Shown: one piece after another, positions 1 through 51,987 of the stretch
Position numbering within the stretch: the first letter of the stretch is position 1
Layout of the letters: the number at the start of each line of letters is the position of its first letter
From: Chloroflexota bacterium
Lineage (GTDB): Bacteria; Chloroflexota; Anaerolineae; UBA4142
Direction: 5' to 3'
Length of the DNA stretch: 51,987 nucleotides
Assembly: GCA_016219275.1 (NCBI GenBank)
Contig: JACRBM010000068.1
Location: 1 to 51,987, forward strand
Notes under the pieces: generated by a model
What the model saw: the letters and a program-made list of their open reading frames with translations, nothing else
Databases searched by the model: none
Told to the model about the DNA's origin: nothing
Made by a program: the position numbers and the translations under genes

Positions 1-19
1 GGCTGGAAGCCGACCGCGA

Positions 20-58
20 TTGGGCAAGAAACCCGCGCAGCGGGTTAAGTTGCCCCAA
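20..58 (-). terminator. Interrupted hairpin, possible terminator of an upstream minus-strand transcript
   Basis: Inner arms AACCCGC (30-36) and GCGGGTT (40-46) form a perfect 7-bp stem with a GCA loop; outer arms TTGGGCAA and TTGCCCCAA extend it with a bulge. Read on the minus strand the stem is followed by TCTTG, a weak U-tract. No gene lies in 1-206; this hairpin, a promoter and a terminator are all that can be seen there. Confidence 0.35.
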
Positions 59-88
59 ATTGAAATGCTTCCCTTGAGCCGCGCGCGC

Positions 89-117
89 TTGACGCCAGGT
101 TTGTTACGCTGTAGAAT
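89..117 (+). promoter_or_regulatory. Sigma-70-like promoter
   Basis: TTGACG (89-94), 17-nt spacer, TAGAAT (112-117). It would start transcription near 124, upstream of the terminator-like hairpin at 149-190 and the membrane-protein gene at 207. The same hexamer pair and spacer occur before the Uma2 gene at 28819. Confidence 0.5.
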
Positions 118-148
118 TTGCACAACCTTTCTTCCTTGCCTGACGACG

Positions 149-190
149 GGCATCTGCCTTGATTGTAATTCAAGCAGATGCCTTTTTGTT
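149..190 (+). terminator. Rho-independent terminator or leader attenuator
   Basis: Arms GGCATCTG (149-156) and CAGATGCC (175-182) are perfect complements; the stem continues inward through CTTGA/TTCAAG with one bulged C and is followed by TTTTTGTTT. It sits between the promoter at 89-117 and the start codon at 207, so it either ends an upstream transcript or acts as an attenuator. Confidence 0.6.
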
Positions 191-206
191 TAACGGGGGT
201 GAAGAA

Positions 207-1355
207 ATGAACGCGGCGCAATCACTCTATTTGTCCAAGAATTATTTCACCAGCGGCGACCCCTTGACCTACATTCTCAAGCGCCGCTTACGGCTCAATC
301 CATTGGTGGGAATGCTAGGGTCTATTCTCGCGATCAACCTCCCCATCATCCTAATTGCTTTCACCAACGACCTCTTGATGGATCGCAACGGGACCGGCGG
401 CTTGCTAAACGATTATGGTTGGTGGGCATTGCAACTCACTTCACTGCCCGCGACCATTTTCTATTTTCTGTGGGCGCCCGATGGCATCCGCGCCGTCCTC
501 CGTAAACTGATCGCGAATCGCGTCATCACTCTGCCCAGCGGCGACGAATCCGCGGAGAACGGCTACGCCGATTTCATGCGCCGCTTTGACCAAAATTATT
601 CGCGCGGCGTCTGGGCGCTCCTCAGTCTCGTCGGCGCGTTTGTCTTTGTGGCATTCATGGTGCCCGTGTACAGAACGTTCAAGTACTGGGCGGTGCTCAA
701 TACGTTTGCATTTTGGTACATTCAATTCTTTTGGTTCGTGCTCGCGTTTCTCGTCTGCCTGCTCGTTCTGCGCTCGGTCATTGTGATTCTCTGGTTCAAT
801 CGCCTGTTCCAAGAATTTCCCGTCAATATCAAACCGCTCCACAAAGATGGCGCAGGGGGACTCGCGCCGCTCGGAAATTTCAGCGTCAAGATTGGTTATC
901 TCGTCAGCATCTATGGCATCGCGTCCGCCGTGACGGTGCTCACACAATCCTATTTGGCGACCGGGCAACTGGGCACCGTGATCTTGAATCCTCCACTTGT
1001 AATGATGCTGGGCGCGTACTTGATCCTATCGCCGCTCGTGTTCTTTGCGCCGATCAGCATCGCCCATGCGGCGATGGATCGCGCCAAGCACGCTTTGGTC
1101 TCGCGCATCGCAAATCAATTCGAATCCGATCTCGCCGCACTCCACGCTGCACTCGACACAAACGCCGAAGAGTTGAAACAACGACTGGACAAGATCGAAC
1201 AATTGCAACGCGTGCACAAACTCGTCATGCGCTTTCCGGCATGGCCCTTTAACACGGATAACCTGATTCATTTCTTGTCGTCCGTCTTGTCGCCGGTTGC
1301 GATTGCCATCATTCCCGCCGTCATCAACTTGATCGTCCGACTCACCGCACAATAG
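207..1355 (+). CDS. Multi-pass membrane protein of unknown function
   Basis: 382 aa. I chose ATG 207 because GGGGGTGAAGAA lies directly upstream; the earlier in-frame TTG at 159 lies inside the terminator hairpin. The protein has about six to eight hydrophobic segments, starting near residue 36 (LVGMLGSILAINLP) and recurring to about residue 290. A charged, heptad-like stretch follows at about 310-345 (DLAALHAALDTNAEELKQRL), suggesting a short coiled coil. A final hydrophobic helix closes the protein (SPVAIAIIPAVINLIVRL). I do not recognise the family and no catalytic motif is visible. It is monocistronic or leads the following methyltransferase-like gene, 105 bp downstream. Confidence 0.75.
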   Translation: MNAAQSLYLSKNYFTSGDPLTYILKRRLRLNPLVGMLGSILAINLPIILIAFTNDLLMDRNGTGGLLNDYGWWALQLTSLPATIFYFLWAPDGIRAVLRKLIANRVITLPSGDESAENGYADFMRRFDQNYSRGVWALLSLVGAFVFVAFMVPVYRTFKYWAVLNTFAFWYIQFFWFVLAFLVCLLVLRSVIVILWFNRLFQEFPVNIKPLHKDGAGGLAPLGNFSVKIGYLVSIYGIASAVTVLTQSYLATGQLGTVILNPPLVMMLGAYLILSPLVFFAPISIAHAAMDRAKHALVSRIANQFESDLAALHAALDTNAEELKQRLDKIEQLQRVHKLVMRFPAWPFNTDNLIHFLSSVLSPVAIAIIPAVINLIVRLTAQ

Positions 1356-1460
1356 ACCTGGGAAGAATCATTCTATTGAGCGGGCTGACGCGACAAACGC
1401 ATTTTTGTAAATGCCCGATGGATGATCGAATCCCACGGCAAGGAGATAATACATCCGCTT

Positions 1461-2009
1461 ATGCTTCAACTATTTGTCTTCCTCATTGCTTCGGCAATCA
1501 TCGCGTACATTTCGCGCGCGTCGTTGCGCCAGCCGCGCTCGCACGGTTTTTATCGTTTCTTCGCGTGGGAATTCATCCTCGGTTTGGTCTTGCTCAATAT
1601 CGAATGTTGGTTCTGCGAGCCGCTCGCATGGCATCAACTCATTTCGTGGTTGTTGTTGTGCGCGTCGGTGATTCCGCTCGTCCTCGGCGTCCAGCTTTTG
1701 CGGAGCGCCGGCAAGCCGAACGCCGCGCGCGACGATACGCCGATGTTGGCTTTTGAGAAAACGACCCAGCTCGTCACGGTGGGTGTGTACAAATACATTC
1801 GACATCCACTTTACAGTTCTCTGCTGTGGCTCAACTGGGGCGCGTTCTTCAAAGCGCCCTCCGCGCTCGGCGCATTCCTCGCGCTCGCGGCGACGATGTG
1901 CTTGACCGCGACGGCGAAAGCGGAAGAGACCGAGAACATGCGCTACTTTGGCGCGGCGTACCAAACCTATATCCAGCGAACCAAGATGTTCATTCCGTTA
2001 TTATTCTGA
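1461..2009 (+). CDS. ICMT/PEMT-like membrane methyltransferase family protein
   Basis: 182 aa integral membrane protein. The C-terminal third carries the hallmark of isoprenylcysteine carboxyl methyltransferase and phospholipid methyltransferase families: GVYKYIRHPLYSSLL (RHPLY at about residues 114-118), a hydrophobic helix, then acidic residues (AEETENMRYFG) and Tyr. In these families the region binds S-adenosylmethionine. Bacterial members usually methylate unknown lipid or protein acceptors, so the substrate is not predictable. ATG 1461 was preferred over 1422: AGGAGAT lies upstream, although 14 nt away, which is long, and the protein then begins directly with a TM helix. It could be translated with the upstream membrane protein. 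Confidence 0.75.
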   Translation: MLQLFVFLIASAIIAYISRASLRQPRSHGFYRFFAWEFILGLVLLNIECWFCEPLAWHQLISWLLLCASVIPLVLGVQLLRSAGKPNAARDDTPMLAFEKTTQLVTVGVYKYIRHPLYSSLLWLNWGAFFKAPSALGAFLALAATMCLTATAKAEETENMRYFGAAYQTYIQRTKMFIPLLF

Positions 2010-2315
2010 AGATGATCCGCGCCAATAAATTTTTTCAGCTGCGAAGCGCGCGAATCCTCGCAAATTTTTATTTTGCTTCGTAAAGATTCGCGTAATTCGC
2101 GGATAAAATATTCTGTCTTTTATGCAAGAGACGCGATGCTGGGAAGATACACTATTTGCGTGACAACGCGCAGTGTGATACATTAAGCATCCTGATTTTT
2201 CTGATCAAGTAGAAGATTGGTTGTGACCCATCGGAGAAACGCGCAAGCAACGGCGCGCACCAGCCCGACCGCATCGGGCTGGATTTTATTCGCCAGACGA
2301 CGACGTGATGAGAAT
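2010..2315. other. Intergenic region with degenerate palindromic repeat
   Basis: 306 bp without a credible gene. It holds a stretch rich in ATTCGCG/CGCGAAT motifs at about 2041-2105 (GCGAAGCGCGCGAATCCTCG, then ATTCGCGTAATTCGCGGAT), resembling a worn intergenic palindrome. A weak promoter candidate, TTGCGT (2156-2161), 17 nt, TACATT (2179-2184), could serve the MFS gene. Confidence 0.4.
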
Positions 2316-3569
2316 ATGAATTTTCAGAATTGGTCGTGGACCCCCGAAGGGCTAACGCCTACGCAACGCGAAAATTTCAAGCGCGTGATCATTGACGGCG
2401 CGGGCATCGGCTTTGCCAGCGCCGCGGGACCGTACTTGCCGGTCTTTCTCGCGCGACTGGATGCGACGAACTTGCAAGTCGGCTTGCTCACCGCGATGCC
2501 TTCGATTACCGGCTTGTTCATCGCCATTTTGATCGGACGCTTTTTGCAAACGCGTCGCCAAGTCGTGCCCTGGTTCAGTCGCGCGCGCCTCATGGTGATC
2601 TCGGCGTACGCGATGACCGGCATCCTCCCGTTTTTTCTGCCGAACGACCAACTCGTCACCGCGACGCTCGTCATCTGGGCGCTCGTCACATTGCCGCAGA
2701 TCGTCGTCAACGTTGCGTTCTCCGTCGTGATGAATGCCGTCGCCGGACCCAAGGGACGCTACGAACTGATGAGCCGGCGTTGGTCTACGATTGGCATCAC
2801 CACGGCAGTGACGATTGCCGTCGCCGGGCAAATCCTGGATCGCATTCAATTCCCGTACAACTACCAACTCGTGTTTGTCGGTTTGTCGCTCGGCGGCTTG
2901 GTCAGCTATTATTTTTCGAGTCGGATCGAATTGCCCGATCAAGAACCGCCGCCGCGCATCGCCGGGCAATCGGCGCGCGAACGCCTCGCCGGATTTGTTT
3001 CGCTCATCCGCAGTCAACCCGCGTTCGGATCGTTCATGCTCAAGCGATTTGTGTTCTTCTCCGGCACTGCGCTCGCCGCGCCGATCTTTCCACTCTATTT
3101 TGTGCGCGAGGTGCAAGCCAGTGACGCGTGGATCGGCATCATCAGCACGGTCAATGCTGGGGTGATGCTGATCGGTTATTGGTGGTGGACGCGCCAATCG
3201 AAAATGCGCGGCGGACGCTATGTATTGTTGTGGACGACGCTCGGGTTGACGCTCTATCCCACGCTCACCGCGTTCACGCGCGATGTGCATCTCATCGTGG
3301 TTTTCGCCGGCATCTCCGGCATTTTTCAAGCCGGTCTCGACCTGGTGTTCTTCGACGAATTGCTCAAGACCTTTCCCGCCAAGTACAGCGCGACGTTCGT
3401 CTCCATCGCGCAAAGTTTACAACACATGTCCACGATTGCCGCGCCGCTCGTCGGAACCTTGCTCGCCGACCAGATCGGTCTGGGTGGCGCGCTGCTCGTG
3501 AGCGCGGCGTTGCGTTTATTTGGCTTTGCGTTGTTCGCGCTCGGCGGACGCGCACCGGTCAAAACGTGA
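2316..3569 (+). CDS. Major facilitator superfamily (MFS) transporter
   Basis: 417 aa with about 12 alternating hydrophobic segments in two halves separated by a hydrophilic loop near residues 205-230 (SSRIELPDQEPPP). The first helices read GAGIGFASAAGPYLPVFLAR, followed by LQVGLLTAMPSITGLFIAIL, the usual MFS arrangement of TM1 and TM2; a basic loop (GRFLQTRRQ) follows TM2 where MFS motif A normally lies. The cargo cannot be told. Start ATG 2316 lies just after GTGATGAGA, a weak ribosome-binding site; extending to 2217 would add a basic, low-complexity tail unlike MFS proteins. It probably acts alone; degV follows 63 bp later with its own strong ribosome-binding site. Confidence 0.85.
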   Translation: MNFQNWSWTPEGLTPTQRENFKRVIIDGAGIGFASAAGPYLPVFLARLDATNLQVGLLTAMPSITGLFIAILIGRFLQTRRQVVPWFSRARLMVISAYAMTGILPFFLPNDQLVTATLVIWALVTLPQIVVNVAFSVVMNAVAGPKGRYELMSRRWSTIGITTAVTIAVAGQILDRIQFPYNYQLVFVGLSLGGLVSYYFSSRIELPDQEPPPRIAGQSARERLAGFVSLIRSQPAFGSFMLKRFVFFSGTALAAPIFPLYFVREVQASDAWIGIISTVNAGVMLIGYWWWTRQSKMRGGRYVLLWTTLGLTLYPTLTAFTRDVHLIVVFAGISGIFQAGLDLVFFDELLKTFPAKYSATFVSIAQSLQHMSTIAAPLVGTLLADQIGLGGALLVSAALRLFGFALFALGGRAPVKT

Positions 3570-3632
3570 TATTGCATCTTGCCTGGCTTGATGCTAAACT
3601 ATGCCTGGTCCGTTCTTGCCGGAGGTTTGGAC

Positions 3633-4499
3633 ATGGACACCGTTGCCATCGTGACGGATAGCGCCGCGAGTATTCCGGAACCACTCATCCACGACCTGGG
3701 TATTCACTGGGTGCCGTACTATATCCATCGCGGCAAAGAAGTACTGCGCGACCTTGTCACCGCACAAGGCGATTCGTTTTATCAATGGCTACCCACCGCG
3801 CTGGAACTTCCCAAAACCGCGAGTCCAGGTCCGGGCGATTATTTCGAAATGTACCAATCGCTCGCCGATCAAGGCGCGCGAGAGATCGTCAGCATTCACA
3901 TGACTTCGAAAGGGAGCGGCGCGTATCAAGCCGCCCTGGTCGCGCGAACGATGATCGCCGAAGCCGCGCCGAAATTACGCGTCGAGGTAATTGACACGTT
4001 GAACGTTTCGATGTGTCAGGGATGGATGGTCATCCAAGCCGCGCGTGCCGCGCTGGCTGGCAAATCGTTGCCTGAGATTGTCGCCATTGTACGCGCGCTG
4101 ATCCCGATCACGCAAATGATTCAAACTGCCGACACGCTCAAATATCTTTACATGGGCGGACGGATTGGCAAAGCCAAGCATCTCGTCGGCACCTTGCTCA
4201 ACATCAAGCCATTGATCGGCATGGAAAACGGAGTGATCGTCGCGCTCGGCTCGGCGCGTAGCCGCGCCAAAGCGTACGAAGCGATGGTGGATTTGATCGA
4301 GCAAGCCGTCGGCAAAAACGCGCAAATCAAAATCGCGTACATGCACGCGGCGGCAGAGGAAGAGGCGCTTAAAATCAAGCACTTGGTCGAGGATCGTTTT
4401 ACGTGCGTCGAGTCGCTCGTGACGCAACTCTCGCCCGCGTTGGGAGTGCACACCGGACCAGGCACCGCCGGCGTGTGTTATTATCCGGTTTACACGTAG
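3633..4499 (+). CDS. DegV family fatty-acid-binding protein
   Basis: 288 aa, the usual DegV length. It opens with VAIVTDSAASIPEPLIHDLG, the family N-terminus, followed by VPYYIHRGKE. It also carries PKTASPGPGDY (the lipid-headgroup Ser/Thr region), MGGRIGKAKHLVGTLLNIKP and the C-terminal GPGTAGVCYY. DegV/FakB proteins bind a fatty acid and hand it to a FakA kinase for acyl phosphate formation; no fakA lies in the window. Start ATG 3633 follows GGAGG (3621-3625) with good spacing. A perfect hairpin lies at the stop codon. Confidence 0.92.
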   Translation: MDTVAIVTDSAASIPEPLIHDLGIHWVPYYIHRGKEVLRDLVTAQGDSFYQWLPTALELPKTASPGPGDYFEMYQSLADQGAREIVSIHMTSKGSGAYQAALVARTMIAEAAPKLRVEVIDTLNVSMCQGWMVIQAARAALAGKSLPEIVAIVRALIPITQMIQTADTLKYLYMGGRIGKAKHLVGTLLNIKPLIGMENGVIVALGSARSRAKAYEAMVDLIEQAVGKNAQIKIAYMHAAAEEEALKIKHLVEDRFTCVESLVTQLSPALGVHTGPGTAGVCYYPVYT

Positions 4500-4524
4500 A
4501 GACGCCCCGGCGGGGCGTCTCTAC
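4496..4524. terminator. Perfect 13-bp hairpin between convergent genes
   Basis: GTAGAGACGCCCC (4496-4508), loop GGC, GGGGCGTCTCTAC (4512-4524). It begins in the last codon of degV and separates it from the convergent gene ending at 4529, so it could stop transcription from both sides. U-tracts are poor. Similar GTAGAGACG... palindromes are dispersed repeats in many bacteria, so it may also be a repeat copy. Confidence 0.55.
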
Positions 4525-4528
4525 AGAA

Positions 4529-5041
4529 TTACCGCGCGCCCCACAGATTGCGCGCGAGCAAGATCACGCCGAGTGCAACCAGCAAGAGGGGCCAGTACGG
4601 TCCGAAGAAATTCATTCCGCCGAGGAACGCACCAAAGATCGCGAACATCACGAGACTGATAAAGACGAGCCACGCGCCAGCGCGAAAATTACGCATCGGC
4701 TCTTTGCCCAGCAAACCCATCAGCAGCGCGCCGACACCAGCAAACCCAGGAATCAGCGTCCACGCGTACGCCCAGCTCGCCCACTGATTCGTCGCATTCT
4801 GCCAGTAGAGCAATCCGCCGATACCGCTAAAAATCGCGGCGGGCATCGCAAATTCCGGTTTACGATTGACGACCGCGAGCAAAAGCCACAGCACGTCAAA
4901 CGCGACGATGATGAGGGGCTAACTATAGCGCGCGTTGAACCACTCGTTCAACCCTGGCACGAATTGAACCGCGAGAAACCACACACCAAGTAAAATCATA
5001 ATCAATCCACCTACGACGCTCGATCTGTTTCGTTGATCCAT
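4529..5041 (-). pseudogene. Small membrane protein gene interrupted by an in-frame amber codon
   Basis: The frame opens at ATG 5041 behind GGAGGAAAA and encodes one TM helix (GGLIMILLGVWFLAVQF), then reaches TAG at 4919-4921. It continues without a frame change (PLIIVAFDVLWLLLAVV), through several more TM helices, to a stop at 4529. The whole would be about 170 aa of the bacterial type with stacked TM hairpins around a W-P-L-I-L-I motif (LiaF/DUF5668-like), where a Trp usually precedes PLI. A single TGG-to-TAG change would explain the break. Either the gene is dead, the base is a sequencing error, or the parts are made separately (60-aa leader and a 121-aa downstream piece starting at 4894). 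Confidence 0.7.
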
Positions 5042-5137
5042 TTTTCCTCCACGCGCGATTTGTTTTCGATTATAAGTCAGAATTCCGTTTTCACCAAGCA
5101 TTATTTCACACCCACGACTAGCGCCAGGTCGTTTTAT

Positions 5138-5222
5138 TTGTCATTTCGAGCGCAGCGAGAAATCCCTCACCTCGGACAAGGGCGAGATTTCTCGTCGCGA
5201 AAAGCGCTCCTCGAAATGACAA
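5138..5222. repeat. Long dispersed-type inverted repeat upstream of fmt
   Basis: Arms TTGTCATTTCGAG (5139-5150) and CTCGAAATGACAA (5210-5222) enclose a second complementary pair, GCGAGAAATC and GAGATTTCTCG. The whole can fold into a long imperfect hairpin. This TGTCATTTCGAG...GAAATGACA design is a widespread intergenic repeat type in bacteria. It ends 13 bp before the fmt start codon. Confidence 0.6.
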
Positions 5223-5235
5223 CCTTGGAGACAAA

Positions 5236-6165
5236 ATGGCACGCATCGTTTTTATGGGCACACCCGATTTCGCCGTTCCCGTGCTCGACGCGCTCACGCG
5301 CACCGCGCACGCGGTCGTCGGCGTGTTCACGCGTCCCGATCAACCGGCTGGGCGCGGCAAGCAATGGCACTCGTCGCCGATCAAACAACTCGCGCAGGAA
5401 CGCGGACTCGCGATTTTCCAACCGCCCACACTTCGCAAGCCGGAATTCAGCGCGCCGCTGCGCGAACTTGCGCCGGATGTGATCATCGTCGCGGCGTACG
5501 GATTGATTCTTCCGCCGGACGTACTCGCAATTGCGCCGCGCGGATGCATCAACACGCACGCCTCACTCTTGCCGCGTCATCGCGGCGCTGCGCCGATTGC
5601 CGCCGCGATTCTCGCCGGCGATACGGAAACTGGGATTACATTGATGCAGATGGACGCGGGACTGGACACCGGCGCGATTCTCGCGCAACGCGCGATCCCG
5701 ATTGCGGATGATGACACGACCGGCACGCTCACGCCGAAACTCGCGCGCCTCGCCGCCGAGTTGATGATCGAGACTCTGCCGCGCATCCTCGCCGGCGACA
5801 TCACACCGCGCCCCCAGGACGAATCACGCGCGACGATGTTCAAGACGATCAAGAAAGAGGAAGGGCGGATTGATTGGACGCATCCGGCAATCGAGATCGC
5901 GCGGCGCGTCCGCGCGTTCAATCCTTGGCCCTCGGCGTTCACGTTTTGGAATGGCGTGCAGTTGAAAATTCTGCGCGCGCACGCCATTGAATCGCGAACG
6001 AACAGCGAACCTGGGCGCGTGATGAAACTCAAGGAAGGAATCGCAATAGCAGCCGGGAATGGCATCCTCATTCTGGACGAGATTCAACTAGCCGGCAAAC
6101 GCGCGATGGAAATCGAGGAATTCGTGCGAGGACAGAGAACCTTTATTGGTTCGGTGGTTGGATAG
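5236..6165 (+). CDS. fmt: Methionyl-tRNA formyltransferase
   Basis: 309 aa, the standard length. It transfers a formyl group from 10-formyl-tetrahydrofolate to initiator Met-tRNA in the cytosol, allowing bacterial translation initiation. Visible family marks: N-terminal IVFMGTPDFAVPVLDAL, PAGRGK near residue 40, the catalytic region NTHASLLPRHRGAAPI (Asn and His of the formyltransferase site), GITLMQMDAGLDTGAIL with the catalytic Asp, and a C-terminal OB-fold beginning near residue 205 (ARRVRAFNPWPSAFT). ATG 5236 follows TTGGAGAC. It is a single gene here; the usual neighbour def is not present. Confidence 0.96.
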   Translation: MARIVFMGTPDFAVPVLDALTRTAHAVVGVFTRPDQPAGRGKQWHSSPIKQLAQERGLAIFQPPTLRKPEFSAPLRELAPDVIIVAAYGLILPPDVLAIAPRGCINTHASLLPRHRGAAPIAAAILAGDTETGITLMQMDAGLDTGAILAQRAIPIADDDTTGTLTPKLARLAAELMIETLPRILAGDITPRPQDESRATMFKTIKKEEGRIDWTHPAIEIARRVRAFNPWPSAFTFWNGVQLKILRAHAIESRTNSEPGRVMKLKEGIAIAAGNGILILDEIQLAGKRAMEIEEFVRGQRTFIGSVVG

Positions 6166-6241
6166 ATGAGTCGTTGAATCGTTGCACCGTTGGTTTGCCG
6201 ACGAATCGCTCAATAACCCAACGAACCATCAAACTATTGCA

Positions 6242-7684
6242 CTATCGCACTATTTTGTAGACAGTCATATTCGCCCCGCCCATCTCGCGCGTGAGCGCAC
6301 AGTTCGTTTGATACGCGGGAACGAAACGCGAGTCGTGTGCAAGCATCGGATACCAGTCGGGAAAAAATATGGCGTACTGCGTATTGCGTGAGAACATGAA
6401 ATCGCGCAAACGATTTTCATCGCGCAAAAACGGAATCACCTCCGGCGAGACGAGACCGGCGAGATCAATGAACGGTCGGTCGTAGACATACCCCAGCGCG
6501 CCAATGTCATGCGCGGCAATGCGCGCATCGCGCGGCGCATTGTCCGCGACCCAGCGCGCACTCCGCATCATCTCGCACTCGATCACCGCAACATCTGTTG
6601 TGTATGCCCCCGCACCCATCAGCCAAAACACACCCAGTGTCACGGCAATCGAAATTCCCCACGCGCGATTCAACACGCGCAGACGAATTTTCTCAAACAG
6701 CATCGCCGTCCCCGCAATACCGTACACCACGATGAACGGAATCACCGGCATTTCGTACCGTCCGTGCTGATAGTCCACCGGCAAACGCATCGCGTACAGC
6801 GTCGGCAGAAGTACGATCCATGCGACCGGTGCGAGCGTCTGCCACCGTCGTTCGCGTACGAATCGCGCGATCACAAACACCACGCCAGGTAACAGCAAAA
6901 TCTGCGCGCCAACCCAGGGTGTAATCAGCAACTTGCTCCACAAAATAATGAACGGCGTTTGCGCGAATAATTCGGCGTACTCGACATTCTTGGCGTAAAA
7001 CGTGTTGGGCAGAATCGTTCCGGTGATTGCCACGTTGAAAATCAAGTACGGCGCGAGGAATAGCGCGAGACCGATTGCGAAAAACGTGAGGCGTGTTGCA
7101 AATTGCGAATTGCAAATTGCGAATTGCGAAATGACGGCGATGAGCGCGGCAAAAACGATCCCTTCGGGACGCGTCAGGGTGAGCGCCCCCGCGAGCACAC
7201 CGAGAAAAAATGGATGCGCGTTGGCAAGCGCGCGTTCGACCAACCAAAGCGCGAGAAAAACGAACAGCAGAATTTCCATCCCGCTGACCGCGCTCCACAC
7301 CAGGTGCCACTCGAAGAGAGTGAACAGTGAACAGTGAACGGTGAACAGTGAATCAGGAAAAATCCGGCGAGCGAGACGCGCCATCCAAAACGCCGAGGCA
7401 CCCAGCAACAGCGCGCCAAGCAGGTACGTCCACACGCGCGCGTCCATGCGTAACGCGTATCCGAGTGAGAGGAGAATCGTCCACAGAGGTGAGGTAGAAC
7501 CCGCGCTCGGTTGTCCGGGGAAAAACGCAAACTCGCCGCGCGTACCGAGATTGCGCGCATAGACCTGATGAATCCACGCGTCGTCGAGCGGAAAACCGGA
7601 TACGCCGCGCCACGCAGCGAACGCGAGATACATTGCCGCGCTGGTAAATGCGAGAACGACGAAGACGACATCGCGCCGGTTCAT
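6242..7684 (-). CDS. GT-C type membrane glycosyltransferase-like protein
   Basis: 480 aa, about 10-12 TM helices. After TM1 comes GFPLDDAWIHQVYARNL with paired acids at residues 34-35, the position of the catalytic Asp loop in GT39/ArnT-like enzymes, which use polyprenyl-phosphate sugars on the outer face of the membrane. A soluble C-terminal part of about 110 residues follows the last helix (DARIAAHDIGALGYVYDRPFIDLAGLV), typical of this protein type in Chloroflexota. It starts 4 nt after the stop of the Cache protein, so the two are probably translationally coupled. Two heptamer repeat arrays lie inside the gene (7096-7130 and 7320-7354), coding for SQFAICNSQFA-like and SLFTVHCSLFT-like stretches. 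It is the last gene of the cluster. Confidence 0.8.
   Translation of the reverse strand: MNRRDVVFVVLAFTSAAMYLAFAAWRGVSGFPLDDAWIHQVYARNLGTRGEFAFFPGQPSAGSTSPLWTILLSLGYALRMDARVWTYLLGALLLGASAFWMARLARRIFPDSLFTVHCSLFTLFEWHLVWSAVSGMEILLFVFLALWLVERALANAHPFFLGVLAGALTLTRPEGIVFAALIAVISQFAICNSQFATRLTFFAIGLALFLAPYLIFNVAITGTILPNTFYAKNVEYAELFAQTPFIILWSKLLITPWVGAQILLLPGVVFVIARFVRERRWQTLAPVAWIVLLPTLYAMRLPVDYQHGRYEMPVIPFIVVYGIAGTAMLFEKIRLRVLNRAWGISIAVTLGVFWLMGAGAYTTDVAVIECEMMRSARWVADNAPRDARIAAHDIGALGYVYDRPFIDLAGLVSPEVIPFLRDENRLRDFMFSRNTQYAIFFPDWYPMLAHDSRFVPAYQTNCALTREMGGANMTVYKIVR
7096..7130. repeat. Heptamer repeat (TTGCRAA)x5 inside a gene
   Basis: Five tandem 7-mers, TTGCAAA/TTGCGAA, exactly 35 bp, within the glycosyltransferase gene 6242-7684. 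Confidence 0.9.
7320..7354. repeat. Heptamer repeat (GTGAACA)x5 inside a gene
   Basis: Five tandem 7-mers (GTGAACA, one GTGAACG, one GTGAATC) within the glycosyltransferase gene 6242-7684. A related but different array, GTGAACA-GTAAACA-GTAAACA, lies at 9648-9675 in another glycosyltransferase gene. Confidence 0.9.
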
Positions 7685-7688
7685 CGCG

Positions 7689-8687
7689 TCATCCCGCCGG
7701 ACGCAACGCGCGACCGACTAGAAATCCGAGCGGCAACGCGGTGAGAATGCTCAATGCCGCGACAATAATCATCGCCGCGAGCGTGTCGCGCGCTGATTCC
7801 ACCATCGCACTTTCGCTTTGCAAAACAACGACCGTCCATGAGTTTGTGCGTAGACGACGCGTCCCCGCGTGGATCGTCTTGCCGTCCGCCTCAGCGTAGA
7901 CGATTGGGGTTGACCGTCCGCGACTGATTTCATCGCGCAACAGCGCCAGATTCGTCGCGCGAATCTGGGTAACCTCCGCGCCGTACTTTCTTTGCGCCAA
8001 CGCGCGGGTCATCGCGTCTGCCGTCATCGGCGCAAGCACGACGAACGTTTGCGGTTTGGTCGTGTGATCTACCACACGGACCCCGTCGTCATCAACCAGC
8101 AAGACATCCGTAAACGTTCCCAGCGTCGAACCCAATTCTTCCGCCGAGATTCGCAACACGAGCGCGCCGGCAACGTCGCCCGCGTTGTTGAGGATCGGCG
8201 CGCCATAGTACGTCGAAATCTCGCCGAAATCGCGCGCGGGCACGGACGCGAACAACTGTCCGCGCATCGGCTCGCGAACGAACGCGCGCTCACCCCAATC
8301 TGCCAGCATCGAATCATCCGTCGTCATCGCGACGCGACCGTTCACATCCACGATACTCGCCGCGCGAATGTGGTCGTCCGCCGCGACGATGGCGCGCAAT
8401 TCTTCGCGCGCGACCGGACCGCGCGTCAAACGACCCACCGTATCGGACGCGGCGAACGCGCGCAACGAGGGCAACGCGGCAAAGGTAAAGGTTTCGATCA
8501 TCCGCGCCTGCAAGGTACGATCCACCGCGTCCGCGATGAATGCCGCGCGCGTCATCAACTCGCGATCTGCGGTCACGATAGCGCGCGCGCGATTATCGGC
8601 GTACAGTTGAAAGATCGCGGCGTTGAGGATGATGCTGCCGAACAGCAACGTAATCCCTAGCCCAAGCAGGCGCGGGTCTAGTTTCAT
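7689..8687 (-). CDS. Cache-domain extracytoplasmic sensor without an output domain
   Basis: 332 aa. TM1 (LLGLGITLLFGSIILNAAIFQ) is followed by a roughly 260-residue extracytoplasmic region and TM2 (AAMIIVAALSILTALPLGFL). The region looks like a double Cache sensor (AFIADAVDRTLQARM, AASIVDVNGRVAMTTDD, GAPILNNAGDVAGALVLRIS, VLLVDDDGVRVVDHTT). The protein ends only nine residues after TM2 (GRALRPAG), where a HAMP domain and then a kinase, cyclase or chemotaxis domain would normally begin. Either the gene is truncated or it is a stand-alone binding protein. ATG 8687 was chosen; a GTG at 8696 is also possible and neither has a clear ribosome-binding site. It lies within the glycosyltransferase run, 43 nt after the previous stop. 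Confidence 0.75.
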   Translation of the reverse strand: MKLDPRLLGLGITLLFGSIILNAAIFQLYADNRARAIVTADRELMTRAAFIADAVDRTLQARMIETFTFAALPSLRAFAASDTVGRLTRGPVAREELRAIVAADDHIRAASIVDVNGRVAMTTDDSMLADWGERAFVREPMRGQLFASVPARDFGEISTYYGAPILNNAGDVAGALVLRISAEELGSTLGTFTDVLLVDDDGVRVVDHTTKPQTFVVLAPMTADAMTRALAQRKYGAEVTQIRATNLALLRDEISRGRSTPIVYAEADGKTIHAGTRRLRTNSWTVVVLQSESAMVESARDTLAAMIIVAALSILTALPLGFLVGRALRPAG

Positions 8688-8730
8688 TTGGCGCACCGAT
8701 TCGTTAACGTGTCATTCGCACTAGCAACCA

Positions 8731-10308
8731 TCAGGGTATGATCTCGAACAACTTGGTCGTGCGGCTCATCCCGTCGCGAAACTCGGCGATGGGCGACAAG
8801 CCAGGGATGGTCGTTTTGCCGCGATAGAGATCGCGCAACGACGATGGGTGATCGAATTGCAGGACAAGATACCGCGCACCGTACCGTTTCGCCGCGACAA
8901 AAATCGCATCCACATTATCCGTCGGCGTAACAATCGCGCGGCGATGCGTGACGTTGAAAAAATTTGGCGGGTCCACGACCATCACCACGTCATCCGCGCG
9001 CGCGTGTTGATCGAGCCACCGCCCGATGGAGGCGTACTCGGCATCGCGTTGATTCCACGCCGGAATGTTACCAGTACCGCCAACTAGCGCGCCCGCGTAC
9101 AGATAGACACTGAACAGCGCGGCAATCGCGACAAAACCCCACCGGAAAACCAACGCGGCTTGTGTCGCATTCCACGCGCGGCGACGACGCGTAATCCACT
9201 GCACCGCCGCGTCAATGCCCGGCGGTGCGAGCACCGCAAAGAAAGGCACGAGCGCCGCGCCTGAATGAAACACGGTACCGCGCCAACTCGGAAAGGTAAA
9301 CACGAACGTCATTACGAGGAACAGTACCAGCGTGTGCAACGCAAACGGAATCACTTCGACGCGGTGACGCGCGCGCCAACCTCCGATCACCATCAACGGT
9401 GCGAGGAACAGAATCGGACTGGAGAATAGGAAAATGAAAAAATTCTGCAACGCCGCGTTCACTTTCGAGCCGAGAATGTTACCCAGTCCCCACGCGACAT
9501 AGCGCGCCGGCATGAGATCGTCCGCGTAGCGAAACAGTTCATCATAGTTTGTCAGCCAAACCGTTTTTGCACCGGCACTGGGGAGCGGTGCGCCAAGTAC
9601 GGTCAGGTTCCGGGCGAACCAGGGGAACATGACGAGCAAGTAGGCAAGTGAACAGTAAACAGTAAACAGTAGAACAGAACGAATAGTGCGCGTGGGTTTA
9701 TGTAGAACAAGCGCAAGCGGCGCGATGGCGAGGAGCAAAACCCCATCGGCGCGCGCGAGATGGCTCAGCCCGGCAAGAATCCCGGCGATCACCCAATCGC
9801 GCGCGTTCATCTGTTCGATGCCACGTGCGATGAAAAAGAGACACGCGCTTGCGGTTACTGCGTAGACGGTGAAATTATCCGGGCTAACCCAGTAGATCGT
9901 ATAGAATCCGCTGAACAAGGTAAAGAGCGCGGCAGACCAAGCATAGTCGTCCCGCGAAAAGATTTTCCGGCTAAGGTAGAACGCGAACAAGGGCAAGAGC
10001 GACGACAAGAGCATGAACGGAATTTGCGCGATGCGATACGAGACACCAAAGAGCATGAACAGCGGCGCAATGAGTAACGCGGGCAAGGGCATCCAGTACG
10101 CATTGCTCGGATGGGGCAAGCCGGCAGGTTGATCGAGATAATTCCAAATGATCTCTTCGGCAAAGCCGCGCCCGCGCGCGAGTTGTTCCGCGATGTGAAG
10201 TGTGTACGACGCGTCCATATACCCGGCTTGCTCAAGCGGTAACGCAGTGGCAACGCGGAACGCGAGTGCAATCAAAAAGAGAACGATGTAAGGTCGAGTT
10301 TGTTTCAT
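8731..10308 (-). CDS. GT39-like membrane glycosyltransferase
   Basis: 525 aa with about 11-12 TM helices. Following TM1, GYMDASYTLHIAEQLARGRG (Asp 32) matches the acidic loop of dolichyl/polyprenyl-phosphate mannosyltransferase-like proteins, and YWMPLPALLIAPLF matches the usual second helix. A C-terminal soluble domain (about 430-525) contains SIGRWLDQHARADDVVMVVD, a form common at the end of these proteins. ATG 10308 overlaps the previous stop by one base (TGATG), implying translational coupling. A heptamer array (9648-9675) lies in the coding region. Confidence 0.82.
   Translation of the reverse strand: MKQTRPYIVLFLIALAFRVATALPLEQAGYMDASYTLHIAEQLARGRGFAEEIIWNYLDQPAGLPHPSNAYWMPLPALLIAPLFMLFGVSYRIAQIPFMLLSSLLPLFAFYLSRKIFSRDDYAWSAALFTLFSGFYTIYWVSPDNFTVYAVTASACLFFIARGIEQMNARDWVIAGILAGLSHLARADGVLLLAIAPLALVLHKPTRTIRSVLLFTVYCSLAYLLVMFPWFARNLTVLGAPLPSAGAKTVWLTNYDELFRYADDLMPARYVAWGLGNILGSKVNAALQNFFIFLFSSPILFLAPLMVIGGWRARHRVEVIPFALHTLVLFLVMTFVFTFPSWRGTVFHSGAALVPFFAVLAPPGIDAAVQWITRRRRAWNATQAALVFRWGFVAIAALFSVYLYAGALVGGTGNIPAWNQRDAEYASIGRWLDQHARADDVVMVVDPPNFFNVTHRRAIVTPTDNVDAIFVAAKRYGARYLVLQFDHPSSLRDLYRGKTTIPGLSPIAEFRDGMSRTTKLFEIIP
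9648..9675. repeat. Heptamer repeat (GTRAACA)n inside a gene
   Basis: GTGAACA, GTAAACA, GTAAACA, then GTAGAACA; three perfect-register 7-mers and one stretched unit within the GT39-like gene 8731-10308. Confidence 0.8.
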
Positions 10309-11957
10309 CAGCGCACCCGGAAAATAGAAACTTGGGTGTTGGCGTAGACACGTTCCAGAAAATTCACGGGGCTGGCATCGAATTGATTTACGGCGTCAAC
10401 CCACACGTATTCGACACGATAGCGCGCCAAAAAATCGCGTCGCCACGCATCATCCGCCGTGCCGAAAAATTTCTCCGTCTCGTCAAATTTCTTTTGCCAG
10501 TCCACCGTCTCCGCCCAATGTCCAATAACTACACGATTGCCCGCGCGCGCGGCTATATAATTGCCCACCTCGTACGAACCCAGCACGACTTGGTCACGCG
10601 CGGTATTCGCCCGCAACCATACGACCGCGTCCAACTCAGCCCGTGGACGAAAGAGCGGATATGGTCGTTCAACCGCGGCAGTGAGTGATGCACTCGCCAA
10701 CACATAGAGGTTCGACAGACTGATCACGAGCAAGAACAGCACGATGAGCAAACGTTCCAACCCGGCGACCGAATAGTTTGGTCGCGCGGCGAGCCAATGA
10801 AACGCGCGCGTGCGCGCAACACGCGGCAAGACTACCTCAACGAACCCGACCGCCGCAAGCATCGCGAGCGGAATGTGCAACCCTTGCACAAAACGCCGTT
10901 GCGGATTTAGCGGCGCGTACACCAACAATCCTGCCGCGATAATCCACACCCACGACAATCCAAATTCGGCGCGACGCGGCAAGGTGAGCAGAGCCAATGC
11001 GATCATCACGCCGTACGCGACGAGATAGTGCGGCAGGGGCGGCGAGAGCGTTATCGCATGCGCGTCCCAGGCGCGCATCACTGGATTTGTCGCGAGTGTG
11101 ACTGCATAGTACACCAACAATGGCATCGGCACAAGCAGGGACACCGCGGCGAACAACGCTTGCCGCCACAGAATTTGCCGCGCACGCACGACGAGCATCA
11201 GCCAATACAGTCCGGTGACCGCGACGACGAGATAGATCAAAAACGGATAAACTATCGCCAGCGCGAGATTCGCCGCGCCGGCAACGAACGTGTTCCTCGG
11301 ACTTGAGCACACAAACGCGCAGTGCATCGCGCTCAAACTTGCAAGAATCAACGTCGTGCCCAACGCGACGTGTGGAAACGTGAGCGCGGTGAAAAAGAGA
11401 TGCGCCTCCGGCATTTTGAAATCCACCGGGAACGCACCGAGCCAGTACGGTTGATTGAGTAGGAACAAGACCCAAGCCAAGCCCGAACCAAAGAGCGCGA
11501 GCAGATACGCCGTCCAGCGTGTACGCGAATCATGTAAAAACCTCGCGATGAACCCGAACGTCGCGAGAAACAAGAGCACATCGCACACCACACGCGCCGC
11601 GTGCCACATCGTTTCAAGCGATAGACCAAGCACGCGCGCGAGATGCCCCAGTCCGAGATAGAATCCGCCGAGAAACGCGGGCACGTGTTCTTCAGTAGTG
11701 AACGGAATCGAGTAGAGCCAGTTTCCGTCGTACCCCTGCAACATTTTGGCAAAGTAACTCTGTGCGTCTTCAGGATTCATCAGAATGCCGGTGAATACCG
11801 CGTCTCGAGGCGCAAGCGCGTAACCAAGCGCGTACGGAAATTGTACGAGTACAGTCGCCGTCAATGAAACAAGCACCGCGAGCAACCATTTGCGACGCGG
11901 GATCATCACGCCGCTTTTCTCGCCCACTGCCCACTCGCGCAATAATCTCAAGTACAT
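10308..11957 (-). CDS. GT-C type membrane glycosyltransferase-like protein
   Basis: About 549 aa, multi-pass. After TM1 comes an acidic loop, NPEDAQSYFAKMLQGYDG, then a second conserved loop, IPFTTEEHVPAFLGGFYLGLG. The C-terminal 100 residues are soluble (VVWLRANTARDQVVLGSYEV), with YIAARAGNRVVIGHWAETVD, as in Chloroflexota proteins of this type. The start is uncertain. ATG 11957 overlaps the stop of the upstream GT87 gene by 10 nt but lies one base from GGGAGG, too close for a standard ribosome-binding site. ATG 11906 (MIPRRKWLLAV) is the alternative and begins nearer to TM1. Confidence 0.75.
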   Translation of the reverse strand: MYLRLLREWAVGEKSGVMIPRRKWLLAVLVSLTATVLVQFPYALGYALAPRDAVFTGILMNPEDAQSYFAKMLQGYDGNWLYSIPFTTEEHVPAFLGGFYLGLGHLARVLGLSLETMWHAARVVCDVLLFLATFGFIARFLHDSRTRWTAYLLALFGSGLAWVLFLLNQPYWLGAFPVDFKMPEAHLFFTALTFPHVALGTTLILASLSAMHCAFVCSSPRNTFVAGAANLALAIVYPFLIYLVVAVTGLYWLMLVVRARQILWRQALFAAVSLLVPMPLLVYYAVTLATNPVMRAWDAHAITLSPPLPHYLVAYGVMIALALLTLPRRAEFGLSWVWIIAAGLLVYAPLNPQRRFVQGLHIPLAMLAAVGFVEVVLPRVARTRAFHWLAARPNYSVAGLERLLIVLFLLVISLSNLYVLASASLTAAVERPYPLFRPRAELDAVVWLRANTARDQVVLGSYEVGNYIAARAGNRVVIGHWAETVDWQKKFDETEKFFGTADDAWRRDFLARYRVEYVWVDAVNQFDASPVNFLERVYANTQVSIFRVR

Positions 11958-13228
11958 ACCTCCCTGCATCCACTGGTTTGGCGCAAACGCGCGATCCGCC
12001 AGAGAGAAACCATCCAGAGGAGAAGCACACCGTAAAACGGCATAGCAACCAGCCATGGTGAATACAAAGCTTCGACATGGAGGATATAAAGTACACGCAC
12101 AGCATTTATCAGAATGTAACTGAACACCATCCCGATGACGAATCTGAATGAAAACGCGAGAATTACTTCTCTAAGAAGGATCACAAAAGGCAGGAATAAT
12201 AAGACAAGTGTGCTCCACCATGTAATTGTCGTTACCAATAGCAGCGTAAGAAGTACAGCCGCCCATTCAACTGCGAATTCATTCAAATGGCGAACGCGCG
12301 CGATGCAGAGCCCCGTAACAAGCCCCAGGATTGATCCGATTGACAGTGTCAATCCATTCAACCATGCCGCAGGTAATTCAAAACGACTCAGAAAACCATA
12401 TAGCGACTGGTTATCCACATTCGTAAAGATAGTGATGCTACGGAAAACCTGGGTCGCGTAACGCACATCCATGATCCATTCTCGTCCCGTCAAGCCAAGA
12501 AACAGACCGTTAGCACTGAGAACGATGACACTCGTGCCCACCGCCCAACCGACAACCCAGTATTGTCTTTTCCAGAAATACCATGCCAACAATCCCAACG
12601 GGAAAACTTTCAAAAGTATGGCAAGCGACAGCGCGCTACCCGCAATTGCACTACGGCGTTGTTGACCCGCTACAAAAGCCGCAGCCAGGAGAAACAAGAC
12701 CCCAATGTTCATCTGACCAACACGGAGCGAAATGATGGTCGGGGCAGCCAGAGCAAATAGGATAATGAGCCACGGATAGTAGAGTCCCAGCAACCGGCGC
12801 AGATCAAGAGCACGGGTTACCAACACCAGACTCGATACCAAAAACACAAGGTTAAGCGAATTCCATACACGTGCAGCATCTTCAATCGAAAGTCTGCTCA
12901 GCGGCATCAGTACAACCGCGAGTAGAGACGGATAAACGTACAACGTGCCATCTATTGGCAACCCCAATGCTTGCATCTCACGTTCATGCAATGCCGTCGA
13001 GTAAATATCCTCCTTGCCTACCAGCAAACGCGCCGCGATATAATACGCCTTGAAATCAGCGCCGCCCAATCCACCGCGCGAGTAATCTACAGGATCCACA
13101 AGTGCCATGCGGAGATAGAACGGAAAGAGCACAAGGAGAATAATCACCCAGAGGCTCCAGTTGAGTAGGCGCTTGGGTGGAACTATCTCGCGCAGTGATT
13201 TTGACTTGTGATTGGCAATACTCTTCAT
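11948..13228 (-). CDS. GT87-family (DUF2029) mannosyltransferase-like membrane protein
   Basis: 426 aa, about 10 TM helices. The N-terminal signature GADFKAYYIAARLLVGKEDIY is the GT87/DUF2029 pattern D-F-x-x-Y-Y-x-A-A. It is followed by LYVYPSLLAVVLMPLSRL, and LSLAILLKVFPLGLLAWYFW contains the Lys-x-(F/Y)-P pattern of the family. GT87 enzymes such as PimE move mannose from polyprenyl-phosphate to lipid-linked glycans outside the cytosol. Start ATG 13228 is the second of two adjacent ATGs behind GGAGGGG. Base composition looks less GC-rich than in the flanking genes, hinting at separate ancestry. Confidence 0.85.
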   Translation of the reverse strand: MKSIANHKSKSLREIVPPKRLLNWSLWVIILLVLFPFYLRMALVDPVDYSRGGLGGADFKAYYIAARLLVGKEDIYSTALHEREMQALGLPIDGTLYVYPSLLAVVLMPLSRLSIEDAARVWNSLNLVFLVSSLVLVTRALDLRRLLGLYYPWLIILFALAAPTIISLRVGQMNIGVLFLLAAAFVAGQQRRSAIAGSALSLAILLKVFPLGLLAWYFWKRQYWVVGWAVGTSVIVLSANGLFLGLTGREWIMDVRYATQVFRSITIFTNVDNQSLYGFLSRFELPAAWLNGLTLSIGSILGLVTGLCIARVRHLNEFAVEWAAVLLTLLLVTTITWWSTLVLLFLPFVILLREVILAFSFRFVIGMVFSYILINAVRVLYILHVEALYSPWLVAMPFYGVLLLWMVSLWRIARLRQTSGCREVCT

Positions 13229-13278
13229 CATCCCCTCCGCCTCTACAACGCATATTGCATAGCCAAGCACAAAACAAA

Positions 13279-14841
13279 TTAACGCGTCGGATTACGATAC
13301 ACAGTAAAATGTCCGGCGCGAAAAGCGACATCCCAATTAGCAAACCCGTTCAATAATGATGTGGTCGCCGTAATTTTTTCGGTCGCCCAAATTTCCCACA
13401 TCGGGTCTACAACAGCAAAGCGCGCATTCGCCGGTGTCGGATCGAACACAAAACGCGCCGGCTCAATGGGCGTGGGGTAATTGTCAGTGGGAAAACCCTG
13501 ATACGACAATGTTTGCTGGAAATCCGCGACGCGCGCGCGCAACGCCCAACCGATCTGCGGTGACGCAATGACAACATCCTCAGGACGCGCATGGGCGTTC
13601 ACAAAATCAATCGCCGCGAGGGCATCAGGTAATGGCACTGCGAGCACCGAATCAATACGCGTGGGCGCAACAATCGGCGTCCGCAAAAACACTGCTACGC
13701 CGTCAAAAAAGAGCACATCTATAACGACCAGCCAAACAAAAATCGAAACACTTAGCAATTTGGTAGTACGAACAACTCTTGTATGTCGTCGCAACCACTC
13801 CCAATTCGAGAGTAATGTATCCACATCAGCCGCAACCATTTGCGCCACCCGCGGCACAGCGCGCCAGAGCAACACTACGATACCGAGCGCCATGAATGGT
13901 ACGAGTCCCAAAATCCGATAAAAACCGAGTTCGGCAATCGCACTAAAGCGCAAGACAAAGAACAGCGCCACGAAAAAGAGGAACAAGACTAGCGCGCGCA
14001 CACGGCGCGGCTCAATAAGAAACAAGCCCATGATACTCGGCAACATCCACGCGTTCGATTCCAGAAGAGTAGCATAGTTGAACGAAGCCATCACAAATTG
14101 CGCGAGGAGTGAAGTCTCGGTACGCGAAAAGGTCAAGGCAAAATCCTGCACAAATGACGCCGGCGCGGCAACGTACGAGACGAGCAAAAACCCAGTAGGT
14201 AAACTTAGTGCGAGTGGAACACTCCAGAGCAAGGCGCGGCGCTGATAAAACCATCCTACAGCGAAAAAGCAGAACACAAGCGCAACCGCGACCCAGGTTG
14301 TCAGAATCGCCAGCGCGGTCACACTTGCCGCAAGGAAAAGCCAACGTGCGCGACGCGTTTCGATCAAACGCAACAACGCCCAGAAAAAAAAGGTGAAGAA
14401 TGGCATCAACAGGTTGTACGCAAATGCCCAGCGATTGTAGAGAACCGCAAAGGGGAAAACAGCAAAACATGCCGCCACCGCCAATGCTTGCCACCGCCCC
14501 AAAGAATCTTTGAATACAAAAAACAGCAACGGGATCGTCGCCAATCCGGCGAACGCGGCAACTCCGCGCGCGACCAGAATATCGGAGCCAAAAATCCAAA
14601 ACAGCGCGACGCAGATGAGATGATACAACGGCGCGCGCGCAGCGACCAACAACGTCCCGCCAACCGCAAAGTATTGAAATCGCCCTTGTGCCAAATTCAA
14701 TGCGATGTTCAGATCGCTGCCCTCGTCGGGATACCAACCTGGAGAGGTTCGCAGATTGACGAAACGGAGATACGTACCAATCAGCAGGATAAATCCTAGC
14801 AATGCAAAGGTAACCACTGTGGTTTTGCGAGAATCAATCAT
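13279..14841 (-). CDS. GT39-like membrane glycosyltransferase
   Basis: 520 aa. The loop after TM1 reads LRTSPGWYPDEGSDLNIAL, with the D-E pair of GT39/PMT-type proteins, and the second conserved region is ARAPLYHLICVALFWIFG. Roughly 11 TM helices lead to a C-terminal soluble domain (about 415-520) with ALAAIDFVNAHARPEDVVIA and a final Tyr-rich strand. The 8-nt overlap with the upstream GT87 gene (14834-16132) and the 50-nt gap to the next gene place it in the same transcript. Polyprenyl-phosphate sugar is the expected donor; the acceptor is unknown. Confidence 0.85.
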   Translation of the reverse strand: MIDSRKTTVVTFALLGFILLIGTYLRFVNLRTSPGWYPDEGSDLNIALNLAQGRFQYFAVGGTLLVAARAPLYHLICVALFWIFGSDILVARGVAAFAGLATIPLLFFVFKDSLGRWQALAVAACFAVFPFAVLYNRWAFAYNLLMPFFTFFFWALLRLIETRRARWLFLAASVTALAILTTWVAVALVFCFFAVGWFYQRRALLWSVPLALSLPTGFLLVSYVAAPASFVQDFALTFSRTETSLLAQFVMASFNYATLLESNAWMLPSIMGLFLIEPRRVRALVLFLFFVALFFVLRFSAIAELGFYRILGLVPFMALGIVVLLWRAVPRVAQMVAADVDTLLSNWEWLRRHTRVVRTTKLLSVSIFVWLVVIDVLFFDGVAVFLRTPIVAPTRIDSVLAVPLPDALAAIDFVNAHARPEDVVIASPQIGWALRARVADFQQTLSYQGFPTDNYPTPIEPARFVFDPTPANARFAVVDPMWEIWATEKITATTSLLNGFANWDVAFRAGHFTVYRNPTR

Positions 14842-16132
14842 GTTGAGTGACCTCCGACAAAGACCTCACATCCTCATTGGTCAATATCCCAATTACAAAG
14901 AGCGTGAGGATAAAACCGATGTGGCTATCATTCAAGGAATGGGAAAAAAAAGCTATCACAGCGATCAGGAATGCATACCCTAACCACATCTGAGATAGAG
15001 TATCATGCGTGTGTTGCCTCCACATCAACAATCCCAACAAGGGCAATCCGATGATCCATTGCAAGACTTCAGAAGGTGAACGAACCGCACCTAGTGGAAT
15101 CAATCCAACCTGCTTGATGAGGATATTAAAACCATAACCATGAATGGGATAAGGCGCGAATTGAGATGTCCCATTCTGATAATTCCACACATCATCAATA
15201 AACGTGGCTGGGTCCCACACGAAAAAGGGGACGATAATTAAGGCGACCACAAGTGCCAGTGGCAATAAACGACACGCTCTACGAATCGTGTGTAGCCCGA
15301 GCCAGGTCTTGAAAATTGTCGCTTCAGGTCGGAGCAGATAGATCGTGTAAAAAGGAATGAGAAACCATGCAGTCAACTTGCTGGCACACGCCAAACCTAT
15401 CGCAACGCTGGACAGCCATTCATACTTACGGCGAAGCAAGTGCACTCCAAGCACAAGCCAAAAGAGTACAAAAACATCGTTACGTCCCTCAATCAAGTAG
15501 GGCGTGAAAAAGGGATTCAACGCCACAAAGAACAACAGCGCGTATTTCTTGGGCCGGTTAGTTACCCACTGAGCGAGCATTCCCATCACCGCAACGAACA
15601 TGGGCAGAAAAATTATTCGCCCATCAAACCAACCCAAGAGCGCATTGGACAGTAGAAAAAAAGGGGCAGTGAACAAGAAGAAAAATGGCAGATATGGATT
15701 GTGGTACAACGCTGGATTGATCGCTACCCCTTCAATCTCAAAATGCCACTGTGCCATAGGTGTCTGGGTATAATCTTCAAGGTATGGATTCCTGCCCGAC
15801 AAGAGAAACTGAGTTGCCTGTTCGGTTTGAATTAGTCCATCGTGAACAAATTGATGCGGAGCGGAGGCGCGCCGCAACAGAATCGCACCGACCGTAGCGC
15901 CAACAATAAACAAACCAATGACCAGCGTCAGCACAAAGAATTTCGTCATCTCCTCATAGCGTCGCGCCAAGAATTGATCGGCGAACAAATACACCAGAAG
16001 AAAAACAAAGAAAATCGAAACCACCGCTGGGGTATCATGGTAAACCATGCCATACCCAACGAACATCGCGATAAAGACCCACGCGTCTATACCAAAACCA
16101 TTAGAGTGAGACCGATCGTTTTCGCGAGCCAT
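14834..16132 (-). CDS. GT87-like membrane glycosyltransferase
   Basis: 432 aa, about 10-11 TM helices. The first long loop reads HDGLIQTEQATQFLLSGRNP, then YHNPYLPFFFLFTAPFFLLS. A later loop has EGRNDVFVLFWLVLGVHLL and a helix with Lys (LACASKLTAWFLIPFYTIYL), consistent with DUF2029/GT87 architecture. Its codon use is visibly more AT-rich than the genes around 16-26 kb. The 8-nt overlap with the next gene suggests coupling. I am sure of the GT-C fold type but not of the exact family. Confidence 0.78.
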   Translation of the reverse strand: MARENDRSHSNGFGIDAWVFIAMFVGYGMVYHDTPAVVSIFFVFLLVYLFADQFLARRYEEMTKFFVLTLVIGLFIVGATVGAILLRRASAPHQFVHDGLIQTEQATQFLLSGRNPYLEDYTQTPMAQWHFEIEGVAINPALYHNPYLPFFFLFTAPFFLLSNALLGWFDGRIIFLPMFVAVMGMLAQWVTNRPKKYALLFFVALNPFFTPYLIEGRNDVFVLFWLVLGVHLLRRKYEWLSSVAIGLACASKLTAWFLIPFYTIYLLRPEATIFKTWLGLHTIRRACRLLPLALVVALIIVPFFVWDPATFIDDVWNYQNGTSQFAPYPIHGYGFNILIKQVGLIPLGAVRSPSEVLQWIIGLPLLGLLMWRQHTHDTLSQMWLGYAFLIAVIAFFSHSLNDSHIGFILTLFVIGILTNEDVRSLSEVTQHD

Positions 16133-16146
16133 GGCTTCTGATCCAC

Positions 16147-17640
16147 CTATCCTGGCGTCCGATACAAAAACAAATAAATGCCCTGAAACTCAAACGCGGC
16201 AAGCCGCCCATAGCGCGCATCGAATTCATCTACGCGCGATTGTTGATACGCCTCGCTGTGATCCAACGCGACGACGAGCCAGATTCGCGCAGCCCCGGCG
16301 ACAAGCGCCTCGCGTTCTCTGGGTTCCAATCCAGCCACATAACCCGATTGCGCGCGCGTCGTCGCTGCGACATACGCTGGGTCGCCGGCGAGATATTGTT
16401 GCGGAATTGCCGGCGCATAGTACGTAAACGCGAGCGTGCTCCAATCGCTCGTGTGAATGACCACATCACCGGGTTGCCAGCGCGCCGCGAGTTCGTGCGC
16501 CGCTTGACACATCGGTGGTTTTTGTGATGACGGGTCGAGATAATAATTGCCTAGCGCCACAACCAGCAACAGTGCGCCGATTGCTAACGCGATGCGCTCG
16601 AGCCAGCGCGGTCGTTGTGTCCAAACCCAAGCCCAAATCAGAAACAGTCCGAACGTAGACGCAATCAACACGCGCTCGATATAGACCGGGCGAATCAGCG
16701 AAATGGCGAGCAACATGACAGGCGGCGTGAGCGAAATGGCGAGCGCAAGTTGCAACGCCACGCGATCACGCGGCGTCACTGCTTCGCGCGCCAGCGCGCG
16801 CAAGACCCAGTAAAAGCCAAACATAAAAAGGAGCAACACCACCGGCATCCCAATCGGCACAAGCATCGGCGGCAACGCCGTGTTAAAGTTTACCACGTAT
16901 GGTGTCCGGAGCAAATTCAATAAAGTGGATGGAGGATTCCAAAAACCACTCAACACGCGATTCATTTGTTGTGCCATCACGAAAAGCCAAGGCGCAAACA
17001 ACACGATCACAATGCCGTGCGCGAAAACCCAGCCGCGCCAGCGCGTCCGCCGTGCGCGCCAATGCGACACCACAAACATATTGAGCGCGATTAAATTTAG
17101 TACCGCGAGACTGTGCGAGTAGAACGCGAGCGTCTGACACACACCGAACATCACCCAGTCGCCGCGCCGATCATCCAGCCACGCGCGGTAGAAAAAATAA
17201 ATTGCCGCGAGCTGGCACAACGCGAGGAGCGTATACATCCGCGCTTCTTGTGCGTACGCGATGTGAAACGGATTTGTCGCCAACAACAACGTCGCGACAT
17301 TCGCCACACGCGCCGAATCGAACATGCGGCGCGTGAGCAGATAGAATAGTGGAATCGCCGCGATGCCGCATAACGCCGACACACTCCGCACGGCTGTTTC
17401 ATCCGTGCCGAATTGCAAAGCGACCTTCAAGAGCAAGTTGAACAACGGTGGATTCGTGTCGCCCTGCATCGTGCCGACGATCACCTGCGCCCAATCCCGT
17501 CGCGCCACAAAGACACTGAACAACTCGTCGAGCCACAAACTCTGTGCGCCCAGCCCAACGAGACGCAGCGTCGCGCCGAGCAAGGTCCATCCTGCAAGCC
17601 AGACCAGTCCCTTGTCCGCGCGACGAAACGCGTCCATCAT
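16147..17640 (-). CDS. GT39 family dolichyl/polyprenyl-phosphate mannosyltransferase-like protein
   Basis: 497 aa, the clearest GT39 member here. LGAQSLWLDELFSVFVARRD carries the catalytic D-E, and MQGDTNPPLFNLLLKVALQF is the second family block with D-x-N-P-P-L. NPFHIAYAQEARMYTLLALC matches the third block (Q-E-A-R-M-Y), which is strongly conserved in bacterial GT39 proteins. Eleven or so TM helices and a soluble C-terminus follow. ATG 17640 forms a 4-nt ATGA overlap with the upstream stop; longer starts would run through the neighbouring gene and are unlikely. Confidence 0.92.
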   Translation of the reverse strand: MMDAFRRADKGLVWLAGWTLLGATLRLVGLGAQSLWLDELFSVFVARRDWAQVIVGTMQGDTNPPLFNLLLKVALQFGTDETAVRSVSALCGIAAIPLFYLLTRRMFDSARVANVATLLLATNPFHIAYAQEARMYTLLALCQLAAIYFFYRAWLDDRRGDWVMFGVCQTLAFYSHSLAVLNLIALNMFVVSHWRARRTRWRGWVFAHGIVIVLFAPWLFVMAQQMNRVLSGFWNPPSTLLNLLRTPYVVNFNTALPPMLVPIGMPVVLLLFMFGFYWVLRALAREAVTPRDRVALQLALAISLTPPVMLLAISLIRPVYIERVLIASTFGLFLIWAWVWTQRPRWLERIALAIGALLLVVALGNYYLDPSSQKPPMCQAAHELAARWQPGDVVIHTSDWSTLAFTYYAPAIPQQYLAGDPAYVAATTRAQSGYVAGLEPREREALVAGAARIWLVVALDHSEAYQQSRVDEFDARYGRLAAFEFQGIYLFLYRTPG

Positions 17641-18980
17641 CCCACCCACCCCCACAGCACGAATTGCGCAACAAGATACAAGTGCAACGGAAACGACAGG
17701 TACAACACGGTACGATTGACCCAGGGGTTCGTACCCCACGCGCCCCAAGTCATCCACATCGGAAACAGCGCGAGCGCGTACCGTGTCATGCTGACGAGTG
17801 GCTGAGTCGTCGTCATGCGAAACAAGGGCGCGAGAAACATCAACATGACGAACAGACCATACGCACGCGGCATGCGTCGCCACACAAACACAGTCATTAT
17901 CACCAAGCCAATTGTTACGAACAGATTGAGCATATCCACCAAACTGGCTTGACCTCGCGCAAACAACGCCAACATCGCCGCGACGTTTTCCCACGGCGTC
18001 ACAAAGCGCGCATGGAGTTCGCCTTCATAACTCGTGATGAGCGAAAGATTGGTGAACGCGAGGAATGTCGCGGCAGCAAGCGGGATCAACACGAGTGGCA
18101 AGAAATGTAAGACATACGATGTGATTCGGGTTGCGGGTTGCGTACTTCGCCACGCCAAATAAAGCAACGGCACAATCAGCAAGACGCCTTGCAAACGCGT
18201 CAGTGCGGCAAGCGCGGCGACGAGCGACGCCAACCACCAGCGGTTACGTTGTGCGAATGTAAATGCAGCGAGCGTGAAAAATAAAAACAGCGATTCGGTG
18301 TACGCGGCGAACAGAAAAAAGCCGGTCGGAAAAACCAGGAGATACACCACCGCGCGACACGCACTCGCATCGTCAAAGAGCTGTGCGGTGAGACGATAGA
18401 ACAATACGAGTACACCGATCAGTGCAAGATTCGACACGAGCAACGTAGCAAGCATCGCGTTGCCGACGAGCACAGTCACGATGCGAATCAATAGTGGATA
18501 GATTGGCAAATAGACCGTACTCCCGTCCGATGCGTACCCACGCGCGGCAATTGCGAGAAACCAATTCGTGTCAAACCTCTGCCAAACCGCGAGCCACACG
18601 TTCGATTCCGGCGAAACATCGCGATACGGAAAAATGTCTTCCGCCGTGTACGGCGATGCATTCAACGCACGGCCGGCGGACACGCCCCGCACTGCGCGCC
18701 CCTCGCGCAGTGACCACACACTCACCGTTTGCGCATCCACTACTGTCCCTGGTTCGCCCGCGCGAAACGTCAATACCTCGCCATCCACCTCGCGCGAGTA
18801 GACGTACCGTGTGGACGATTGCACGTCGAACACCGCGAGCGTCGGCGCGCCAAACAGATCGAGATTCTGCACCACAACCGGCACGAGGAGCGACACGACA
18901 AACGCCCACGCGCTCAACGCGACACGCATCGCCATGAACACACCGAGCGCAAATTTCCACGCGGGATCGAGCGCGCACAT
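17637..18980 (-). CDS. PIG-V-like (GPI mannosyltransferase II-like) membrane glycosyltransferase
   Basis: 447 aa. The motifs VWQRFDTNWFLAIAARGY, VYLPIYPLLIRIV and FPTGFFLFAAYTESLFLFF match the bacterial PIG-V/GT76 pattern (R-x-D-x-x-W-[FY]-x-x-I-A-x-x-G-Y; P-L-Y-P; Y-T-E-S). In eukaryotes PIG-V adds the second mannose to the GPI anchor; bacterial homologues are thought to glycosylate lipid-linked or surface acceptors. A periplasmic insertion of about 90 residues lies between TM1 and the first motif (VFDVQSSTRYVYSREVDGEV). ATG 18980 follows GGTGAT at 5 nt spacing and lies 65 nt after the upstream stop. Confidence 0.85.
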   Translation of the reverse strand: MCALDPAWKFALGVFMAMRVALSAWAFVVSLLVPVVVQNLDLFGAPTLAVFDVQSSTRYVYSREVDGEVLTFRAGEPGTVVDAQTVSVWSLREGRAVRGVSAGRALNASPYTAEDIFPYRDVSPESNVWLAVWQRFDTNWFLAIAARGYASDGSTVYLPIYPLLIRIVTVLVGNAMLATLLVSNLALIGVLVLFYRLTAQLFDDASACRAVVYLLVFPTGFFLFAAYTESLFLFFTLAAFTFAQRNRWWLASLVAALAALTRLQGVLLIVPLLYLAWRSTQPATRITSYVLHFLPLVLIPLAAATFLAFTNLSLITSYEGELHARFVTPWENVAAMLALFARGQASLVDMLNLFVTIGLVIMTVFVWRRMPRAYGLFVMLMFLAPLFRMTTTQPLVSMTRYALALFPMWMTWGAWGTNPWVNRTVLYLSFPLHLYLVAQFVLWGWVG

Positions 18981-19045
18981 TTTTATCACCGCCGCTATAG
19001 CCGTTGCTCGTACGCTAGAATTTTCGGAAATGTCATAGCCGCAAT

Positions 19046-20233
19046 TTATCCTTGATCGCGCCAGTACGCGATGCCGTACGCGATCAAGGTCATCGTTGCC
19101 ACCGTCGTCGTCGCGATCGGCGCTTCTTGATTGCCGATCAACGTAGACAAAAATACAACCCAGGGCACAATGATAACCGCACCTGCCAACAACCACGTCC
19201 TGCCCTGCCAACCGCGTTGCATCAGCACGCCAAGCCAATGCACCCAGGGAATTAACAACAATGTTTGATCGGTAGTCGCGGTGCGTACCATTGTCATCGT
19301 CGTGACCAGCATTGCCAGTTCAATCGTTGGAATAAACGACATCACATCGCGGCGAAATGTTTTGACGATCCGATACACCAACATACCAAACAAGAGAATC
19401 GTGCCGCCAATAAAAAATGGCGTTGTCCATGCCAACGGCAAAAACATTTCCGATAACACTTGGAACGGCGGACCGACTTGAATGTAACCGGCATACGCGT
19501 TCACCGCGCCGACAAAATCACCGAACCAGCTGGGTAAGAGAATTGTTGCCGCAACGCCAAGCACAGCCATCGCGCTGACAAAACCACGTAGTACACGCCA
19601 ACGTCGCTGCGCGATCACCCAGACAAAAATCGTGGTAAGCGCCACAACGGCAATGTGCGGCTTGACTGTACTGATTGCCAGAACCCAGCCCGCCCATTCG
19701 TCATTGTGGCGCGCGAGCAGAACCAAGCCAAATGCCATGCTAGCAAACACAAGCAAAGTGAATTGACCCAAGAACAGTCCACGCAAGACCGGATAAAAAG
19801 CCAACACGAACAGAATGAGCACGAGTAACTTGGGCGGCGTAAATCGCCACGCAAAAAAACGCGCCAGTGCGACGCCGGCGTTGAGCACAACTAAAACGAG
19901 CAACGCAATCCAAAACGATTCCGCCCACGCGTAAGACAGAGTGATGAACGGCAACGCAAAAAACGCGGCGTAGAGCGGATACGCAAACGCGACCTGGTCT
20001 TCGTCGGGACGCGCGAGCCGCCCGTACATGCCGATTTGAATGTCTTGCGTAACCTCATGGGAGTACGGATTCTGCCCGCGCAAGAACAGGGCGCGCGCGC
20101 CCATCCAGCGCGAGTAGAAATCATTTGCGCCGGGCACTTGCGACGCGACGCCAACGTAAAACGCGCACGTCAACGCGAGATACAGCAAAACAAGCGCGCC
20201 AAGCAACACTCCAAGTCGACGGGGTGGAGCCAT
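19046..20233 (-). CDS. GT87-family (DUF2029) membrane glycosyltransferase
   Basis: 395 aa. After TM1, GANDFYSRWMGARALFLRGQ and NPYSHEVTQ form the typical GT87 start (N-D-F-x-x-x-W-x-G-A-R). AFAYPLYAAFFALPF matches the conserved Y-P-x-(Y/F) block, and ISTVKPHIAVVALTTIFVW supplies the family Lys-Pro. The closely similar gene at 23619-24809 shares these blocks, so the two are likely paralogues. It starts 6 nt after the upstream stop (20240). Confidence 0.9.
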   Translation of the reverse strand: MAPPRRLGVLLGALVLLYLALTCAFYVGVASQVPGANDFYSRWMGARALFLRGQNPYSHEVTQDIQIGMYGRLARPDEDQVAFAYPLYAAFFALPFITLSYAWAESFWIALLVLVVLNAGVALARFFAWRFTPPKLLVLILFVLAFYPVLRGLFLGQFTLLVFASMAFGLVLLARHNDEWAGWVLAISTVKPHIAVVALTTIFVWVIAQRRWRVLRGFVSAMAVLGVAATILLPSWFGDFVGAVNAYAGYIQVGPPFQVLSEMFLPLAWTTPFFIGGTILLFGMLVYRIVKTFRRDVMSFIPTIELAMLVTTMTMVRTATTDQTLLLIPWVHWLGVLMQRGWQGRTWLLAGAVIIVPWVVFLSTLIGNQEAPIATTTVATMTLIAYGIAYWRDQG

Positions 20234-20239
20234 TTTTGT

Positions 20240-22300
20240 CTATGGTTCCACCAGGCGGTAGATCGCGTACACATCGCGGTCGGCATGGAGAACTAGCAAC
20301 TTGCCATCGGCATCCGCGCGTGATTCCACACCCAAACCGCCGTGCACTTGGCGCGCGTACCGCGTCGTCAATTCTTGCAACACTTGAACATCCTCCGCCG
20401 TCATACCGGTATAGCCGCTCTCCAACACAAAATTCAAGCCCCAGCGATTCACCAGCACGTACTCGTACCCCTGTGCGCGAAGCGCGCGCGCGATGCTCGC
20501 GGCATCGCGGTACTGATGGCGCAGATGCGGAAACAGATCAAGCACTTCATCCGGTTGTGTGACCACCGTATCAGCAACATAGTACGCACGCGGCTCCCAC
20601 AAAAAGTACACGCGGGGTGACGGCAACGTGCCTAGAAATTGCATCGCGTCCCAGTAACCCGTCGGCGTGAGCCGCCGGGCCAGATACGTTTCGCGCGATT
20701 CAAAACCCAGCAGATGTGGAAAGGGATTCGCCTCAATCACACCGAGAACCTGACCGAGTAATGTCAACAACAGAACGAACAACACAATCCAGCGCGTCAA
20801 CCGCGCAAGCGAAAATTGCGGCACATCGAGCGCGCTTAGTCGTTCGAGTGCCAGCGCGGCAATTAAGCTAAACGCGGGAAAAGCCGGGAACAGCAAGCGC
20901 GTCTGCTTCAAGCCATCCGAATAATACAGACCCAACAACCAAAAAGCAAACAAGACGCTAACGAACACGAGCGTGTGCTGGAGCGCGCGGTGGGTTGCCA
21001 CACGCGCTTCTTTGCGCCAGACGAACAACAACAGCGGCAACACCGCGAGCAAGAGGGGAGTGATCGTTGCCTCGTACATCGCCTTGCCTTCTTGACCCAG
21101 GATTGTCGCTTCCCAGGGCGCGAGCGCCAAACGCCACGGCTCGCCACTAAAACCACTCACAGAGCCAGCATAGATGCGATTGCGGAATGCATCCCAGTAG
21201 CGCCCGCCAAAAAAGAATGGATAAATCGGATTACCCATAAATATCCAGTTACGCGCGTACCAGGGCAAAGCGAATACGGTTGTCATCGCAATCAGCGAAG
21301 CGAGATGCGACCACGCCCAATTCTTTTGCCGTACCAAATAGACAATTCCCATCGCCACCGGAACGATCACCGCGGTATATTTCGTGCCCAATGCCAGTCC
21401 GGCAAATGCGCCGGCGACCAGATACCATCCGATTCCGCGTTGTTCCGTCGCGACGAGGATCGCGTACAACGCGCCCACTGTGAAAAAAGCAAGCGCCGCG
21501 TCCGCGTAGGGCCACGTCGATACCAACACAAATGACGGCGCGCTCAAGAGTAGTGCGATTGCGCTCCAGCCGGCGCGCGCAGAGAAAAAGCGCTGGCTCA
21601 AACTAGCCAGCGCGCCGCACGTCAACAGCGTGAATCCAAGATGAATCAATGCGCTTGCGCCATCGTCCTTTAGTGTCATCGCCGCGAGATACAACATAGC
21701 GGTCAACGATGGATAATTCAGCGAGAGGACATCCGGCGGGACTCCGATCCGTCCCTGGGCAAGTGCGAGTTTGCCACCGAACAAATGGTACAATTGAGCG
21801 TCCCACGCGAGCGTCGGCGGCAATGTGGTGATAAGCGCGAGCAACAAGGTCGCCGCGCTAAAGATCGCGAGCACGCGCTCGAAACGCGACGCGATCGGAA
21901 ATCGTAAGGCGCGCATATCGCGCCAGGTCGCGCGCGCATCGTGACGCACCAGAAACAGGGCGAGCAAGAGCACACTCCAAAATAAAACGCGCTGCAACCA
22001 TCCGAGTAAACCCAGCGCGAACACGGCGAACGAAATCAAGCCAAGCCCAAGCCCCGTGCTCAAGACAATCGCTTCGAGTGGTGAGGCAAACTCGACCGCG
22101 CGCGTGGCTCGCCGACCGATAGTTGCGGCTAGGATGTACAGCGAGCCGGCAACAACGAGGTTTGCCAGTAGGTTGAGAATCGCCAGTGCGTTTTCGACGC
22201 TGAACGGCTTGTGCACGATGTAATAACTGGTTGTCACAACAAACAACCATCCAACGGCGACAAGAACGATAAACCAGTTGCCAAATGACTCGCGTTTCAT
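20240..22300 (-). CDS. Large GT-C type membrane glycosyltransferase-like protein
   Basis: 686 aa. An N-terminal block of about five TM helices (residues 8-130) precedes the glycosyltransferase-like part. The loop LPPTLAWDAQLYHLFGGKLA, then LSLNYPSLTAMLYLAAM, resembles the W-D-A-x-x-Y-H-L...P loop of a GT39-related group common in Chloroflexota. GLALGTKYTAVIVPVAMGIV holds a conserved Lys. The C-terminal soluble part (about 560-686) includes ARALRAQGYEYVLVNRWGLN. ATG 22300 makes a 4-nt ATGA overlap with the upstream GT87 gene. Confidence 0.8.
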   Translation of the reverse strand: MKRESFGNWFIVLVAVGWLFVVTTSYYIVHKPFSVENALAILNLLANLVVAGSLYILAATIGRRATRAVEFASPLEAIVLSTGLGLGLISFAVFALGLLGWLQRVLFWSVLLLALFLVRHDARATWRDMRALRFPIASRFERVLAIFSAATLLLALITTLPPTLAWDAQLYHLFGGKLALAQGRIGVPPDVLSLNYPSLTAMLYLAAMTLKDDGASALIHLGFTLLTCGALASLSQRFFSARAGWSAIALLLSAPSFVLVSTWPYADAALAFFTVGALYAILVATEQRGIGWYLVAGAFAGLALGTKYTAVIVPVAMGIVYLVRQKNWAWSHLASLIAMTTVFALPWYARNWIFMGNPIYPFFFGGRYWDAFRNRIYAGSVSGFSGEPWRLALAPWEATILGQEGKAMYEATITPLLLAVLPLLLFVWRKEARVATHRALQHTLVFVSVLFAFWLLGLYYSDGLKQTRLLFPAFPAFSLIAALALERLSALDVPQFSLARLTRWIVLFVLLLTLLGQVLGVIEANPFPHLLGFESRETYLARRLTPTGYWDAMQFLGTLPSPRVYFLWEPRAYYVADTVVTQPDEVLDLFPHLRHQYRDAASIARALRAQGYEYVLVNRWGLNFVLESGYTGMTAEDVQVLQELTTRYARQVHGGLGVESRADADGKLLVLHADRDVYAIYRLVEP

Positions 22301-23532
22301 TTGTCCACGCAAACCGTAGGTTCATTTGCGCGCGCGACCGGCACACGATGGATCAATTCCGCATAAAGATCAAACGCGACAAAAATAAACACGGTGGTTC
22401 GTCCAATGACACCGAGCGTATACATACCCGGATTATTGAGACTCAACGTAATTAGGGAATCCAGCAAACCTACAAAAGTGAGCACAAGCGATAGCAACAG
22501 CCCACGCCAATTTGGGTAACAGAGGAGGAAAAAGGGAATGACCAACGTCGCCCATTGCGGACTCCACCCTTTGCTCCAGAGAAGAAACAACATCAACACA
22601 ACTCCGGTAAACACGAGCACTTGCCGCGGATTGGCAGGATCAACCGGGCGCGTAAACACAATCAAGAAGAGTGCGCCGAAGAAGGCCAGCGTCAACCAAC
22701 CCGGCACAATCGGCGGATTGTACACTGGCACTGCCGCCATCGCCGGATCAAAATGCCGCGGCATCAACCCGACATTGCCGTAAGTAAAGTTTCCATCCAG
22801 CAATGCCCAAATTGTTTCCCACGACGAAACGGACACAAGTGCTTGAAAGGAAGCAATTGTAAAGATCGGCGACTGGATAAAGAATGAACCAAAGATCAAC
22901 ACCACGATCGCGCAGAGTGATACTGTAAAGAGAAATAATTGTTGCCGCGTCGCAATGAATCGGCACGCTGTACCCACGAGAATCACCGGCGTGAATTTGG
23001 TGGCAATCGCAATGGCAAGCGCAAATGCCGCTGCACTGTTGCGCCCGGCGAGCAACCAGTAGAACGATTGCATGGTCAGCGCTACCAGAATCGGATCGGG
23101 GACATGCCACCAATAGTACGCCGGTAAGAGCAAGAGCGCGTAAATCCAACTCACACGCACAGCCGACATTCCATCGTAAACCCGACGCGCGATTCGGTAG
23201 ACATTGACGAGCGTCAGAATATCGAACGGCAGCACGGCGAGTGTGAGCACACGACTGAAATATTCGAAATTCGCCTGTCCGAGTGATGTTAGTTTATAAA
23301 CCGCAATGGCAAGATAAGGAAAAACGGGTGGATATTCAAACCAGAAATGAACGAATGGATAATATCCCTGTTCAGAATATCGCGCCATATCAAAGTAATA
23401 CTCGTGTCCGAGAAAACCGCCGGTAAAAACACTTGCCGGACTAAACCAAACCATCATCAACAAACGGAAAGCAATAAACAGCGTGAGCACCATCAAAAAA
23501 TCCGAATGAACCGCGAATTTGGCGCGCAACAT
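22297..23532 (-). CDS. GT87-like membrane glycosyltransferase
   Basis: 411 aa, about 10 TM helices. The loop LGHEYYFDMARYSEQGYYPF followed by FWFEYPPVFPYLAIAVYKL has the acidic residue and the E-Y-P-P block of GT87/GPI-mannosyltransferase-like bacterial proteins. AIAIATKFTPVILVGTACRF gives the conserved Lys-x-x-P. The start is secure: AAAGGAGG lies 5 nt before ATG 23532. The 86-nt gap to the upstream gene (23619) is one of the larger gaps in the cluster and might hold an internal promoter, although none is obvious. Confidence 0.82.
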   Translation of the reverse strand: MLRAKFAVHSDFLMVLTLFIAFRLLMMVWFSPASVFTGGFLGHEYYFDMARYSEQGYYPFVHFWFEYPPVFPYLAIAVYKLTSLGQANFEYFSRVLTLAVLPFDILTLVNVYRIARRVYDGMSAVRVSWIYALLLLPAYYWWHVPDPILVALTMQSFYWLLAGRNSAAAFALAIAIATKFTPVILVGTACRFIATRQQLFLFTVSLCAIVVLIFGSFFIQSPIFTIASFQALVSVSSWETIWALLDGNFTYGNVGLMPRHFDPAMAAVPVYNPPIVPGWLTLAFFGALFLIVFTRPVDPANPRQVLVFTGVVLMLFLLWSKGWSPQWATLVIPFFLLCYPNWRGLLLSLVLTFVGLLDSLITLSLNNPGMYTLGVIGRTTVFIFVAFDLYAELIHRVPVARANEPTVCVDK

Positions 23533-23618
23533 CTTCCTCCTTTCGCGAACGCATACGAGTGTTTTTTAGGTCAACCAATTCTCAAGTATACGCGCGCGGA
23601 CCACTCGACGCATCAATT

Positions 23619-24809
23619 TCACTTCGCGCCCGCGTTCGGGTTGTCACGCCACGTACGCCACACCCAGACCAGCATCGCATAGATGAGTAAACTGGGATAG
23701 AATTGCCAAATCAATTTCCACCACTGCTCGGTAGTCCCGCCGATGGCGAGGAGAAACAGCCACGACAGCCAGGGCATCCAAATCAACACAAGCCACCCCG
23801 CCAGACCCCATCGTACCGTGCGCCACTGCGCGCCAAGCCAAAATAGGGCGAGCAATAGCACGGTCAGATCGTACTCCAAGAGATGCGGAATAATCAGTAA
23901 GTTGAGACAGAGCGCGCCGATGATCGCTAGCCACGGAAAATCGCGCCGTGACCACAGATGCACTAGACCGATGCCCAACAACGCGAGCGCACCCGCCAAC
24001 CACACAAAACCGGCAAGAGAAAAAATATCTTGCGTCATCCACGAACCGGGCTTGGACGCAAAACTTTGGGAGGCGCGGAGAAAATCTGGTACCCACCAAC
24101 CAATTCGCAACGTCATCGCGCCGACCAACAATCCCAGTGCGATCAGAAAACCACTCACGCCATTCCAGCGTCGCTCCCGCGCCGCCCACAATAATATCAC
24201 TAATGGCGCAAGTAAACTGATCGAAGGTTTGATCGTGGCAAATGCTAATAGCCCACCCGCCCAACCATCGTGCCGCGCTCGAATCAGCCACCACACGCCC
24301 AGTGTACACGCGACGACAAACAATCCGTACTGACCATTGATCACAGCAAGAAATGCCGGGCGATAAAAAATCACCGAGAGTAAAACTAGTCCCCAAGGTA
24401 TTGGCGGCAATCGCGGTTTGATCCGCCAACTCCACACGATGGCAAGTGTGACTAGTCCAGCCCAATTGACTGCGCTCCATACCAATCCTGCCCACTCAAC
24501 GGGCAACCAGGTCAATGGCAAGATGATGAACGAAACGTACGCGGGATAGTAAAAACCGAACGGATCATCACCGGGTTCGAGCGGTCTAGCGTAGATCAAT
24601 TGCTGGGTCTCACGTAATACTTGAAGAGAATATGGACTGTCGCCGCGCCAGATCGCGCGCGTGGCAACCCAATGCGGATACACATCCACACCAAAGGGCC
24701 AGTACCGAAATTCCGACGCGGTCTTCCAATCCACCAATATACCCAACCCAAATAGAAAACTGATTCCAAAACATAATGCAATGGCGACCCAGGAAAGGTT
24801 GGTACGCAT
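23619..24809 (-). CDS. GT87-family (DUF2029) membrane glycosyltransferase
   Basis: 396 aa. FGVDVYPHWVATRAIWRGDS and PYSLQVLRETQQ form the GT87 N-terminal block; FGFYYPAYVSFIILPLTWL and LAFATIKPSISLLAPLVILL supply the Y-P and Lys-Pro blocks. It parallels 19046-20233 in motif order and spacing. ATG 24809 follows GTGGAGCGAAAACCGA, a slightly distant ribosome-binding site, and lies 16 nt after the DUF362 stop. Longer starts would add an arginine-rich tail read from the neighbouring gene and are unlikely. Confidence 0.87.
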   Translation of the reverse strand: MRTNLSWVAIALCFGISFLFGLGILVDWKTASEFRYWPFGVDVYPHWVATRAIWRGDSPYSLQVLRETQQLIYARPLEPGDDPFGFYYPAYVSFIILPLTWLPVEWAGLVWSAVNWAGLVTLAIVWSWRIKPRLPPIPWGLVLLSVIFYRPAFLAVINGQYGLFVVACTLGVWWLIRARHDGWAGGLLAFATIKPSISLLAPLVILLWAARERRWNGVSGFLIALGLLVGAMTLRIGWWVPDFLRASQSFASKPGSWMTQDIFSLAGFVWLAGALALLGIGLVHLWSRRDFPWLAIIGALCLNLLIIPHLLEYDLTVLLLALFWLGAQWRTVRWGLAGWLVLIWMPWLSWLFLLAIGGTTEQWWKLIWQFYPSLLIYAMLVWVWRTWRDNPNAGAK

Positions 24810-24825
24810 TCGGTTTTCGCTCCAC

Positions 24826-25869
24826 CTACGGCGGTCGCTCGTATACCCGCGCCAATTGCGCGAGCGACTCGCCCGCGAGTTCGATTTTGTTTTCGGCAAT
24901 CGCGCCAACACCCGCCCACGCGGCAAAGTTCAAATAGTCAATCGCCGCCGGATCAAAGCCCATCAGGCGCGCACACGTCGCATCCACCGCGAGCAAATCC
25001 GTCCCAACGACCAACGCACCGCTTTTCACCGCACCGCCAAACAGCGGACCATCGCCTTCCAACCCCACCACGCCATCCACAACCGCGGACGCACGCGTCG
25101 GCAACGAGTCCACTAACTCGGCGAGAAAAACCGGAATGCCGCGCACGTGCAGAGTGTTTTTGGGCCAACCGTACTTGATGCCGGGCACAATGCCGAAAAG
25201 ATTCTTTACGCTTGCCGATATCGTCGTCCAGTGATGCGTTTTCAACTTCGGCATCGAGATGAACACATCCGCGTCCGCAATCGTCCGCGCGAGGAACAGC
25301 GTTTTCATTCTTGTGTAACCGTTCTTCAACGGGATGCTCACCAAGTCGTCGTAGTTCAAATCCACGAACGGCACTTGCTCGCGCGCGAGCATCGCCGCAT
25401 ATCCTGTCGCGTCGAGAATCGCTTGCGCGTCACGGCGAAACGCTGGTCCGTCGCCGACGACAATGTCGCGCGCGCCCTGTTCGCGCGCGAGTTGAATCAT
25501 CGCTTGCGTAACACGCGGATGCGTAAAGGTAGGATGCGCCTCGACAAAATCCACGAGGTTGGGTTTCAGCACAACCCGTTGATCGCGCAGGTTCGGCGCG
25601 TTCGCATCGCGCCACGCGCGGCGCAGCGCGTCAAGCACATCCGCGTCGTACGACGGGCACGCGGCGAGCGCGACGCGTGCGCGCGGCGCGAACGTTTTCG
25701 TCGCGTATCCGCGCGCCATCCACGCGAGCCAGTTGAGTCCGACCGGCTCGATCGCCTTGGCGATATATGCCACGCCGCCGGCAATCGCGCCGAGCAACGC
25801 GAGACGAAGAAACGCACGACGCGATAGTCTGGAAATTGGAAGTTGGAAGTTGGAGAGTGGATCAGACAT
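24826..25869 (-). CDS. DUF362 domain protein with Tat-type signal
   Basis: 347 aa. Residues 15-38 hold a twin-arginine export motif (RLSRRAFLRLALLGAIAGG) followed by a hydrophobic stretch. The rest is a DUF362 domain: VVLKPNLVDFVEAHPTFTHP, ARDIVVGDGPAFRRD, DVFISMPKLKTHHWTTIS and VKNLFGIVPG are the family blocks. No CxxC ferredoxin cluster is present, unlike some DUF362 proteins. Function is unknown; it may act extracytoplasmically beside the glycosyltransferases. The few residues before the Tat motif (SNFQLPIS) are encoded by a heptamer repeat at 25829-25856. It starts 6 nt after the stop of the gene upstream. Confidence 0.88.
   Translation of the reverse strand: MSDPLSNFQLPISRLSRRAFLRLALLGAIAGGVAYIAKAIEPVGLNWLAWMARGYATKTFAPRARVALAACPSYDADVLDALRRAWRDANAPNLRDQRVVLKPNLVDFVEAHPTFTHPRVTQAMIQLAREQGARDIVVGDGPAFRRDAQAILDATGYAAMLAREQVPFVDLNYDDLVSIPLKNGYTRMKTLFLARTIADADVFISMPKLKTHHWTTISASVKNLFGIVPGIKYGWPKNTLHVRGIPVFLAELVDSLPTRASAVVDGVVGLEGDGPLFGGAVKSGALVVGTDLLAVDATCARLMGFDPAAIDYLNFAAWAGVGAIAENKIELAGESLAQLARVYERPP
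25829..25856. repeat. Heptamer repeat (TTGGAAG)n at the 5' end of the DUF362 gene
   Basis: CTGGAAA, TTGGAAG, TTGGAAG, TTGGAGA: four tandem 7-mers coding for the N-terminus ahead of the Tat motif. Confidence 0.85.
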
Positions 25870-25875
25870 CGCGCA

Positions 25876-26736
25876 TCACCTTCCAATTGCCCGCAATGCA
25901 ATCGCGGCGATAAATGGATTGCCCTGCCAACTTCCATCGGCTTGTTGCAACTCATTCAGTCGCGCACGCGCGTTCTCAACTTCCAACATCCAATTTCCAA
26001 TCTCCAATCTCCAATTATCCAATGCCCAGCTCGCCCACGCGAGTTCCGCCGGCGTGTTCAGCGTTATAAACGTGTCGCGCATGAATTGAATCGCGTTCGC
26101 AATGTGCGGTTCACGATCTGATTCACCGACCGCGCGCAGCGCCAACAACGCAATCGCCGTATCTTGAATCGTCGCGGGAACCGGTTTGCCGATCATCCAC
26201 GGATTGCCGACGTTCCAACCGCCCCTGGCAATCGCGCGGTCACGCAGGTATTGCTCGCCTTCGCGCACACGCGGGTGAGCGCCCTGCCCTGCCGCATTCA
26301 GTGCGAGCATCGCGAGCGCGGTGGGCTGAACCCAGGACGCATCGCCAGATTGCCAGGGCCAACCGCGCAACGACGCGTCAATTCGTAACAATTCATTCGT
26401 CTTGTCGCGCGCGCCAGGGTCGGTGAAACGCAAGACCTCGACCTCCAGCAACCACGCGACGCCGCGCGTCACCGCGTCACGCGCGTCACCCGTCCGCGCG
26501 AGCGCCCACACTGCCCACGCGGTCATCCAGCCGCTTTCATCGTCGAGGGCGGCGATGCCCCAGCCACCATCGCGGTGTTGCAGTCCAAGCAAGAAATCGC
26601 GCGCGCGCGGATTCGCGTCGCGCGATGTGAGCAGAACCGCAGCAGTCGGTTCGACAAACGACATCGCGCCAACCCGGTAGCCCCAACCGCCGTCGCGATT
26701 TTGCGACGCGCGCAGAAAATCGAGTGCGCTTGCCAT
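25876..26736 (-). CDS. Squalene cyclase / prenyltransferase-repeat protein
   Basis: 286 aa of alpha-alpha toroid repeats: FLRASQNRDGGWGY, LLGLQHRDGGWGI and LNELQQADGSWQG are QW-like motifs of the prenyltransferase/squalene-oxidase repeat family. The protein is far shorter than true squalene-hopene cyclases (about 630 aa), and I see no DxDD catalytic motif, so it is probably not a cyclase. Near residue 230, NWRLEIGNWMLEVENA is encoded by a heptamer repeat (25976-26017) inserted in frame. ATG 26736 begins directly at the first repeat. A promoter candidate with almost no 5' leader precedes it. It is the first gene of the long minus-strand cluster. Confidence 0.82.
   Translation of the reverse strand: MASALDFLRASQNRDGGWGYRVGAMSFVEPTAAVLLTSRDANPRARDFLLGLQHRDGGWGIAALDDESGWMTAWAVWALARTGDARDAVTRGVAWLLEVEVLRFTDPGARDKTNELLRIDASLRGWPWQSGDASWVQPTALAMLALNAAGQGAHPRVREGEQYLRDRAIARGGWNVGNPWMIGKPVPATIQDTAIALLALRAVGESDREPHIANAIQFMRDTFITLNTPAELAWASWALDNWRLEIGNWMLEVENARARLNELQQADGSWQGNPFIAAIALRAIGR
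25976..26017. repeat. Heptamer repeat (CCAATCT)n inside a gene
   Basis: TCAACTT, CCAACAT, CCAATTT, CCAATCT, CCAATCT, CCAATTA: six 7-mers (42 bp, 14 codons) within the prenyltransferase-repeat gene. Confidence 0.88.
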
Positions 26737-26743
26737 TGCTGGC

Positions 26744-26772
26744 AGAGTACTACGCCCACCCCAAGTTGTCAA
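26744..26772 (-). promoter_or_regulatory. Candidate promoter for the glycosyltransferase cluster
   Basis: On the minus strand: TTGACA (26772-26767), 17 nt, TACTCT (26749-26744). Transcription would begin at about 26737, next to ATG 26736, giving a leaderless message. The -10 box is weak. Confidence 0.35.
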
Positions 26773-26802
26773 GAGGAAAAAAGTTGGAGCGGGGGCACGC
26801 AA

Positions 26803-26830
26803 TTGACATTTTGTCCGAGTGCGCTATACT
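26803..26830 (+). promoter_or_regulatory. Strong sigma-70-like promoter of the pyrB-like gene
   Basis: TTGACA (26803-26808), 16-nt spacer, TATACT (26825-26830). It lies back to back with the divergent promoter of the glycosyltransferase cluster and gives a leader of about 109 nt before ATG 26946. Confidence 0.65.
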
Positions 26831-26853
26831 TTGTCGCGACCTTGTCATTCCCG

Positions 26854-26926
26854 GTGAACAAATTGGCGACATTCCTTTTTCATATTCGATCTTTGAGAAC
26901 ATTTCTCAAAGGTCTTTTTTGTTCAC
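26854..26926 (+). promoter_or_regulatory. Attenuator-like leader with terminator hairpin
   Basis: A 9-bp stem CTTTGAGAA (26891-26899)/TTCTCAAAG (26903-26911) with a CAT loop is followed by GTCTTTTTTG, a textbook intrinsic terminator lying between promoter and gene. GTGAACAAA (26854-26862) is the perfect complement of TTTGTTCAC (26918-26926), which overlaps the U-tract, so a second pairing can form. A U-rich run (ATTCCTTTTTCATATTC) precedes the terminator. A 31-codon frame from GTG 26854 ends at TGA 26947-26949, overlapping the ATG at 26946. E. coli pyrBI also uses a U-rich leader, a leader peptide and a terminator; the mechanism here is inference. Confidence 0.55.
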
Positions 26927-26945
26927 GCGATTTCACGGAGCGAGC

Positions 26946-27848
26946 ATGAGTTTCTACGGCAACGACGTACTATCCGCCGCGCAATTCAAGCGCGCATCTA
27001 TCGAAAATTTGTTCGCGCGCGCGGACGAATTGCGCACCCAACTCAACGACAGCGCGCCGACACGCACACTCGCCGATAAACGCGTGGCGACCGCGTTCTT
27101 TGAACCGAGCACGCGCACCCTCCCAGGGTTTGCGGACGCGATACACCAGCTCGGTGCGCGGCTCGCGCCCTTCGACACCCAAGCAAAGAATTTCCCCGAG
27201 GCGCTGAACGCGCTCGCGCGCGACGTGGACGCGCTTATCCTGCGTCATCCTGAAACCGGCGCGGCGCAACACGCGGCGGACACAGTGAGCATTCCGATCA
27301 TCAATGCCGGCGATGGCGCGGGCGAACATCCGACGCAAGCGTTGATTGATCTGTATGCGATTCGCGCGGAAAAGCGAACGCTCGATCATTTACGCGTCGC
27401 GCTCGTCGGCGATTTGAAGAATAGCGGCGCGGCGCACTCGCTCGCGCGCGCGCTATCGCTCTTCCAAGTAGACTTGTCGTTCGTCGCGCCCGCCGCGCTC
27501 GCGATGCCGCCGGATATTACCGATTACTTGCGCGAGAACGAATTCAGCGTCGAAGAAACAAACGACCTGCCCAAAACGCTGCAAAAAATGGATGTCGTGT
27601 ACATGACCGGGATGCAACGCGAACGCTTTGCCGATCTCAGACAGTACGAGAAATTCAAAAATTTTTTCGTGCTCACGCGCGAACTCATCACGAATGCCCA
27701 GCCCAACCTGGTCGTGCTCCACCCATCACCGCACGGCGACGAAATCGCACCCGACGTGGACGCGTTGCCGAACGCGGCGTACTTTCGCCAAGCCGAGAAC
27801 GCGTTATTCGTGCGAATGGCATTACTCGAAGCCGTGTTAGTTCCGTAA
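26946..27848 (+). CDS. Aspartate carbamoyltransferase-like protein with altered amino-acid site
   Basis: 300 aa, ATCase/OTCase fold, with a normal-length catalytic chain. Carbamoyl-phosphate residues are kept: S-T-R-T at 55-58, Arg100 in LILRHP, His128 and Gln131 in EHPTQAL. Residues that bind aspartate in E. coli PyrB are not: GDLKNSGAAHS has Gly161 where GDLKxxR puts Arg167, and TGMQRERF has Gly222 where TRVQ puts Arg229. HPLPR is HPSPH, STRTRxSF is STRTLPGF, and the Ser80/Lys84 loop is unclear (DTQAKNFPE). So the fold is clear, but aspartate as substrate is doubtful. It may use another amine, be a regulatory relative or be inactive. An OPRT-like gene nearby ties it to pyrimidine metabolism. 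ATG 26946 overlaps the stop of a possible leader peptide. Confidence 0.82.
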   Translation: MSFYGNDVLSAAQFKRASIENLFARADELRTQLNDSAPTRTLADKRVATAFFEPSTRTLPGFADAIHQLGARLAPFDTQAKNFPEALNALARDVDALILRHPETGAAQHAADTVSIPIINAGDGAGEHPTQALIDLYAIRAEKRTLDHLRVALVGDLKNSGAAHSLARALSLFQVDLSFVAPAALAMPPDITDYLRENEFSVEETNDLPKTLQKMDVVYMTGMQRERFADLRQYEKFKNFFVLTRELITNAQPNLVVLHPSPHGDEIAPDVDALPNAAYFRQAENALFVRMALLEAVLVP

Positions 27849-27861
27849 GACTTTGCGGTGA

Positions 27862-27923
27862 AAAACCTTGCCAAGGATGATCCGAAACGCGTTTCTCTTT
27901 GGCGGCTAAACCTTCGCAAGGTT
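27862..27923. repeat. Palindromic AACCTTGC...GCAAGGTT repeat
   Basis: Imperfect arms AAACCTTGCCAAGG and AACCTTCGCAAGGTT flank a short insert with AAACGCGTTT. It is the same design as the hairpin at 32947-33006, and lies between the pyrB-like gene and the small CxxC protein gene. Confidence 0.55.
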
Positions 27924-27940
27924 GGCTGGCAGAAAATCCT

Positions 27941-28201
27941 ATGCTGACCTTCCACATCTATGTGAATCGGAGTGTGCCGGGCACGTTGGCGCGCGTGCAC
28001 CTGTCGCACTGTGTGTACTGCAATGATGGTCACGGCATTCATCCGCGCGCGTTGCGACGCGCCAGCCATTGGTACGGTCCATTCGCCACATTCGCGCAGG
28101 CGTACGACGCGGCGCGGCAATTCGCGCGCTATCGCACCAAGTGTCAACACTGCCGACCGCATCGCCTCACCGATGGCAAACCGCTACCAAGCGAGTTCTA
28201 G
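27941..28201 (+). CDS. Small zinc-ribbon-like protein, function unknown
   Basis: 86 aa. Two Cys pairs, HCVYCNDGHGIH (Cys24, Cys27) and CQHC (Cys68, Cys71), probably bind zinc. Between them SHWYGPFATFAQAYDAARQF forms the W-x-G-P-F-x-(T/S)-x-x-x-A-x-x-x-A pattern. I recall that pattern from small uncharacterised bacterial proteins that pair it with C-x-x-C-N-x-G-x-G-x-H. ATG 27941 (MLTFHIYV) was preferred over 27899, which starts in the upstream palindrome; the ribosome-binding site is weak. It lies between the pyrB-like and OPRT-like genes, ending 23 nt before the latter, so co-transcription is likely. No enzymatic role is predicted. Confidence 0.65.
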   Translation: MLTFHIYVNRSVPGTLARVHLSHCVYCNDGHGIHPRALRRASHWYGPFATFAQAYDAARQFARYRTKCQHCRPHRLTDGKPLPSEF

Positions 28202-28224
28202 CATACTGGTTATGTGAGGATCAA

Positions 28225-28815
28225 ATGAACCCAGACTTGATTGTTAGTTGGCATCACATCGGCGCGATTCAATTTGGTAAATTCAAAATGAAAACCGGCG
28301 CGCTCGCGCCGATCTACCTCGACCTGCGCGTGCTCGTTTCGCATCCAAACGTCTTGCGCGAATCGGCGCACGAAATCGCGCAAACGCTTGCACCGCTCGC
28401 GTTCGACCGCATCGCCGCGATTCCGCTCGCGGCATTACCCATCGGCACCGCGGTCGCACTCGAAATGGAACGCCCGTTGATTTATCCGCGCTCGCTCAAA
28501 AAAGATTACGGCTCGGATCGGCGCGTCGAAGGTGAATTCAAATCGGGCGAGACCGTCGTGCTGTTGGACGATTTGATCGTGACCGGCGCAAGCAATCTCG
28601 AAGCGATTGACACGCTGCAGACCGCGCGACTCAAAGTACGCGATGTCGTCGTGCTCGTTGATCGCGAACAGGGCGGCGTTGCCGCGGTGACCGCGCGCGG
28701 ATGTATCGTGCACGTCATTTACACGTTCCGCGAACTCGTTCAAACGTTACGCGACGCAGAACGCATTTCGGAAAATCAGTTCACAAAAGTGATCGAGTAC
28801 CTCGGCACGCGGTGA
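28225..28815 (+). CDS. Orotate phosphoribosyltransferase-like protein
   Basis: 196 aa type I phosphoribosyltransferase. FKMKTGALAPIYLDLRVLVS matches the OPRT N-terminal hood, and IAAIPLAALPIGTAVALEM and YPRSLKKDYGSDRRVEG match the following blocks. The PRPP loop is VVLLDDLIVTGASNLEAI (residues 111-128). OPRT makes OMP from orotate and PRPP in the cytosol, and the length fits PyrE. Lys-Lys-Asp-Tyr-Gly near residue 95 corresponds to the catalytic flexible loop. Near a pyrB-like gene, a pyrimidine role is likely. ATG 28225 follows GTGAGGATCAA. Confidence 0.82.
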   Translation: MNPDLIVSWHHIGAIQFGKFKMKTGALAPIYLDLRVLVSHPNVLRESAHEIAQTLAPLAFDRIAAIPLAALPIGTAVALEMERPLIYPRSLKKDYGSDRRVEGEFKSGETVVLLDDLIVTGASNLEAIDTLQTARLKVRDVVVLVDREQGGVAAVTARGCIVHVIYTFRELVQTLRDAERISENQFTKVIEYLGTR

Positions 28816-28818
28816 CGA

Positions 28819-28847
28819 TTGACGCCGCCGCGTACCTGCGGTAGAAT
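28819..28847 (+). promoter_or_regulatory. Promoter of the Uma2 gene
   Basis: TTGACG (28819-28824), 17-nt spacer, TAGAAT (28842-28847), 26 bp before ATG 28874. It is the same -35/-10 pair as at 89-117. Confidence 0.6.
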
Positions 28848-28873
28848 CAGGTCATCTGAAAAGGAGCACGCGT

Positions 28874-29452
28874 ATGAGCGCCATACCTCAAACGATAATC
28901 GAAACCGCGCAAGCAAAAACCAAAATCACCGGCGAAGAACTGCTCGAGATGGGCGATATTGGACGATGCGAACTCATCGAAGGAGAAATCATTAACATAG
29001 CACCGACCGGAGAAATGCATGGCATCGTTGAGTTCAATTTGGGAGGAGAAATCCGTGCGTTTGTCCGCCAACACAAACTGGGACGCGTCAGCGGCGGTGA
29101 GGTCGGCATTTTCATTCGACGGATGCCGGACACAGTACGCGGCGCTGACATTGTTTTTATCTCAAACGAGCGACTGGCAAATCGCGGTAAATCCGGTTTC
29201 CTCGACGTTGCGCCGGATTTGATCGTCGAGGTCCTGTCGCCGGATGATCGCTGGAATCAGGTCACGCGCAAACTCGAAGATTATTTTTCGATTGGCGTGC
29301 GCCTCGTGTGGGTGGTGGATCCAGAAAACGAAATCGTGCATGCGTACCGCGCGCTGACGGATATTCGCTGTTTCGGCATCGAAGACACCTTGACCGGCGA
29401 CGACGTGCTGCCTGGTTTCACCATCTCACTCGCCGATGTGTTCGCAGAATAG
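28874..29452 (+). CDS. Uma2 family (DUF820) putative endonuclease
   Basis: 192 aa, the usual Uma2 length. ITGEELLEMGDIGRCELIEG and NIAPTGEMHGIVEFNLG are the family start. The PD-(D/E)xK core is visible as RGADIVFIS (Asp), PDLIVEVLSPDD (Glu) and VTRKLEDYFSIGVRLVWVVD (Lys). Uma2 proteins are abundant in Cyanobacteria and Chloroflexota and may be linked to mobile elements; their cellular role is unproven. It has its own promoter and an AAAGGAG ribosome-binding site, and ends 9 nt before the FIST gene. Confidence 0.93.
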   Translation: MSAIPQTIIETAQAKTKITGEELLEMGDIGRCELIEGEIINIAPTGEMHGIVEFNLGGEIRAFVRQHKLGRVSGGEVGIFIRRMPDTVRGADIVFISNERLANRGKSGFLDVAPDLIVEVLSPDDRWNQVTRKLEDYFSIGVRLVWVVDPENEIVHAYRALTDIRCFGIEDTLTGDDVLPGFTISLADVFAE

Positions 29453-29461
29453 AAAGCGACG

Positions 29462-30655
29462 ATGAACGAAACAGTACTCTTTGCTTCTGCCACCGCGCAA
29501 GGACGCGATATTAGCGAAACGACGCGCGCGCTTGCAGAAAGCATCCTCAATCAAATCGGTCACCTGCCGGTGAATTTGCTGATCGCGTTTCTCTCGCCGC
29601 ATTTCGCGCGCGGATCGGTTTTCGTCGCGGATAATTTGCGCGATGCGTTGCACCCACGCGTGATGCTGGGTTGCACCGCCGAAGGCGTCATCGGACGCGA
29701 CGCCGAAATCGAGCGCGAACCGGCGATCACCGTCGTCGCCGCGCACTTGCCGGCGGTCGAATTAGTTCCCTTCGCGCTAAACCCCGAGGACTGGGACGCG
29801 ACGCTCAAAACCCGCGTGCCCTTTGAGCAGACACTCGGCGCACCGCGCGATACGCGTTTATTTGTGTTGCTCGCCGATCCGTTCTCGACGCCAATGGACC
29901 GCGTGCTCGACGCGTTCAATCGCTTTTATCCCGGCGTGCCGATGGTCGGCGGCATGGCGAGCGGCTCGGCGCGCGCGAAAGGCAATTCGCTGTTGTTGAA
30001 CGAGCGTGTGTTTATCGAAGGCGCGGTCGGCGTCGCCTTGCGCGGCGCGTTCGAAGTGGATGTCGTCGTGTCGCAAGGATGTCGTCCGATCGGTCGCGCG
30101 TTCACCGTGTCGAACGCGCGCGAGAATGTGATTTACGCCATCGAAGGCGAACCGCCGCTGCCGCAGATTCAAAGTCTGATCGAACAACTCGCGCCGAGTG
30201 ACCGCGCGCTGCTCAACAACGGTTTGTATGTTGGGCGCGCGATTGACCCGACGAAACCCGACCTGGGTCGCGGCGATTTTCTCGTGCGCGGATTGGTGGG
30301 CGTGGATCACGAATCGGGCGCGATTGCAATTGGCGATCATGTTCGCGCCGGCGAAACGATTCAATTCCATTTGCGCGATGCGACGACCGCAACCGAAGAC
30401 CTCGAAATGCAGTTGACGCCGCAAACCTTTTTCGATCAACCGAGTGGCGCGCTCGTCTTTTCGTGCAACGGACGCGGCACGCGCTTGTATCCGCATCCGA
30501 ACGGCGACATCCAAACGATTCAAAGCGTATTGGGCGGCGTGAACCTTGCCGGCTTTTTCTGCGCGGGCGAGATTGGACCGATTGGCGGTAAAAATTTCTT
30601 ACACGGTCAAACCGCGAGCATCGCATTGTTTCGTCCGGCAAATCCTACGTCGTAG
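29462..30655 (+). CDS. FIST N / FIST C domain signal protein
   Basis: 397 aa. The N-terminal FIST domain shows LLIAFLSPHF, MLGCTAEGVIG and VPMVGGMASGSA; the C-terminal FIST_C domain shows SLIEQLAPSD, DFLVRGLVGVDHESGAIAIG, GALVFSCNGRG and GFFCAGEIGPIGGKNFLHGQ. FIST proteins are predicted cytosolic sensors of small ligands such as amino acids and often feed two-component or second-messenger systems. No output domain is fused here. It starts 9 nt after the Uma2 stop and is probably co-transcribed. A terminator hairpin follows at 30722. Confidence 0.93.
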   Translation: MNETVLFASATAQGRDISETTRALAESILNQIGHLPVNLLIAFLSPHFARGSVFVADNLRDALHPRVMLGCTAEGVIGRDAEIEREPAITVVAAHLPAVELVPFALNPEDWDATLKTRVPFEQTLGAPRDTRLFVLLADPFSTPMDRVLDAFNRFYPGVPMVGGMASGSARAKGNSLLLNERVFIEGAVGVALRGAFEVDVVVSQGCRPIGRAFTVSNARENVIYAIEGEPPLPQIQSLIEQLAPSDRALLNNGLYVGRAIDPTKPDLGRGDFLVRGLVGVDHESGAIAIGDHVRAGETIQFHLRDATTATEDLEMQLTPQTFFDQPSGALVFSCNGRGTRLYPHPNGDIQTIQSVLGGVNLAGFFCAGEIGPIGGKNFLHGQTASIALFRPANPTS

Positions 30656-30684
30656 TAAACGCTCGCCGCCGCGTTCATTCAATC

Positions 30685-30706
30685 GGAACGGAACGGCATC
30701 CGTTCC
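30685..30706. repeat. Short inverted repeat
   Basis: GGAACGGA (30685-30692) and TCCGTTCC (30699-30706) with a 6-nt loop; directly after the FIST gene. Confidence 0.5.
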
Positions 30707-30721
30707 CTTCGACAAATCAAG

Positions 30722-30749
30722 CCCGTCAGGTTACGAAAAACCTGACGGG
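30722..30749. terminator. Bidirectional hairpin terminator
   Basis: CCCGTCAGGTT (30722-30732), 6-nt loop, AACCTGACGGG (30739-30749), then TCTTTATT on the plus strand. It separates the FIST gene from the convergent nuclease gene. Confidence 0.7.
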
Positions 30750-30752
30750 TCT

Positions 30753-31280
30753 TTATTCCAATGCCTGACCACACTCTTCGCGATAACCGCACGCGCGACA
30801 ACGGAACGATTCGACGTGATGACGCGGCACGTCACGCGCATCGAGATCAGCGCGCATCGCGTCCATCACCGCGAGCAACTGCGCGCGCAGCGCGTCGGTA
30901 AAATCCACCTGAAACACCGCGTCGCGATACTTGAGCAAACCGTACGGCGGCGCGACGCGCTGCGTCTCTTCGATCAACAATCCGTACGCGGCGAGTTGCA
31001 ACACATCCGACTCGCGCGGCGCGGACGCGCGACGATTCGGTTTGACCTCGATGGGAATGACCGCGCCGTTGTGTGTGACGATGTAATCCGGTTTGCCGGT
31101 CAACGCGTATCGTCGCGAGAAAAGCGGACGCTCGACCTTTTCCCACGCGCCGGTGTCCGCGTACACCACGCGCGCGCCGAATGGCAACCCCGTCTGCGCG
31201 CGTTGCGTCCGCGCGGCAATCCGCACGACGAACGCGGCGAGCAAGGCGATCACAACCAGCGCGGCAAGGAGACCAGCCAT
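30753..31280 (-). CDS. Membrane-anchored Cas4/Dna2-like PD-(D/E)xK nuclease subunit
   Basis: 175 aa. It begins with a TM helix (GLLAALVVIALLAAFVV), then VVYADTGAWEK. The RecB-like nuclease core follows: TGKPDYIV (Asp65), VIPIEVKPN (Glu78, Lys80) and VLQLAAYGLLIEE (Gln95, Tyr99). It ends with CRACGYREEC (Cys161, Cys164, Cys170), the C-x2-C-x5-C triad that holds the Cas4 iron-sulfur cluster. The first cluster Cys and the motif-I His are missing here but are found in the small gene immediately upstream. The two probably form one nuclease anchored at the cytosolic face. No CRISPR array or cas1/cas2 lies in the window. ATG 31280 follows TTGAGGATCGCG; longer starts read through that gene. Confidence 0.8.
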   Translation of the reverse strand: MAGLLAALVVIALLAAFVVRIAARTQRAQTGLPFGARVVYADTGAWEKVERPLFSRRYALTGKPDYIVTHNGAVIPIEVKPNRRASAPRESDVLQLAAYGLLIEETQRVAPPYGLLKYRDAVFQVDFTDALRAQLLAVMDAMRADLDARDVPRHHVESFRCRACGYREECGQALE

Positions 31281-31288
31281 CGCGATCC

Positions 31289-31549
31289 TCAACGCGGCGA
31301 CAACAGCGCAAGCGCAAACGCGACGGCAAGCACAATCGCAAGAATCACGAGGAGGCGCGACGCGCGTTCGAGTACGCCGACACGATGCACCGCGCGTCCA
31401 TGTTCGACGTGGCGAGCAACCCCGGCTTGCATCTGGACGCGATTCGCGGACGCGACGCCGCAAACGCGATGCAGCCACCACGCGCGATGACAAAACATAT
31501 ACTCGCCGATCTCACTTGCACGGAGGACGCGCGAATCTTCTCCCACCAT
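31289..31549 (-). CDS. Small membrane partner carrying the N-terminal half of a Cas4-like fold
   Basis: 86 aa. ASEIGEYMFCHRAWWLHR matches the start of Cas4-type nucleases, where the first iron-sulfur Cys lies in C-x-R-x-x-W (here Cys20). QAGVARHVEHGR matches RecB motif I, G-x-x-x-H (His47). A TM helix (LLVILAIVLAVAFALALL) ends the protein. The next gene begins 8 nt downstream in another frame with its own TM helix and the rest of the nuclease. The stop codon of the upstream translin gene abuts this ATG (TAGATG), so the three are translationally coupled. A recent frameshift of one gene is the alternative, but each part has a credible start and TM helix. Confidence 0.75.
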   Translation of the reverse strand: MVGEDSRVLRASEIGEYMFCHRAWWLHRVCGVASANRVQMQAGVARHVEHGRAVHRVGVLERASRLLVILAIVLAVAFALALLSPR

Positions 31550-32185
31550 CTATTTCCCTCCCAACCTCTCCTCAAACTCGCGCAACCTGGCTTCGAGTTT
31601 TTCCTGCCGCGCCGCAATCGTCAAGTCGCCGCGCGTCCGTTCGAGCACACCACGCACCATGTCGGTGGTGCGGCGCAAACCGCCGGTCAGCGCGTCTGGA
31701 AAATCCATCGTCACGAGCAATGAGTAAATGTCTTCCATCGCGTCGAGCACTTTTTCGACGCGTTCGCTCGTATCGTGGCGAATGATGTCGAGCGCGTAGC
31801 GGCGCAATTCGCCAGCCGCTTCGCCGAGACCGTTGAGGTACGCCGCGTACTCGATGCCGAGCGCGTCCGGGTCAGGGATCGTTCCGCCGGTGATGAGCGA
31901 CGCAACGATGTTCGCTTCGGCAAATTCCTTGAGCGCGTCCTGCACGTATCCCGCGAAATACAAATCGGGATACGCGGCAACGTTCGCTTTCATTTGCGTC
32001 GCAATGTCCTTGGCGCGTCCCAGCAATTGCGCGGCGTCGGCATGTTCGGCGCGATGCGTCGCGCGAATCGAAAGCGCGCAGTGACGAATCAGTTCGCGCG
32101 ACGCGGCGAGCGCGGCGTCCCGCGCGGCATTCTTCGCTTCGAAACTGTGGCGAATCTTTTCGCCAATCGGATCAAGTGTTTGCAC
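31550..32185 (-). CDS. Translin family protein
   Basis: 211 aa, all-helical, the usual translin length. Diagnostic stretches are FAGYVQDALKEFAEANIV, GIEYAAYLNGLGEAAGELRR, DAMEDIYSLLVTMDFPDALT and GLRRTTDMVRGVLERTRGDL. Eukaryotic translin and TRAX bind and cut single-stranded RNA or DNA; prokaryotic members also form oligomers that bind nucleic acid, with unknown physiology. The start is GTG 32185 behind AAGGAG. It lies 12 nt after the chromate-transporter stop, and its own stop touches the start of the split Cas4-like pair. A joint nucleic-acid role with that nuclease is inference from the gene order. Confidence 0.9.
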   Translation of the reverse strand: MQTLDPIGEKIRHSFEAKNAARDAALAASRELIRHCALSIRATHRAEHADAAQLLGRAKDIATQMKANVAAYPDLYFAGYVQDALKEFAEANIVASLITGGTIPDPDALGIEYAAYLNGLGEAAGELRRYALDIIRHDTSERVEKVLDAMEDIYSLLVTMDFPDALTGGLRRTTDMVRGVLERTRGDLTIAARQEKLEARLREFEERLGGK

Positions 32186-32197
32186 AAAGGTCTCCTT

Positions 32198-32785
32198 CTA
32201 ACGATAGATGATGAATCCCAGCGCCGCCGCGCCCAGGATGATGAACACCGGATTGATATCGGTAAACGTGAACAAACCGAACGAGACAATCGCCAGCGCG
32301 AGTTTATCCCAACTCTGGGCGATCCCGGCGCTCCAACCCAATTTTTTCGCGTTCAACACCGTAAACGCCATATCGTACGCCGTCCACAACAGCAAGCCGA
32401 CGACGATCGGGCGCACCGCGGTAATCATGGATTTGAGCGCGGGCAAATCCTTGACGCCGAAAAACGCGACGACCATCACCAACATCAAGATCGTCGTCGG
32501 CAAAACCGTGCCGCCCGCCGCGGCAACCGCGCCCCCAACCCCGGCGAGTTTGTAACCGACATACGCGGACACTTGCGGCGCGATGGGACCGGGCAACGCG
32601 TTGCCCAACGCAACCGCGTCCGCGAATTCCTCCGGCGTTGCCCACGCCACCGGCTCACTCGCGCCCGGCGGAATCCATTTCGCCGATGTCACTTCGCGTT
32701 GCATCAACGCAAGCGATGCCGGACCGCCGCCCCACGAAAACATCGCCACGCGCGTAAAGAGAACGAAAATGTCCCACAACAACAT
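32198..32785 (-). CDS. Half-size chromate transporter (CHR family)
   Basis: 195 aa, one CHR domain. FSWGGGPASLALMQREV and VALGNALPGPIAPQVSAYVG are the family's conserved blocks, with about five to six TM helices. Short CHR proteins normally come as adjacent pairs that together form the exporter; no second half is present here, so it may work as a homodimer or with a distant partner. ATG 32785 follows GGAGGATGCG. It leads the translin/Cas4-like cassette. Confidence 0.9.
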   Translation of the reverse strand: MLLWDIFVLFTRVAMFSWGGGPASLALMQREVTSAKWIPPGASEPVAWATPEEFADAVALGNALPGPIAPQVSAYVGYKLAGVGGAVAAAGGTVLPTTILMLVMVVAFFGVKDLPALKSMITAVRPIVVGLLLWTAYDMAFTVLNAKKLGWSAGIAQSWDKLALAIVSFGLFTFTDINPVFIILGAAALGFIIYR

Positions 32786-32946
32786 CGCATCCTCCGTTGG
32801 ATTGATTTGAAATTTCGATTCTCAATATATCACAACATCGCGCGCGATGCTAAATTGCCGATACGCGCGTGAGCAACTCGATCTCACGCCAAGAGATTCA
32901 CTCACGACCGGATTCTGGGGGGCGTCAAGTTTTTGGGTGGTGAAAA

Positions 32947-33006
32947 AACCTTGCGAAGGTTGAACGGCAATCCTATTTGATTTGTCGTCTAATCCTTCGC
33001 AAGGTT
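32947..33006. repeat. Palindromic AACCTTGCGAAGG hairpin
   Basis: A 13-bp stem between 32947-32959 and 32994-33006 with a 34-nt loop. The left arm is itself palindromic (AACCTTGCGAAGGTT). Related copies occur at 27862 and 45938. Confidence 0.7.
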
Positions 33007-33050
33007 GAGTGTTCTAAAATTTTGACGGACACCCGATTCTGGGAACGCTA

Positions 33051-33079
33051 TTGCAACGAACAAGCTTTATGCGTATTAT
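33051..33079 (+). promoter_or_regulatory. Candidate promoter of the secreted repeat protein
   Basis: TTGCAA (33051-33056), 17-nt spacer, TATTAT (33074-33079), 40 bp before ATG 33119. Confidence 0.45.
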
Positions 33080-33118
33080 GTGCATCACCCAATTTTGAAA
33101 AAATCGTGGGAAGAACAC

Positions 33119-35179
33119 ATGAGACAAAAACCTCGATGGCTGCATTGGTCCAGTCTGGTCCTTGCCGCCGCTTGCCTCCTCATCACACTCATCAGCACAT
33201 TCCCACACGCGGTCAAAAGCCAGGCACCGATCATTCTTTCACAGGTTGACGCGCCAACTGGTCCGGTGCCCAATGATTCGCTCCGCGCTATTTTCTCGAA
33301 CCTGGCGCCGAGCTCGATTCCGCGTGCCCGCGCGCCGCGCATTCCACCGCTTGGCACGACTATCGAAGGCATCCATTTCGATGAAAATGGTTCAAACAAT
33401 GGCGGTTGGTATTACATTCCGCCCGACCCAATCGGAGCAGTTGGATTGAATCATGTGGTCTCAGTCGTCAACACGTCAATCGAGTGGCACACCAAAGCCG
33501 GCGTTCAACAAAACAGTCAACGCCTCGGCAAGATTCCAACGGGCAATGCGGTAGGCAGTTTCTTTGCGAATCTTGCGCCGGTGAACGGATTGTTCGACCC
33601 CAAAGTCATTTACGATCAATCCAACAATCGCTTTATCGCGCTCGCGTTGGAAAAAACAGATACGGCATCTGGCGACGCATCGAACTCGTCACGCATCCTG
33701 GTCGCCGTGTCGGATGATAGCGATCCGAACGGTACGTGGTACTGGACCGCGATCAATTCGATGCTCAATCTTGGTGGACTGGATCGCTGGGCAGACTATC
33801 CTGGGTTGGCGGTGGATAGTCAAGCAATTTATGTGACCGCGAATATGTTCGGCTTTGGAACCGGCGGAGCATACGGCGGTGCGCGCTTGTGGATCATCAA
33901 CAAGACACCCTTTTACGCTGGCGGCGCGGCGTCCGTGAGTGTGTACGATCCGTCGGGCGCCGTAGGTCAAAGCGCGACAACGGCACAACCTACGCACATG
34001 TTTGGCACTCCTCCCGCCGGAGTCGGCACCTTTCTTGTACGTTATTCCGGCTTTAGCGATGGCACGAATGAATACTTGAGCATCATTCGCGTGGACAATC
34101 CTTTAAGCACGCCAACGTTTTCGCACCAATTTGTCAACGTGGGCAACATTGACAATACGACGATTAGTACCATGCCGGATGCGCCACAACCTGGAAGCGC
34201 GATGCTGATTGACACGGGTGACCGGCGCGCGCTGAACGTCGTTTGGCGCAACAATGCCTTGTGGGTGTCAACCACAATCATTCCACCTTCCGGTTCCGAC
34301 GCCGGTCAAGCGACGGCACATTGGTTTCGCGTGGACACGACGAATCTCGCGTCGCTTGCGATTGCCGATCAAGGCAACGTGGGCGGCAACGAAATAGATG
34401 CAGCGGCGTACACATTTTACCCTTCGATTACGGTAGATCAATCTGGGAACATGGCAATCGGGTTCGCGCTATCTGGCTCGAACACATACGCGGGGGCGTA
34501 CTACACGGGACGCCTCGCGACCGACTCGGCTGGAACTGTCCAACCGGTTCTGGCATTGGCAACCGGACAGGGGGTTTACGAACGCACCTTTGGGGGAACC
34601 AGAAATCGTTGGGGCGATTACAGCGGCGTCTCGCTCGATCCATCCGACCAAAATACATTTTGGATTTTCAACGAGTATGCCCTGACACCAGGCACGCCCA
34701 TCAATGGCGAGACTGGTCGCTGGGGAACGCGCTGGGGTAGCTTTATTTTTTCATCCACGCCAACACCCACCCCAACCAATACCCCAACTAACACGCCAAC
34801 CAGGACGCCGACAGCAACGAACACTGCGACAAATACGCCCACCAACACTCCCACCAACACACCAACTAACACGCCTACCAACACACGCACAAACACACCA
34901 ACTAACACGCCTACCAACACCCCCACCAACACTCGCACTAACACACCAACTCACACTCCCACCAACACACCAACTAACACACCAACCAACACACGCACTA
35001 ACACACCAACCAACACCCCCACCAACACACCAACTGCAACGTCAATCGTGACCAATACACCAACCGCAACATCCACTGCGACGGGCACGCCCACCAGTAC
35101 ACCCACCAGTACACCTACCAGGACTGGGACCCCAAGTGGAACTTTAGAATTCTACTATCTGCCGGATATTTCTAAATAA
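33119..35179 (+). CDS. Secreted protein with Thr-Asn-Thr-Pro repeat tail
   Basis: 686 aa. A signal peptide ([16 protein letters not shown], cleavage likely near VKSQA) precedes a roughly 500-residue domain. Stretches such as [58 protein letters not shown] and [14 protein letters not shown] resemble secreted beta-propeller-like proteins. From about residue 545 to 670 comes a [13 protein letters not shown]-type tail, a stalk or cell-wall linker common in Chloroflexota secreted proteins. The protein ends with FYYLPDISK, similar to the end of the protease at 42376. ATG 33119 follows GTGGGAAGAACAC. Its stop overlaps the convergent kinase stop by 8 nt. Confidence 0.85.
34755..35130 (+). repeat. 12-bp tandem repeat coding for Thr-Asn-Thr-Pro
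   Basis: Imperfect tandem copies of ACCAACACNCCN with drifting third bases and some Arg, His and Ala replacements. Such arrays readily change copy number. Confidence 0.9.
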
Positions 35180-37259
35180 CCAATCCACGACCCGGTAACG
35201 CAATCGTTACGCGTGTCCCTTCCCGCGATTCAATCGCCAGTGTGCCTCCAACCACCGCGAGCATCGCGCTGTGCAGCGCCAAGCCCTGTCCGCTGCCCTC
35301 GTCGGATATTTTGGTCTTGTGTAACCCAATCCCATCGTCTTGCACGACGATTTCAAACGCGTCGCGCGCGCGAACGGCGATTTGCAAATGCAACGCGCGC
35401 GCGGCGTCATCCTCGCGCCCGTACCGCGCCGCGTTGCGAATCGCTTCGCGCGCGGCGAAGAACAGGGTCTCCACCGTGAGCGTCGGCAAAGCGCGCGCGG
35501 CTTGCTCCGCATTTTTCTCGATGTCCCACTCGACTGAATCGAACGCGCGCGACCATTCCTCCGCGATGCTTTGCTTCAGCGCGCCGATGATGCCCAGTCG
35601 CGCGACTTCTGGCGCGGCGCTCGTCGGCATCTCGCGCAAGAGGTTTGACGTCTCGCGATGCGCGGTTGCCAACAAATCGGTGGCATCGCGATTTACATCA
35701 CCCAGCGTCAGAATCGCCGCGTGGAGTTTCGGCAGAATGTCGTCGTGCAACACGCGCCGCGCGCGGCGGTCCAACAATTGCGTCTCGGTCATCCGCTGGC
35801 GTTGCAACGCCATCAACCGCCGCGCAAGTTCCGCGCTCGCGGCGGTGTCAATCAATCGTTCGCCGCTCGCGCGCGCGATTTCGATTTCCTCTTGTGCGTA
35901 CAACCCGCCGTCGAGTTTTTCACCTAAACGCAAAACGCCGATCAACCCGCGCTCGCTCCACAGTGGAATCGCCCAGAGCGCGCCGCCATTGCGCGCCGGA
36001 TCAATCGGCGCACACATCGCTTGCGCGGAATCGAATTGCGCGAGATCGGTCGGCGCGGGAAAGTTCGCCTGCTCCGGATACGCAAGCGCGGGCACGAGCG
36101 GCGCGAGCGGTCCGAGCGGCGCGAGGTGCGCGACGCGCGCGCCCAGCACATCGCGGCAGAGCGCGCGAAATGGAATCGCCGCGTCGAGTTCCGCGGGTGA
36201 AACCGGCGCGACCAGGTTGTCGTACAGACGTTGGCTTGTGACGAACGGTCGCAAATCGCGGATGTACCGTTCGCGTTCGAGGTACGCGCGCCACGTGAAC
36301 AACGCGTAAAAAATCGTCATCAGCGCGAGCGTCAGCAAAACGATGTAAATCGTCTGCATGTGCGTGATCAAGGCAAACGCGATGACCATGCCATAACCCA
36401 TCGCGAGAATCACCGCGCTGCGCCACTCGCGAAATAGACCGCGCCGCGGCAGGATTTTGCCGGTGAACAATTCATAGAACGTGATCGCCTGTCCGACAAA
36501 AATGATCGCGAGCGCGACGAGCAACGCGATGATGAGATCGAACCATGCGACGACGACGGTCATCGTGTCGAGACGCGCGAATCCGGCACGCAACGCGATA
36601 ACCGTCCACGCGATCAACGCCCCGACCAAGCCGCTCACCAACATTAGCGCGCCGCTCGTCGCGACGAGCCACGGGAGCGCACGCGTGCGCGCGAGTTCGC
36701 TCATCGCGCGCGAGGCGGGCGACGCGTGACGCAACGCGTCGAGCGACAAAATCACGCAGAGAAAAATATCTAGCGCAAAGACGAGGAACAAAATCGGAAC
36801 ACCGCTGATTTCAAAGGTACGCGCGAGTTGGAGTCTGAGCACACGCGCAAACGTCGGCAGAGGGTTCGCGCCAATCAGCAACGCAACTTGTACGAGATTC
36901 AAAACTGAAATCCCAAGGAGCGCCGCGCGTTGATGCCAGCGCGGTGTGCGCGTCTCCCAGAATCCGGCGTACCAGAGCGTCACGAGGTACCAACCGAACG
37001 GCAAACCGCTCACCGCGAACAGACCCAGGTTCCACCACACATCGAGATTCGCGGACGGCGCGGAGAAACCCAGGACGAGGATGACGGTGTGACTGACGAA
37101 GAACGCGGTCGCGAGTACAAGCGACGCGCTCGCAAACACGATACCGAGCGAGCGTCGCTCGGCATTCAGCGCGACCGTGAGCGCGAGCCACAACAACAGA
37201 ATCGTATTGTGAATCGAAACAGCAAGCGCCGACCAGTCGAGGAGATAAATGCCGGTCAT
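35172..37259 (-). CDS. Membrane sensor histidine kinase (NarL-type partner)
   Basis: 695 aa. About ten TM helices (residues 1-335) form a membrane sensor region. A GAF-like domain follows at about 345-490 ([40 protein letters not shown]). A coiled dimerisation segment holds the phosphorylated His in [17 protein letters not shown] (His505), and the ATPase domain has [11 protein letters not shown] (N box), VVQDDGIGL (G1) and [18 protein letters not shown] (G2). It should phosphorylate the LuxR-type regulator encoded just upstream. The 34-nt gap between the two genes is filled by a heptamer repeat (37261-37288), leaving no visible Shine-Dalgarno, so translation may depend on coupling. Confidence 0.92.
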
Positions 37260-37260
37260 C

Positions 37261-37288
37261 GCAATTCGTAATTCGTAATTCGTAATTC
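37261..37288. repeat. Heptamer repeat (GTAATTC)x4 in the regulator-kinase gap
   Basis: GCAATTC, GTAATTC, GTAATTC, GTAATTC. It occupies the space where the kinase ribosome-binding site would lie. Confidence 0.92.
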
Positions 37289-37293
37289 ACGCG

Positions 37294-38025
37294 TCATAAC
37301 TCAATCCATTCGCCGCGTTCGTTCATCACGCGCGCGACGCCTGCGTCGTCCCAGGTAATCAATCGTTCCGCGCGCGCGATGATCGCGGCGCGCGTGCGCG
37401 CGACCTTTTCGTCGGTCGTCGAATCGGCAAGCCCCCACTGCGCGTAGATTTGTCCGTTGATGCGGCTGATCGTGCGCTTGTCGCGGAAACCCATCCGCGC
37501 GGCGATTTGCTCGTTCGTCAATCCTTGCGCGAGCAATTGCGCGACGGCATGCTCGGCGGGTTCGAGCAAATTCATCGGCGAGTGTTCGTCCTTGTGTTGC
37601 ACCTCGTGGACACGCGCTTCGATTTCCGGATCAATGAAACTGCGTCCCGCAACCGCATCGCGCAATAAGCCGACGATCATTTGCGGCAGAAGGTAATTCG
37701 ATTTGCGAACGTACGCGTAATGACTGAGGATGCCCGACCGCCGAAAATCGCGATAGTACGCGTCGTCGTCTTGGATCGAATAAAAGACGATGGGCAAGCG
37801 CGGCAGTTCGCGGCGAAGCGCCATCGCGGTTTGAATACCATTCAACTCGCTCGCCAGTTGCACGTCCATCAACACCGCGTCCGGCGACGCATCGAGCGCG
37901 TATGCGAGCGCATCTTCGCCGGTCGCGCAATCGCGCGTCACGCGAATCTCGCGCGTCGCCTCTATCCCGGCTTTCAACGCGGCGCGGAGTTTTTCATTGT
38001 CCTCGACGAGAAGGAGGTTGAGCAT
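37294..38025 (-). CDS. LuxR/NarL-type response regulator
   Basis: 243 aa. The receiver domain has acidic Glu8-Asp9, phosphoacceptor Asp54 (VLMDVQL), Ser83 and Lys108 (YVRKSN). The C-terminal helix-turn-helix region starts near residue 155: LEPAEHAVAQLLAQGLTNEQ, then IAARMGFRDKRTISRINGQI, a NarL/FixJ-like DNA-binding domain. An unusual 50-residue tail follows the HTH. It probably controls target genes when phosphorylated by the kinase 35172-37259, with which it forms an operon. ATG 38025 follows GGAGAGAAT, directly after a leader hairpin. Confidence 0.9.
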   Translation of the reverse strand: MLNLLLVEDNEKLRAALKAGIEATREIRVTRDCATGEDALAYALDASPDAVLMDVQLASELNGIQTAMALRRELPRLPIVFYSIQDDDAYYRDFRRSGILSHYAYVRKSNYLLPQMIVGLLRDAVAGRSFIDPEIEARVHEVQHKDEHSPMNLLEPAEHAVAQLLAQGLTNEQIAARMGFRDKRTISRINGQIYAQWGLADSTTDEKVARTRAAIIARAERLITWDDAGVARVMNERGEWIEL

Positions 38026-38035
38026 ATTCTCTCCA

Positions 38036-38066
38036 AACCCGAAGAGTCTCAGAGACCCTTCGGGTT
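38036..38066 (-). promoter_or_regulatory. Leader hairpin of the two-component operon
   Basis: AACCCGAAG (38036-38044) pairs with CTTCGGGTT (38058-38066); inside, one G-U wobble and GTCT/AGAC close a CAG loop. It fills the 5' leader between the start site (about 38068) and the ribosome-binding site GGAGAGA. Confidence 0.6.
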
Positions 38067-38074
38067 TTGGCTTG

Positions 38075-38102
38075 AGTGTACCGCATTACCGCGCCAAGTC
38101 AA
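38075..38102 (-). promoter_or_regulatory. Promoter of the two-component operon
   Basis: Minus strand: TTGACT (38102-38097), 16-nt spacer, TACACT (38080-38075). Start expected near 38068. Confidence 0.55.
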
Positions 38103-38206
38103 GCACTTGGGTGCAGTTAATTTCGGTTTTGAGAGGTAGCGGATAAAATCGGCAGATGTTAGAATATCGTCAGGTCGCCGAACAATTCTGCGCTGAGGAG
38201 AACACC

Positions 38207-38707
38207 ATGAATCAAATCCAAGCATTGCAAATGCGCGTCCGCGCATTGCTCGTCTTTTTCATCGCCGCATTGTTGGCAGCGGGACTCACTGCGTTCCCTT
38301 TGGAATGGGAACTCGGCATTCTCGATCAAATCGTGCGCACAATCCCGGTTCAGATTCCGCCGCTGATTGTATGGGTTTCGCTCGTCAATCGTGGAATTCA
38401 AGAAACGTATCGCAACTATCCGTTCCTTGCCTATGGCACCGATTGGTTGGCGTTCGCGCACATCGTTATCGCGATTGCGTTTGTGGGTCCACTCAAAAAC
38501 CCCGTACGAAATATCTGGGTCATCGAGTGGGGAATGATCGCGTGCGTGTTGGTTATCCCGCTCGCGGTCATTATGAATCCGATTCGCGGCATTCCGTTTT
38601 TCTGGACATTGGTGGATTGCTCGTTTGGTGTGTTTGGGATCATTCCCTTGTGGTTCGTTCGCCGCGACATTTTGCGCCTCGCTGAATTACTAAAAGGAAA
38701 CTTTTAG
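38207..38707 (+). CDS. Conserved membrane protein of unknown function
   Basis: 166 aa with four to five TM helices. YRNYPFLAYGTDWLAFAHIV, PLKNPVRNIWVIEWGMIACV and PIRGIPFFWTLVDCSFGVFG look like conserved blocks I associate with a small uncharacterised membrane family found in several phyla. ATG 38207 follows GAGGAGAACACC. The stop is 1 nt from the ATG of the first radical SAM gene, so the two are coupled. Confidence 0.78.
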   Translation: MNQIQALQMRVRALLVFFIAALLAAGLTAFPLEWELGILDQIVRTIPVQIPPLIVWVSLVNRGIQETYRNYPFLAYGTDWLAFAHIVIAIAFVGPLKNPVRNIWVIEWGMIACVLVIPLAVIMNPIRGIPFFWTLVDCSFGVFGIIPLWFVRRDILRLAELLKGNF

Positions 38708-38708
38708 A

Positions 38709-40145
38709 ATGAGATTGTTGCTTGTCACCGCCGAAGACCCGCTGACGCTTGACGCGCGCTCACATGAATTGATCCGCTTTCCACAATTGACGATGCCGTT
38801 GCTCGCCGCATTGACACCGCCCCAATGGAATATCACCCACACGGATGAAATCGTTCAGCCCGTGGACACGCATCACCAGTATGACTTGGTCGGCATAACG
38901 GCGGCAACGCCGGGCGCGCCTCACGCGTATGCACTCGCCGAAGCATTTCGCGCGCATGGAACGCCTGTCGTGATGGGCGGTCCGCACGCGACACTGTTGC
39001 CGTACGAAGTAGCTAGCCACGCGAACATCGTCGTCGTTGGCGAAGCAGAGCCAGTGTGGGCACGCGTCGTCCAAGATTTTGAACGCGCAACGCGCTATGC
39101 CATCGGCACACACCTCATTCACTCGGAAACCGGCGCAAACGTACAAGTCCTGCCCAACGGCGCAAAGATTTACCGCTGTCCAACGCCAGCCCGTCTTGCC
39201 GGGTTGCCGCATTCTCGGCGCGACTTGATTCAGAACGGCGGTTGGAACAAATGGTGGGCAACCAAAATACCCATGATTGCCACGCGTGGTTGTCCACGCG
39301 AATGCGATTATTGCAGCATCCCCCTGATCTATCCGCAGGCGAACCGGATTCGCTTGCGTCCGGTACAAGAGGTAGTCGCGGAAATCGCCGCCAAACCGGA
39401 CAAGGGCGTGGTCTTTTGGGATGACAACATCGGCGCCAATGCGCGTTACGCCAAAGAATTGTTCCGCGCGCTCGCTCCGTTGAACCGTTGGTGGACTAGC
39501 CAGACCACGATGGAATCTATCCGCGACGACGAATTCTTACAACTCGCCGCCAAGAGCGGCTGCCAAGCCCTCTTCGTCGGGTTGGAGAGCGTGAACCAAT
39601 CCAGCTTGGATGGAACTGGCAAGAGGCACAATCACGTCGGCGGCTATCGCCATCTTCTGCAACACTTTCATCGTTACGGCATCGCATTGCAAGCCGGCGT
39701 CATGTTTGGATTTGACGGCGACGACCGCGACACGTTTGCGCGCACGGTAGACCTACTGGGCGAGATCGGGCTAGACAACGCGACGATCAGCTTGATGGCG
39801 CCATTCCCAGGAACGCCGGCGCTCCACAAACTTGAAACCGAAGGTCGTATCATTGATCGCGATTGGCGACATTACAATGGCAAAACACACGTCGTCTTTC
39901 GTCCGAAACAAATGACGCCCGACGAATTGATGGCTGGGTACGAATGGGCAAAGACCCAGTTCTATGCGCCCAGTCACATCATAAAACGATTGGCAATCAG
40001 CCAGACTGGGTTGTGGTGGAACATTCCACGCAACCTGGGTTACTATTTCGGGCTGACCAGCGAGGTTCATGCACGTGCTGCCATGCACCAACCCGAAAAG
40101 ACGGAGACCTGGAAACTAGTCGAAGGAGCCGCCAATGGACATTGA
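38709..40145 (+). CDS. B12-binding-domain radical SAM protein (first of a pair)
   Basis: 478 aa. The N-terminal Rossmann-like cobalamin-binding domain (about 1-130: [45 protein letters not shown]) lacks the DxHxxG His. The radical SAM domain has CPRECDYC (Cys195, Cys199, Cys202) for the 4Fe-4S cluster, then [19 protein letters not shown]. The end ([20 protein letters not shown]) resembles the DUF4070-type C-terminus of HpnP/BchE-like enzymes. Members carry out methylation, cyclisation or oxidation on unreactive carbons; the substrate is unknown. It overlaps the second radical SAM gene by 11 nt, pointing to a joint pathway. Confidence 0.92.
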
Positions 40146-41559
40146 CATCATCGTCGTTTACATGCAACGATACAAACACGGACACGAATACAATTTTGTT
40201 CCGCCGATTACCGGCATTCATCTCGCCGCGCTCACACCCGCGCGTCATCGCGTTCGCGTGATTCATCAGCAGGTCGAGCGGATTGATCTCGATACGGATG
40301 CCGATTTGATCGCGCTGTCGTTCTTTTCCGGGTTCGCGCCCGAAGCGTACCGGCTCGCGCGCGAATTCAAGCGGCGCGGTAAACGTGTCATCGCGGGTGG
40401 ACCGCACGTCACGTTTTGGGCAGACGAGGCGCTCGCGCACGGATGCGATGCGGTTGTGATCGGCGAAGCCGAATCGGTGTGGACGCAACTGCTCGACGAT
40501 GCCGAACGCGGCGCGTTGCAGCCAAAATACTTTGGCACGCCAACCTCGCTTGAGAATCTACCGACGCCGCGTTACGATCTGCTCTCGCCGCGATTTTTCG
40601 TGCACCGCGTCGTGCAGGCGACGCGCGGTTGTCCGTTCAGTTGCTCGTTTTGTTCCGTGCCCGCGATCAACCCAGGTTTTCGCATGCGCCCCGTCGCGGA
40701 CGTTCTGCGCGATGTTCGGTACGACGCGTTCAAGCAGGGGTGGCAACGCAAGGTCGTGTGGTTCTGGGACGACAACCTCACCGCGAAACGCGCGTACATC
40801 AAAGAACTATTGCGCGCGATGATTCCGCTGAACAAGTGGTGGCTGACGCAGGCGAGCATGGATATTGTGCGCGACGAAGAACTGCTCAACTTGATGAAAC
40901 AATCCGGGTGCATCGGCGTCTTTTTCGGCATCGAGAGTTTCGGCAGCGAATCGCTCAAGGACGCGAACAAACGCCAGAACAAAATCGAGGAATACAAAAA
41001 CGCGATCGCAGCGATGCACGCGCGCGGCATCGCAGTGATGGCGGGATTCATCGCGGGATTCGACGGCGACACGCGCGAGAGCATCGTCGAGATGGCGCAA
41101 CGCTTGCGCGAGATTGGCGTGGACGTGCCGTTCCTCAGCGTGCTCACGCCGTACAAAGGCACGCCGCTCTACGAGTCGCTCGAAGCGCAGAATCGTTTGT
41201 TGCGCGAACGCGGCTGGCAGTACTATAACGGCTACAACGTCGCGTTTCAACCGCGCCAGATGAGCGCGAGCGAACTGCTCGCCGCCCATCGCGAGTTGTG
41301 GTACACCGCGTTCTCGCCGGCGCATATTGCGACGCGCCTCGCCCGACACGCGCCGCGTTTGCGATTCGGCGCGCAGTGCTTGTCGCTCGCGATGAATGGA
41401 TTCTACGGACTCAAGGCGCTGCGCGGCAACGCGCCGATGGACGCGCGGCACATCGCCGCACCTACACGCATCGGTCCGTTCGTCGAGCAGACGACGCGCG
41501 CGTCCTCCGAGTTCATCGAATTGGTTGGCACCGCTGTGCGCGTCGCACAAGCGATGTAA
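40135..41559 (+). CDS. B12-binding-domain radical SAM protein (second of a pair)
   Basis: 474 aa with the same architecture as its upstream neighbour: a cobalamin-binding-like domain ([36 protein letters not shown]), then CPFSCSFC (Cys166, Cys170, Cys173), [20 protein letters not shown], and [20 protein letters not shown] at the C-terminal domain. The shared F-W-D-D-N motif indicates duplication and divergence. The TPYKGTPLY region is typical of HpnP-like hopanoid methylases and relatives, but the substrate cannot be assigned. It is translated from an ATG inside the previous gene. Confidence 0.92.
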
Positions 41560-41562
41560 ACT

Positions 41563-41613
41563 GCCGACGGCCGACCACCGACCGCCGCGGTCTGCGGTCG
41601 GTCGTCGGCGGTC
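41563..41613. repeat. GC-rich inverted repeat built of 7-mer-like units
   Basis: GCCGACG, GCCGACC, ACCGACC then, inverted, GCGGTCGGTCGTCGGCGG. It can form a strong hairpin right after the second radical SAM gene and could reduce transcription into the next gene. Confidence 0.65.
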
Positions 41614-41641
41614 ATTTGAAAATATCCGGGATGAGGGTGAA

Positions 41642-42322
41642 ATGTTGAATACCAAAACGCGTTGGTTCGTCGTCGTCCTGTACGCCATCGCGATGGCGTG
41701 GGTCGAATCCGCGGTCGTCGTTTATTTGCGAACGTTGATTGATCGCATCGAACCGTATCAACCGAATCCGTTGCCCATGTTCGGCGGGTTGGGTCAAATC
41801 GAACTGGGTCGCGAGATCGCAACGCTCGTGATGTTGCTGACCGTCGGCGCGCTCGCCGGCAAAACCTGGCGCAGTCGGCTCGCGTACTCTGTGATCGCGT
41901 TCGGCGTGTGGGACATTTTTTACTATATCTTTCTCGCGCCCATGTCTGGTTGGCCCCGCTCTGTGTTCGATTGGGACATTCTCTTTTTGTTGCCGCTGCC
42001 GTGGTGGGGTCCGGTACTCGCGCCCGCGCTTGTCGCCGCGTTGATGATCGTCGGCGGCACACTCGTCGCGCGCGATGATGGCGGTCCGTCGCGTGTCGCG
42101 TGGCTCGCGAGTATGGTCGGCGCGCTGCTCGCGCTCTACGCGTTCATGCGCGACGCGATTCACGCGCTCGGCGCGGGTGAACGCGCGATTCGCAACGTAC
42201 TGCCCACGACATTCGATTGGAGTTTGTTCGCGCTCGCGCTCGCGTTGATGGCGATGCCGGTGATCAGTATGTTGCTGAATTTGCCACGCGTCCGCGCAAC
42301 CGCATTGGCGGATACGAAGTAA
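41642..42322 (+). CDS. Membrane protein of unknown function
   Basis: 226 aa with about six TM helices, starting at VVVLYAIAMAWVESAVVVYL. Charged loops include RTLIDRIEPYQPNPLP, and IAFGVWDIFYYIFLAPMSGW and WDILFLLPLPWWGPVLAPAL look conserved; I recall similar proteins in other bacteria without a known function. ATG 41642 follows GAGGGTGA. It may be co-transcribed with the radical SAM pair, although the GC-rich hairpin lies between them. Confidence 0.75.
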   Translation: MLNTKTRWFVVVLYAIAMAWVESAVVVYLRTLIDRIEPYQPNPLPMFGGLGQIELGREIATLVMLLTVGALAGKTWRSRLAYSVIAFGVWDIFYYIFLAPMSGWPRSVFDWDILFLLPLPWWGPVLAPALVAALMIVGGTLVARDDGGPSRVAWLASMVGALLALYAFMRDAIHALGAGERAIRNVLPTTFDWSLFALALALMAMPVISMLLNLPRVRATALADTK

Positions 42323-42328
42323 ATCCTA

Positions 42329-42358
42329 TTGACTTGCCGCGCGCGCAACCGGTATACT
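42329..42358 (+). promoter_or_regulatory. Promoter of the secreted metalloprotease-like gene
   Basis: TTGACT (42329-42334), 18-nt spacer, TATACT (42353-42358). Start near 42365 gives a leader of only about 10 nt before ATG 42376, just holding GAGG. Confidence 0.6.
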
Positions 42359-42375
42359 ACCGCGCGAGGCAAGCC

Positions 42376-44013
42376 ATGACCCATTTCCGAAACCCCACCG
42401 CGCGCGCACTGCTCGCGCTCACCATGTGTGCGTTAGCCCTTGTACGCGTCTCGCCTTCAACTTTACACGCCACGACCACGCTGTCCGACGCGTTCGTCCT
42501 GCTCGATGCCGACAACATCGCGATGATGGATCAAGCCGTCGCGTTCATCCGCGCGCAGGGCGGTCGAGTGACGGTGACGTTTGCGCCACATGCGTTGCTC
42601 GCGCGCGTGCCGAACGACGCGAACTGGGTCGGGCAGGCGCACATCCGCGCGATCGTCACAGACACCGCCGACGCCGACCTGATCGCGCGCGATTATGACG
42701 CGCAAGCCGAGCTTGCGGCGCGCGCGTGGAACGGACTGCGCGCGAAAGCGCGCGCGCCGCGCCAAGAACTCCCCCCTGGGAGTGACCTCATTAACGATAC
42801 GCGCATCGCGTCCGATGCGCCGCCGCGCGGAGTTCATTCGGTTAGCGCACCGCCGTCAAGTTACTACACAAGCATGTTCGCGTTCGGCAGCGTCCAAGTA
42901 GATGTGTTTCTCGTCGAGAGCAACGGGACGATTGACGCGAACACTGAAAATTGGACGACAACTGCGCGCGATTCCGTCGTCAGCGAAATTACCGCCGCGT
43001 TGAATTGGTGGGTGCTTGCCGCGACGCAAGGCGGTCGTCCTTCGGCGAACCTGAGTTTCAATATCGTCTTTCACACGCCCTTCAACGAACCCAGCATCGT
43101 CGCGACCGGATACGAACCGATCAATCGCACTACCGACGACGAGGGCTTGTGGATCGGGCAAGTGATGACGAACCTGGGTTACTCTGGCAACTATTGGAGC
43201 GCCGTCCGTTCGTACGATCACGCGCGGCGCACGACATTCGGGCGCGATTGGGCGTACAGCATCTTTGTCGCGAACAGCATCAACGATAGCAATGGTTTGT
43301 TCGCCGACGGTTATTTTGCGTACGCGTACCTCGGCGGTCCCTTCATGGTGATGACGTACGACAATGATGGTTGGGGCATCAGTCGCATGGAGATGGTCGC
43401 CGCGCACGAGACCTCGCACATCTTTAATGGTTTGGACGAGTACGCGTCGAGCGGGTGTACGGACACGGAGACGAGCGGCTATCTCAACATCGCGAACACG
43501 AATTGTGAGAACGGCACGCCGGCAACGGAAACTTCGATAATGCGGAGCGCGTCGAACCAGCAAATCGCGTATCCCAGTTATCTCATCTCGACGCCGGTGC
43601 GCGGACAAGTGGGGTGGCGCGATAGCGATGGCGATGGCATTTACGATGTCGGCGACACGACCGTGCAGATGAGCGCGTCGCGCACGTCCACACCGCGCGC
43701 AGGATTCCCGATGACGTACAGCGGCAGCGCGACCGACATCGCGTTTGCATCGCCGGTGTATTCCGCGATGTCCGTCAACAAAATCACGCAAGTGCGTTAT
43801 CGCATGGATGGCGGCACGTGGCTCAACGGCGTACCAAGCGATGGCGCGTTCAATTACTATACCGAAAACTTTACGGTGGCAACAGCATCATTGTCTGAAG
43901 GCGCGCATACCATCGAGATTCAAACACTGAACACCGTTGGCAACTATGCGTCGTATACCGATTCGTTTACGCTCGGCACGTCGAAATTGATGTTGCCATT
44001 TGTCCAGAAATAA
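42376..44013 (+). CDS. Secreted HExxH metalloprotease-like protein
   Basis: 545 aa. A signal peptide (ALLALTMCALALVRV) is followed by a prodomain-like region with no recognised fold. The zinc motif is MVAAHETSHIFNGLDEY: His344, Glu345, His348 and Asp354-Glu355, spaced as in M6-like peptidases (H-E-x-x-H-x5-D-E-Y). DSDGDGIYDVGD looks like a calcium-binding loop. The C-terminal 100 residues form a beta-sandwich-like domain (YRMDGGTWLNGVPSDGAF), and the protein ends SKLMLPFVQK, similar to the end of the secreted repeat protein. It is probably an extracellular or surface protease; activity is unproven. Confidence 0.82.
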   Translation: MTHFRNPTARALLALTMCALALVRVSPSTLHATTTLSDAFVLLDADNIAMMDQAVAFIRAQGGRVTVTFAPHALLARVPNDANWVGQAHIRAIVTDTADADLIARDYDAQAELAARAWNGLRAKARAPRQELPPGSDLINDTRIASDAPPRGVHSVSAPPSSYYTSMFAFGSVQVDVFLVESNGTIDANTENWTTTARDSVVSEITAALNWWVLAATQGGRPSANLSFNIVFHTPFNEPSIVATGYEPINRTTDDEGLWIGQVMTNLGYSGNYWSAVRSYDHARRTTFGRDWAYSIFVANSINDSNGLFADGYFAYAYLGGPFMVMTYDNDGWGISRMEMVAAHETSHIFNGLDEYASSGCTDTETSGYLNIANTNCENGTPATETSIMRSASNQQIAYPSYLISTPVRGQVGWRDSDGDGIYDVGDTTVQMSASRTSTPRAGFPMTYSGSATDIAFASPVYSAMSVNKITQVRYRMDGGTWLNGVPSDGAFNYYTENFTVATASLSEGAHTIEIQTLNTVGNYASYTDSFTLGTSKLMLPFVQK

Positions 44014-44060
44014 CGCACTAAACCGATAGTGTAGCATCGCTACCGAAACACCTCTCAATT

Positions 44061-44140
44061 TTACCGCAGAGGCGCGGAGAACACGGACGCTCTGCGAATC
44101 TTGAAAAACTCTGCGCTCTGCTTCTCGGCGGTGAATTAAC
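44061..44140. repeat. Dispersed-type inverted repeat after the protease gene
   Basis: ACCGCAGAGGCGCGGAGA... and ...CTCTGCTTCTCGGCGGT form imperfect arms around AACTCTGCG copies. It looks like a familiar intergenic repeat; nothing else is seen in 44014-44192. Confidence 0.45.
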
Positions 44141-44192
44141 AAAACGTCGGTGGGCTTGGTACAGTCTCGGCAAATCTGGAAATTTGCCCTAC

Positions 44193-45245
44193 TCACGCAA
44201 ACTGTTTCGGCACGCGCGCGGCAAATAGCACCGCACGGCGTAAACCGCGCGTATCGCCAAAGCGCGCGTGATTGACCCAGCCCAACACTGAAGCCGTAAG
44301 GCAATCGAGAGAAATGCGTCCAACAGCATACTCGCGCATCCGCTCGCACAAGCGGCGTTGGAACGCGATGCCGTTACGCCGCTTCAGCCGGCGATGCGTT
44401 GGGTAAATCGTAAATCCAAGAAACGGCATCCCCGTCGTAACCGGGCGCGCCTGCGCGGTATTTTCGTGCAAGGTCACGCGTAATTGCGCCAGGCGTTTGA
44501 TGATCGCGTTCTTCCAATTCCACAAATTTGTTTTCTCGTCCGCAAAGAGCAAAAAATCGTCCACGTAACGAACATATCCCTCGCATTTCAGTTCCCGTTT
44601 TACAAAATGATCGAAAGGATTGAGATAGCAGTTCGCCCAAAACTGGGACGTCAGATTGCCGATGGGCAACCCGCGCGCGCGATTCACCGCGAACAAATCA
44701 TCGCCGAGAAACCAGGTCATCGCGTACTCGTCGGACAAGACGCCGACGCCGCTGGCGAGAATCTGGTCAATCAGCCACAATACTTGCGCGTCGTTAATTT
44801 TCCGCGCGAGCGTCGCGCGCAGAATCGCGTGGTCAATCGAGGGAAAGAACTGACGCAGATCGCACTGCAAAACGTACCGATACCGCCGCGCGAATTCCTG
44901 CGCGCGATCCAACGCGCGATGCGTTCCCTTCTTCTTGCGATTCGCGTACGAATCGAAGATGAACGACCGCTCGAAAACCGGTTCGATGAGCTGGCAGAGC
45001 GCGTGATGGACGACGCGGTCGCGGAACGGCGCGGCAGAGATCAACCGTCGTTTGGGTTCGTGGATGTAAAAACTGGTGTACGCGCCGGGCTGGTACGTTT
45101 GGTCGCGCAGTTCGCGTTGCAACGCGAGCAAGTTGTCTTCGAGCCGGTACTCGAACGCGGCGGCGGGCGGCTGACCGCGCTTGCCTTTGGCGGCGCGACG
45201 GTACGCGAACAAAAGGTTATCCCAGGAACACAATTCGGTGTACAT
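44193..45245 (-). CDS. DGR reverse transcriptase
   Basis: 350 aa, single RT domain without maturase or endonuclease parts. Motifs: IHEPKRRLISAAPFRDRVVH (RT0/1), YVLQCDLRQFFPSID with catalytic Asp129, GLPIGNLTSQFWANCYLNPF, and YVRYVDDFLLF (Asp229, Asp230). The I-G-x-x-x-S-Q form (195-201) replaces the Q-G-x-x-x-S-P of group II intron and most other RTs and is the DGR signature linked to adenine infidelity. It should copy TR RNA into mutated cDNA that replaces VR. ATG 45245 (MYTELCSWDNLLFAYRRA) matches the usual DGR-RT start. It lies 35 nt after avd, with a GC-rich inverted repeat between them. Confidence 0.97.
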   Translation of the reverse strand: MYTELCSWDNLLFAYRRAAKGKRGQPPAAAFEYRLEDNLLALQRELRDQTYQPGAYTSFYIHEPKRRLISAAPFRDRVVHHALCQLIEPVFERSFIFDSYANRKKKGTHRALDRAQEFARRYRYVLQCDLRQFFPSIDHAILRATLARKINDAQVLWLIDQILASGVGVLSDEYAMTWFLGDDLFAVNRARGLPIGNLTSQFWANCYLNPFDHFVKRELKCEGYVRYVDDFLLFADEKTNLWNWKNAIIKRLAQLRVTLHENTAQARPVTTGMPFLGFTIYPTHRRLKRRNGIAFQRRLCERMREYAVGRISLDCLTASVLGWVNHARFGDTRGLRRAVLFAARVPKQFA

Positions 45246-45280
45246 CGTCGCTTTGTAGCGGCGAGCGGCTCGCTCGCCCC

Positions 45281-45628
45281 CTACGCACTCACCTTGCGCC
45301 AGCCGCCGAGCAAGCGTCCGATCTCGGCAACCATTTCGGCGGCGTGTTGATATTGTCCGGCGGTCAGCCATTCCCAACGCGCGGCGTGCCGCAGATACAA
45401 CCGCACCTTGTCGAGCGATTCGTCCGCGCGATCCAACCGTTCCAACCGCGCTTTGCCGTGCCGATAGTTCGCCTCGTTCAAGCGTTCACTCAAATCGAAC
45501 GCGGCGTCGAGCAAGCGTTGCGTGAACGTGAAACGATGTGCGCGCGGAAAATGATTCGTCATCGGCAACAGCCACGTGATAAAATCGAACGTGCGCGTAA
45601 AGATCGGCATTTCGGCGCGTGAGTTCAT
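45281..45628 (-). CDS. avd: DGR accessory variability determinant (Avd), four-helix bundle
   Basis: 115 aa, helical and very basic. MPIFTRTFDFITWLLPMTNH, FPRAHRFTFTQRLLDAAFDL, LNEANYRHGKARLERLDRAD and LDKVRLYLRHAARWEWLTAG match the bacterial Avd/S23-like four-helix bundle. Avd forms a barrel-shaped pentamer that binds RT and the TR RNA and is essential for mutagenic retrohoming in known systems. ATG 45628 follows TTGGAGAACCCCA; ATG 45610 is an alternative. It lies between TR and RT. Confidence 0.92.
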   Translation of the reverse strand: MNSRAEMPIFTRTFDFITWLLPMTNHFPRAHRFTFTQRLLDAAFDLSERLNEANYRHGKARLERLDRADESLDKVRLYLRHAARWEWLTAGQYQHAAEMVAEIGRLLGGWRKVSA

Positions 45629-45788
45629 TGGGGTTCTCCAAAAATTTGTAGGGGCGGGGTCATCAGCCCACAGACTGGGCGGGGTCATTCAGCCACAGAC
45701 TGGGCGGGGCAAACCCGCCCCTACGTTGCCCACGCCAAGGCGTTTGCCCAGGGCGCGGACACGTTGATATTCGTCCGGCGTGGATAGA

Positions 45789-45819
45789 GACCTTCCAGGT
45801 CTGGGAGACCTGGAAGGTC
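45789..45819. repeat. Perfect 14-bp hairpin
   Basis: GACCTTCCAGGTCT (45789-45802), loop GGG, AGACCTGGAAGGTC (45806-45819). Confidence 0.8.
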
Positions 45820-45937
45820 GTACTGTGCGCGCGGACAGGACTTGACCGCGCTGGCTCTCACACCGCGGCGGCGAATCGCGCGTGAGGCAAATCAGAGATT
45901 TGCCCTACGCCTGACGCACCGCATTTCTGGCAAACCA

Positions 45938-45968
45938 AACCTTCGCGGTCTTGACAACCGCGAAGGTT
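45938..45968. repeat. 12-bp hairpin just past the TR 3' end
   Basis: AACCTTCGCGGT (45938-45949), 7-nt loop, ACCGCGAAGGTT (45957-45968). On the transcribed minus strand it begins 16 nt after TR ends. It also belongs to the AACCTT...AAGGTT palindrome group of the window. Confidence 0.75.
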
Positions 45969-45984
45969 TTGATCGGAGAGCCAT

Positions 45985-46107
45985 GACGACCCGCCACAAC
46001 GCGAAAACCGATGTTGTCATTCCTGTTGTTGGGATGGTTCCTGTTGCGACACGCCGCGCGGACGTTGTTCTGATTGTTGTTCCACGAGCCGCCGCGCAAC
46101 ACGCGGG
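45985..46107 (-). repeat. DGR template repeat (TR)
   Basis: 123 bp. Read on the minus strand in the VR frame it gives [20 protein letters not shown] followed by [17 protein letters not shown]: an Asn-rich run because AAC/AAT codons are the ideal substrate for adenine mutagenesis. The 3' end (45985-46011) is identical to VR and would hold the IMH-like sequence. An 84-codon open frame (45905-46159) covers TR but is not a gene. Confidence 0.96.
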
Positions 46108-46266
46108 TTTCGTTTCCGGTCAGCCCTGCACCCAGATGGATGCGGAGCGAATGTAGCACAAGACACGCCGCGTGGCAAATTAGAGCAAACTGTTTTCACG
46201 CGCACAATATTTTCGGGAACATTGTCCGTTACTTTCGATCTTGTCCGTTGTAATTCCCTCCGCGCG

Positions 46267-46291
46267 CTGGGGGAAACTTAGTTTCCCCCAG
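46267..46291. promoter_or_regulatory. Hairpin downstream of VR
   Basis: CTGGGGGAAA (46267-46276), loop CTTAG, TTTCCCCCAG (46282-46291). On the minus strand it lies 53 nt after the 3' end of VR. Known DGRs often have a hairpin or cruciform shortly downstream of VR that helps target recognition; it could equally be a transcription terminator for the target gene. Confidence 0.5.
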
Positions 46292-46302
46292 ACCCCCTTC
46301 CT

Positions 46303-46344
46303 TCAGAGTCCCAGAGTTTCAGAGGGATCAGAGTTCAGAGTCAG
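46303..46344. repeat. Imperfect CAGAGTT-type tandem repeat at the target gene's 3' end
   Basis: TTCAGAG, TCCCAGAG, TTTCAGAG, GGATCAGAG, TTCAGAG: 7-9-bp units that directly follow VR and supply the last codons (Asp-Ser-Glu-Leu) and the stop of the target gene. Confidence 0.7.
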
Positions 46345-49300
46345 GACGACCCGCCACAACGCGAAAACCGAAGCCGTCACTCCAGTCGTCGGGATGGGCC
46401 CAGAGGCGACACGCCGCGCGGACGAAGTGCTGATTGAGGTCCCACGAGCCGCCGCGCAACACGCGGGGAACATCACCTTCAAGCGATTCGCGACCCTTCG
46501 CTTGTTTCAAGTAATCCTTGTAATTTCCGAACCACTTGGTCTGACACCATTCCCAAACATTGCCCGCCATATCCGTGCATCCGTACGGCGACACACCTTG
46601 CGGAAAGATTCCAACCGCACTCGTCGCACCAATTTTTGTCTCGGCATAATTCGCGTGTTGCGGAGTTAGTTCACCATTCCACGGATAGATACGTGCGTCT
46701 GTTCCCCGCGCGGCTTTTTCCCATTCGGCTTCGGTAGGCAAACGAATCGCGAGTTGCGAGTTGCGAATCGCGGATTGCAAAATCGAATCCCGGATACCAT
46801 TATTCTGAATTCTGAATTCCGAATTCCGAATTCTTTCCGTCAGCCACCGGCAAAAAGCAACGGCTTCGTACCACGACACACCTACAACCGGATGATTGTC
46901 CAAGTTGAACGGGGATGGATAATCAACTTGACGCTCACGCGGTTCGTTATCCCAGCGTCCCTTGAACTTGCCATCGTTCCACCAGCCCGCGGCGATTGCC
47001 TCTTGCCAAAATCGCGCGTCGCAATACCCACCCACGTTTACAAACGCGTTGAACTGGGCGTTTGTCACCGGATATTTACCGATGAGGTACGCGCGCGTGA
47101 TACTCTTTTCTTCGTGTTGCGGAGTTTCGTCATCGCTTGCCATCTTGTCGCGCTTTTTATCGCTCCCCATCGTGAAGGGTCCCGCCGGGATTTCGCACCA
47201 CACAATATCAGGAACCGCCATCCCCAGCCCTTCTCCCGCGCGCAGGGGAAGGGTGGAAACACCGGGACGCGGGTCGCCCAACTTGGCGAGCGCAACGCCG
47301 GCTTCGGCGCGTTCGAGCGGCGCGAGCAAGCCATGCTCGAGCAACGCACCCAAGCGCGGGATGAGCCGTTGGAGGAACACGTCGCCGCCTTCGCGCGTGT
47401 CAGTGTCCGCGCGAATTGCGTCCTTGCCCATTTCTGCCGCGATGTTGCCCGCCCACACGATGCCGCGCCAATCATTGTCATCGCGCGGCTCTGGCGTCGG
47501 ACACAGTTCGTACAGCGCGTCGAGCACCTTGTACTTGTCGCCGCCCGGACTGTACAACAAATGCTCTGCGCCCAGTTGCGCCGCGAGCGCCCATTTATCA
47601 CCCTCGCCCAAGCGATTGCGGAGTTGCCGTCCAAAACCACGTTCGCCCAGTGCGAGGTAACATCCCGCGAGAAATTCTTGAAACGTCCGATGGGCGAACG
47701 TGTACACCGGCTCGGCTTGATCTACTCCGCCGCGCCCCACCAACAATCCGGCGCGTTCGTCCACGTGCCCCAAAAAACGTTCCGCATTCGCGTAACTGCC
47801 GTTCATTTTTTTGGCGAGAATCTTGACGACATCGTTTTTCGGCAAATCCACCGCTTCATTTTTCTTGCCGCGCGTGTGCGCTTCAAACGCGACGCCCCAT
47901 AACGCTTCGAGCAACGCGGCTTCGGAAAGACCCAGTTCGGTCAGCACCGGCGATTCGCCTTGCTTGTGCTTGTGCCAACGCCGCAAAAGAATTTCGACGC
48001 ACCGTTGATACAACACGGCGCGTTCGCGCGGCAATTCCACCTGCGCGGTGTGCACGACCGCCATCGTCGTGAGCAACAGCGGCGTCTGCGCGAGTTCGGT
48101 CAAACGCGCGACGGCGATTTCCAAATCGTCGGCGCGTCGGTCGGCGCGGTCGCGCGGCATCTGCCCCAAATCGGCGAGCGCGCCGTACCACGCGCGCACA
48201 AACGTTTTGATTTTGTCGTCGTCGAACGGCGCAATTGTCACGTCTGTAAACGCGGCAAGCCGCGCGTCGTTTTGATACGAACGGATGCGGCACGTCACCA
48301 GAAAGCGATTGTCGCGATAGTGCGCCGCAAACGCTTCGACCGCTTGACGCGCAAGCCAGCGACGTTCTGGCGCAACCTCATCCAAACCGTCAAAGATAAC
48401 GAGTCCTTCGCCGGCGTCGAGCGCATCCAGCACCAGTGACGCGGCGGCGGCGGCTTCAAATATCTTGTCCACCATTTGGCTGATGTGCGCGCGCACCGCG
48501 TTACAAAACGCACGTTCGCGTTGCTCGGTCGCGAGCGGTTGTAATTCTTTTTCGTCCGGCAGACTCGCCGCCAATTCGCGCAAGAGCACGCGCACTGGCA
48601 ACCGCGCGCCGTGCGTCCATTGCGCCGGCAATTTCGCGCGATCCGACCGCGCGGCAATCAACGCCGCCGCTAAATGGTTGACGAACGACGACTTGCCCGA
48701 ACCTGGGTCGCCGGTGATGACCAAGCGCGCATTTTTATCCGCCGCTTCAAGCACGGAAACCGCGCGCGCGTCATCGCGCCCGGGAAATGCCGCTCGGTCT
48801 TGGCGTTGTTTCTTTTCCTCGTCGGTCAACGGCACGCGCGTCGTCGTGTCGAGCGCGATGTACACGCGGTCGAGTGTAACATCCGCGCGGCGATGCACAT
48901 CGGCATCATCGGCAATGGCAGCGAGTGGGAGTGCGTTGCAGGCGCGTTGCAGATTTTTGAGATAGCGCGTCAAGGCGGCTTGGCGATCTGCGTCGCTCGG
49001 CGCGCGTGGCGCGGGCGGCACTGGCGCGGTCGAAGCGGGAACCGGCGCGGCGCGTTGCGACTTGATTAGCGCATCAATCCACATTCCCAGATGTTGGCGC
49101 ACCAATCGTTCAAAATCCTCCGGCGTGTTAAAGGTGAACACCAAGCCGGGATGCACGCCACTGGGCAAAAACCCGTCAAAGAATTTGTTGACGCGCCCTA
49201 CTTGTTCAATATTGAATTGCGAGCTAGTAATATCTACCGGGCGCGCGCAACGGTAAAACATCACTTTGGGAAAACCATCCCCGCGCGTTGCGCGTTGTCG

Positions 49301-49645
49301 GTACGCCGCTTGAAACTCCTCCTCCGTGCCGGAGAGGTACGGCTCGTTCGTGCGCGGATCATTCGTGTCGGTGGGTTGCCCAAAACGTTGCCACAGAATG
49401 CCGACAAAAATATCCCACTCGTCCGGCGAAAGTTGATCGAAAACCACTTGTTGTGGTCGCCCCACATCCGGCGCAACGTATGTCTCCCAGCGCCAAAGTT
49501 TGAGACGGACACCGGCAATTTGCGCCGCGCCGCCTTTGGCGTTCATCTCGTTCACCGCGCGCGCCACGCGTTCGCGTTCCTCTTTTACATCGCCGGGCGA
49601 AGCCAGGAACACACGCAATTCAGTTTCGGTAATCGTCTTTGGCAT
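46328..49645 (-). CDS. DGR target: DUF4062-NACHT-FGE/C-type-lectin protein
   Basis: 1105 aa. DUF4062 at about 8-120 (LRVFLASPGDVKEERE, DIFVGILWQRFG). A Pro/Ala linker leads to a NACHT-type ATPase: Walker A GDPGSGKSS (312-320), Walker B GLVIFDGLDE (414-423), then helical regions with YTFAHRTFQEFLAGCYLALG. From about 814 an FGE-sulfatase/CLec domain follows: CEIPAGPFTMGSD, YLIGKYPVTNAQFNAFV, LPTEAEWEKAARG and DMAGNVWEWCQ, ending in RVLRGGSW...[10 protein letters not shown], the VR. The two catalytic Cys of formylglycine-generating enzyme are absent (Leu and Val there), so it is a binding fold, not FGE. A heptamer repeat adds about 29 residues before LPTEAEW. It is probably a STAND-type sensor whose tip is diversified. 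ATG 49645 follows GAGGTGGGT. Confidence 0.93.
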   Translation of the reverse strand: MPKTITETELRVFLASPGDVKEERERVARAVNEMNAKGGAAQIAGVRLKLWRWETYVAPDVGRPQQVVFDQLSPDEWDIFVGILWQRFGQPTDTNDPRTNEPYLSGTEEEFQAAYRQRATRGDGFPKVMFYRCARPVDITSSQFNIEQVGRVNKFFDGFLPSGVHPGLVFTFNTPEDFERLVRQHLGMWIDALIKSQRAAPVPASTAPVPPAPRAPSDADRQAALTRYLKNLQRACNALPLAAIADDADVHRRADVTLDRVYIALDTTTRVPLTDEEKKQRQDRAAFPGRDDARAVSVLEAADKNARLVITGDPGSGKSSFVNHLAAALIAARSDRAKLPAQWTHGARLPVRVLLRELAASLPDEKELQPLATEQRERAFCNAVRAHISQMVDKIFEAAAAASLVLDALDAGEGLVIFDGLDEVAPERRWLARQAVEAFAAHYRDNRFLVTCRIRSYQNDARLAAFTDVTIAPFDDDKIKTFVRAWYGALADLGQMPRDRADRRADDLEIAVARLTELAQTPLLLTTMAVVHTAQVELPRERAVLYQRCVEILLRRWHKHKQGESPVLTELGLSEAALLEALWGVAFEAHTRGKKNEAVDLPKNDVVKILAKKMNGSYANAERFLGHVDERAGLLVGRGGVDQAEPVYTFAHRTFQEFLAGCYLALGERGFGRQLRNRLGEGDKWALAAQLGAEHLLYSPGGDKYKVLDALYELCPTPEPRDDNDWRGIVWAGNIAAEMGKDAIRADTDTREGGDVFLQRLIPRLGALLEHGLLAPLERAEAGVALAKLGDPRPGVSTLPLRAGEGLGMAVPDIVWCEIPAGPFTMGSDKKRDKMASDDETPQHEEKSITRAYLIGKYPVTNAQFNAFVNVGGYCDARFWQEAIAAGWWNDGKFKGRWDNEPRERQVDYPSPFNLDNHPVVGVSWYEAVAFCRWLTERIRNSEFRIQNNGIRDSILQSAIRNSQLAIRLPTEAEWEKAARGTDARIYPWNGELTPQHANYAETKIGATSAVGIFPQGVSPYGCTDMAGNVWEWCQTKWFGNYKDYLKQAKGRESLEGDVPRVLRGGSWDLNQHFVRAACRLWAHPDDWSDGFGFRVVAGRPDSEL
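46345..46467 (-). repeat. DGR variable repeat (VR)
   Basis: 123 bp coding for the last part of the CLec fold. Compared with TR, 18 bases differ, changing 13 residues. TR Asn/Arg/Ile codons have become Asp, Leu, His, Phe, Leu, Trp, Ala, Asp, Asp, Trp, Ser, Gly and Phe, so the binding surface has already been diversified. The final 26 bases match TR exactly. Confidence 0.96.
46748..46838. repeat. Heptamer repeat block inside the FGE domain of the DGR target
   Basis: Mixed 7-mers: GCGAGTT, GCGAGTT, GCGAATC, GCGGATT, then TCTGAAT, TCTGAAT, TCCGAAT, TCCGAAT. It codes for IRNSEFRIQNN...SAIRNSQLAI between CRWLTE and LPTEAEW, which are only a few residues apart in ordinary FGE-like proteins. Confidence 0.85.
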
Positions 49646-49659
49646 ACCCACCTCGCGGG

Positions 49660-49746
49660 AATTTTCGATTTTGGATTTCCGATTTTCAATTTTTGCTTGG
49701 CGGAACAAAATCTCCAATCTCCAAGCTCCAACTTCCAACCTCCAAA
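49660..49746. repeat. Heptamer repeats between the TPP enzyme and DGR target genes
   Basis: TCTCCAA, TCTCCAA, GCTCCAA, CTTCCAA, CCTCCAA (about 49710-49745) and a GATTTTC/GGATTTCC stretch (49660-49695). They fill the 101-bp gap between the TPP-enzyme stop and the DGR target start. Confidence 0.8.
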
Positions 49747-51393
49747 TTACACCACCATCGAATTCGCGCTCACCGCCGCGTTCGCTTCCGCGTCAATCCG
49801 AACGTTCACACACGCGGGCTTGCCGGACGCAAGCGCGCGTTCGAGCGCGGGGCGAATCTCGCGCGGTTCCTCGACGTACTCGCCGTGCCCGCCGAGCGCA
49901 CGCACGACCTCGTCGTACCGCGACAGCGCGAGAGCGGACGCGACCGCACGATCCGCGCCGTAGAAATTCAACTGCGGTCCGCGAATCTGTCCCCACGCCG
50001 CGTCGTTGCCCACCACCGACACCATCGGCAAGTTGAATCGCACCGCAGTGTCAAACTCGAATCCGTTCAACCCGAACGCGCCGTCGCCGTTGATGATGAC
50101 GACGGACGATTTTGGATGCACGAGTTTCGCGGCAATCGCAAACGGCACGCCGACGCCGAGACAACCAAAGCGTCCTGGGTCGAGCCAGTGTCCGGGTTTC
50201 GCCACGTTGATGACTTTGGATGCTTGCGACACGATGTTGCCACCGTCGCCAATCACAATCGAATCATCGTCGAGCACATCGCGAATTTCTTTCGCGAGAC
50301 GCATCGGATGAATCGGCATCACATCCGAGTTCATCAGCGCCTCAAGTTTCGCTCCCAGAGTTCTCTCAAGTTCCCTCAGTGCCTTTAACCAGGGTAAAGA
50401 GGGAACAAAGGGAACTGAGGGAAATGCGTCTGCCAAATCTTGCAGTACTAATCGCACATCGCCGACAATGCCCACATCCACCCCGCGATTGCGACCCAGT
50501 TCGCGCGGCTCGGCGCTGACGTTGACAATTTTCGCCGCGTCATTGAACGTGGGTGACTTGCCGTACCCCAGTCGAAAATCGAGCGGCGCGCCGACGACGA
50601 GAATCACGTCCGCGTTTGCGAGCGCGTGTTTGCGCGACGCGGTGAACAGGTACGGATGATTCGGCGGCAACGCGCCGCGTCCCATCGCATTGAGATAGAC
50701 CGGCACGTTCGCGCGTTCCGCGAACCGCGCGAGCGCGTCGCTTGCATCGCTCCACCAGATTTCGGAACCGGCGATCAGCGCGGGACGTTCCGCGCGTTCG
50801 AGCAACGCGGCGGCGCGCGCAATCGCGTTCGCATCGCCGCGCGGCGCGGTCGTCGCGCGATAATTCGTCGGGATTTCGATTTCGGCATCTTCCGCCACGC
50901 CGAGCAAAACGTCAATCGGAATTTCGAGAAACGCCGGACCAAATCGCCCGGCGAACATCTGCCGAAACGCGATGGACAAGAATTCCGGAATGCGCCGCGT
51001 GTGCAAAACGGCGCGCGACCATTTCGTAATCGGCGCGAGGAGTGAAACGGAATCCAGTTCTTGCAGTGAACCCATTTCGAATTGATCGCTCGGCGCTTGC
51101 CCGCCGATGACGAGCACCGGCGAATCGGCTTGATACGCGTTCGCGATGCCGGTCACCGCGTCGGTCACACCCACGCCTGCCGTCACAATCGCGATCCCAG
51201 GTTTGCGTGTGAGCCGCGCGTACGCGTCCGCCGCGTGCGCCGCGGCTTGCTCGTGGCGAAAATCCACGATGCGGATGTCCTCGTCGAGCAAGCCGTTGTA
51301 AATCGGCATGATGTGTCCGCCGCACAACGTGAACACCGTATCCACGTTTTCTTGCTTCAACATGCGCGCGACCAGATGACCACCATCGAGCAT
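49747..51393 (-). CDS. Thiamine-pyrophosphate enzyme, acetolactate synthase / 2-hydroxyacyl-CoA lyase type
   Basis: 548 aa with three domains. The PYR domain has the catalytic Glu48 in DFRHEQAAAHAADAYARL, followed by IVTAGVGVTDAVTGIANAYQ. The central domain includes AGSEIWWSDASDALARFAER. The PP domain has the TPP motif GDGAFGLNGFEFDTAVRF and, after it, GNDAAWG. GGQAPSDQFEMGSLQELDSV resembles 2-hydroxyacyl-CoA lyase/oxalyl-CoA decarboxylase relatives more than biosynthetic IlvB, and no ilvN lies nearby, so the substrate is open. A Pro-rich stretch near residue 350 (FPSVPFVPSLPW) is coded by an inverted repeat (about 50362-50425). ATG 51393 follows AAAGGAGGTCGCG. Confidence 0.9.
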   Translation of the reverse strand: MLDGGHLVARMLKQENVDTVFTLCGGHIMPIYNGLLDEDIRIVDFRHEQAAAHAADAYARLTRKPGIAIVTAGVGVTDAVTGIANAYQADSPVLVIGGQAPSDQFEMGSLQELDSVSLLAPITKWSRAVLHTRRIPEFLSIAFRQMFAGRFGPAFLEIPIDVLLGVAEDAEIEIPTNYRATTAPRGDANAIARAAALLERAERPALIAGSEIWWSDASDALARFAERANVPVYLNAMGRGALPPNHPYLFTASRKHALANADVILVVGAPLDFRLGYGKSPTFNDAAKIVNVSAEPRELGRNRGVDVGIVGDVRLVLQDLADAFPSVPFVPSLPWLKALRELERTLGAKLEALMNSDVMPIHPMRLAKEIRDVLDDDSIVIGDGGNIVSQASKVINVAKPGHWLDPGRFGCLGVGVPFAIAAKLVHPKSSVVIINGDGAFGLNGFEFDTAVRFNLPMVSVVGNDAAWGQIRGPQLNFYGADRAVASALALSRYDEVVRALGGHGEYVEEPREIRPALERALASGKPACVNVRIDAEANAAVSANSMVV

Positions 51394-51416
51394 CGCGACC
51401 TCCTTTGGAATGTTGC

Positions 51417-51913
51417 CGCAAGTTGGAAACTTGCGCCACGTGTAGGACAAGTTTCTAACTTGTCCATCTCGCAAGTTGGAAACTTGCGCCACGTGTGGAA
51501 CAAATTCCTAACTTGTCCATCTCGCAAATCGGAAACTTGCGCCACGTGTGGGACAAGTTTCTAACGTGTCCATCTCGCAAGTTGGAAACTTGCGCCACTT
51601 GTAGGACAAGTTTCTAACTTGTCCATCTCGCAAGTTGGAAACTTGCGCCACGTGTGGGACAAGTTTCTAACTTGTCCATCTCGCAAGTTGGAAACTTGCG
51701 CCACGTGTGGGACAAGTTTCTAACGTGTCCATCTCGCAAGTTGGAAACTTACGCCACGTGTGGGACAAGTTTCTAACTGGTCCATCTCGCAAGTTGGAAA
51801 CTGGCGCCACGGGTCGGTCAAGTTTCTAACTTGTCCCTCTCGCAAGTTGGAAACTTGGGCCACGTGTCGGACAAGTTTCTAACTTGTCCATCTCGCAAGT
51901 TGGAAACTTGCGC
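51417..51913. repeat. 53-bp tandem repeat array of double hairpins
   Basis: Nine complete 53-bp units (51417-51893) plus a 20-bp partial. Each unit has GCAAGTT-GGA-AACTTGC and GACAAGTT-TCT-AACTTGTC joined by GCCACGTGTGG and CATCTC, so every copy can form two small hairpins on either strand. Units carry scattered point changes, most toward the right end. It lies 24 bp upstream of the TPP-enzyme start codon. No unique spacers exist, so it is not CRISPR. Confidence 0.95.
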
Positions 51914-51930
51914 TACACTTTGATTTCAAA

Positions 51931-51962
51931 AGAAAAATGCCGCCACATATCGTAGCGGCATT
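51931..51962 (-). terminator. Rho-independent terminator of a gene beyond the right edge
   Basis: AATGCCGC (51936-51943) pairs with GCGGCATT (51955-51962), 11-nt loop. Read on the minus strand it ends GCGGCATTTTTCTTTT, a proper U-tract, so an upstream minus-strand gene outside the window probably stops here. Confidence 0.65.
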
Positions 51963-51987
51963 GTCGTTCTCGCCGTTTATTTGTTCA

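Follow-up and report, generated by a model that had tools for sequence, protein, structure and literature searches.

The nuclease domains of AdnAB and AddAB, Dna2 and EXO5 are each contained in a single chain, several of them fused to a helicase, and in several the fold takes an iron-sulfur form. The Cas4 proteins of CRISPR adaptation, for which structures of a type I-C Cas4 (PDB 8d3l) and a Cas4/Cas1 fusion (7mi4) are available, are likewise one chain, in complex with Cas1 and Cas2. Cas4 genes are also found on their own, and the available text of Hudaiberdiev et al. 2017 (PMC5704561) places solo-Cas4 in many Chloroflexi.

The locus described here lies on contig JACRBM010000068.1 of a Chloroflexota bacterium, of which positions 1 to 51,987 were analysed and are termed the window. 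Computation shows a Cas4 that is split between two conserved, co-retained proteins, each with a transmembrane (TM) helix and with a predicted joint fold. From this we infer a heterodimer with a shared cluster, its activity and the pathway in which it would act.

The two genes and the division of the Cas4 motifs

The features of the locus are itemized in Table 1. For both ORFs the first-pass annotation is confirmed throughout, in coordinates and frames as well as in residue numbering and the placing of the TM segments. The TAG stop of the TRAX-like gene directly abuts the ATG of ORF1. The ATG of ORF2, at 31280, is in a different frame from ORF1, and a GAGG sequence overlapping the ORF1 stop is likely to be a ribosome-binding site. 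A longer form of ORF2 starting at TTG appears in the ORF listing because the frame remains open upstream. Beyond ORF2, and convergent with it, lie a Uma2 gene and then a FIST_N/FIST_C gene (28874-30655). On the other side, 33080-35179 encodes a 699-aa protein with a long C-terminal low-complexity tract (10 protein letters not shown), matched by DNA repeats at 34756-35034.

Table 1. Positions of the genes and motifs of the locus in the window
Feature	Position	Strand	Remarks
ORF1, N-terminal half, 86 aa	31289..31549	-	Cys20, motif-I His47, C-terminal TM helix
ORF2, C-terminal half, 175 aa	30753..31280	-	N-terminal TM helix, catalytic core, Cys triad
Cys20 codon, ORF1, candidate first Fe-S ligand	31490..31492	-	Sequence; 53/53 named ORF1
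His47 codon, ORF1, motif I	31409..31411	-	Sequence; 53/53 named ORF1
ORF1 TM helix, residues 66-84	31298..31354	-	KD 3.12
ORF2 TM helix, residues 1-19	31224..31280	-	KD 2.92
PD-(D/E)XK motif Asp65, Glu78, Lys80, ORF2	31041..31088	-	Near-invariant, best 80 of 153 loci
Q..Y motif Gln95 and Tyr99, ORF2	30984..30998	-	80/80 each, best 80 of 153 loci
Cys161-x2-Cys164-x5-Cys170 triad, ORF2	30771..30800	-	79/80 (best 80 of 153); other row a gap
8-nt spacer, ORF1 stop to ORF2 ATG	31281..31288	-	Sequence
TRAX/translin-like gene, upstream of ORF1	31550..32185	-	AfTRAX 3zc1, E 2.6e-26
Chromate-transporter gene, first in minus-strand order	32198-32785	-	Followed by TRAX-like, ORF1, ORF2

ORF2 matches the cas4 profile TIGR00372 with 68.9 bits (cut-off 65) over profile positions 52-179, and PF01930 with 33.5 bits (cut-off 22.7). 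ORF1 alone matches TIGR00372 weakly, at 17.5 bits and below the cut-off, over positions 3-49. In a close homologue, L033, the halves occupy positions 3-54 (ORF1) and 52-178 (ORF2) of the 180 positions of the PADLOC Cas4 profile PDLC00943. This places the break at about position 52, beyond the motif-I helix. The best Cas4 structure matched by both halves is 8d3l_I, on which ORF2 aligns at positions 103-201 (E 5.9e-7) and ORF1 at positions 13-48 (E 0.24, not significant alone). The PADLOC matches are to Cas4, with otherwise weaker nuclease resemblances (DruK, Cas1-fusion). A profile-profile comparison of ORF1 with ORF2 revealed no mutual similarity, and the halves are therefore not duplicates of each other.

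The first-pass annotation had held that the nuclease and iron-sulfur residues are divided between the two proteins, and this is what is found. The Cas4 motif set is complete only across both, with His47 in ORF1 and Asp65, Glu78, Lys80, Gln95 and Tyr99 in ORF2. Similarly, the four Cas4 cysteines of one candidate [4Fe-4S] cluster comprise Cys20 of ORF1 and Cys161, Cys164 and Cys170 of ORF2. As 21 ordinary Cas4s of this phylum are single polypeptides, the pair has a deviant architecture. The conserved motifs suggest that ORF1 and ORF2 together may have exonuclease or endonuclease activity. The 86-aa half is small and weak with respect to profile cut-offs, and is easily overlooked in annotation.

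The pair across the Chloroflexota

Named genomes were scanned for relatives, with 153 obtained. The best 80 of these (L032-L111) were retained, and all are from Chloroflexota; the class is known for 48, and includes Anaerolineae, Caldilineae, Thermoflexia, Chloroflexia and Ardenticatenia. Among these best 80 of 153, Asp65, Glu78, Gln95 and Tyr99 of ORF2 are present in every case, Lys80 in 79 and each cysteine of the triad in 79, the remaining row having a gap. Cys20 and His47 are present in all 53 of the accompanying named ORF1 sequences. More divergent families depart from this in places. In a group of four families (f48, f68, f76 and f89) Tyr99 is replaced by Leu in 5/5; ORF1 is conserved there, with the gene order of the window. 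Family f59, which comprises many large genomes, is perhaps Ktedonobacteria. It too has the gene order of the window, with a longer and divergent ORF1 in which the motif-I His is unclearly aligned, with a gap in 7/10. Two C-terminal halves of this family (L204 and L208) have GKPSY or GKPAY at the Asp position instead of GKPDY, and are possibly catalytically inactive paralogues.

The ORFs lie side by side and add up to one Cas4, as they would had a single cas4 gene been interrupted by a frameshift or sequencing error, or begun to decay as a pseudogene. The first-pass annotation had named homologues occurring mainly as one uninterrupted protein as the observation that would make this a frameshift, and had suggested a search for the same two-gene order in other Chloroflexota. 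Among the best 80 of 153 loci, ORF1 is found in the stored flank of ORF2 in 54 (53 by a stricter ORF call), and in the sampled lineages the orthologues are encoded as a pair of genes, contrary to that condition. The two ORFs share a frame in 16 of these 54, about the one third expected by chance. Their spacing ranges from an ATGA overlap to 912 nt, and in 13 of the 54 about 630-910 nt separate the two profile matches; Pfam was applied to five of the intervening genes and identified four as L,D-transpeptidase-like and one as an FMN reductase. For the 26 loci without ORF1 nearby, 20 genomes were searched and ORF1 was located elsewhere in 18. In G029, a genome in a single contig, the coordinates put some 2.8 Mb between the halves. 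Since halves may be unlinked, in varied frames, or separated by gaps of 600-900 nt, a frameshift cannot explain the split. The near-invariance of the catalytic residues also argues against a broken gene, an origin that is thus exceedingly improbable. Instead, a single cas4 gene probably became two, once and early in Chloroflexota.

The ordinary Cas4s of the same phylum provide a control. All 21 are encoded by one uninterrupted open frame, and in an unrooted tree of 71 rows made by a quick method, the branch separating them from 50 C-terminal halves (including L215, for which no ORF1 is known) has an SH-aLRT support of 98. An unsplit form with TM helices was not present among the long open frames at seven loci matching ORF1; these frames run upstream or downstream of ORF1, without a match to ORF2.

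Co-retention was analysed in 60 genomes of relatives, with a profile built from 23 ORF1 sequences. ORF2 relatives occur in 50 of the 60 (the window's own genome included), 48 of them at E < 1e-30, and ORF1 was found in 47. Both are present in 47 genomes, ORF2 only in one (G019), ORF1 only in none and neither in 12. In G019 the TRAX-like gene (C40:186-806, minus strand) stops near the end of the contig, where ORF1 would follow, so the missing ORF1 may be an assembly gap. When 400 genomes were drawn evenly from the phylum, 106 had ORF1 and 157 an ORF2-like sequence, the latter number including ordinary Cas4s. A match to the ORF2 profile is found in all 106 genomes with ORF1 except G119 and G377, and that of G205 is an ordinary Cas4. 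Conversely, ORF2 is present without a detected ORF1 in G463 and G067. Extra copies occur in two genomes. One genome (G278) has an intact pair together with a second ORF2-like copy interrupted by a stop (L217, contig C30), possibly a decaying duplicate, and another (G465) has two copies of ORF1, on contigs C1 and C22.

Membrane topology and predicted joint fold

TM segments were called from hydropathy only, as 19-residue windows exceeding a KD value of 1.6. As had been proposed, each half has one TM helix at the split. The segment lies near the C-terminus in 53 of 53 named ORF1 proteins and at the N-terminus in 80 of 80 ORF2 proteins (the best 80 of 153), so that each chain is a predicted single-pass membrane protein with one hydrophobic TM segment. 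The medians of the highest KD value for the two split halves are 2.68 and 2.64. For the 21 ordinary Cas4s the highest values range from 0.58 to 1.69, with one above 1.6; the helices on either side of the break, which ordinary Cas4s lack, thus provide a further argument against a frameshift. In the 15 residues before and after the TM segment the mean number of Lys plus Arg is 3.32 and 0.64 for ORF1, and 0.15 and 3.89 for ORF2. By the positive-inside rule this bias places both soluble parts in the cytosol, in keeping with the orientation that had been suggested.

Co-folding of the two proteins had also been suggested, and was carried out as a single chain. The halves of L033 are in frame across one stop, and reading this stop as Gly gives one chain. 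Its AlphaFold2 model, from a 99-row alignment of mostly single halves, has a pLDDT of 94.9 and a pTM of 0.90. It is predicted as one Cas4 fold, with the TM region forming a hairpin of two helices (36-82 and 88-119); the chain is artificially linked, and the covalent link favours assembly. The model superimposes on intact Cas4 (7mi4_A, chain 5-200) at 2.9 A for 181 residues, with Z 20.1, and matches 8d3l_I with Z 19.2. ORF2 of the window modelled alone has a pLDDT of 91.3, and its match to 7mi4_A is confined to 51-203 (Z 12.5 over 134 residues). In the last three blocks, containing the Cys triad, pLDDT is 77, 80 and 71 for ORF2 alone and 95, 95 and 88 for the joined chain; these are models of different homologues, ORF2 of L033 being 68% identical to that of the window.

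Alternatively the halves might not be one enzyme, ORF1 being the membrane partner of another protein such as the TRAX-like one, and ORF2 inactive or solitary. In several genomes (G014-G018, G025 and G027) ORF1 indeed remains beside the TRAX-like gene where ORF2 is on another contig. Against this, what is missing from one half is supplied by the other and all of it is conserved, their co-retention is near-perfect, and the C-terminal half alone is predicted less confidently at the Cys triad than it is in the joined chain of the homologue. We therefore consider separate functions very unlikely. Distances among the ORF1s and among the ORF2s are correlated with r 0.76 (n 48); the correlations with TRAX are 0.62 and 0.70, and the partial r after TRAX is 0.58. 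This one proxy lends modest support to co-evolution of the two halves.

Genomic context, proposed role and comparison with known systems

The window yielded no CRISPR array, in agreement with the first-pass annotation. There are 26 repeated 18-mers at CRISPR-like spacing, and those listed all fall within a tandem array near the contig end (51417-51913), comprising 9.4 copies of a 53-bp unit with two palindromes per unit. This array is not a CRISPR because it lacks variable spacers; no other of 53-bp period is among those listed in the window. A single cas1 is present in the window's genome, on a different contig, and PF01930 has no match there besides ORF2. The pair is thus not located with cas1/cas2 or an array, as a CRISPR-associated Cas4 is, and like a solo-Cas4 it lies outside CRISPR-cas loci. 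Of the 60 relatives, 36 have cas1, and 30 of these have the pair; so do 17 of the 24 that lack cas1. As it is common both with and without cas1 there is no dependence on CRISPR, and the independence of the pair from CRISPR is well supported. A mobile-element origin was considered and rejected, since 27 pattern matches in viral contigs gave no confirmed relative of ORF2. One partial ORF1-like match (L257) occurs in these contigs.

The fullest gene order is ssb-DUF3467-TRAX-ORF1-ORF2-nadK-recN. Of the best 80 of 153 loci, 49 have a TRAX-like gene no more than 4.5 kb from ORF2, 22 have DUF3467, 16 SSB, 14 NAD kinase, 10 HisS and 8 RecN, as raw counts uncorrected for contig ends. The TRAX-like gene is upstream of ORF1 in 49 of the 54 loci with ORF1 nearby. 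TRAX is present in 56 and DUF3467 in 25 of the 60 relatives, and both extend beyond the pair. As TRAX is commoner than the pair, the neighbourhood need not mean one pathway. DUF3467 was rejected as an obligate partner; it is absent from the window's genome and present in some genomes without the pair. The TRAX-like protein of the window carries the NCBIfam name 'haloacid dehalogenase superfamily' (NF011160), and its closest PDB entry is the archaeal AfTRAX. Its acidic residues E87, E90, E122 and E126, which we take to be the TRAX-catalytic positions, are present in 49 of 49 rows.

We consider it probable that the pair is one CRISPR-independent, Cas4-type nuclease assembled at the membrane, and propose for it a housekeeping role there. 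The N-terminal half would provide the motif-I His and one Fe-S cysteine along with the first helices, and the C-terminal half the catalytic Asp, Glu, Lys, Gln and Tyr with the remaining three cysteines. The TM helix at the break would tether each half, with the C-terminal end of ORF1 and the N-terminal end of ORF2 outside, and the two helices would pair as a hairpin. The cytosolic parts could then close into one Cas4 domain, with the active and Fe-S sites spanning the interface, so that DNA would be cut solely once both halves meet at the membrane.

A housekeeping role is suggested because the pair is independent of CRISPR, kept across the phylum and located beside a TRAX-like gene and, in some lineages, SSB and RecN. 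At the membrane the pair might process single strands or the ends of DNA, whether during repair, during recombination or when incoming DNA is handled. That the pair serves repair or recombination is suggested tentatively by its neighbours, and is the weakest step. The chances appear about even for the fuller reading, an ancient, phylum-wide enzyme with one active site and one [4Fe-4S] cluster across two membrane proteins, conditionally active on membrane assembly, and acting together with the TRAX-like nuclease in a CRISPR-independent pathway.

Two other roles would also suit a nuclease at the membrane. Its main role could be defence, with the DNA of phages or plasmids intercepted and degraded at its point of entry, and the accessible text of PMC10653904 provides a precedent in a Cas4-like nuclease of Synechococcus elongatus that lowers the transfer or maintenance of RSF1010 plasmids. 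Phylum-wide retention beside housekeeping genes and the lack of a confirmed ORF2 relative in viral contigs suggest no arms race; these points are not decisive, and we regard defence as rather unlikely. It could alternatively be a competence nuclease, processing imported single-stranded DNA. The SSB genes near 16 of the best 80 loci are consistent with this, as is a ComEC family member in 55 of the 60 relatives. However, 10 of the 12 genomes that lack the pair have ComEC as well, so that it does not discriminate, and competence is a little less likely than defence. If the membrane-assembled housekeeping nuclease is correct, the pair is a natural split-nuclease switch, and it becomes apparent what form the unexplained solo-Cas4 of Chloroflexi takes and among which genes (TRAX, SSB, NAD kinase and RecN) it is encoded. 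A non-CRISPR role of Cas4 would also become testable, with two small genes, a clear cysteine mutant and a clear topology.

The nuclease domains of AdnAB/AddAB, Dna2 and EXO5 are related to the pair in fold; to our knowledge they have neither the split nor the TM anchors. We know of no DNA nuclease that divides its catalytic residues and its Fe-S ligands over two membrane proteins. In the open-licence PMC literature, as represented by titles and the beginnings of abstracts, no split or membrane Cas4 was recognised, and what was available there on DUF3467 and TRAX held nothing on an ORF1/ORF2 system. PMC5424206, in its accessible part, concerns TRAX in archaeal SepRS operons, and the pair is not its subject. 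The solo-Cas4 of PMC5704561 resembles the pair in being encoded outside CRISPR loci, and those counted in Chloroflexi may be ORF2; the available text describes no two-protein or membrane form, and the words 'split' and 'transmembrane' are absent from it. The Argonaute-associated Cas4 family ACE1 (9iac, 9iab) shares with the pair the status of a non-CRISPR Cas4-family protein. It differs in its lower similarity (Z 11.3), one chain per PDB entry and, judging by the entry titles, its association with Argonaute. The pair also resembles the adaptation Cas4s of 8d3l and 7mi4. Once the halves are joined, the fold, the four Fe-S cysteines, the motif-I His and the PD-(D/E)XK and Q..Y motifs are common to both, whereas the pair consists of two membrane-anchored proteins encoded without a cas1 or cas2 neighbour.

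Follow-up and report, generated by a model that had tools for sequence, protein, structure and literature searches.

The window analysed, a stretch of 51,987 nt from a Chloroflexota bacterium, carries on its minus strand a diversity-generating retroelement (DGR) and a target gene whose 3' part contains the variable repeat (VR). Read 5' to 3' on that strand, the order is the target gene (49645-46328), a cluster of short repeats (46344-46300), a hairpin (46291-46267), the template repeat (TR), the accessory gene avd and the reverse transcriptase (RT) gene, with TR, avd, RT and target in one orientation and the frames of RT, Avd and target all open. The initial annotation had placed a complete DGR at 44193-46467; the completeness was borne out but the range was too short, as it ends within the target gene and the full system extends to 49645. 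Every sequence-testable feature of a DGR was present, namely RT, Avd, TR, VR, an IMH and a downstream hairpin.

The RT (44193-45242, minus strand; PF00078) is 349 aa long from its probable start, the ATG at 45242 rather than a TTG at 45377. It has the motif LPIGNLTSQ, from which a DGR-type enzyme had first been proposed, as well as YVDD, and the former fits the DGR-lineage pattern IGxxxSQ and differs from QGxxxSP. In a midpoint-rooted tree with four DGR-type references and two group II intron RTs, its neighbours were the RTs of BPP-1 (Brt), BalMu-1, ANMV-1 and Fischerella, and the two intron RTs were separate with support of 100/99. Assignment to group II introns, which the initial annotation had named as grounds for abandoning a DGR, was thus excluded by the tree and also by a score of 145 bits with the NCBIfam model group_II_RT_mat, below its cut-off of 300. 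The RT is 50% identical to that of Fischerella, consistent with clade 5, and 36% identical to that of BPP-1. The product of avd (45281-45628, minus strand; the frame is open to an ATG at 45688, with 45628 the likely start) was recognised as the suspected Avd homologue by NCBIfam DivGenRetAVD (NF033474; 100.6 bits, cut-off 80) and Pfam bAvd (PF22296; E=1.9e-18).

The TR (45985-46107, minus strand) is non-coding and adjoins avd-RT, and aligns without gaps to the VR (46345-46467, minus strand) at an offset of 360. As originally described, all 18 mismatches among the 123 positions fall on TR adenines (coding strand, TR to VR: 7 A>G, 7 A>T and 4 A>C). On that strand the TR has 28 A and 95 non-A positions, every one of the latter being identical in the VR, and the probability of all 18 changes falling on A by chance is 7.5e-15 (hypergeometric). 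The translated TR peptide is Asn-rich, also as described, and no further TR-like copy was found within the window. Extending the TR 5' of 46107 brings in extra A mismatches along with a C/T mismatch, and EGDxxR coding is kept in orthologous targets 5' of the position equivalent to 46107; for these two reasons, the 123-bp limits were retained.

Several candidate cis signals lie at and beyond the 3' end of the VR, all on the minus strand. Its last 27 nt (46345-46371; TR counterpart 45985-46011) are A-free and IMH-like, and at the IMH boundary the VR has a C at 46344 opposite a TR-A at 45984. Such a terminal mismatch is expected of an IMH and IMH* pair, as in BPP-1, and related TR/VR pairs have a similar 3'-terminal TR-A mismatch, at which the VR mostly has C and sometimes G. 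Directly 3' of the VR, overlapping the last codons and the stop, a repeat scan detected ~7-bp repeats of CTCTGA type (46300-46344). CTCTGA/TTCTGA repeats number 2.2 per 70 bp after VRs, compared to 0.10 after TRs and 0.04 in the background; they were nevertheless discarded as a DGR-specific signal, since three-copy arrays elsewhere in the genome, at some 20 places, indicate that they are not exclusive to VRs. The hairpin, CTGGGGGAAAC-TAA-GTTTCCCCCAG (46267-46291), begins 53 nt past the VR end and has a GC-rich 11-bp stem and a 3-nt TAA loop. Hairpins of at least 9 bp occur in the 140 nt after the VR for 51% of VRs, against 3.5% of random windows and 17% of TRs. A hairpin 3' of the VR is a known feature of DGR targets, but the present one is outside the phage pattern of a GRNA loop at a distance of 4-34 bp (PMC3240598). 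An Rfam search of the window gave zero matches.

The target (46328-49645, minus strand) is a protein of 1105 aa from the ATG picked via alignment of orthologues, or 1136 aa from an upstream TTG, with the Pfam architecture DUF4062 - NACHT - FGE-sulfatase, the last having a C-type lectin fold. The DUF4062 match (49046-49627; PF13271, E=5.6e-6) scores 26.9, barely over the cut-off of 24.7. A PDB sequence search with this domain gave no match, so that a comparison of folds was needed. Its AF2 model (pLDDT 90) aligned with TIR and with deoxyribosyltransferase-like DNPH1 chains at VIA-align Z of about 11 to 11.8, the closest TIR structures being RUN1 with NAD, SPARTA and AbTir. In a conserved SGTEEEF motif, Glu110 (codon 49316-49318), which opens helix 106-121 of the model, is invariant in 27 aligned DUF4062 domains and is a candidate catalytic residue (compare KpSwz E97 and TEP1 E1008). 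We predict from the model that the domain is a TIR/NDT-like NADase effector, bearing in mind that a fold match alone does not prove activity.

The NACHT NTPase domain (48185-48724; PF05729, E=1.4e-7) is followed by the FGE-sulfatase domain (46355-47194; PF03781, E=3.9e-55), in which the VR lies. By sequence the latter matches FGE, EgtB and the structure of the variable protein of T. denticola (2y3c, E=3e-10), itself diversified by a DGR. The VR places 17 A-containing codons at the C-type-lectin tip, where 13 residues are altered; no A-substitution in it can lead to a stop codon, and the diversity possible at the protein level is about 2e16.

That the element has been active, as the initial annotation also held, is backed by the adenine-only differences and, more strongly, by concerted evolution of non-A sites between species. 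Between this locus and its orthologue in relative G012, differences number 3 at A and 18 at non-A sites for the TRs, as against 22 and 18, respectively, for the VRs; for relatives G019 and G017 the corresponding numbers are 1 A and 4 non-A sites for the TRs, and 22 A and 4 non-A sites for the VRs. In G012, where TR and VR are on separate contigs, they differ at 13 A sites and 0 non-A sites. Since TR and VR agree at non-A sites within each genome, the TR substitutions must have been copied to the VR after the species split, and these comparisons indicate that TR-to-VR rewriting continued thereafter, with the A sites still scattering. Non-A changes common to TR and VR across species hence provide a test of activity without population reads. 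Contigs end within or next to VRs in 6 of 40 cases, with 0.87 expected, and four of the six come from one genome. This is suggestive of population variation, with the proviso that repeats can also break assemblies.

The locus is part of a larger repertoire. The genome (6.16 Mb in 107 contigs) has four DGR RTs and nine VRs, one VR at the present locus, three on C96, one on C67 (in a TIR-FGE target), two on C45 and two on C58, as well as 15 long FGE domain matches, and its other DGR loci have TIR and NACHT modules. The two FGE genes on C58 match the TR on C45 with 4-5% non-A mismatch and with 17 of 32 A sites changed, so that these two VRs are apparently rewritten in trans. A DGR RT was detected at E<=1e-60 in 20 of 60 genomes (this one and its relatives), the targets checked being mostly NACHT-FGE and one kinase-FGE, and the adenine-restricted pattern recurs in more than 20 related loci. 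Those relatives with named records are Anaerolineales/Chloroflexi MAGs. A similar DUF4062-region-NACHT-FGE unit with a DGR is present in G122, and a similar target with a DGR in a MAG of candidate division KSB1 (L142). Gene order differs among members of the RT group and the DGR unit has therefore been rearranged often. Orthologous targets in G001 (C20) and G002 (C401) had no DGR in the adjoining sequence, on short contigs of incomplete genomes, and given these orthologues the DGR may have captured a pre-existing receptor.

We consider it rather probable, on the whole of this evidence, that the locus is a functional chromosomal DGR which varies the sensor part of an NLR-like protein, the ligand of that protein being most likely a phage or other invader protein and its output NAD+ hydrolysis; the target is probably a hypermutating NLR-like abortive-infection receptor with a putative sensor. 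In the mechanism that we propose, RT-Avd would copy TR RNA into cDNA, inserting nucleotides at random opposite A, and the A-free IMH together with the hairpin downstream would direct this cDNA to replace the VR. The lectin fold would then bind its ligand through the varied tip, upon which NACHT would oligomerise and the N-terminal TIR-like DUF4062 domain would hydrolyse NAD+, halting the infected cell in abortive infection. More tentatively, we suggest that this one-polypeptide NLR-like pathway could serve clonal filaments as an abortive-infection receptor that is anticipatory and diversifies somatically, with a repertoire of nine VRs of which some would be rewritten in trans.

Alternatively, an active DGR could be acting on a NACHT sensor with a non-phage ligand, in kin or neighbour recognition or in environmental signalling within a filamentous community. 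FGE/C-type-lectin domains do have a wide range of ligands, the targets of published cellular DGRs are largely only predicted (PMC10907252) and no defence island was recognised adjoining the locus, but the antiphage abortive infection reported for the DUF4062 effector (PMC13174449) and the TIR and NACHT modules at sister loci of the same genome make this rather unlikely. That the DGR is complete yet now silent, with VR rewriting confined to the past, we regard as more doubtful still: the single VR sequence for the organism is compatible with silence, whereas the identity of TR and VR at all 95 non-A positions, non-A changes common between species, which require post-divergence transfers, and intact RT, Avd and target frames all argue otherwise. 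It is very improbable that the target is a formylglycine-generating type of enzyme whose catalysis is tuned by the variation, despite the highly significant FGE-sulfatase match, for the domain is fused to NACHT and the C-terminal segment of the core that is changed through the VR aligns with the end of FGE-fold enzymes where the active site lies; catalysis would hardly survive random change there. A repeat arising by chance, or gene conversion among duplicated 3' ends of FGE genes, for which the 15 domain matches might offer a source, is refuted by the restriction of all changes to adenines; the non-coding TR beside avd-RT and the recurrence of the adenine pattern at related loci also speak against it.

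The element has close parallels among known systems. Multicellular bacteria, including filamentous Chloroflexi, have been described with multiple DGRs whose STAND/NACHT-FGE targets, some with TIR effectors, are put forward as sensors of antigens (Dore et al. 2024, PMC10907252). Our element resembles the cellular DGRs of RT clade 5 (5D), such as DGR 3 and 6 of Thiohalocapsa PB-PSB1, in its RT, accessory protein and TR, in a STAND NTPase fused to a C-terminal VR-bearing FGE/CLec domain, in the presence of several DGRs per genome and in a host group that includes filamentous Chloroflexi, but differs from the clade 5D examples in the N-terminal DUF4062 and in having a single target in cis. The likeness to clade 5D rests on target architecture, with the RT identity to Fischerella consistent with clade 5. 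NTPase-FGS systems with a DGR (Kaur et al. 2020, PMC7159879; PMC8195603) share a DGR-diversified FGS, the NTPase fusion and the logic of a conflict system; their components are EAD, MoxR-vWA or VMAP, and DUF4062 is absent from either text. The DGR of Bordetella phage BPP-1 (brt, Bbp7/avd, TR, mtd) likewise combines a target with VR, avd, TR and RT and a hairpin after the VR, but is phage-borne, acts on a tail-fibre target and has the order target-avd-TR-RT, in contrast to target-TR-avd-RT here.

DUF4062 has been described as a TIR-like NADase that is antiphage in bacteria, with a reported catalytic Glu, and it adjoins NACHT in human relatives such as TEP1 (PMC13174449, a 2026 preprint). Swarozyc and other DUF4062 TIR-like NADases in that work share the N-terminal DUF4062 with our target; Swarozyc, however, has an HTH/winged auxiliary domain that binds the phage portal, and the preprint does not describe NACHT or a DGR with it or mention retroelements. 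We found no report of DUF4062 together with a retroelement in the literature searched. With the STAND/NACHT-FGE kind of DGR already known (Dore et al. 2024), the new element is the DUF4062 effector. A single chain would thus join a switch and a variable sensor to an effector of a class whose output, NAD+ hydrolysis, can be measured, and the hypothesis of an immune, suspected phage-sensing, receptor is therefore testable with one gene. For the role of cellular DGRs, whose targets have so far been proposed as antigen sensors (PMC10907252), the present target offers a direct test.

The window's genome carries three additional DGRs, at loci L043, L044 and L045 on its contigs C96, C67 and C45, respectively, with RTs of 61-62% identity and, together, six cis VRs. 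The target is TIR-FGE at C67 and NACHT-FGE at C96 and C45, and the gene order at C67 and C45 is target-RT-avd-TR, compared to target-TR-avd-RT in the window. Another contig, C58, has two FGE genes (L046:5754-5863, at C58:120753, and L026:2071, at ~138 kb) that resemble the C45 TR and differ from it preferentially at A, making them apparent remote (trans) VRs; an internal TAA was reported in the former by the family search.

As seen in contigs of G006, G012 and KSB1, assemblies terminate within or next to VRs in excess of expectation (6 of 40, 0.87 expected), which is compatible with population variation. CTCTGA/TTCTGA repeats (~7 bp) lie at 46300-46344, directly 3' of the window VR, and likewise 3' of the majority of related VRs, about 50-fold over background and almost absent after TRs; similar arrays occur elsewhere in the genome. 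Several long palindromes in the avd-TR interval (45937-45969, 45788-45820 and 45651-45725) look like dispersed intergenic repeats.

Within the FGE domain of the window target, an in-frame repeat-derived stretch (46745-46841; RNSEFRIQNNGIRDSILQSAIRNSQLAIR) varies between orthologues. No RT or TR was found in the available sequence flanking two orthologous targets of 57-62% identity, L121 (G002:C401) and L120 (G001:C20); their DGR may be lost or unassembled, or they may be served in trans. DUF4062-NACHT-FGE genes also occur outside Chloroflexota, in a KSB1 MAG (L142, JAFGEC010000631.1), where a DGR RT and Avd accompany the gene, and in Ca. Magnetocorallium (L159), likely through horizontal transfer.

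What the first reader, a model, noticed from the sequence alone, without database searches (positions are those of the whole stretch)
46328..49645. Self-diversifying STAND/NACHT signalling protein with DUF4062 head
The DGR target is not a phage receptor-binding protein but a large DUF4062-NACHT-CLec protein. DUF4062 is often found at the N-terminus of conflict-system NTPases, and DGR-linked NACHT/STAND proteins have been proposed as diversifying immune or recognition systems in filamentous and multicellular bacteria. This one links a variable sensor tip to an ATP-driven switch and a putative effector, an antibody-like bacterial sensor.
Basis: partly seen in the sequence, partly recalled or inferred. 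Interest (0 to 1): 0.88.

Follow-up and report, generated by a model that had tools for sequence, protein, structure and literature searches.

The report
Bacterial receptor with self-rewriting sensor
A Chloroflexota bacterium carries a single-chain, NLR-like receptor whose front end looks like a cell-killing NAD-destroying enzyme and whose sensing tip is rewritten by a dedicated reverse transcriptase, which makes the idea of a bacterial "adaptive" immune receptor directly testable.

Summary
Window 49645..46328(-) encodes a 1105-residue protein: an N-terminal DUF4062 domain (TIR-like fold), an NLR-like NACHT-HD1-WHD-HD2 switch and a C-terminal FGE/C-type-lectin domain ending in a variable repeat (VR). 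The VR differs from its template (TR, 45977-46111) at 22 of 32 adenines but at 1 of 103 other bases. Avd, reverse transcriptase (RT) and a post-VR hairpin complete a diversity-generating retroelement (DGR).

Relatives strengthen it. Two have their own diverged TR, and their VRs differ from it only at adenines (13/13 and 6/6). Head, switch and scaffold are under purifying selection (dN/dS 0.15-0.48), the VR is not (0.7-1.1). The head is exchanged for another DUF4062 subfamily on a 55-68% identical chassis. A classical TIR sits on a sister DGR target in this genome. One relative lost the cassette and hairpin but kept the receptor.

Best reading: a cytosolic hypermutating NLR whose sensing triggers NAD+ hydrolysis and abortive infection. 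DGR-STAND sensors (Dore 2024) and DUF4062 NADases (Osinski 2026 preprint) are each known; their union was found in no paper searched. Immune function and NADase activity are inferred, not shown.

The parts
46328..49645 (-). DGR target gene: 1105-aa DUF4062 / NACHT-HD1-WHD-HD2 / FGE-type C-lectin receptor
   Evidence: ORF; Pfam; full-length model pLDDT 88.4, pTM 0.76; no signal-peptide-like or TM-like stretch
49049..49624 (-). DUF4062 head, residues 8-199; five beta-alpha units, TIR-like
   Evidence: Model pLDDT 95.2; top VIA rows are TIR domains and DNPH1
49316..49318 (-). E110, candidate catalytic glutamate in the SGTEEEF motif on the third main helix
   Evidence: Invariant in 42 of 42 DUF4062 sequences of A3
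47273..48997 (-). NLR-like switch, residues 217-791; Walker A GDPGSGKS 312-319, Walker B FDGLDE 418-423, WHD-like motif HRTFQEF at 652
   Evidence: NLRC4 8fw2 Z 20.1, 424 residues aligned; motifs
46331..47209 (-). FGE-type C-type lectin sensor domain, residues 813-1105
   Evidence: PF03781 E 3.7e-55; TvpA 2y3c Z 24.5
46337..46471 (-). Variable repeat (VR), codons 1059-1103
   Evidence: 22 of 32 template adenines changed, 1 of 103 other bases
46267..46291 (-). Hairpin after the VR: 11-bp stem, 3-nt loop; probable homing-target cruciform
   Evidence: a hairpin of this kind follows all 7 VRs of this genome
45977..46111 (-). Template repeat (TR)
45281..45688 (-). Avd accessory protein
   Evidence: PF22296 1.9e-18; NF033474 above cut-off
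44193..45245 (-). DGR reverse transcriptase, 350 aa, YVDD
   Evidence: PF00078; 8ub7 (BPP-1 DGR RT) E 4e-51

Best explanation
It is a cytosolic, single-chain, NLR-like receptor whose sensor is hypermutated by its own DGR. SHOWN by sequence: TR, Avd, RT, hairpin and adenine-only VR divergence, i.e. the receptor tip has been rewritten by mutagenic retrohoming, and repeatedly (relatives' VRs match their own diverged TRs). INFERRED: (1) TR RNA is copied by RT-Avd with random bases at adenines, and the cDNA replaces the VR; up to about 1.6e18 protein variants are possible without a stop codon. (2) The CLec tip binds an intracellular ligand, most plausibly a phage protein. (3) Binding releases the NACHT switch, which exchanges nucleotide and oligomerises as in NLRC4 or Avs. 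(4) Crowded DUF4062 heads become active TIR-like NADases through E110 and hydrolyse NAD+. (5) The infected cell stops or dies, which protects kin. Auto-reactive variants would kill their own cell and so be purged. The same genome holds three more DGRs with six further targets, i.e. a small receptor repertoire.
For: DGR signature, RT and Avd identity. Own-TR match in two relatives: G118 13/13 mismatches at TR adenines (P 8e-10), G039 6/6 (partial VR, 45 nt), while the window TR and the G118 TR differ at 24 positions, only 3 of them adenines. Constraint: dN/dS 0.25-0.40 (head), 0.25-0.36 (NACHT), 0.15-0.21 (CLec scaffold), 0.71-1.10 (VR) against four orthologues. Head: TIR/DNPH1 fold, Z up to 11.3; E110 invariant in 42/42. 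Switch: NLRC4 Z 20.1 over residues 217-791. Sensor: TvpA Z 24.5. Modularity: L146 carries a DUF4062 of another subfamily (28% identity in the head) on a chassis 55-68% identical, with contiguous TR/VR (16/16 at A), RT and Avd. The sister DGR target at C67 is TIR-CLec. In G096 one TR faces TIR-NACHT-CLec and DUF4062-nSTAND1-CLec. The same genome has DUF4062-NACHT-HEAT and DUF4062-NB-ARC-TPR proteins without a DGR. Published: DUF4062 is an NADase acting by abortive infection, and the NADase TEP1 has DUF4062 next to a NACHT (PMC13174449); DGR-diversified STAND-CLec proteins are proposed antigen sensors (PMC10907252).
Against: No activity, phage or NAD+ data exist here. The neighbourhood is not a defence island: a TPP enzyme upstream, and a gene without a Pfam family plus radical-SAM genes on the other side. 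TIR fold matches come with DNPH1 matches of equal Z, and plain Foldseek ranked unrelated proteins first, with the best TIR at rank 17. The RT tree does not join the window RT to the other DUF4062-associated RTs as one clade. Two of the five same-family orthologues whose gene is complete or nearly so (G137, G227) have no RT or TR at hand. In G096 the RT is interrupted and VR2 has 8 of 23 mismatches off adenines.
Confidence: 0.6

Rival explanations
1. The same molecule, but used for kin or self/non-self recognition or for tuning an internal signalling pathway rather than for phage defence; DUF4062 then acts as a signalling nucleotide hydrolase or a non-lethal NADase.
For: No defence genes nearby. 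DNPH1-like nucleoside hydrolases match the head as well as TIRs do. DGRs in cyanobacteria have been proposed to tune regulatory pathways (PMC7517822, title and start of abstract in the listing only).
Against: The closest characterised DUF4062 and STAND proteins are antiphage (PMC13174449; Avs passages in PMC10907252). TIR and DUF4062 heads interchange on DGR targets. PADLOC's candidate defence model PDC-S60 matches the head (1.3e-26).
Confidence: 0.22
2. The head is not an enzyme: DUF4062 serves as an oligomerisation or adaptor module that recruits a separate effector, as EADs do.
For: TIR domains can be scaffolds (general knowledge). Pfam support for DUF4062 in this protein is modest (27.0 vs 24.7 bits).
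Against: E110 is invariant in 42/42; KpSwz E97 and TEP1 E1008 are catalytic in the same family (PMC13174449). No partner gene with a matching adaptor was recognised next to the cassette.
Confidence: 0.13
3. The system is a decaying relic: mutagenic homing has stopped and the receptor is now fixed.
For: G227 lost TR, Avd, RT and hairpin while keeping the receptor; the G137 orthologue stands without a cassette; the G096 RT is split.
Against: In the window everything is intact: RT with YVDD, Avd, hairpin, TR without stop-generating codons, and 102 of 103 non-adenine bases of the VR equal to the TR.
Confidence: 0.05

Closest known systems
DGR-diversified STAND/NACHT-CLec putative antigen sensors (Thiohalocapsa PB-PSB1 DGR 3 and 6, RT clade 5D; Dore et al. 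2024, PMC10907252; abstract and passages read)
   Same: DGR with VR in an FGE-type CLec at the C-terminus of a STAND NTPase; mostly cytoplasmic; some have TIR or peptidase heads; several DGRs per genome
   Different: DUF4062 does not occur in its main text. Many heads there are uncharacterised or need a separate effector; here effector, switch and variable sensor lie in one chain, and relatives show head exchange and cassette loss
Swarozyc and TEP1: DUF4062 TIR-like NADases (Osinski et al. 2026 preprint, PMC13174449; abstract, passages and Results part 1 read)
   Same: DUF4062 fold with the conserved glutamate; TEP1, NWD1, NWD2 and NPHP3 have DUF4062 beside a NACHT
   Different: Swarozyc senses the phage portal with a fixed auxiliary domain and is not described with a STAND domain; TEP1 and NWD proteins use WD40; 'retroelement' does not occur in the text
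Avs / bacterial NACHT antiphage proteins and animal NLRs (NLRC4)
   Same: Tripartite effector-NACHT-sensor plan; NBD-HD1-WHD-HD2 fold (NLRC4 Z 20.1)
   Different: Their sensors are fixed repeats (TPR, LRR; recalled and PMC10907252 passages); here a lectin-fold sensor rewritten by an RT
BPP-1 DGR (Mtd) and TvpA of Treponema denticola
   Same: Adenine mutagenesis, Avd, RT, post-VR hairpin, CLec fold
   Different: Those targets are phage-tail or surface proteins (recalled); hairpin loops there are 4-nt GRNA, 4-34 bp from the VR (PMC3240598, passages), here a 3-nt TAA loop about 50 nt away

Membership tests
Diversity-generating retroelement | Adenine-specific divergence of VR from TR | tested here: met
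   22 of 32 A changed, 1 of 103 other bases; P 1e-14 for 19/20 on 131 nt
Diversity-generating retroelement | DGR-type RT and Avd in the cassette | tested here: met
   8ub7 E 4e-51; NF033474 above cut-off
Diversity-generating retroelement | Hairpin/cruciform downstream of VR | tested here: met
   11-bp stem at 46267-46291 and hairpins after 7 of 7 VRs of the genome; loop is not GRNA
Diversity-generating retroelement | Observed mutagenic homing | not testable with these tools
   Needs culture or read-level population data
STAND/NLR-type receptor | NACHT with Walker A and B and NLR-like helical/winged-helix arrangement | tested here: met
   PF05729 above cut-off; invariant motifs; NLRC4 Z 20.1, rmsd 5.3, 424 aligned
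STAND/NLR-type receptor | Ligand-induced oligomerisation | not testable with these tools
   Biochemistry needed
DUF4062 TIR-like NADase | DUF4062 sequence and TIR-like fold | tested here: met
   PF13271 27.0 vs 24.7 bits; five beta-alpha units, pLDDT 95.2; TIR rows Z 10-11.3
DUF4062 TIR-like NADase | Conserved catalytic glutamate | tested here: met
   E110 invariant in 42/42; equation with KpSwz E97 rests on its place in the third helix, not on a direct alignment
DUF4062 TIR-like NADase | NAD+ hydrolysis | not testable with these tools
   Biochemistry needed
DGR-diversified CLec antigen sensor of Dore et al. | RT falls in their clade 5 | not tested
   Their tree and sequences were not at hand
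Formylglycine-generating enzyme | Catalytic cysteines 336 and 341 | tested here: not met
   In the printed alignment with the FGE C341S chain 2afy, Cys336 falls on L1070, a diversified position, and position 341 falls in a gap after F1074

The most novel reading that the evidence does not exclude
A bacterial NLR with programmed, continuing diversification: a single polypeptide that is death enzyme (DUF4062 NADase), ATP switch and rewritable antigen sensor, one of at least seven DGR-rewritten CLec proteins in one cell. Auto-reactive variants are purged by suicide and useful ones spread with the lineage; some relatives have frozen a receptor by discarding the cassette. It would be a prokaryotic, heritable analogue of an adaptive immune repertoire, with a head of the same family as human TEP1 and NWD1.
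Probability: 0.45. Interest if true: 0.92.

Novelty: new variant of a known kind. Interest (0 to 1): 0.68.

Why it matters
DGR-linked STAND proteins have been proposed as antigen sensors but this remains experimentally untested (PMC10907252). Here the proposed effector chemistry (NAD+ hydrolysis by DUF4062) is in the same chain as the hypermutated tip, so 'does mutating the VR change what triggers the receptor?' becomes a simple NAD+ or cell-death assay. The locus also offers natural controls: head-swapped relatives, a classical TIR twin, and relatives whose receptor lost its DGR. It raises the question of how a cell survives random changes in the sensor of its own suicide switch.

Tried and rejected
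Phage origin: no match of residues 1-500 in the phage collection; IMG/VR gave 3 weak NACHT-level loci only; plasmid matches cover under half of the query (10 of 39 records listed). Rejected as a phage receptor-binding protein.

A trans-acting DGR for the G118 and G039 orthologues: first suspected because no RT lay beside the target. Rejected, because target and cassette sit at contig ends, and VR and TR agree at all non-adenine bases of the aligned stretch. In G118 the RT lies next to a PIG-L gene whose relative (80% identity) follows the target in G227, which fits one order: target, TR, Avd, RT, PIG-L.

A trans TR for the orphan G227 and G137 receptors: none found among matches to the window TR. 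The other TRs of those genomes do not fit: the G227 C228 TR aligns to the VR over 23 nt only; the G137 C23 TR differs at 37 of 98 bases, 21 at adenines.

RT phylogeny as proof of one inherited locus: not given. The window RT lies in a 13-row clade (99/96) of a 29-row tree, but the other DUF4062-associated RTs (G207, G039 C182, G118) group with L146 (98/95) without it. Two loci of the list (L131, L138) yielded no RT row and were dropped.

Direct sequence match of DUF4062 to the PDB: none at E up to 10. Plain Foldseek on the head model ranked TRAPPC11, an IRG GTPase and flavodoxins first; only the VIA second look put TIR and DNPH1 on top.

Whether the VR is solvent-exposed: no coordinates were available, so it rests on fold and alignment.

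Hairpin scan: 25 post-VR stretches, 7 of this genome (7 with a stem of 9-11 bp) and 18 of relatives (10 with a stem of 8 bp or more, one of them, the G137 orphan, terminator-like and unlike the rest). None was found for G118 C100 (cut by the contig end), the G227 orphan, G137 C23, L146, L147 VR1, L160 and both VRs of G096. The criterion was ungapped pairing, so hairpins are common but not universal.
Full report
OBSERVATION. The target ORF runs 49645..46328 on the minus strand (1105 aa). Pfam finds DUF4062 (12-115), NACHT (309-488) and FGE-sulfatase (819-1098), all above curated cut-offs. Downstream on the same strand lie the TR, an Avd gene and an RT gene. TR and VR differ at 20 of 131 ungapped positions, 19 of them template adenines (P = 1e-14). 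Over 135 nt, 22 of 32 adenines and 1 of 103 other bases differ. The 19 changes are A>G 7, A>T 7, A>C 5, and 22/32 is near the 75% expected if adenines were fully randomised. No adenine codon of the TR can become a stop, and about 1.6e18 protein variants are possible. The RT matches the BPP-1 DGR RT structure (8ub7, E 4e-51) and Avd passes its NCBIfam cut-off. An 11-bp hairpin lies at 46267-46291. After each of the 7 VRs of this genome a stem of 9-11 bp begins about 50-70 nt downstream, as is required for efficient homing in BPP-1 (PMC3240598, passages), though the 4-nt GRNA loop reported there is not conserved here.

WHAT THE PROTEIN IS. An AlphaFold model of residues 1-200 (42 sequences, pLDDT 95.2) shows five beta-alpha units. 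The VIA second look puts TIR domains (SPARTA TIR 8spo Z 11.3, 138 residues, rmsd 3.3; AbTir Z 11.0; RUN1 Z 10.6; RPP1 Z 10.2) and the nucleoside hydrolase DNPH1 (Z 11.0) on top. Plain Foldseek did not rank TIRs first, so the fold call is superfamily-level. E110, near the start of the third main helix, is invariant in 42 of 42 DUF4062 sequences, with F13, A15, S16, P17, D19, E23, G89, G106 and T107. Osinski et al. (PMC13174449; abstract, passages, Results part 1) show that DUF4062 proteins are TIR-like NADases needing a conserved glutamate, act by abortive infection, and in human TEP1 sit beside a NACHT. The full-length model (34 sequences, pLDDT 88.4, pTM 0.76) aligns residues 217-791 with NLRC4 (Z 20.1, rmsd 5.3, 424 residues) and 794-1100 with TvpA (Z 24.5, rmsd 2.9, 229 residues), a known DGR-diversified lectin-fold protein. 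In the alignment with human FGE (2afy, C341S) the catalytic Cys336 falls on L1070 and position 341 just after F1074, both at diversified positions: the variable residues line the old active-site cleft, so this copy is a binder, not an FGE. No membrane-like stretch exists (maximum 19-residue Kyte-Doolittle mean 1.46; 0.21 in the first 60 residues), so a cytosolic protein is expected.

THE REPERTOIRE IN THIS GENOME. Four DGR RTs are present (C68 is the window; C96, C67, C45 are 61-63% identical to it; a fifth match at 30% looks CRISPR-associated). Their TRs serve 7 VRs; mismatches at TR adenines are 22/22 (C68), 16/17 and 19/21 (C45), 17/19, 20/20 and 18/19 (C96), 17/18 (C67). The C67 target is TIR-CLec; five others are NACHT-CLec with no Pfam head. 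The same genome has DUF4062-NB-ARC-TPR and DUF4062-NACHT-HEAT proteins without a DGR, so the DUF4062-STAND unit is combined with several sensors.

RELATIVES. A search with the head in 396 genomes of the class gave matches in 30 (36 places). Of the 35 places examined with surrounding DNA (G142 was not), 11 have an FGE/CLec domain in the same ORF: five DUF4062-NACHT-CLec in the window's family (window, G118, G137, G227, G039), four DUF4062-nSTAND1-CLec genes in three genomes (G201 two, G096, G365), one DUF4062-kinase-CLec (G338) and one DUF4062-CLec (G242). A sixth family gene (G207) is cut by the contig end. Of these 11, four show a DGR. The window and G096 are contiguous. In G118 and G039 the target and the cassette lie on different contig ends, but VR and TR differ only at adenines (13/13 over 125 nt, P 8e-10; 6/6 over 45 nt). 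The TRs themselves have diverged at other bases: window versus G118, 24 differences, 3 at adenines. Each VR therefore follows its own TR, which is what continued homing predicts. Of the five genomes outside the family that were searched for RTs, only G096 has DGR RTs. By record titles the named relatives are Chloroflexota, mostly Anaerolineae.

CONSTRAINT. Against four orthologues dN/dS (Nei-Gojobori, partly saturated dS) is 0.25-0.40 for the head, 0.25-0.36 for NACHT, 0.28-0.48 for HD/WHD, 0.15-0.21 for the CLec scaffold and 0.71-1.10 for the VR. Walker A and B and E110 are invariant in the five sequences of A2.

HEAD EXCHANGE. Among 80 named loci, 7 ORFs are DUF4062-NACHT-CLec: L142, L143 and L145 (contig lengths equal those of the G137, G118 and G039 contigs), L146, and three from other phyla without an RT in reach (L156 Methylococcaceae, L216 Bryobacterales, L218 Desulfobacterales). 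L146 (JACIWX010000005.1, 'Chloroflexi bacterium isolate MAG-37') is contiguous with TR/VR (16/16 at A), RT and Avd. Its head belongs to another DUF4062 subfamily (Pfam 2.9e-22), 28% identical to the window's, on a chassis 55-68% identical. In G096 one TR faces a TIR-NACHT-CLec (VR1, 15/15 at A) and a DUF4062-nSTAND1-CLec (VR2, 15 of 23 at A); Pfam scores are and the DUF4062 match of the second (1.1e-41 with the A3 profile, not reported by Pfam at 0.01). Its RT is interrupted. NACHT-CLec with a DGR RT in the same locus occurs in 15 of 83 loci, so the chassis is common; DUF4062 is one head among several.

CASSETTE LOSS. G227 keeps the receptor but has 0.6 kb instead of TR-Avd-RT between target and PIG-L; the PIG-L next to the RT in G118 is 80% identical. 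Sequence just after the stop is still alignable to the window (90% over 30 nt), while the stretch with the hairpin is absent (the second flanking match is weak, E 0.09). It looks like a receptor frozen after losing its mutator.

WHAT IS KNOWN. DGR-diversified STAND-CLec proteins were proposed as antigen sensors by Dore et al. (PMC10907252; abstract and passages), some with TIR or peptidase heads; Kaur et al. (PMC7159879, passages) linked DGRs to conflict systems. A third paper (PMC8195603) showed the terms only in its reference list in the passages seen. DUF4062 does not occur in Dore's main text, and no paper of the library holds both 'DUF4062' and 'diversity-generating'; supplements could not be read. 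The locus is thus a new variant: known chassis, known effector family, new union.

MECHANISM AND CONFIDENCE. I put 0.6 on the full reading (hypermutating NLR, NADase, abortive infection) and, as a judgement, above 0.95 on the anatomy and the DGR. The steps from binding to NAD+ loss are inferred from homologues. Against it: no defence island around the gene, no population data, no biochemistry, and an RT tree that does not show one inherited DUF4062 locus.

Noticed in passing
window 51364-51969: Tandem array of 53-bp units directly upstream of the TPP-enzyme gene; function unknown.
   Followed up: no
L038 (G000:C80:1-9000), 2293-5211: RT-like ORF beside ORFs that look to me like Cas1 and a type III RAMP protein (names recalled, not tested): a probable RT-associated type III CRISPR locus in the same genome.
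   Followed up: no
L035, L036, L037 (own genome C33, C56, C43): Further STAND proteins without DGR: DUF4062-NB-ARC-TPR, DUF4062-NACHT-HEAT, NNH1-NACHT-LRR.
   Followed up: partly
window about 46740-46850 (target residues about 935-965): Low-complexity insertion inside the CLec domain (NSEFRIQNNG-like); orthologues have an insertion at the same place with different sequence.
   Followed up: no
L072 6938-7545 (G227): Receptor retained after loss of the DGR cassette and hairpin; a natural 'frozen' allele.
   Followed up: yes
L243 7376-8520 (G096): DGR RT interrupted between its two halves, with two diversified targets on either side.
   Followed up: partly
L225, L233, L237: Very long ORFs (about 3950-4370 aa) carrying a DUF4062 domain in order-level relatives.
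   Followed up: no
L226 1020-3503 (G338); L228 1092-2456 (G242): DUF4062-protein kinase-FGE and DUF4062-FGE fusions; no DGR RT found in those genomes.
   Followed up: partly
L181 (Thermoplasmata archaeon record): Adjacent ORFs matching both DUF4062 subfamily models.
   Followed up: no
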